From a virus: a DNA stretch of 20,617 nucleotides. The DNA lies in the IMG/VR virus record IMGVR_UViG_3300025127_005969, positions 1 through 20,617 of that record; one strand, written 5' to 3'. Both the position numbers and the translations under genes were made by a program. The notes below the pieces were generated by a model. That model had not been told where the DNA came from. It made no database searches and saw only the letters and a program-made list of their open reading frames with translations. Of the stretch, positions 1 through 20,617 are shown one piece after another. Every line of letters begins with the position of its first letter. Positions within the stretch are counted from its first letter, which is position 1.

Positions 1-400
1 CATTTCCAACTCTTTGATGATTACCAAAGGGATCGATGTAAGCATTTTCAGACCATGCCCATGGTGCACCAATGTAATCATACTCTAGGAACTCATCAGT
101 CCATGCACTTGGATTAACAACAAACCCGTGATCCTGAATAATTAACATGTGGGTTGTTTCAATGTGCTTACCAATGTTATAGATCATGTAAAAACTATAG
201 TCATCAATGCTACGAATAGGATAAATCATCTCCTCAAAGTTGATCTCACTAGGTAGATCTGAAGGGACTTTATCCTTTTCACTGATTAGTTTTACATCAC
301 CAAAGTTGATGTTCTTAATACTTGCTTTCAGAGCAGCGATGTGCCCTTCCATACGCATATTAGTTAGTGCTACTAAGGTTATATCTTTTAGATCAAGCAT
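1..400 (-). CDS. DUF5672 family protein, C-terminus beyond window edge
   Basis: This reading frame starts at the ATG at 398-400 and runs off the left edge, so only the first 133 residues are visible. It opens with MLDLKDITLVALTNMRMEGH, followed near residues 86-114 by an LIIQDHGFVVNPSAW segment and a DEFLEYDYIGAPWAW segment. These match the DUF5672 pattern, in which a 'xVIQxDGxxxxPxxWxxxFLxYDYIGAPW' stretch is the hallmark. The family often sits among glycosyltransferases and resembles them in fold, but its reaction is not established. The start overlaps the end of the GT11-type gene by 8 bases, so translation is probably coupled. The ribosome-binding site is weak (AGAAGAAGAG well upstream). 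The coding call is firm; a role in glycan transfer is inferred from neighbours. Confidence 0.8.
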   Translation of the reverse strand, partial: MLDLKDITLVALTNMRMEGHIAALKASIKNINFGDVKLISEKDKVPSDLPSEINFEEMIYPIRSIDDYSFYMIYNIGKHIETTHMLIIQDHGFVVNPSAWTDEFLEYDYIGAPWAWSENAYIDPFGNHQRVGN

Positions 401-1340
401 AGTATGGACTCTTCTTCTTATACTCTTGATATTCTATTTTACATTCATCACCTTTGAAAAGGTTACCTTCTCTATTCATATACGTCCAGTTATCAACGAT
501 TGAATCATCAGGTCTCCACCATCCATCAGATATATTCCAATCAAACCAATACTTAGGAGAGATGATAACATTTGCAACATCGTTCAACCAGACTGGCCAA
601 AAACAAAAAGTAGATGCACTCATAATTACATACTTCGCATTGTTTAGAATAGAGTAATCAATTCCAATAGGACCACCAGGATACTTGTACCAACCAATAC
701 TACCTTGTAATTCATCTTTCTCTTCAGCGATAGCAGATCCAATCACCTCAGCATCAGGAATATATTTCTTTGCAGCACCAGGATCATCAGTAACAACATA
801 GAATTTTAGATTATAATTACCAGTAATATCTCTCATATTATCCATTGCCCTAGAATAATATTCTGGAGGAAGTACAGATGCACCTGTTAGATAATCACCA
901 CCACGAAACTGAATAATACAACACTCCTCGTCAGTGATATAAGGTTGATCATATGCTAACCATTCTTTAATCTTACTACGATGCTCATTGATGTATGACA
1001 TCTTCTGCATAGTACCTTCAATCTTAGTATCATCAGAGACATGTAGAAGTCCAGGATCAACAAATCCCATATTCCAACCATTCTTAGGATGAGGTATCCT
1101 AAGTTCTGCATAGTATCTTTTGATTCCTTCAGGTAAAGAAGTAGGAGGTCCTCCTTCAGGACCAGATCCACCAGTGATTTCTTTACCAAGATCTACAGGC
1201 ATAAACTTAGCACCCTTCCAACGTTCTGGACATTGAATACCAAACTCATATCCATTTGCTTCAGCAATTAATCGAGTTACAACATAGTTCCACAATTGAT
1301 TACCGATTCCAGATCCTCTATAAATTTCAGTTGTCAGCAT
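393..1340 (-). CDS. Glycosyltransferase, GT11 (alpha-1,2-fucosyltransferase) type
   Basis: A 315-residue protein with the three landmarks of glycosyltransferase family 11: an N-terminal GIGNQLWNY (residues 11-19, family G-N-Q-L/M-F), a central IQFRGGDY (143-150, family H-x-R-x-G-D-Y, with Gln in place of the usual His), and a C-terminal DYSILNNAKYVIM followed by SASTFCFWPVWL (228-252), equivalent to the family's STFSWW-A-WL segment. GT11 enzymes transfer L-fucose from GDP-fucose to galactose. The donor here may instead be GDP-L-galactose, since an epimerase able to make it lies in the same operon; that is inference. A GAGGAG ribosome-binding site sits 7 bases before the ATG. The gene overlaps the upstream GT17-type gene by 14 bases and the downstream DUF5672 gene by 8. 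Confidence 0.82.
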   Translation of the reverse strand: MLTTEIYRGSGIGNQLWNYVVTRLIAEANGYEFGIQCPERWKGAKFMPVDLGKEITGGSGPEGGPPTSLPEGIKRYYAELRIPHPKNGWNMGFVDPGLLHVSDDTKIEGTMQKMSYINEHRSKIKEWLAYDQPYITDEECCIIQFRGGDYLTGASVLPPEYYSRAMDNMRDITGNYNLKFYVVTDDPGAAKKYIPDAEVIGSAIAEEKDELQGSIGWYKYPGGPIGIDYSILNNAKYVIMSASTFCFWPVWLNDVANVIISPKYWFDWNISDGWWRPDDSIVDNWTYMNREGNLFKGDECKIEYQEYKKKSPYYA

Positions 1341-2229
1341 AGATAAACTCCTCGTAGAATTCTTGGTTTAATACTAGTTCCCTAGGGTACTCTTCGGGAT
1401 CAAAAGGAACGATTCGATAATCATAATAACCTCTTCCAAGAATATCTTTGTTGTTTTTAATATTCTCCTCAAGGTTATCTTTCACCATGTCATTATTATG
1501 TTCTTGGTGACCATATCCCTGTAATTTCTCTTTGATTTTATCATTACCACCAAGGAAACTAAAGTGCCAACCACAACCATCAATAAGATATTCTTTAACG
1601 TGATCAGGACCTTTACCAGTATTACGACAAGTATTGAATCCACCAAATGCTTTCATATATGCAAGAGTGCAGAACTGAGGACCTCTCCACTTCTCAACAG
1701 GTTCACCATGTTCATACATCAATCGATTAACATGACACATGAAAAACTTTTGATGACCAGTGTATATTGCTTTATCATCAGTAAACCATTCTTGAATGTC
1801 TGCTAGTGCCTCAGGAAGGATGATCTCATCAAGATCACTCTGAATAATAATGTCATCATCACTAGCATGTTCTAAAGGTGATTCAATCAAACAATCTCTA
1901 CCATACATTGAGCGTTGCCAACGAACTGGCCAAGTTCTTTTATCTTCTTCATCTCTATTACTATGATAATCCTGTTTAAACGTAGACCAATCTAAATCTC
2001 TTTCTCTAATATCAATCTGACGATAGATAATCTTATCCATATATGGTTCAAGTTCTTTTTCATACTTGGGTAACATCCATTCCCTTTCAACACCACTGTA
2101 AGTAATGGCATTCTCATTGATACAGAAATGATCTACATGATCATAATGAGTTCTAAGTCTTAAAAGTAAGAGTTTGATTGGTTCATGAGATAAATTAAAA
2201 CAATCAAATACTTTACGAATCTTTTTCAT
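1327..2229 (-). CDS. Glycosyltransferase, GT17-like
   Basis: A 300-residue protein resembling glycosyltransferase family 17, whose type member is the animal beta-1,4-mannosyl-glycoprotein beta-1,4-N-acetylglucosaminyltransferase. Visible features are the N-terminal KVFDCFNLSHEP followed by LLLRLRTHYDHVDHFCINEN (residues 7-40), a YSG at 44-46 matching the family's THSG, a WQRSMYGRDCL segment from 104, and SDLDEI at 131-136, which supplies the D-x-D-type metal and donor-binding acids. A GCGWHFSFLGG segment lies in the C-terminal half. Such proteins occur in bacterial and viral glycan clusters with undetermined acceptors. Start ATG follows a GGAGGG site 7 bases upstream. It overlaps its upstream neighbour by 17 bases and the GT11-type gene by 14. 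The family is fairly sure; the sugar transferred is unknown. Confidence 0.78.
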   Translation of the reverse strand: MKKIRKVFDCFNLSHEPIKLLLLRLRTHYDHVDHFCINENAITYSGVEREWMLPKYEKELEPYMDKIIYRQIDIRERDLDWSTFKQDYHSNRDEEDKRTWPVRWQRSMYGRDCLIESPLEHASDDDIIIQSDLDEIILPEALADIQEWFTDDKAIYTGHQKFFMCHVNRLMYEHGEPVEKWRGPQFCTLAYMKAFGGFNTCRNTGKGPDHVKEYLIDGCGWHFSFLGGNDKIKEKLQGYGHQEHNNDMVKDNLEENIKNNKDILGRGYYDYRIVPFDPEEYPRELVLNQEFYEEFIYADN

Positions 2230-2578
2230 CTTGTAACCCTCCCATTAGATGATCAAATGCTTGAGTATATGTGTCACCACTATCTACTTCGATATCAGGA
2301 ACCTCTGGTGGCCATGGAGAACCTGGTGTCCATTCAAACCCACCACTCTTCTCAATCCAATCAAGGTCTTTAGAGAAATCCTTAGGTATACTAATCTGTT
2401 CCTCATTAGATAAAGTAGGATGTTTCTTCTCTAATTCTAACTTCAGTTGTCTCTCACATTCATACTCAAGCGTATAAACTGCATCTTGTAAGTATTTTTC
2501 AAACTGGTTGTCTTCAAACAAATCATGCAAGTGGTGTATATGCTCAAGTGCAAATACGAGTTTGGTTTTACTATCCAT
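2213..2578 (-). CDS. Conserved hypothetical protein between methyltransferase and GT17
   Basis: I do not recognise this 121-residue protein. The N-terminal half (about residues 5-70) is predicted helical and rich in His, Glu and Leu (HIHHLHDLFEDNQ; YECERQLKLELEKKHP). The second half is Pro/Gly/Trp-rich (a GGFEWTPGSPWPPEVPDIEV-type run) and ends in an acidic tail. No signal peptide or membrane segment is visible. I chose the ATG at 2576-2578 over the one two codons earlier: AAGGA then sits 4-6 bases upstream, and the overlap with the methyltransferase gene becomes 8 bases, as at three other junctions here. Its place inside a tight glycan operon suggests an accessory role in that process; nothing in the sequence gives a function. 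Confidence 0.8.
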   Translation of the reverse strand: MDSKTKLVFALEHIHHLHDLFEDNQFEKYLQDAVYTLEYECERQLKLELEKKHPTLSNEEQISIPKDFSKDLDWIEKSGGFEWTPGSPWPPEVPDIEVDSGDTYTQAFDHLMGGLQDEKDS

Positions 2579-3383
2579 TTTCATCCTTTTTTACATAAAC
2601 AACACGGTTTTGACTCCACTTCTCTTCAATCTTTTCACTATCATCTACCAAGAAGGTATCATCTAAAGCACCTACACATTGTTTGTGCTTGAATGCGTTT
2701 TCTTCAGAGTCAATGTTCCTAACAATGTAAGTGTATTGTGATTGCGTGATCACTTTATTCACATACATCAACTGAGTTTTTAGGTCACATTCAGATAGAG
2801 AGTTGACTGCGATAGTCAAATCAATTCTATCACCAAAGTCATAATTTTCAACTTCAGTGCAAGGTAATGTTATAATTTTACCACTCTTTCCAATTTCTTT
2901 CAAGTACCTATCTGCCAACTTACATGCTTCAGGAGTATCAATCAAAATATACTTCTCAAAATTATCTGATAATTCATGAAGCATACAAGCAACACCACCA
3001 TATCCTCCACCAATTTCTACGATAGTCTGAACACTAGAGTTAGACCCAATAAAATTCATAACATCTAACATGTTATATGAATTTTTTAATGTGGCAGAAG
3101 AGCACTTACCAAATTCAAATTCATACTGTTTAGGTTTGCAATAAGGTTCATTTACTAGGAACTTATCTACGTTATCTCTCCAAATATCATAGAGAGGGTG
3201 AGTCATGATTTTACTATAGTAATAATCAGCTACCTCTCTAGGTCCACCCTCAAGAATCTTAGTGTAGTCAGGATCAATTTTAAATGTAGAAAATGCTTCG
3301 TCATCTTCTGCTGCTTTCAGACAAGCAGCATTGTATTTTTCATTGTTGTTGGAGTTGATTGTCCAACCATAATCTTCATTCAT
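2571..3383 (-). CDS. Putative sugar O-methyltransferase (SAM-dependent)
   Basis: A 270-residue protein resembling the 'putative sugar O-methyltransferase' family found in bacterial and phage glycan clusters. The glycine-rich SAM motif I is VEIGGGYGG (residues 122-130), followed by YILIDTPEACKLADRYL, whose Asp would contact the SAM ribose. Before it lie CSSATLKNSYNMLDVMNFI, typical of the family, and an N-terminal helical cap. The predicted role is methylation of a hydroxyl on a sugar or glycan. The start is ATG at 3381-3383, preceded by GAGGAG 13 bases away and overlapping the upstream SDR gene by 8 bases; the TTG seven codons earlier would consume this ribosome-binding site. The downstream gene overlaps its end by 8 bases. 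The class is well supported; the methylated position is unknown. Confidence 0.8.
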   Translation of the reverse strand: MNEDYGWTINSNNNEKYNAACLKAAEDDEAFSTFKIDPDYTKILEGGPREVADYYYSKIMTHPLYDIWRDNVDKFLVNEPYCKPKQYEFEFGKCSSATLKNSYNMLDVMNFIGSNSSVQTIVEIGGGYGGVACMLHELSDNFEKYILIDTPEACKLADRYLKEIGKSGKIITLPCTEVENYDFGDRIDLTIAVNSLSECDLKTQLMYVNKVITQSQYTYIVRNIDSEENAFKHKQCVGALDDTFLVDDSEKIEEKWSQNRVVYVKKDENG

Positions 3384-4227
3384 AATTTTTTTTAATCTCC
3401 TCAAATACTTTTTCTATTCCATCCTCAATGGATGTTTTTGCTTTCCACCATTTTCTAATAAATGGGTTTGCTTCATTACGAAGATCCTTTTGCACTTCGT
3501 CCTTCGTTTGTGCTTTCTCAACCGAGACAGTCTTGCCTTCGGCTTTGAATATACCTTGTATGATTTTCGCAATTTCCAATATAGTTGTAGAGCGAAAAGA
3601 AGTAATATGAAGCTCACTATCAGAAGTGAACTCACTATACTCCAACATAACTTGCTCAAGCGCTTCGCAACAATCTTCAGCATATAAAAATTCCCTTTGT
3701 TCTGTTCCGTCTGTCATCATATTTATGACACCAGTTTCAAACCCCTTATGGATGAAATCCGTAATAACATGTGCTTTCTCCATGTCCTTTTCAATTCCAT
3801 ATACATTCCAGAACTTAACAATCAACCCACCAAGAGACTTGGTATAAAGTTCACCAACTCTTTTCATCACACCATAGGGAGAGTAAGACATATTACTCAT
3901 TTGAGATGATGCAAATAGAAATGGTTTTTTATATTCACTCAAATATCCAAATGCATTTGCCATCATTCGAGTGTTGTTATCTATAAACTTAAAAGTATGT
4001 TGATACTTCTTGAGATAATGTGATCCACCTACATCAAAAGCAAGAAAGAAAATAAAATCAGAATCCATAATTAAATTTCTTAAAAATGGATTTGGAATAT
4101 GTGTCATGTCTTCATGTTGACCATTTGCAATATCAAACTCTCTTACAAGATATCCTTTCTTTGTAAGATATTGTGTCAGATATGCACCTATTTGTCCTGA
4201 AGATCCAAGTATTGTTATTCTATTCAT
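3376..4227 (-). CDS. NAD-dependent epimerase/dehydratase (extended SDR)
   Basis: A 283-residue extended short-chain dehydrogenase. The Rossmann motif is G8-S-S-G11-Q-I-G14 at the N-terminus. The active site shows S107/S108 (FLFASSQMSN) and the catalytic pair Y118-x3-K122 (SPYGVMK). A KFWNVYG segment and an EQREFLYAEDCCEAL segment fit the substrate-binding half of nucleotide-sugar epimerases and reductases. It follows the RfbH-type dehydrase gene directly, overlapping it by 8 bases, so it may reduce or epimerise the product of that enzyme, as the reductases of 3,6-dideoxyhexose pathways do. I chose the ATG at 4225-4227 over the TTG two codons upstream because it gives the 8-base overlap common in this operon. 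The fold is sure; substrate is not. Confidence 0.85.
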   Translation of the reverse strand: MNRITILGSSGQIGAYLTQYLTKKGYLVREFDIANGQHEDMTHIPNPFLRNLIMDSDFIFFLAFDVGGSHYLKKYQHTFKFIDNNTRMMANAFGYLSEYKKPFLFASSQMSNMSYSPYGVMKRVGELYTKSLGGLIVKFWNVYGIEKDMEKAHVITDFIHKGFETGVINMMTDGTEQREFLYAEDCCEALEQVMLEYSEFTSDSELHITSFRSTTILEIAKIIQGIFKAEGKTVSVEKAQTKDEVQKDLRNEANPFIRKWWKAKTSIEDGIEKVFEEIKKNYE

Positions 4228-5521
4228 TTTCAAAACTTGTAACTACTGAATCAACATAATCAATCATCTCCTCAGTAATTGTAGGAGAACAACCCACAAA
4301 GAATACCTTGTCTAATACTTGATTTGCTTTTGGATATTTAGATGCATCACCAAGGTGACGATAACCAGGATGCTGAAGAATATTACCAGCAAAATAATTT
4401 CTAGTTTGAACTCTATTATCTTCCAGATGCTTAACTAGTGCTGTCTTTTGTTTCTTGTCTCTACAAACAACAGGAACACCAAACCAACTAGTCTCTGAAT
4501 CTTCTAGTTCATTAACAGTACGGAGACCATCAACTTTATTGAAGATACTATCTAAACTTGCTTTGTTGAATCTACGAATCTTGTGGATATCATTAAACTT
4601 CTTAAGTTGAACAGAACCAACTGCACCTTGTAGATCAAGTGGTTTCAAATTATAACCTGCAACACCAAACACATACTTATGATCTACAGTACCAATATCA
4701 TCACCCAACCAATTATCAAATCGTTTACCACATACACCATTAGGAAGTTTATTCTGAGAACCAACACACCAACAACCACGACCCCACCATGCAAAACTAC
4801 GGGCAAGATCAACAATATCAGGGATGTTAGAAGAAACCATACCACCTTCCATAGTAGAAATGTGGTGAGCAGGATAGAAAGAACAAGATGCTGCAACAGA
4901 GCATGATGTTAGGTAGTTACCTTTGTACTTACTTCCAAGAGAATCACAGTTATCAGAAATCAACTGAAGTTGGTTTGTCTCACAAATGTCAAGTAACCAT
5001 TCAAGATCATAAGAGTTACCTAGAACTGGTGAAGAAAATACTGCTCTGGTTTTTTCAGTAATTTTGCCTGAGATCTGTTCTATATCCCAGTTAAGATCTT
5101 TCCAATCAATATCAACAAAGACAGGTTTTAGATTGTTTTGAATAATAGGTGCAATGGTAGTTGCAAATCCACAACAACATACAATAATCTCATCACCATC
5201 TTGCCAACCATAATACTTCTTGAGTGCAGCAAGCATCACAAGATTAGCAGAACTACCAGAGTTTACCATGATAGACTTATCAAATCTAAACTTCTTAGAA
5301 AACTCTTTTTCAAACTTATTAACTTTTTCACCAGCAGGTAACCACTTACCTTTCAGTATTGCTTCAATAATCGTAGCTGGTTCTTCATCATCCCAATAAG
5401 GACCGCTATAATAAACAGTATCTTTTGTAGGATCAAATGATTTCTTATTGGCAAGATATGGGAAGAGGTCTAGGTCACGTTCCTTAGCCGTAGAAATAAA
5501 ATTTTTAATCAGATCTTGCAT
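4220..5521 (-). CDS. rfbH: RfbH-type CDP-6-deoxy-hexulose 3-dehydrase (PLP and [2Fe-2S])
   Basis: A 433-residue DegT/DnrJ/EryC1/StrS-fold protein of the RfbH (E1) branch, which removes the C3 hydroxyl of an NDP-4-keto-6-deoxyhexose on the way to 3,6-dideoxysugars. The usual PLP lysine is replaced by His: SFYPAHH at residues 214-220 places it at 219/220, as in E1. The [2Fe-2S] cysteines of E1 (published pattern C-x57-C-x1-C-x7-C) appear as C192, C250, C252 and C264, so the first two spacings are exact and the last is x11. Other family landmarks are NSGSSAN (87-93), GRGCWC, CGKRF, DHKY and GYNLKPLDLQGAVG. A partner reductase (E3/AscD type) is not in the window; a host or phage ferredoxin might serve. 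The gene overlaps its upstream SDR neighbour by 13 bases. Confidence 0.88.
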   Translation of the reverse strand: MQDLIKNFISTAKERDLDLFPYLANKKSFDPTKDTVYYSGPYWDDEEPATIIEAILKGKWLPAGEKVNKFEKEFSKKFRFDKSIMVNSGSSANLVMLAALKKYYGWQDGDEIIVCCCGFATTIAPIIQNNLKPVFVDIDWKDLNWDIEQISGKITEKTRAVFSSPVLGNSYDLEWLLDICETNQLQLISDNCDSLGSKYKGNYLTSCSVAASCSFYPAHHISTMEGGMVSSNIPDIVDLARSFAWWGRGCWCVGSQNKLPNGVCGKRFDNWLGDDIGTVDHKYVFGVAGYNLKPLDLQGAVGSVQLKKFNDIHKIRRFNKASLDSIFNKVDGLRTVNELEDSETSWFGVPVVCRDKKQKTALVKHLEDNRVQTRNYFAGNILQHPGYRHLGDASKYPKANQVLDKVFFVGCSPTITEEMIDYVDSVVTSFENE

Positions 5522-6360
5522 AGTTGTTTAATCAAATCATCAAGAGAAATCTTTTGTTCAAAACCAAGAGATTTTAGTTTAGTAGTATCCATCCAAAAGT
5601 CTTTTGTCTGAACAACAGAGTGAAACTTAGGAGATGGTACAGAAACTATTTCAGAAGGAGAGTTTAAAAGTTCTTTTGCTTTGTTAATTATATCACCAAC
5701 CTTAGTAGGTTGTCCACTTCCAATATTATAAATCTGGTTTTTCTCTCCTTTAGTAATCACCAGATCAATTGCTCTACAAACATCTTGTACATGTAAGATA
5801 TCTCTAATATCTGTTCCTTCATTGTACAGTCTAATTGGTTGACCATCTCTCATATGTTGAATCATCTGTGTGATTGCATTTTTCTGTAGTGATGCATCAC
5901 GGTCATTATCACCTAGAACATTACATAACCTAAGAATTCTATACTTAACTCCAAAGGTTTCACAAAAAGAAATGATTAGTTGTTCTGCTGCTCTTTTTGT
6001 AATGGAGTAGAACCCTCTTGGATCACATTGTCCGTCCTCGGAAACTGGATTACTATTTGCATCACCGTATACAAACCAAGAACTAATAAAATTAAGCGTA
6101 ATGTCTTCATGATTGTCAAATCTACGATCTCTAACTTCTACAACTCGATCAAGAACTTCAGTGAGAACCAAAAGGTTACTCTTTACATCCTCTGTAATTT
6201 CTTTAAACACATGATAATTATGTGTTGTACTAATAAAATATAGAATGTCCCTGTCCATTGGAGTCCTCTGTCCTCTATCAATGGGACGGGATTTTTCAGG
6301 AAACATATTACAAAAAGTGCGACCAATATATCCAGTCGCACCATACACAGATAAACTCAA
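5509..6360 (-). CDS. NAD-dependent nucleotide-sugar epimerase/reductase (extended SDR), TTG start
   Basis: A 283-residue extended short-chain dehydrogenase. Visible are G7-A-T-G10-Y-I-G13 in the Rossmann fold, FISSWFVYGD (residues 91-100) supplying the active-site Ser, and Y118-x3-K122 (GFYSITK). A LRLCNVLGDND segment and GTDIRDILHVQDV follow, and IYNIGSGQPTKVGDI is typical of sugar epimerases. I place the start at TTG 6358-6360 because a perfect GGAGG lies 5 bases upstream; the TTG four codons earlier would lie on top of that site. It starts 1 base after the stop of the GDP-mannose epimerase-type gene and overlaps the RfbH gene by 13 bases. It could act as the C4 reductase or epimerase of a 3,6-dideoxysugar route; that is inferred from context. 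Confidence 0.83.
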   Translation of the reverse strand: MSLSVYGATGYIGRTFCNMFPEKSRPIDRGQRTPMDRDILYFISTTHNYHVFKEITEDVKSNLLVLTEVLDRVVEVRDRRFDNHEDITLNFISSWFVYGDANSNPVSEDGQCDPRGFYSITKRAAEQLIISFCETFGVKYRILRLCNVLGDNDRDASLQKNAITQMIQHMRDGQPIRLYNEGTDIRDILHVQDVCRAIDLVITKGEKNQIYNIGSGQPTKVGDIINKAKELLNSPSEIVSVPSPKFHSVVQTKDFWMDTTKLKSLGFEQKISLDDLIKQLCKI

Positions 6361-6361
6361 A

Positions 6362-7507
6362 TCAACCTCCAAATAATGATTCTGCTAATTTTATTTCTTC
6401 TTCAATAGTTGTAACTTCACCTAACTTAATTTGTTCTGAAATCCATTCATATGTCTTACGTATACCTTCTTCTAAGGTCTGCTCATAATCCCATCCCAAC
6501 TTCTCTCTTATAAGATCATTGTTTGAGTTACGACCACGGACACCAAGGGGTGCATCTAAATTATGTCTACTTTGAACTACCTTACCTGATACCTTAGCAG
6601 CAGTTTCAACTAACTGATTAATTGTAACCATCTCCTCTGAACCTATGTTAAAAGGTCCTAAGGAATCAGAGTTCATTAATCTGAAAGTTGCTTCGATGCA
6701 TTCATCAATGTACAAGAAGGAACGAGTCTGTAAGCCGTCTCCCCACACCTCGATTGATCCACCCGTGATCGGGAGAAGAGCAACTTTGCGACAGATTGCT
6801 GCTGGTGCCTTTTCTCTTCCTCCATCCCACGTTCCTTCTGGTCCGAAGATGTTATGGTAACGAGCAATCCTAATAGGAATACCGTGGTTACGATTATAAG
6901 CGAGATATAACCTCTCTGAGAAAAGTTTTTCCCATCCATATTCGGAATCTGGGGCAGCAGGGTAAGCGGATTCTTCACGGCAATCGGGGTTGTTAGGGTC
7001 TAGTTGGTTATACTCTGGATACATGCAAGCAGAACCAGAGTAGAAAATCTTAGTTGGTTGATCCAACTTAGGGCGATTACAAACAGTATAGGATTTTACT
7101 ATACCATCAAAGGTTTCGTTTAATTTACGGACACCTTCAAGTACATTTAGGTTAATAGTAACAGAGTTATGCATAATCTCTGCATCATTCTCTCCAGTGA
7201 ATACAAAACCTGCACCACCCATGTCAGCAGCAAACTGGTATATCTCATCAAATGGTAGGATGTATTGATAAGGAACTGAGTTATAATAGTTACCTTGTTC
7301 TCCTTTGAACTCAAGAATAGAATTTACGAATGCAGTACTACGAAGATCTCCACAAACAAATTCATTTGCTTCTGTGTTAGAAAACTCAGGGTATTTAAGG
7401 TCTACACCTCTTACCCAATAACCTTCTTTACGCAGTCTCTTTACCATATGACTGCCAATAAAACCACCTGCACCTAATACCAGTGCGGTCTTCTTGTATT
7501 CGCTCAT
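6362..7507 (-). CDS. GDP-mannose 3,5-epimerase-like SDR
   Basis: A 381-residue extended SDR closely patterned on plant-type GDP-mannose 3,5-epimerase, which turns GDP-D-mannose into GDP-L-galactose (and GDP-L-gulose). The Rossmann motif is G12-A-G-G15-F-I-G18. Then come AADMGGAGFV (93-102), SGSACMYPE (157-165), YGWEK with Y190 and K194, and GTWDGGREKAPAAICRK (225-241). C161, Y190 and K233 have the same separations (29 and 72 residues) as C145, Y174 and K217 of the Arabidopsis enzyme, the cysteine and lysine being its acid/base pair. WGDGLQTRSFLYIDEC also matches. The length fits the family. This is the first gene after a terminator and a strong sigma70-type promoter, so it heads the operon running to the left edge. 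Substrate might vary, but the catalytic set is intact. Confidence 0.87.
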   Translation of the reverse strand: MSEYKKTALVLGAGGFIGSHMVKRLRKEGYWVRGVDLKYPEFSNTEANEFVCGDLRSTAFVNSILEFKGEQGNYYNSVPYQYILPFDEIYQFAADMGGAGFVFTGENDAEIMHNSVTINLNVLEGVRKLNETFDGIVKSYTVCNRPKLDQPTKIFYSGSACMYPEYNQLDPNNPDCREESAYPAAPDSEYGWEKLFSERLYLAYNRNHGIPIRIARYHNIFGPEGTWDGGREKAPAAICRKVALLPITGGSIEVWGDGLQTRSFLYIDECIEATFRLMNSDSLGPFNIGSEEMVTINQLVETAAKVSGKVVQSRHNLDAPLGVRGRNSNNDLIREKLGWDYEQTLEEGIRKTYEWISEQIKLGEVTTIEEEIKLAESLFGG

Positions 7508-7530
7508 TGCTTAAAATTACCTATGTTAAT

Positions 7531-7559
7531 ATTATACACAAAAAAGGGGGTCTTGTAAA
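7531..7559 (-). promoter_or_regulatory. Sigma70-type promoter for the GDP-mannose epimerase operon
   Basis: On the minus strand, TTTACA (7559-7554) and a perfect TATAAT (7536-7531) are separated by exactly 17 bases. The start ATG lies about 24 bases past the -10 box. The -35 element falls inside the loop of the terminator that ends the preceding transcript, so the two signals share DNA. It would be read by host RNA polymerase with its primary sigma factor. Confidence 0.7.
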
Positions 7560-7567
7560 CCCACCCC
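7540..7567 (-). terminator. Rho-independent terminator after the 229-aa gene
   Basis: On the minus strand a GGGGT arm (7567-7563), an 11-base loop and an ACCCC arm (7551-7547) are followed by one C and six T. The upstream arm overlaps the stop codon of the preceding gene. The stem is short but all GC or closing AT pairs. Its loop carries the -35 box of the next promoter. Confidence 0.65.
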
Positions 7568-8256
7568 TATTTAGATAGAAATTTGAGAAAAGGAAATGGA
7601 CATTTCTTAGTTTTGGAAAATAATTTGTTTCCTTCTTCATAGTTTTCAGATTCAGATAATGCAAATTGTACTTCAGATAATTTACCTTTTCTTTCTTTTA
7701 AGAAAACTCCTCTATTTAAATCAGGAGATAAAAAAGTTACTCTGAATAAAGGATCACCCTTTTTAATAACAAGTGGTTTAGTTCTGTCAATTATTCTAGT
7801 TGCTAAACTAGTTTCTCTACTCCAATTAGATAAATTAAACCATCCTTCAACAACAGTGTAATTGTTTTGCAAAGAAGTTAATGGATGAGAACTATAATCC
7901 ATCCAAACATCAGGTTCATCTGTCCAAAAAGCAAAGTTACAAATGTCTAATTGAAAAACTAATTCACTAGGATTGTCAGCATTTACTTTCCTTTCCGCAA
8001 TAACGTGGGGATCAACTACATTAATATCCTTTATCAAATCCTCATCAGTTGTCCACATAGCACCATTATCAAATCCTAGTTTAAAGTCTATAGGAGAATA
8101 TCCAACAAAGGTTCTATTCTTTTTATGTTTAAAAACAGGGCACTGATTATATTTTTGGGTTTTATCAACACTATTATATTCCCTGACAAGTAAATCAATA
8201 TTGTCAGGGTTATTTGTAGTGCTTATGTAATTAATCTTAAGATTCTGCTGTGACAT
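7567..8256 (-). CDS. Conserved phage hypothetical protein (229 aa)
   Basis: A 229-residue soluble protein without signal peptide or membrane segment. Visible are CPVFKHKKNRTFVGYSPIDF (about residues 39-58), a Trp- and Asp-rich centre (FAFWTDEPDVWMDYSSHPL), EGWFNLSNWSRETS, and KPLVIKKGDPLFRVTF, which reads like a beta-rich fold. The final quarter is Lys/Glu-rich. The overall plan loosely recalls DUF6065-type proteins, but I would not assign it on sight. The gene overlaps the end of the 80-aa gene by 20 bases and closes its transcript with a terminator that begins in its own stop codon. It lies between RmlB-type and GDP-mannose epimerase-type genes, so a link with glycan metabolism is possible but unproven. 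Confidence 0.75.
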   Translation of the reverse strand: MSQQNLKINYISTTNNPDNIDLLVREYNSVDKTQKYNQCPVFKHKKNRTFVGYSPIDFKLGFDNGAMWTTDEDLIKDINVVDPHVIAERKVNADNPSELVFQLDICNFAFWTDEPDVWMDYSSHPLTSLQNNYTVVEGWFNLSNWSRETSLATRIIDRTKPLVIKKGDPLFRVTFLSPDLNRGVFLKERKGKLSEVQFALSESENYEEGNKLFSKTKKCPFPFLKFLSK

Positions 8257-8479
8257 GATCTTTTACATAGCAAGGAACACCTGCAGGATCTAACCATTTA
8301 GTATACTCAAAGTCTTCAATAGCAGTTTTCATCTGCATGAAGTTATCACACCAGTACATGTCCTTGTATCCATTGTGGTTGTTCCACTTTTGAATACGAT
8401 AATCTGGATGTCCATTCTCTAAGAGGTCAGGCATTTTTATATACCTGTATGGATCATTTTGACATAATACTTCGATCAT
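8237..8479 (-). CDS. Small hypothetical protein (80 aa) behind a strong promoter
   Basis: I do not recognise this 80-residue protein. It is rich in aromatic and charged residues (YRYIKMPDLLENGHPDYRI; KWNNHNGYKDMYWCDNF) and holds three Cys at residues 6, 44 and 70, with no clear metal-binding pair. There is no membrane segment. It is the first gene after a near-consensus sigma70-type promoter, and its stop lies within the start of the 229-aa gene, so the two form a short two-gene operon ended by the terminator at 7540-7567. The start is the ATG at 8477-8479; the ribosome-binding site before it is weak. A strong promoter and a small product would suit an early-expressed host-modifying protein, but this is only inference. 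Confidence 0.7.
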   Translation of the reverse strand: MIEVLCQNDPYRYIKMPDLLENGHPDYRIQKWNNHNGYKDMYWCDNFMQMKTAIEDFEYTKWLDPAGVPCYVKDHVTAES

Positions 8480-8493
8480 TGGTTTGTTTGTTT

Positions 8494-8508
8494 CTATAGT
8501 TATTATAG
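8494..8508. repeat. Small palindrome over the -10 box
   Basis: A 15-base inverted repeat, CTATAATAACTATAG with five-base arms, covers the -10 box and probable start site of the promoter at 8502-8530. It could be an operator, but in AT-rich DNA short palindromes around TATAAT arise by chance. Confidence 0.3.
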
Positions 8509-8530
8509 AATTAACTTAGTAATAAGTCAA
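8502..8530 (-). promoter_or_regulatory. Near-consensus sigma70-type promoter
   Basis: On the minus strand TTGACT (8530-8525, five of six consensus bases) and TATAAT (8507-8502) are separated by exactly 17 bases. The gap between the stop at 8540 and the ATG at 8479 contains little else. It should drive the 80-aa and 229-aa genes, up to the terminator at 7540-7567. Confidence 0.75.
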
Positions 8531-8539
8531 TAGATCCAA

Positions 8540-9508
8540 TCATTTAAGTGGCACATTAATAGTACCGTAGTAACGAGACAGATACCATTGTATTGTAGAG
8601 TTAATATTTTCTAACCATTTGTCACCAGGTTTCCAACCTATTGCATTAGTAAGTTTAGAATGATCCATGGCATAGCGTTTATCATGACCAGGTCGATCAG
8701 CAGTAACACCAATAAGATCATGTGACTTACCTAGGATATCTAATATATCTTTTACAACATCCTTATTTTTCTTCTCACATGAACCACCAATATTAAATGT
8801 ATCATTCATGATACCTTGTTCATATAACATCCAGATTGCTTCACAATGGTCTTTGACATATAACCAATCTCTGATCTGATCTCCACCACCATGCATGTAG
8901 GTAGTTCTATCATTAATAGCATTTGTGATAGTAAGAGGAATCAGTTTCTCAGGATGTTGTCTAGGTCCATAATTATTAGAACAGTTTGTTATGAGATATG
9001 GAACCCCATAAGTATTATGCCATGCTTTAACAAAATAATCTGACGCTGCTTTACTGGCAGAGTATGGATTTCTAGGATTGTATAGGGTTTCTTCTGTAAA
9101 TATATTTGGGTCATCGTATTCAAGTGATCCAAATACTTCATCAGTAGAGATATGATGGAACTTGTCTACAACATCTCTACTAGCATTCAATAAATTAATT
9201 GTACCTAAAATATTTGCCTGAATAAATGGTCGATAATTTTTAATAGAATTATCTACATGACTCTCTGCAGCAAAATGAAAGACTAGATTAGGTTTATATG
9301 AAACAAATAATTCATCAACCGCTTGTTCATCAGCAATATCAATCTCAATAAACTTGACTCTTTTATTATCAATCAGTTTATCAATAAATTTGATATCAGA
9401 TGCGTAAGTAAGATTGTCTACAATAACAATCTCGTCATCTGTTTTCTTGTGAATGTAATGTAAAAAATTACTGCCTATAAAACCAGCAGCACCTGTAACT
9501 AAAATCAT
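8540..9508 (-). CDS. rmlB: NDP-glucose 4,6-dehydratase (RmlB type)
   Basis: A 322-residue extended SDR of the dTDP-glucose 4,6-dehydratase type, making the 4-keto-6-deoxy intermediate from an NDP-glucose. Landmarks: T5-G6-A-A-G9-F-I-G12 at the NAD site, FHFAAESHVDNSI (77-89), the catalytic trio STDEVFG (121-127, with T122, D123, E124), Y149-x3-K153 (NPYSASK), and NCSNNYGPRQHPEKLIP, which is diagnostic for the group. GGGDQIRDWLYVKDHCEA is also standard. Length fits the family. Whether it acts on dTDP- or CDP-glucose cannot be told from sequence. Its product class is what the RfbH-type enzyme at 4220-5521 consumes, although no nucleotidyltransferase to make the substrate lies in the window. The start overlaps the oxygenase gene upstream by 4 bases (ATGA). 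Confidence 0.9.
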   Translation of the reverse strand: MILVTGAAGFIGSNFLHYIHKKTDDEIVIVDNLTYASDIKFIDKLIDNKRVKFIEIDIADEQAVDELFVSYKPNLVFHFAAESHVDNSIKNYRPFIQANILGTINLLNASRDVVDKFHHISTDEVFGSLEYDDPNIFTEETLYNPRNPYSASKAASDYFVKAWHNTYGVPYLITNCSNNYGPRQHPEKLIPLTITNAINDRTTYMHGGGDQIRDWLYVKDHCEAIWMLYEQGIMNDTFNIGGSCEKKNKDVVKDILDILGKSHDLIGVTADRPGHDKRYAMDHSKLTNAIGWKPGDKWLENINSTIQWYLSRYYGTINVPLK

Positions 9509-10224
9509 TTTTGGAATTGGTTAATATACTCTTGGTAGTCAGCACCATCAGGAATATCTGCTTTACCATCTTTAATTGCTTGGTGCAACCATGTTGTAAT
9601 GACATACTTACACCCACCAATTGGTTGTCTTCCTTTATGTTGCCAATGATGACCTGATGGGAAAAATGCAATCTTTCCTGTTTTGGGTGTTATTTTGTGC
9701 CAATAGAAATCAGTTTCTCCTTCTTCAAATTCATCATTAAGATATATTAGACAACTGAATGCTCTTTGTCTACTTTTTCTATCATCATCCAATCGATCAA
9801 AGTGCCATTCAAAAAAACCATCATCAGCATCATACTTTACAATAGTATATCCCTCATCTTCATACACAAAGTTTTCAAGTAAATTTGTTGGAACATCTAA
9901 ATGTCTATAACCTGGCATATCTTTATCTTGATTTTTCTGCCATTCATCATCAAACATTTTACCAATGTCCCAATGATATTGGGCAAAGTACTGATTAATT
10001 TTTTGTTCAATTAAAGCATCAATTGGAACATCAAAAGGTATTTGTAGTTGATTAGACTTTCTGCCCTGTACATCAACTGAGTGTAGTGTAGCATGATTTT
10101 GAGCAGAGTAAACCTGAGAAGCAGCAACTTGATCTAAATTGTCTTCATAAAATTCAATGATTAAATCACATTCATCTTTTGTAAATGCAACATACTCTTT
10201 TATATAATCACTTAATTGGTTCAT
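9505..10224 (-). CDS. 2OG-Fe(II) oxygenase (prolyl 4-hydroxylase-like)
   Basis: A 239-residue protein whose C-terminal half is a 2-oxoglutarate/Fe(II) dioxygenase domain. Iron ligands are H141-x-D143 (EWHFD) and H196 (HHWQHKG), and K206 in GGCKYVITTWL would bind the 2OG carboxylate, ten residues on. The EEGETDFYW segment (167-175) and KIAFFPSGHHWQHKG match the family's core strands. The N-terminal 115 residues are less distinctive. Such enzymes are common in T4-like cyanophages; they hydroxylate protein side chains, and other members act on small molecules or nucleic acid bases. The gene starts within the stop of the cupin gene (ATGA) and ends within the start of the RmlB-type gene, so it is translated with sugar enzymes. 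The target is unknown; a glycan or virion protein is possible. Confidence 0.85.
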   Translation of the reverse strand: MNQLSDYIKEYVAFTKDECDLIIEFYEDNLDQVAASQVYSAQNHATLHSVDVQGRKSNQLQIPFDVPIDALIEQKINQYFAQYHWDIGKMFDDEWQKNQDKDMPGYRHLDVPTNLLENFVYEDEGYTIVKYDADDGFFEWHFDRLDDDRKSRQRAFSCLIYLNDEFEEGETDFYWHKITPKTGKIAFFPSGHHWQHKGRQPIGGCKYVITTWLHQAIKDGKADIPDGADYQEYINQFQK

Positions 10225-10607
10225 GCTGTTACAGGTTCAAATGGTTTTCTTTTTGGTTTCTCTTCTATTCTACCATAATCATCTTCAAGACGCACGATAT
10301 CTTCTTCGTAACAATTACCACGTTGAACCTCAATGAATATTAACCCGTCATCTGAAGCAGTTGCCCTGTGTATATTTTTTGGTGCAATGTTAAATCGATC
10401 ACCAACACGACAAGGTTTTGCATATCCAGAAGTATAAACAACACCAGATCCCTGAACAATAACCCAATCTTCCCAACGATGATTGTGATATTGTAATGAG
10501 AACTGTTGATTGGGATTTAAAGTAATTCTTTTTACTTTATATTCAGGTTCATTAAGTAGAACTTCATACATTCCCCAAGGTTTTTTCATCTCTTTTTGCT
10601 GTTTCAT
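10221..10607 (-). CDS. Type II mannose-6-phosphate isomerase cupin, stand-alone
   Basis: A 128-residue single-domain protein matching the C-terminal cupin of bifunctional ManC/AlgA, the type II mannose-6-phosphate isomerase that interconverts fructose-6- and mannose-6-phosphate. It begins KKPWGMYEVL, as the domain usually does. The metal ligands are visible as H41, H43, E46 and H80 (LQYHNHRWEDW; NIHRATA), with GSGVVY and GDRFNIAP between them. The guanylyltransferase half is absent, so the host would have to supply GDP-mannose synthesis. I prefer ATG 10607; ATG 10589 is also possible, and TTG 10646 lies further inside the preceding gene. Start and preceding 49-aa gene overlap by 44 bases. A sugar-sensing or epimerase-type cupin is the alternative. 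Confidence 0.8.
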   Translation of the reverse strand: MKQQKEMKKPWGMYEVLLNEPEYKVKRITLNPNQQFSLQYHNHRWEDWVIVQGSGVVYTSGYAKPCRVGDRFNIAPKNIHRATASDDGLIFIEVQRGNCYEEDIVRLEDDYGRIEEKPKRKPFEPVTA

Positions 10608-10713
10608 TATATAGGGATCGCTTATCAAGATCCAATTTCTTTTCAAGTGCTTCTAATCTTTCTATTATTTCGTCGTATTTTCTATCAGTATGTGAATAAA
10701 AATCTCCTGACAT
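10564..10713 (-). CDS. Microprotein of 49 aa with perfect ribosome-binding site
   Basis: ATG at 10711-10713 follows AAGGAGG by 3 bases, an excellent Shine-Dalgarno. The product starts MSGDFYSHTDRKYDEIIERL and continues with EALEKKLDLDKRSLYNETAK; residues 11-32 form a heptad-like Ile/Leu pattern, so a short coiled coil is likely. There is no membrane segment. The Shine-Dalgarno overlaps the end of the preceding 58-aa gene, and the reading frame runs into the start of the cupin gene in another frame. Function unknown. The strong initiation signal is the main reason to accept it as a gene; it could also serve to couple translation into the cupin. Confidence 0.65.
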   Translation of the reverse strand: MSGDFYSHTDRKYDEIIERLEALEKKLDLDKRSLYNETAKRDEKTLGNV

Positions 10714-10721
10714 AATCCTCC

Positions 10722-10898
10722 TTAGTCTTGTTTAATATCAAAGTGCCACTTAATATGTTTGATATAATCAAATGTACATGACAAATCTGCATCACAACTT
10801 ATATCATACTTCCTATCACACAAGAAATTTCTTAACTCTTGAACAGAATTAAAAGTACCTTGTTCATTAAAATGCTCATCAAAGAGAACGTAACGCAT
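10722..10898 (-). CDS. Microprotein of 58 aa, first gene after a sigma70/late promoter
   Basis: The ATG at 10896-10898 opens a 58-residue frame starting MRYVLFDEHFNEQGTFNSVQ and ending in IKHIKWHFDIKQD. It contains three Cys (residues 26, 35, 41) and many acidic and aromatic residues; no motif is known to me. It lies about 25 bases after a near-consensus promoter and has a weak ribosome-binding site. The next gene's AAGGAGG overlaps its stop codon, which points to a short operon of 58-aa, 49-aa, cupin, oxygenase and RmlB-type genes. Function unknown. Confidence 0.6.
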   Translation of the reverse strand: MRYVLFDEHFNEQGTFNSVQELRNFLCDRKYDISCDADLSCTFDYIKHIKWHFDIKQD

Positions 10899-10917
10899 AG
10901 GAAAATGGAATTTCTAA

Positions 10918-10925
10918 TATTTATT
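10918..10925 (-). promoter_or_regulatory. Possible T4-type late promoter box
   Basis: AATAAATA on the minus strand fits the NATAAATA late-promoter pattern of T4-like cyanophages and lies 20 bases before the ATG at 10898. It overlaps the -10 box of a sigma70-type promoter, so the same site could be used early and late. One differing base from TATAAATA and AT-rich surroundings keep confidence low. Confidence 0.4.
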
Positions 10926-10951
10926 GTATCAGGGTTTCCTAACTTTGTCAA
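10923..10951 (-). promoter_or_regulatory. Sigma70-type promoter with perfect -35 box
   Basis: On the minus strand a perfect TTGACA (10951-10946) and TACAAT (10928-10923) are separated by exactly 17 bases. The -35 box overlaps the stop codon of the 49-aa gene at 10948-11097. It probably drives the 58-aa gene and the cupin, oxygenase and RmlB-type genes behind it. Confidence 0.72.
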
Positions 10952-11097
10952 CTTTGCATATGTTGTATCATTTTTTCAATTTCGTTTAAACTATCTCTAA
11001 GTTCTGTGTTTTGTCCTGATGCAGAATCTAATTTTTCATCTACCAAATCCCATCTCCACTTCTTCATACTCTTAGAATACCATAGTTTAACGTTCAT
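10948..11097 (-). CDS. Microprotein of 49 aa (MNVKLWYSK...)
   Basis: The ATG at 11095-11097 follows AGGAGG by 2 bases, a strong ribosome-binding site placed over the end of the upstream oxygenase gene; the two genes overlap by 11 bases. The product begins MNVKLWYSKSMKKWRWDLVD and continues EKLDSASGQNTELRDSLNEI, a basic, Trp-rich head followed by a helical Leu/Ile-patterned tail. I believe similar small proteins recur in T4-like cyanophages but cannot name a function. Its stop codon lies in the -35 box of the next promoter, so it is probably the last gene of the nrd-side transcript. Confidence 0.65.
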   Translation of the reverse strand: MNVKLWYSKSMKKWRWDLVDEKLDSASGQNTELRDSLNEIEKMIQHMQS

Positions 11098-11617
11098 GCT
11101 CCTCCTCGTTTGTTCCCCAGATCTGAATAGTATACCTAAAATCAGTTGAATAAGGTGACAGTGGTGTTACCATATGTGATTCATGATTATCATTCAAAAC
11201 CATTGTATTACAATTTGGTAATAAAGCAGACCACTCATGTGCAGATCCTGAAGATTCCTTCTCTTTATATAGAAAAATACCACCATTCTCAGGTACCCAT
11301 GTATCATTTAGATATATTGTTGCACCAAATACTTTATCATGATCATCATGAACAGCAATACCAGAAAGTTGTTGCCAAATATAGTATTGTAAATAGTACA
11401 CTTTACATTCTGGTAGAAATAATTGAATCTCTTTTAAAATTCTTTCTTTCATTTCTCCAACAATAGTTCTTGATAAACAATTTGAGAAGTAACCTTTTGT
11501 CAATTCAGTTGGCCAAGCAAAACTACCTTTCCATGCTTCTTCATTATGTGCTTCAGACACGTCCATACGAATGTCTTGAAGTAATTTATCTGTCAATACT
11601 CTGTCAAAATGTTTCAT
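11087..11617 (-). CDS. 2OG-Fe(II) oxygenase family protein
   Basis: A 176-residue dioxygenase of the compact type common in marine phages. The iron ligands are H90-x-D92 (IAVHDDHDK) and H148 (NHESHMVTPL), and R161 (DFRYTIQIW) lies 13 residues later to bind 2-oxoglutarate. Between them are GATIYLND (98-105) and PENGGIFLYKEK, the family core strands, and LLPNCNTMVLNDN. There is almost no N-terminal extension. It is not a close copy of the larger oxygenase at 9505-10224, so the two probably differ in target. It overlaps the GIY-YIG-like gene by 4 bases (ATGA) and the 49-aa gene by 11. Its family is clear; whether it modifies protein, glycan or nucleotide is unknown. Confidence 0.83.
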   Translation of the reverse strand: MKHFDRVLTDKLLQDIRMDVSEAHNEEAWKGSFAWPTELTKGYFSNCLSRTIVGEMKERILKEIQLFLPECKVYYLQYYIWQQLSGIAVHDDHDKVFGATIYLNDTWVPENGGIFLYKEKESSGSAHEWSALLPNCNTMVLNDNHESHMVTPLSPYSTDFRYTIQIWGTNEEEHER

Positions 11618-12054
11618 TCAAAATTACCATAATCTTTTTTCATGTAACGTCCAAGGATGTTGCTATTGTAATACTTTGGTGTTCCATCGTCAAGTGCTTC
11701 TGTCAAGACATCATTAAGAAATAGTTGTCTTGTCTCTTCGTAATTTACTTTTCCAAGGGTTGCGTGGAGGGATATGATTTCTCTTCGGAAATTATCTTTA
11801 CCGTATTCTTTAACGTCTGATTTAAGTTCGTCAGAGCTTCCGTAATACCGCTTCCAGTCAGACTCTGACGTAACACGTCGCTTGCCTCCTTTAGGTTTTC
11901 GTTTCTGTACGAAGTACTTTCTTCCGATGTATTGCTTACCGTTCTTTGTATTTGTAATCCTGTAGACAAAACCGAAGAAGTCGCCAATATCATCAGAAGA
12001 GAAAGGTTTACCCTCATATAACCAGGGGTTTTCGTAAACTCTTCCTTCAACCAT
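11614..12054 (-). CDS. Putative GIY-YIG-type endonuclease
   Basis: A 146-residue protein with a GIY-YIG-like core: FVY at residues 29-31 and YIG at 42-44 separated by ten residues, as in the family, then R45 and K46. SDWKRYYGSSDELKSDV (65-81), DNFRREIISL and YEETRQLFLNDVL follow, with E106/E107 as candidate metal ligands. The first motif is altered (F-V-Y for G-I-Y), so activity is not certain. In T4-like phages GIY-YIG proteins include free-standing Seg homing enzymes, and endonuclease II, which degrades host DNA and lies in the nrd region of T4. No DNA-binding tail is apparent. It starts 4 bases after the 81-aa gene and ends in an ATGA overlap with the oxygenase gene. Confidence 0.68.
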   Translation of the reverse strand: MVEGRVYENPWLYEGKPFSSDDIGDFFGFVYRITNTKNGKQYIGRKYFVQKRKPKGGKRRVTSESDWKRYYGSSDELKSDVKEYGKDNFRREIISLHATLGKVNYEETRQLFLNDVLTEALDDGTPKYYNSNILGRYMKKDYGNFE

Positions 12055-12058
12055 TTAA

Positions 12059-12304
12059 TCATATACCTTGATCTTTCTGACTTGTGAAAAATTCTTTCAA
12101 TGATGATTGTAGTTGACCTTCATTTTCTGAATAATTATCTGAATATCCTTTCATTTTCTTCCATTCATTATGTAATGCACCCAATAACCATGCTTGAGAA
12201 AGACTCTTAGGTCCGTTCTCAAGTAATTCAAGGTATCTTTTATTACTGGTGAAAGATTTGTACTCTTCTCTCCAGTTAGAATCATCGTAAAGTGGTTTTG
12301 TCAT
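12059..12304 (-). CDS. Small conserved hypothetical protein (81 aa) after nrdB
   Basis: An 81-residue soluble protein starting MTKPLYDDSNWREEYKSFTS and containing YLELLENGPKSLSQAWLLGA (about residues 24-43), then a polar, Ser/Asn/Gln-rich tail. It is predicted mainly helical, with four Trp residues. I believe a protein of this type follows nrdB in several T4-like cyanophages, but I know of no function. The start codon shares the ATGA with the end of nrdB, and the small size and tight coupling suggest a helper expressed in step with ribonucleotide reductase. Confidence 0.75.
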   Translation of the reverse strand: MTKPLYDDSNWREEYKSFTSNKRYLELLENGPKSLSQAWLLGALHNEWKKMKGYSDNYSENEGQLQSSLKEFFTSQKDQGI

Positions 12305-13485
12305 AGCGAAAATCCTGAGAATGTGTCTTTTTTGACGTCTTGTTTGATACCACCAACTAAGTAGTTCTCAACTTCAGTCTCTTGAGGAGCAACTTGTAAT
12401 CCTTTTGATGAGATCCAATGTTGTGTCCATGGTAGAGGATTGTTTCTAGCAGCAATATCGTATTGTGGTTTGATACCAATTGCTCTCATACGACGATTAG
12501 CAATCCACTCGATATACTGTTGCAGTAATTTATCATTTAGACCGATCATAGATCCATCCTTGAACAAATAGTCTGCCCAACGTTTTTCTTCATTAACTGC
12601 TGCATCAAACATAGAGATTACCCATTCCTCTTCCTCTTGGGCAATCTGTTTCATTTCAGGGTCGTCCCCTTCTTTCCACTTGTTGAGGATGTTTTGAGTA
12701 ATGACAAGATGGATATTTTCATCTCTGGCGATAAGAGAGATAATCTTTGCCGATCCTTCCATAAGTTTGAGTTCGCCAAACGCAAACGAGCAAGCAAACG
12801 ATACATAAAATCTGATACCCTCCAGGATATTTACATTGGCAATTGCTCTATATAGTTTCCTTTTTAGTTCGTATCTCTCTTGTTTGAAGTGACCTGCACC
12901 TTCCTGAGCATGTCTCCATGCTGCTGAAGTTCCATACTCTTGAGCAGAATTAATAAAGTCATCATAGGAATGAGTGACCGTTGCAGATCGTTCAAGTATT
13001 CTATCATTATCTAGGATTTTGTCAAATACGTCACTAGGATTAGCATACACATTTTTAATAATGTATGTGTAGGAGCGACTATGGATCATCTCCATGAAAC
13101 CCCAAACTTCCATACATGCCTCTAGTTCTGGTAAGGAACAGTATGGTATGAATGCCATGCCAGGACCACGACCCTGTACAGAGTCAAGCATGATCTGGTA
13201 CTTCAGGTTAGAAGTATAGATATGCTTTTGTTCTGGATAAAGAGTTTGATAGTCACCACGATCTTTCTGTAAAGAAACCTCTTCAGGTCTCCAGAAATAT
13301 CCTAACTGTTGTGTAGTGATTCTATCAAATACTGGATACTTATAACTATCATAACGTTGAATTCCCAATGGTTGTCCAAAGAACATTGGTTGTTTTTTAG
13401 TATCTACTTGTTCGGTATTAAATACCGTCATCCCTTTGATTGGGGTTTCTAATTTCTCTGTCAATTTAAACTGCACAGGATTCAC
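12301..13485 (-). CDS. nrdB: Ribonucleotide reductase class Ia, beta subunit
   Basis: A 394-residue beta subunit that houses the di-iron centre and tyrosyl radical used with NrdA to make deoxyribonucleotides. Iron ligands align with the E. coli set: D101, E132, H135, E222, E256 and H259, and the radical Tyr is Y139 (EMIHSRSYT). KQPMFFGQPL, FWRPEEV, NLKYQIMLDSVQGR and RFYVSFACSFAFGELKLMEG are typical of the class. The C-terminus KKDTFSGFSL resembles the tail that docks on NrdA. I take the GTG at 13483-13485, preceded by GAGGAGG 6 bases away and overlapping nrdA by 20 bases; ATG 13431 would give a length closer to the E. coli N-terminus but has a poorly placed ribosome-binding site. No intron or inserted homing gene is present. 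Confidence 0.96.
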   Translation of the reverse strand: MNPVQFKLTEKLETPIKGMTVFNTEQVDTKKQPMFFGQPLGIQRYDSYKYPVFDRITTQQLGYFWRPEEVSLQKDRGDYQTLYPEQKHIYTSNLKYQIMLDSVQGRGPGMAFIPYCSLPELEACMEVWGFMEMIHSRSYTYIIKNVYANPSDVFDKILDNDRILERSATVTHSYDDFINSAQEYGTSAAWRHAQEGAGHFKQERYELKRKLYRAIANVNILEGIRFYVSFACSFAFGELKLMEGSAKIISLIARDENIHLVITQNILNKWKEGDDPEMKQIAQEEEEWVISMFDAAVNEEKRWADYLFKDGSMIGLNDKLLQQYIEWIANRRMRAIGIKPQYDIAARNNPLPWTQHWISSKGLQVAPQETEVENYLVGGIKQDVKKDTFSGFSL

Positions 13486-15772
13486 ACTCTCCCTCCTCGG
13501 ATTGTTCTAGACTGTTTAAAAGATTCTCTAATTCGGTGTTTGATTTCTGTGGAACATCAACAACCTCATCACTTTTCATATCGTGAGTATTTTGATAGTA
13601 ACTGGTTTTCCAACCGTACTTATATGTTGTTAAAAGATCCTGTGCCATTACACTAACAGGAACTTCATTATCTGGGTAGTTCTCTGGATTGTAACTCCAG
13701 TTACCACTAATCGCTTGATCAAAGAACTTTTGCATAATAGCAATAACTTTGATATATCCTTCATTAGAAGGCATATCCCACAAGAGTGTGTAGTTATTTT
13801 TCAAAGATCCATAAGACGGAACAATCTGCTTAAGAGGTCCTTTCTTTGATTTTTTAATGGACAAGTAGTCTCTAGGTGGTTCGATTCCATTTGTGGCATT
13901 TGACACAACGGAACTGCTCTCTGAAGGCATCTGTGCGGACAATGTTGAGTGCCTGAGTCCGTATTGTTTGATGTCATCCCTAAGAGAATCCCAATCATAT
14001 TTGTACTGTGGTTCTACTAGTTCATCTACTTCCTTTTTATATGTATCTATAGGAAGAATTCCATTATGATACTTAGTGAATCGGAAGTATTTACATGCAC
14101 TTTTTTCCTTTGCAATCTCATTAGAAGACTTAAGTAAGTAGTATTGGAATGCTTCAGTTAGGTCATGAGTAAGAGTCAATGCTTCTTGAGAATCATACTT
14201 AGCACCATTCTTCGCAAGGTAATGAGCGAATCCAATATAACCTATACCCAAAGAACGACGATTTGTAGTGCTATTCTCTGCTGCAGCAATTGGATAGTCC
14301 TGATAATCAATCAACTCTTCTAGACCCCTCACAGCAAGGTCACAGAGAGACTCTAACTCATCCAAACGATTAATCTTACCAACGTTGATAGCAGAAAGAA
14401 TACAGAGGGCAATTTCACCATCTTCAGTGTCAATGTGATTTAGTGGTTTGGTAGGTAGTGTGATCTCTTGACACAAGTTACTCATCGTCACTTTATCCGT
14501 AAAGGAAGAATGAGAATTACAATGGTCAATGTTCATGATATAAATTCTACCTGTCTCTGCTCTTTCCTTAAGAAGATCTAAAATAAGTTTTTGAGCAGAA
14601 ATAGTCTTCTTTCTAATCTCAGGTTTATTTTCATAACGAACATATAAACTATCAAATCTAGGAGTACCAAATGCTTCATAAAGACCTGGTACATCATGAG
14701 GACTAAACAAAGTTATGTCACCGTCATCAATAAATCTCTGGTAAAATAACTGACTTAATTGAATACTGTAGTCTAACTTACGAACTCTGTTATCTTGGGT
14801 TCCTTTGTTGTTTTTTAAAACAAGTATATCTTCTATTTCTTGGTGCCAGATTGGGAAGTGGACAGTCGCTGATCCACCACGGATGCCATTTTGAGTGCAA
14901 CATCTGACAGTCGCTTCAAATTTTTTGAGGAACGGGACAACACCTGTGTGTTGAACTTCTCCGCCCCTGATTTTACTGTTGATGCCCCTGATTTTACCTG
15001 CGTTGATACCAATACCAGCCCTTTGAGCGACATAGCGACCGATGGCCATATCAGAACTAAAAATACTATCCAAGGTGTCGTCAACATCAACCAGAACACA
15101 ACTCGCAAACTGTCTGAGCGGGGTACGAACTCCTGCCATGATGGGAGTTGGTATGTTGATCTTGTGTTTGGAAATGGCATCGTAGTACCTCTTTATGTAA
15201 TCTAATCTATTTTCTTTGTAATTTGAAAAGATAGTAATAGCAATTAACATATACATGAACTGTGGAGTTTCATATAATGCACCACTACTTCTGTCTTGAA
15301 CCAAATACTTATCAACTACCTGACGCAAACCAGCGTAAGTAAATAAGTGGTCACGGTCATGATCAATATAACTATCTAGTTCTTCAATCTCATCTAAAGT
15401 ATAATCTAGTAACAAATCAGGATGATATACTCCCTTTTGTTGACAAGTATTAATGTGTTGCTCAAGATTAGGAAGTTCTTTATGACCACCATATAAACTC
15501 TTCCTTAAAGAAAAGAGAAGAAGTCTTGCTGCAACATATTGGTAGTTTGGATTATCTAAACTAATTAAGTCACTTGCTGAACGGATTAATATTTCTTGTA
15601 TCTCTGAGGTAGTAATACCATCATAGAACTGTATACCTGATTGTATCTCTATTTGACTTGCAGATACACCTGCTATACCCTCACATGCCTCTTCAACCAT
15701 GACATGCATTTTTTCTAGGTTAAGGCTTTCAATGCGTCCATCACGCTTTTTAACCTTTGTTCCATTGCTCAT
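13466..15772 (-). CDS. nrdA: Ribonucleotide reductase class Ia, alpha subunit
   Basis: A 768-residue catalytic subunit that reduces ribonucleoside diphosphates. An N-terminal ATP-cone (residues 1-90: KVKKRDGRIESLNLEKM) suggests allosteric control of activity. The active site is intact: C225 (QFASCVLVD) and C460 (EIALCILSA) form the redox pair, and N432, C434 and E436 (SNLCQE) the radical site. Y725 and Y726 (SYYQNTHD) are the radical-transfer tyrosines. The mobile tail ends CESCAV, with C763 and C766 spaced by two residues rather than the four seen in E. coli. It overlaps primase by 4 bases (ATGA) and nrdB by 20, so the replication block is translated together. It supplies dNTPs for phage DNA. 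Confidence 0.96.
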   Translation of the reverse strand: MSNGTKVKKRDGRIESLNLEKMHVMVEEACEGIAGVSASQIEIQSGIQFYDGITTSEIQEILIRSASDLISLDNPNYQYVAARLLLFSLRKSLYGGHKELPNLEQHINTCQQKGVYHPDLLLDYTLDEIEELDSYIDHDRDHLFTYAGLRQVVDKYLVQDRSSGALYETPQFMYMLIAITIFSNYKENRLDYIKRYYDAISKHKINIPTPIMAGVRTPLRQFASCVLVDVDDTLDSIFSSDMAIGRYVAQRAGIGINAGKIRGINSKIRGGEVQHTGVVPFLKKFEATVRCCTQNGIRGGSATVHFPIWHQEIEDILVLKNNKGTQDNRVRKLDYSIQLSQLFYQRFIDDGDITLFSPHDVPGLYEAFGTPRFDSLYVRYENKPEIRKKTISAQKLILDLLKERAETGRIYIMNIDHCNSHSSFTDKVTMSNLCQEITLPTKPLNHIDTEDGEIALCILSAINVGKINRLDELESLCDLAVRGLEELIDYQDYPIAAAENSTTNRRSLGIGYIGFAHYLAKNGAKYDSQEALTLTHDLTEAFQYYLLKSSNEIAKEKSACKYFRFTKYHNGILPIDTYKKEVDELVEPQYKYDWDSLRDDIKQYGLRHSTLSAQMPSESSSVVSNATNGIEPPRDYLSIKKSKKGPLKQIVPSYGSLKNNYTLLWDMPSNEGYIKVIAIMQKFFDQAISGNWSYNPENYPDNEVPVSVMAQDLLTTYKYGWKTSYYQNTHDMKSDEVVDVPQKSNTELENLLNSLEQSEEGECESCAV

Positions 15773-16746
15773 ACTTTTTTCCAGTTGTTAAATTTAATTT
15801 TTGCTTGTAAACCAGTGTGTGTGTTTGATTCTAACACACTCATAATATTATGTCCACTCAACACCATATCGTTTATGTCTTTTTCATGAATATTATTTGG
15901 CCATATTACAACTCTTTCACCTCTGTCGATAGTGGTTGAGATTCGTTTAACAATCTCATGATTCCTCGGCTCATTATCATAGATCCAGATAGGATCAGAC
16001 ACACCCCACTTACGAACGTCAGCGTCTGCACCACACATAGCAATCGAGTTGGATACGAGCGTCGAGTCGAAAGGTCCTTCGACAACATACACTGGTAATT
16101 TTTTATTAATTGTATCAAATCCATAAATTTTTGGTGCTTCCTCATTAATCATCACGGTAAGATATTTAGGCACTGATTTTTTTTCAATTGCTCTACCCTG
16201 AAACCCTATTAAGTTATCATTTTGATACAATGGTATTACGATTCTAGGTTCATCCCTACCGATAGTGTCATAGGTCTTTTTATATGAATTACAGAACTCT
16301 TTAAATTTGTCAGCATAGTAAAACTTACTTGCATCGAGTTTACGATTCTCTAGATATTTTCTTGCAGAATCAACCTCTGAACAGAGAGGTAAATTAATTT
16401 TAGCAACTGTTTTAAAAACTGGTGTCTCAAATTCAAACTTTGGATTTGGAGTATGTCTTGCCTTGCCAGTATGACCTTCTTTAAATTTTTCCATTACAAA
16501 TTGCTTGTGCAATCCTAGGTCAACCGTTTTCAAGAAATTAGAAAACGACATACTAGCACCACAGTTATGGCACTTGTAATTGGCATTATTTTTTATAGAA
16601 TAAAGATATCCCCTCGCAACATTACTCCTCTTCTGTGAGTCTCCACATATGGGACAACGGAAGTTGTATAGATTAGGATTCTTTTGTTTGAATTTTTGAA
16701 GTCTAGACGATATCAAATTGACGTATTTACGATCAACTAGATCCAT
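15769..16746 (-). CDS. DNA primase, T4 gp61 type
   Basis: A 325-residue primase matching T4 gp61, which works with the gp41 helicase to lay RNA primers for lagging-strand synthesis. The zinc-binding domain is seen as C31-x2-C34-x24-C59-x2-C62 (RCPICGDSQK; YKCHNCG). RGYLYSIKNNANYKCHNCG and FSNFLKTVDL are typical. The TOPRIM part begins at VVEGPFDS (221-228, with E223 as catalytic Glu) and continues with WIYDNEPRN, whose D257 and E259 bind metal. Between them lie IVIPLYQNDNLIGFQGRAIE, the standard primase core strand. The start ATG at 16746 has a weak ribosome-binding site; the end overlaps the nrdA start by 4 bases. It sits beside nrdA/nrdB, so priming and precursor supply share a transcript. 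Confidence 0.92.
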   Translation of the reverse strand: MDLVDRKYVNLISSRLQKFKQKNPNLYNFRCPICGDSQKRSNVARGYLYSIKNNANYKCHNCGASMSFSNFLKTVDLGLHKQFVMEKFKEGHTGKARHTPNPKFEFETPVFKTVAKINLPLCSEVDSARKYLENRKLDASKFYYADKFKEFCNSYKKTYDTIGRDEPRIVIPLYQNDNLIGFQGRAIEKKSVPKYLTVMINEEAPKIYGFDTINKKLPVYVVEGPFDSTLVSNSIAMCGADADVRKWGVSDPIWIYDNEPRNHEIVKRISTTIDRGERVVIWPNNIHEKDINDMVLSGHNIMSVLESNTHTGLQAKIKFNNWKKV

Positions 16747-16756
16747 TACAAGAATA

Positions 16757-17140
16757 TTACTGGTTCTTTATTATACCCGAAGTTGTCTGTGGTGTCAACG
16801 TACCTCTTAAAACCTTTTGTATGACTGGAGAAACCATAAAAATAATTATAGTAAGTGAACCTGCAATTGTCCACATCTTCTTTTCTATAACTCTCAAACG
16901 AGTATCTACCATTCTAATATCTCTTTCACATCCTTTTTTTATTGCTTCTGTCTCTCTGTTTAAATCCTTATTGAGATTATCTATCTTCTCAAACAAGATA
17001 CCATCTATCTGATCTTGCTTATCTAACTTCTCATTATGAACAGCAAGAAGTTCGCCCATCTTTACAGAGTTCTCCTGTAATGATTGAACGACTTTTTCTA
17101 ATCTCTCAAGTATTGCTGCATTTACACCTGTGTTATCCAT
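16757..17140 (-). CDS. Coiled-coil protein with C-terminal membrane anchor
   Basis: A 127-residue protein. Residues about 8-88 show a long heptad pattern (ILERLEKVVQSLQENSVKM; EKIDNLNKDLNRETEAIKK), then WTIAGSLTIIIFMVSPVIQ (90-108) forms a single membrane helix, followed by a short polar tail ending TTSGIIKNQ. The plan recalls haemolysin XhlA-type accessory proteins, which stand next to phage holins, but I cannot see a holin or lysin beside it, and the family is not certain. Its start is 1 base after the stop of the 48-aa gene, and it ends 10 bases before primase, so it is probably made with replication proteins. A membrane tether for the replisome is as plausible as a lysis role; both are inference. 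Confidence 0.75.
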   Translation of the reverse strand: MDNTGVNAAILERLEKVVQSLQENSVKMGELLAVHNEKLDKQDQIDGILFEKIDNLNKDLNRETEAIKKGCERDIRMVDTRLRVIEKKMWTIAGSLTIIIFMVSPVIQKVLRGTLTPQTTSGIIKNQ

Positions 17141-17141
17141 C

Positions 17142-17288
17142 TCAATATCTCTTCATCACCTTCTTCTTTTTCTTTTTATGAACGGGTGGGGAATCTGGGG
17201 GTAGACCTGCGACTGCACCAGTAGCAACACTTGTTGCTATTGCATTCTCTTTAAAATATTTTCTGATTTTGTCTAATGTTCTTTCCAT
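17142..17288 (-). CDS. Microprotein of 48 aa with hydrophobic centre and Lys run
   Basis: The ATG at 17286-17288 starts a 48-residue frame: a basic N-terminal helix (MERTLDKIRKYFKENAIATS), a small-residue stretch ATSVATGAVAGLPPDSPP (residues 18-35), then VH and a run of six Lys before VMKRY. The start overlaps the stop of the 123-aa gene by one base (TGATG), and its stop is one base before the coiled-coil gene, so all three genes are coupled. I recall similar Ala/Gly-plus-Lys-rich microproteins in T4-like cyanophages; no function is known to me. A membrane- or nucleic acid-binding role would fit composition only. Confidence 0.65.
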   Translation of the reverse strand: MERTLDKIRKYFKENAIATSVATGAVAGLPPDSPPVHKKKKKKVMKRY

Positions 17289-17659
17289 CAGATTAACTGC
17301 AATTCGTTTAAACAATACTCGTCTGGTGAGATATCATGAATTATAGTATGTGGATACTCAGGTACCCTCTTCAAAAATATCAAGAAACTTGTGACACTTG
17401 GCCACAGTTCTGGTTCCAGTTTATAAAACAACAAGGGAATCGTTGCCTCATCAAATACATTAAACAAGACAATTAAATGGTTTATGATTAAATGTGTCTT
17501 TAACACTCCCGTATTCATGTACCGTTTAAGGAGTCTTTTAACATACTTAAATTTTTTTAAGTCTTCGTCAAAATCTTCCTTTGTAACAGCAGCGGGATTG
17601 TCGTAATATTTAATGGCAAATAAAAGGTAGTTATCCTCGTTCAATTCATGAAATTTCAT
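17288..17659 (-). CDS. Conserved phage protein (123 aa), DUF7207-like
   Basis: A 123-residue, mostly helical protein containing KKFKYVKRLLKRYMNTGVLK (residues 35-54), HLIINHLIVLFNVFDEATIP and LLFYKLEPELWPSVTSFLIF. This arrangement is one I associate with a conserved protein of T4-like marine phages (DUF7207 type), whose role is unknown. There is no membrane segment, though the middle is hydrophobic. It lies 10 bases after the stop of the structural 172-aa gene, so it is the first gene on the replication side of the module border. Its product may relate to DNA metabolism because primase and nrdAB follow, but the sequence does not show it. Confidence 0.78.
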   Translation of the reverse strand: MKFHELNEDNYLLFAIKYYDNPAAVTKEDFDEDLKKFKYVKRLLKRYMNTGVLKTHLIINHLIVLFNVFDEATIPLLFYKLEPELWPSVTSFLIFLKRVPEYPHTIIHDISPDEYCLNELQLI

Positions 17660-17669
17660 AAATCATCTA

Positions 17670-18188
17670 TTATGCATCACCAAAGAATGTGTCGTCAGCA
17701 GCGTCACCAGCAGCACCATATCCAGTAGTACCAGTACTAATACCAGACATTGCAACTAAAACTTCTGTTTTAACTCTTAGGTTACCGTCACAGTCGTTGT
17801 AAGTTGTAAGACCAACCCAACCTCCGTGTGCAACAGAGTATGCAGTAGTTCTAGCAACACCAACCTCACCGTCATCTACACCATAGATGTTAGCAGCACC
17901 CCAATGAGTGTCATGTAGAGTTGACTTAGGTTTTTGTGAAATAGTATAGTTTGTAGCTGCGATTGCAACACCACTTAAATGTTGAGTTGTAGCGATTGAA
18001 CACGATGTTTGTGATGCGATAGCAGAGATAACTGCCTCACCAAAAGTGTTTCCTACACCGATAGATATTACATCTCCTACAGAAGCAGCACTGAATGATG
18101 TGCCAGAACCAGTGACAACCTTGGTTGCATAGTTAACGCTTACAGTACCAGGAGAGAAAATATCATCTGATTTGCCCCATAGTGCCAT
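17670..18188 (-). CDS. Virion structural protein, MALWG type
   Basis: A 172-residue Gly/Ala/Thr/Ser-rich protein beginning MALWGKSDDIFSPGTVSVNY. This N-terminus is shared by several virion proteins of T4-like cyanophages, and VVTGSGTSFSAASVGDVISI (residues 24-43) is a typical beta-rich repeat-like segment of phage decoration or tail-associated proteins. The rest is beta-strand and turn rich, with HDTHWGAANIYG and HGGWVGLTTYNDCDG, and few charged residues. A perfect TATAAATA late-promoter box lies 32 bases before the start, supporting late expression and a virion role. Position in the particle (head decoration or tail) cannot be told. The three Cys near residues 68 to 133 are unlikely to form a conserved pair. 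Confidence 0.8.
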   Translation of the reverse strand: MALWGKSDDIFSPGTVSVNYATKVVTGSGTSFSAASVGDVISIGVGNTFGEAVISAIASQTSCSIATTQHLSGVAIAATNYTISQKPKSTLHDTHWGAANIYGVDDGEVGVARTTAYSVAHGGWVGLTTYNDCDGNLRVKTEVLVAMSGISTGTTGYGAAGDAADDTFFGDA

Positions 18189-18219
18189 TGATTTACCCGA
18201 TTAAAAATTGTTCTAAGAT

Positions 18220-18227
18220 TATTTATA
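18220..18227 (-). promoter_or_regulatory. T4-type late promoter
   Basis: TATAAATA on the minus strand is a perfect match to the T4 late-promoter box, 32 bases before the ATG of the structural protein gene and just after the terminator of the preceding transcript. In T4-like phages such boxes are read by the gp55 sigma factor with the sliding-clamp co-activator. Confidence 0.75.
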
Positions 18228-18233
18228 AAAACC

Positions 18234-18262
18234 AAAAAGAGACTCCCATATAAGGAAGTCTC
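18234..18262 (-). terminator. Strong rho-independent terminator
   Basis: On the minus strand a 9-base arm GAGACTTCC (18262-18254), a 6-base loop and a complementary arm GGGAGTCTC (18247-18239, one G-T wobble) are followed by five T. It lies 7 bases after the stop of the 62-aa gene and 7 bases before the late-promoter box, so it ends one transcript and insulates the next. Confidence 0.85.
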
Positions 18263-18268
18263 AATCTT

Positions 18269-18457
18269 TTACTTATTAAGTAGTGCTTTCTCTAGTGCTT
18301 CTACTAGTTGGTCATCTACTTTATTGCCTGATTTGGCAGCAGCTTTCTTAAGAAGTCCAATTACAAACTCCTTTAGTTTGTCTTCTAGATCCTCAGGGAT
18401 CTTATCTACTGCCTTGTCAATAATATTGATAGCAATAGGTAGTAAAAATTTAGTCAT
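18269..18457 (-). CDS. Small helical protein (62 aa)
   Basis: A 62-residue protein: a hydrophobic N-terminal helix (MTKFLLPIAINIIDKAVDK) and then an amphipathic Lys/Glu/Leu-rich part (PEDLEDKLKEFVIGLLKKAA; DDQLVEALEKALLNK). It is predicted entirely helical; the first helix could be membrane-attached but is too polar for a clear span. It has its own terminator immediately after and at least a plausible -10 box before it, and it is set between two virion genes, so it is probably expressed late. I do not recognise the family; similar helical microproteins occur in T4-like cyanophages. Confidence 0.72.
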   Translation of the reverse strand: MTKFLLPIAINIIDKAVDKIPEDLEDKLKEFVIGLLKKAAAKSGNKVDDQLVEALEKALLNK

Positions 18458-18476
18458 GATTTAGAGTAATTACTAT

Positions 18477-18487
18477 ATTATATAGCA
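18477..18487 (-). promoter_or_regulatory. Possible extended -10 promoter for the 62-aa gene
   Basis: The minus strand reads TTGCTATATAAT just before this gene, giving a TG-N-TATATA extended -10 or a TATAAT box. No convincing -35 box is found at 16-18 bases. A GATAAATA late-type box lies further upstream, at 18543-18550, inside the preceding coding region. Either or neither may be used. Confidence 0.28.
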
Positions 18488-18493
18488 AGTTTT

Positions 18494-20338
18494 TTACTTT
18501 TTCATTTTTGCCATCATTCTTTGATAGGATGGCGAACCTTGGTATTTATCTATAGGAGTATCTTTTACTGCTTTTCTTTTTGCTATCTTTTCTTGTGCTT
18601 GTTTAACTCTTTCTTGTCTACCTACCTCATCTCCTCTATCAGCACGACCCATTGCTTCTTTCATAGCCATCTTCATAACAGACTTTCCATACTTCTTTTT
18701 CACTATGTCAAGTGCAGAAGGTCCTTTGTTTACCTTCTGTGTCTTTTTCATTTCTTTACTTGGTGGCATTGTAGTCGCATCTTTCTTATCCTTAGATGGT
18801 TTTACTTTTCCCATATCTCTTAAATGATCATATCCTTCCTCATTTACTGAAGATGGTGTAGTATCAACTGGTTTCTTCTCATCTATTGGATGCTCAATAA
18901 CCTTACCATCAGCATCTTTCTCATGATGTTCCTTGTATTGACCAATAACTTTCTTTTTGTCAGCAGTTGTATAAGGTGCAGCACCTGGTTTACCTGCACT
19001 ATACTGACGCTTTGCAGCTGCTTTTACATCAGGAGAAGGTGTCATCTTTGCTTTCCTTTCCTTTGCAGCCTTCATAGCATTTGCTTTATTAATAGCATCA
19101 TTTCTTGCTACGTTAGGATGTAATGCTTCATCAACTTCTTCACTTGGATCAAATCCCATCTTAAGACCCATTGATCTCAACTTATTTCTTTTGAGATTCA
19201 TTCGAGTTCCAACTTCTCTAGAGTCCATGTCTGGTGTTATTTCCTTATCCATAGCACAAGACTTTTCTTTCTTCTCTTCTTCTTTCTTTTCAGCAAGAGG
19301 TTCTACATGCTCAGGATCCCAGTGATCCTTCATTGCCATCTTAGTAGCAGTTGCATACATAACTTCTTTTGCACGAGAACCATAGCGAGACTTCATATCA
19401 GCAAAGTTCTTCTTCATCCCTTTGACGATATCTTCTTTCTTATCTACCTCAGTCTCAGTCATTTTCTCTTGGAAATCTGAAAGATCAACGACATCTACAT
19501 CTTCTAGTTTAATAACACTTTCACCCAATTCAGGATTAACATTTATTTTATTCTTAATACCTTTCTTAGGATTTATCTTTGGATTATTACTAGTATTACC
19601 CATGATCTCGGTAATCTCTTCACTAGGAACATTGAGATCTTCCTTCATTTTGCCCTTGATAGCCTTACCAATTGCCTTACGACGATTATGTAAATACTTA
19701 TCTGACTTATCTACATCACCATCATTGTCGATATCAGCATCTGACTTACCAACTGGATCTAATTTTTTACCTGCTTTTACTTTTGCAGTTTGCTCTCCTT
19801 TTTTCTTCTCTCCTTCATATGGTATACCATGGTCAGTAGGATTTACTGACTGAACATTTGGATTCTGGCGAAGTTCAGACTTCTTACCTTGATCTGCATA
19901 TCTAACATAAGACTTACCACTCTTATCTGTAACTCTTACTTTCTCTTTACCATCTTTAATTTCTTCACCAAGAATAGGAGCTCTAAGTTCAGCAAATGCT
20001 TTACGGAATGGATTAGAATTATAAATCTTTGATTCACCAAAGAGTTTCCCTCTCACTGATTTCTTTTCCATGGCACTCATATTAGTGTTTGACATGTACT
20101 GGGAAAATGCTTTATCTAATTCAACGTCTTCTCTTCTTGCTCTATATCTAATATCATAAACTGCTTGTTTTATTTTTTTCTCAGATCCACCACCCTGATC
20201 AGCAGACGCTGCAGCAGGAGCAGATGATCCACCAGTTGATCCAGCAGGTGCCTTACCCTGACTCTTACGTGGGGGTAGTTCTTCTTGGAGATAGGGTTTT
20301 CTTAACTGCCCAAAAGCTTCAGAAAATGGGTTAGACAT
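18494..20338 (-). CDS. Large Lys/Glu-rich internal or scaffold-like virion protein with duplicated SNPF motif
   Basis: A 614-residue, highly charged and probably elongated protein, rich in Lys, Glu, Ala and Met. The N-terminal peptide SNPFSEAFGQLRKPYLQEE (residues 2-20) recurs as SNPFRKAFAELRAPILGEE (108-126), joined by a Ser/Ala/Gly-rich linker. Both copies end in L-x-E, the site type cleaved by the T4 prohead protease gp21. Residues 202-213 (DIDNDGDVDKSD) form a dockerin/EF-hand Ca2+ loop with Asp at positions 1, 3, 5, 7, 9 and 12. Two YG...VM...KMAMK segments recur near the middle and C-terminus. A GATAAATA late box lies 37 bases before the ATG. I chose ATG 20338 over TTG 20350. A prohead core or packaged internal protein is my best guess; no enzyme domain is visible. 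Confidence 0.8.
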   Translation of the reverse strand: MSNPFSEAFGQLRKPYLQEELPPRKSQGKAPAGSTGGSSAPAAASADQGGGSEKKIKQAVYDIRYRARREDVELDKAFSQYMSNTNMSAMEKKSVRGKLFGESKIYNSNPFRKAFAELRAPILGEEIKDGKEKVRVTDKSGKSYVRYADQGKKSELRQNPNVQSVNPTDHGIPYEGEKKKGEQTAKVKAGKKLDPVGKSDADIDNDGDVDKSDKYLHNRRKAIGKAIKGKMKEDLNVPSEEITEIMGNTSNNPKINPKKGIKNKINVNPELGESVIKLEDVDVVDLSDFQEKMTETEVDKKEDIVKGMKKNFADMKSRYGSRAKEVMYATATKMAMKDHWDPEHVEPLAEKKEEEKKEKSCAMDKEITPDMDSREVGTRMNLKRNKLRSMGLKMGFDPSEEVDEALHPNVARNDAINKANAMKAAKERKAKMTPSPDVKAAAKRQYSAGKPGAAPYTTADKKKVIGQYKEHHEKDADGKVIEHPIDEKKPVDTTPSSVNEEGYDHLRDMGKVKPSKDKKDATTMPPSKEMKKTQKVNKGPSALDIVKKKYGKSVMKMAMKEAMGRADRGDEVGRQERVKQAQEKIAKRKAVKDTPIDKYQGSPSYQRMMAKMKK

Positions 20339-20357
20339 AGCTAAATTCAATAATACT

Positions 20358-20617
20358 TTATTTCTTCTTATTTTTATTTATCTTAGTAAAAGACTTTACT
20401 TTTTCAAAAGGCGTCATTCTCTGTACATATGACCTATAGGAGTCGGTGCCAACCTCATGAACTTCGTTGATATCCTTGATCCAAGACTTGAACATCATGC
20501 CTTCTTTAGTAAGAGCAATGACATAATTTGTACCTTGACGAATGATCCTTCCTATCAAACCATGATTTAAATTTTCAATCAAATCACCAACACCAAAGAC
20601 GTTCCCAGAAACAAAGT
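20358..20617 (-). CDS. C-terminal end of a phage protein cut by the window edge
   Basis: The frame is open from the right edge to the stop at 20358, so the real start lies outside the window; the internal TTG at 20582 is not a convincing start. The visible 85 residues read FVSGNVFGVGDLIENLN, HGLIGRIIRQGTNYVIALTK, then MMFKSWIKDINEV and a Lys/Asn-rich tail ending KINKNKKK. The pattern of short beta strands (VGDLI, GLIGRIIR, NYVIAL) looks like a small barrel domain, with a basic tail. I recall this ending in a virion-side protein of T4-like cyanophages but cannot name it. Its last bases hold the late-promoter box of the next gene. Confidence 0.75.
   Translation of the reverse strand, partial: FVSGNVFGVGDLIENLNHGLIGRIIRQGTNYVIALTKEGMMFKSWIKDINEVHEVGTDSYRSYVQRMTPFEKVKSFTKINKNKKK
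20375..20382 (-). promoter_or_regulatory. T4-type late promoter (GATAAATA)
   Basis: GATAAATA on the minus strand fits the NATAAATA late-promoter pattern. It lies 37 bases before the ATG of the large SNPF-motif protein, nearly the same spacing as the TATAAATA box before the structural protein at 18188. It is inside the end of the upstream coding region. Confidence 0.5.

Follow-up and report, generated by a model that had tools for sequence, protein, structure and literature searches.

A cyanophage-encoded, probable E1-type sugar-nucleotide 3-dehydrase from a clade with a long final cysteine loop

Introduction

The stretch of viral DNA analyzed here (the window, 20,617 nucleotides; IMG/VR record IMGVR_UViG_3300025127_005969) raises the question of what a phage might do with an RfbH-like sugar-nucleotide 3-dehydrase, and of where such an enzyme would obtain its electrons. 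Few members of the Fe-S/PMP radical 3-dehydrases have been studied. A first-pass annotation of the window had proposed a phage-encoded RfbH in which a histidine replaces the PLP lysine and the spacing of the cluster cysteines is altered, with no dedicated E3 reductase alongside. Viral genes annotated as ascC, ddhC or rfbH already figure in a list of metabolic genes carried by marine viruses (PMC10653327), and large LPS clusters of unknown function are known in cyanophages (PMC3037559), for which protection against other phages has been suggested (PMC2984593). In the literature searched, we found no description of the clade to which the window enzyme belongs, of its SDR partner or of the absence of E3.

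Results

The gene and its product

The window is a genome fragment of a cyanomyovirus, and its ribonucleotide reductase-primase block shares about 70-71% DNA identity with S-SKS1, SynMITS9220M01 and others. Bacterial contamination was discarded, since the ribonucleotide reductase, the primase and the DNA similarity are all cyanomyoviral. A GIY-YIG SegE-like homing endonuclease (11614-12054, minus strand) lies right after the ribonucleotide reductase genes. The 3-dehydrase gene (Table 1), for which the first-pass annotation had given no strand, starts with ATG on the minus strand, and the plus strand over the same interval contains many stops. Compared with the 84%-identical L009, it shows a dN of 0.10 and a dS of 1.00, and hence the gene is under purifying selection.

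Table 1. Positions of the 3-dehydrase, its key residues and related genes (window coordinates unless a locus is given)
Feature	Position	Strand	Basis or remark
E1-type (His, four-Cys) sugar-nucleotide 3-dehydrase, x11 clade, 433 aa	4220..5521	minus	ORF, family, alignment, fold
Codon of H219, where the PLP lysine would be	4865..4867	minus	aligns with E1 H220; invariant
Codon of C192, first predicted Fe-S ligand	4946..4948	minus	invariant; aligns with Cys of the E1 DCCD stretch
C250-x1-C252-x11-C264, predicted Fe-S ligands and long final loop	4730..4774	minus	alignment
SDR-A, SDR partner; overlaps the 3-dehydrase start by a few bases	5509..6372	minus	profile, motif reading
SDR-B, directly downstream of the 3-dehydrase	3376..4233	minus	profile searches
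RmlB, dTDP-glucose 4,6-dehydratase	8540..9508	minus	TIGR01181, 406.5 bits (cut-off 365.1)
x11 3-dehydrase (C-x1-C-x11-C), 642-kb uncultured phage LR756502.1	L159:5001-6215		neighbors: SDR, glycosyltransferase-like genes

The protein belongs to Pfam family PF01041 (DegT/AAT fold), and its top NCBIfam match is RfbH, at 368.6 bits, below the cut-off of 423; a member of the same clade, L014, scores 375.6 bits against this profile. By sequence, the closest solved structures are the E1 enzyme of Yersinia pseudotuberculosis (3bcx; 35% identity) and its H220K mutant (3bb8). An AlphaFold2 model built from 64 relatives (mean pLDDT 87.8, with values of 51-60 in a large part of the loop region, about residues 245-290) retrieved E1 first in a fold search (Z 51.5 and 51.3, 404 residues), with ColD at Z 46.0 and the PLP-lysine aminotransferases ranking behind E1; a viral fold library returned only generic PLP enzymes.

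Catalytic histidine and cluster cysteines

H219 is identified as the catalytic histidine, equivalent to H220 of E1, because the corresponding stretch reads SFYPAHH in 3bcx and SFYPAKH in the H220K mutant 3bb8. The column holds histidine in 64 of 64 rows and no lysine, which bears out the proposed replacement of the PLP lysine and excludes the identification of the protein as a Lys aminotransferase; its best match is E1 and not an enzyme of that kind. The adjoining residue, H220 of the window protein, is slightly less conserved (threonine in L023).

Out of the 12 cysteines in the protein, only C192, C250, C252 and C264 are invariant among 64 homologues, down to 36% identity. They align with the four cysteines of E1 and are placed as the first-pass annotation had claimed, in the pattern C-x57-C-x1-C-x11-C; in the same alignment the last spacing of E1 is x7, so that the window enzyme has an insertion of four residues. 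The pattern is not due to chance, as these are the sole invariant cysteines of the 12 and the spacing is identical in every viral relative read across the motif. A ColD-type identity was discarded because all four cluster cysteines are present.

The same residues bear on whether the protein might be, despite its histidine and cluster, a dual enzyme of the SpnQ kind, acting mainly in C4 transamination as an amino-sugar synthase without a reductase. The DegT fold and the ability of SpnQ to transaminate without its reductase (PMC8987622) would fit such an activity, but H219 is invariant with no lysine at its column, and E1 and ColD show no transamination under the same conditions (PMC8987622), which makes this reading very improbable. 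From these comparisons, the window enzyme looks like a 3-dehydrase, remotely related to E1 and seemingly intact.

The long final loop

The final spacing was read in 108 rows, that of L051 being a different protein of its contig, and was found to be x7 in 70, x11 in 31, x9 in four and x10 in two. All the viral relatives read across the motif fall among the 31 x11 rows, together with three cellular sequences, two of them from single cells of a Nitrosomonadaceae (L032) and a Prochlorococcus (L033) and the third from a Nitrospirales MAG (L034). The x11 spacing is also present in three further picocyanobacterial genomes (four picocyanobacteria in all) and in a 642-kb uncultured phage. Bacteria outside the x11 clade have x7, and a few of them x9 or x10. 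A unique loop mutation or an assembly error can be discarded, given that every viral relative read across the motif has this spacing, as do cellular genomes.

When the loop residues were left out of the tree, the x11 sequences grouped in a single clade (support 100/99), sister to the one formed by E1 and the x7, x9 and x10 rows; the same grouping was obtained with the loop kept. The window enzyme falls outside the E1/RfbH clade, in this sister clade, and the x11 spacing is the mark of the whole clade, common to viruses and a few cells. Two earlier claims have to be adjusted in this regard. The final loop is indeed longer than in E1, but it is not specific to this enzyme, since the entire clade, cells included, has it; and the protein is indeed phage-encoded and, by sequence, of the E1 type, but the name RfbH is loose, considering its profile score below the cut-off and its position in a sister clade. 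The x9 and x10 rows take a more basal position than the x7 rows in the loop-removed tree, in a weakly supported order, suggesting that the short x7 loop of Yersinia E1 may be a derived state.

Gene neighborhood and sugar nucleotide

The gene lies in a sugar island that contains RmlB, a GDP-mannose 3,5-epimerase-like SDR, two further SDRs, glycosyltransferases and a sugar methyltransferase. Two 2OG-Fe(II) oxygenases are found at its edge (9505-10224 and 11087-11617, minus strand). SDR-A keeps the GxxGxxG and YxxxK motifs and has Ser-Trp-Phe where 4,6-dehydratases have Thr-Asp-Glu, the catalytic triad whose Asp-Glu is present in RmlB. Because SDR-A is without this Asp-Glu, a dehydratase is less probable, and SDR-A is likely an NDP-4-ketohexose reductase (4-ketoreductase) or epimerase.

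SDR-A abuts the 3-dehydrase in most viral loci, as well as in the Nitrosomonadaceae (L032), Prochlorococcus (L033) and picocyanobacterial (L157) sequences, and within the phage collection homologues of SDR-A (E<=1e-30) occur in all six records that encode a 3-dehydrase more than 60% identical, and in no others. In the viral sugar island of L012, and in a few other contigs of the group, a radical SAM/SPASM protein is encoded between the two genes (L012:2563-3417). Although it has been considered that the LPS clusters of cyanophages might be stuffer DNA (PMC3037559), the view of the 3-dehydrase gene as a mere passenger in a large phage genome is hardly credible in light of this strict linkage, the low dN/dS and the invariance of the catalytic and cluster residues across a deep clade.

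RmlB is the only 4,6-dehydratase over the cut-off in the window. Neither RfbF nor RfbG was found over the cut-off in 21 viral records, which, like the window itself, are mostly fragments, nor in the Prochlorococcus x11 genome. Since the setting is based on RmlB, with no RfbF or RfbG, a CDP-linked sugar is improbable, as judged from gene content, and the substrate would most likely be dTDP-4-keto-6-deoxyglucose made by the phage RmlB. In L014, L015 and L025 the genes follow the order nucleotidyltransferase, RmlB, RmlC, SDR-A and 3-dehydrase (families assigned for L014), an arrangement that resembles the ascarylose pathway on dTDP. RmlB is absent near some x11 genes (L019, L020 and L023). The Nitrosomonadaceae single-cell genome G019 carries a canonical RfbF-RfbG-RfbH(x7) operon and, at another place, a pair of SDR and x11 genes (L153, L154).

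Electron donor

An E3-type reductase needs an NAD_binding_1 domain. This domain, used as a proxy for E3, was found in none of 26 viral records (20, plus six more, among them the 642-kb phage and three complete x11 cyanophages), with positive controls; the window's own genome is a fragment. An E3-type reductase was not found in four complete x11 cyanophages, in the 642-kb phage or in 17 viral contigs.

A plant-type [2Fe-2S] ferredoxin is encoded by all four complete x11 cyanophages, by S-H68 and by three contigs; in the three contigs, S-H68 and RN05-S, its gene and that of the 3-dehydrase share a strand, the ferredoxin gene lying about 6-12 kb further downstream. The four complete phages do not count as independent cases, since they were isolated on one host and carry near-identical copies. 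The contigs nearest to the window, which are fragments of 18-35 kb, yielded no ferredoxin, and the 642-kb phage lacks a Fer2 ferredoxin as well as an E3-type reductase. In addition, petF is present in four of 16 reference cyanophages, irrespective of the 3-dehydrase (PMC3037559), and ACG-2014f encodes a ferredoxin too, although its 3-dehydrase is probably ColD-type. Given these last two occurrences, the presence of a phage ferredoxin is permissive rather than specific.

The host might provide an alternative, with the E1-type 3-dehydrase acting on a host-made CDP sugar and receiving its electrons, like canonical RfbH, via a reductase of the host, either E3-like or another flavoprotein. E1 is, after all, the closest characterized enzyme, the host genomes are partial, and the reductase does not need to be clustered, as illustrated by G019, which has one frame with both Fer2 and NAD_binding_1 and in whose canonical operon (L153) E3 does not adjoin RfbH. 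This explanation is nevertheless unlikely, since neither the viral records nor the x11 genome of Prochlorococcus gave RfbF or RfbG over the cut-off, and none of the four picocyanobacterial x11 genomes, which are incomplete, has Fer2 and NAD_binding_1 in one frame (three have one NAD_binding_1 protein and the fourth has none). A ferredoxin is the favored candidate for the electron source, as no E3-type reductase is encoded. SpnQ uses ferredoxin or flavodoxin instead of E3 (PMC8987622), and this precedent, together with phage petF and the lack of E3, makes a ferredoxin-fed reduction of the x11 enzyme plausible by analogy.

The length of the loop is not supported as a marker of ferredoxin use. 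The actinobacterial homologue L061, found in an apparent antibiotic cluster among EryCIII-type glycosyltransferases and which we infer to be SpnQ-like, has x7, indicating that loop length need not mark such use.

Discussion

A number of features relate the window enzyme to the three closest known systems. With the Yersinia E1 (AscC/DdhC/RfbH, the CDP-6-deoxy-L-threo-D-glycero-4-hexulose 3-dehydrase) it shares the fold, the catalytic histidine, the four cysteines and the x57 and x1 spacings, whereas it differs in its x11 loop, its overall sequence, its place in a sister clade and a setting with RmlB, without RfbF/RfbG or E3 alongside. SpnQ, the dTDP-4-keto-2,6-dideoxyglucose 3-dehydrase, known here by description (PMC8987622), is alike in its histidine and, by prediction, in PMP and [2Fe-2S] cluster, and probably also in the use of a dTDP sugar and ferredoxin. 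ColD, the GDP-4-keto-6-deoxymannose 3-dehydratase (2gms), has the same fold and histidine but works without an Fe-S cluster, by hydrolysis with a glutamate (PMC8987622); the presumed ColD-type genes of cyanophages S-CAM7 and ACG-2014f adjoin a GDP-mannose 4,6-dehydratase (Gmd), in contrast with the RmlB of the window.

The best overall explanation, which we consider fairly probable as a whole, is that the window encodes an E1-type NDP-4-keto-6-deoxyhexose 3-dehydrase of a separate clade, fed by ferredoxin, acting on a dTDP substrate and followed by SDR-A, in the service of glycan remodeling. The phage RmlB would supply dTDP-4-keto-6-deoxyglucose, with whose 4-keto group PMP would form a Schiff base. 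In line with the mechanism described for E1 and SpnQ (PMC8987622), H219 would then take a proton from PMP, with departure of the C3 hydroxyl, and the resulting glucoseen-PMP intermediate would be reduced by two single electrons through a [2Fe-2S] cluster, presumably held by C192, C250, C252 and C264. The electrons would come from a ferredoxin, either from the host or the phage petF product, itself reduced by photosystem I or FNR. SDR-A may subsequently reduce C4 to give a 3,6-dideoxyhexose, which the many glycosyltransferases of the island could use, thus remodeling the surface glycan of the infected cell. A more specific proposal is tentative: the locus may be a cyanophage dTDP counterpart of the ascarylose/paratose pathway, made of RmlB (with or without RmlC), the 3-dehydrase and SDR-A, in which ferredoxin electrons of photosynthetic origin are spent on the surface sugars of the infected cell.

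Two other cyanophage genes deserve mention. The product of S-CAM7 L160:3869-5002, labeled CDP-4-keto-6-deoxy-D-glucose-3-dehydrase, and that of ACG-2014f L165:2833-4026, labeled hypothetical, have the histidine, are without the GRxCxC...C cysteines and are encoded beside Gmd and an SDR, the latter being Fcl-like or another SDR. Judging from these residues and neighbors, both are probably of the ColD type and the S-CAM7 record is probably misnamed. As they look ColD-type, C3 deoxygenation in cyanophages appears to have two solutions, which suggests two mechanistically different enzymes, one of the Fe-S type and one of the ColD type, in these viruses.

The x11 clade represents a natural variant in loop length that retains all four cysteines, and can thus serve to test the role of the last loop and the docking of the reductant. 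If its members are driven by ferredoxin, photosynthetic electron flow would be linked to the remodeling of glycans by the phage.
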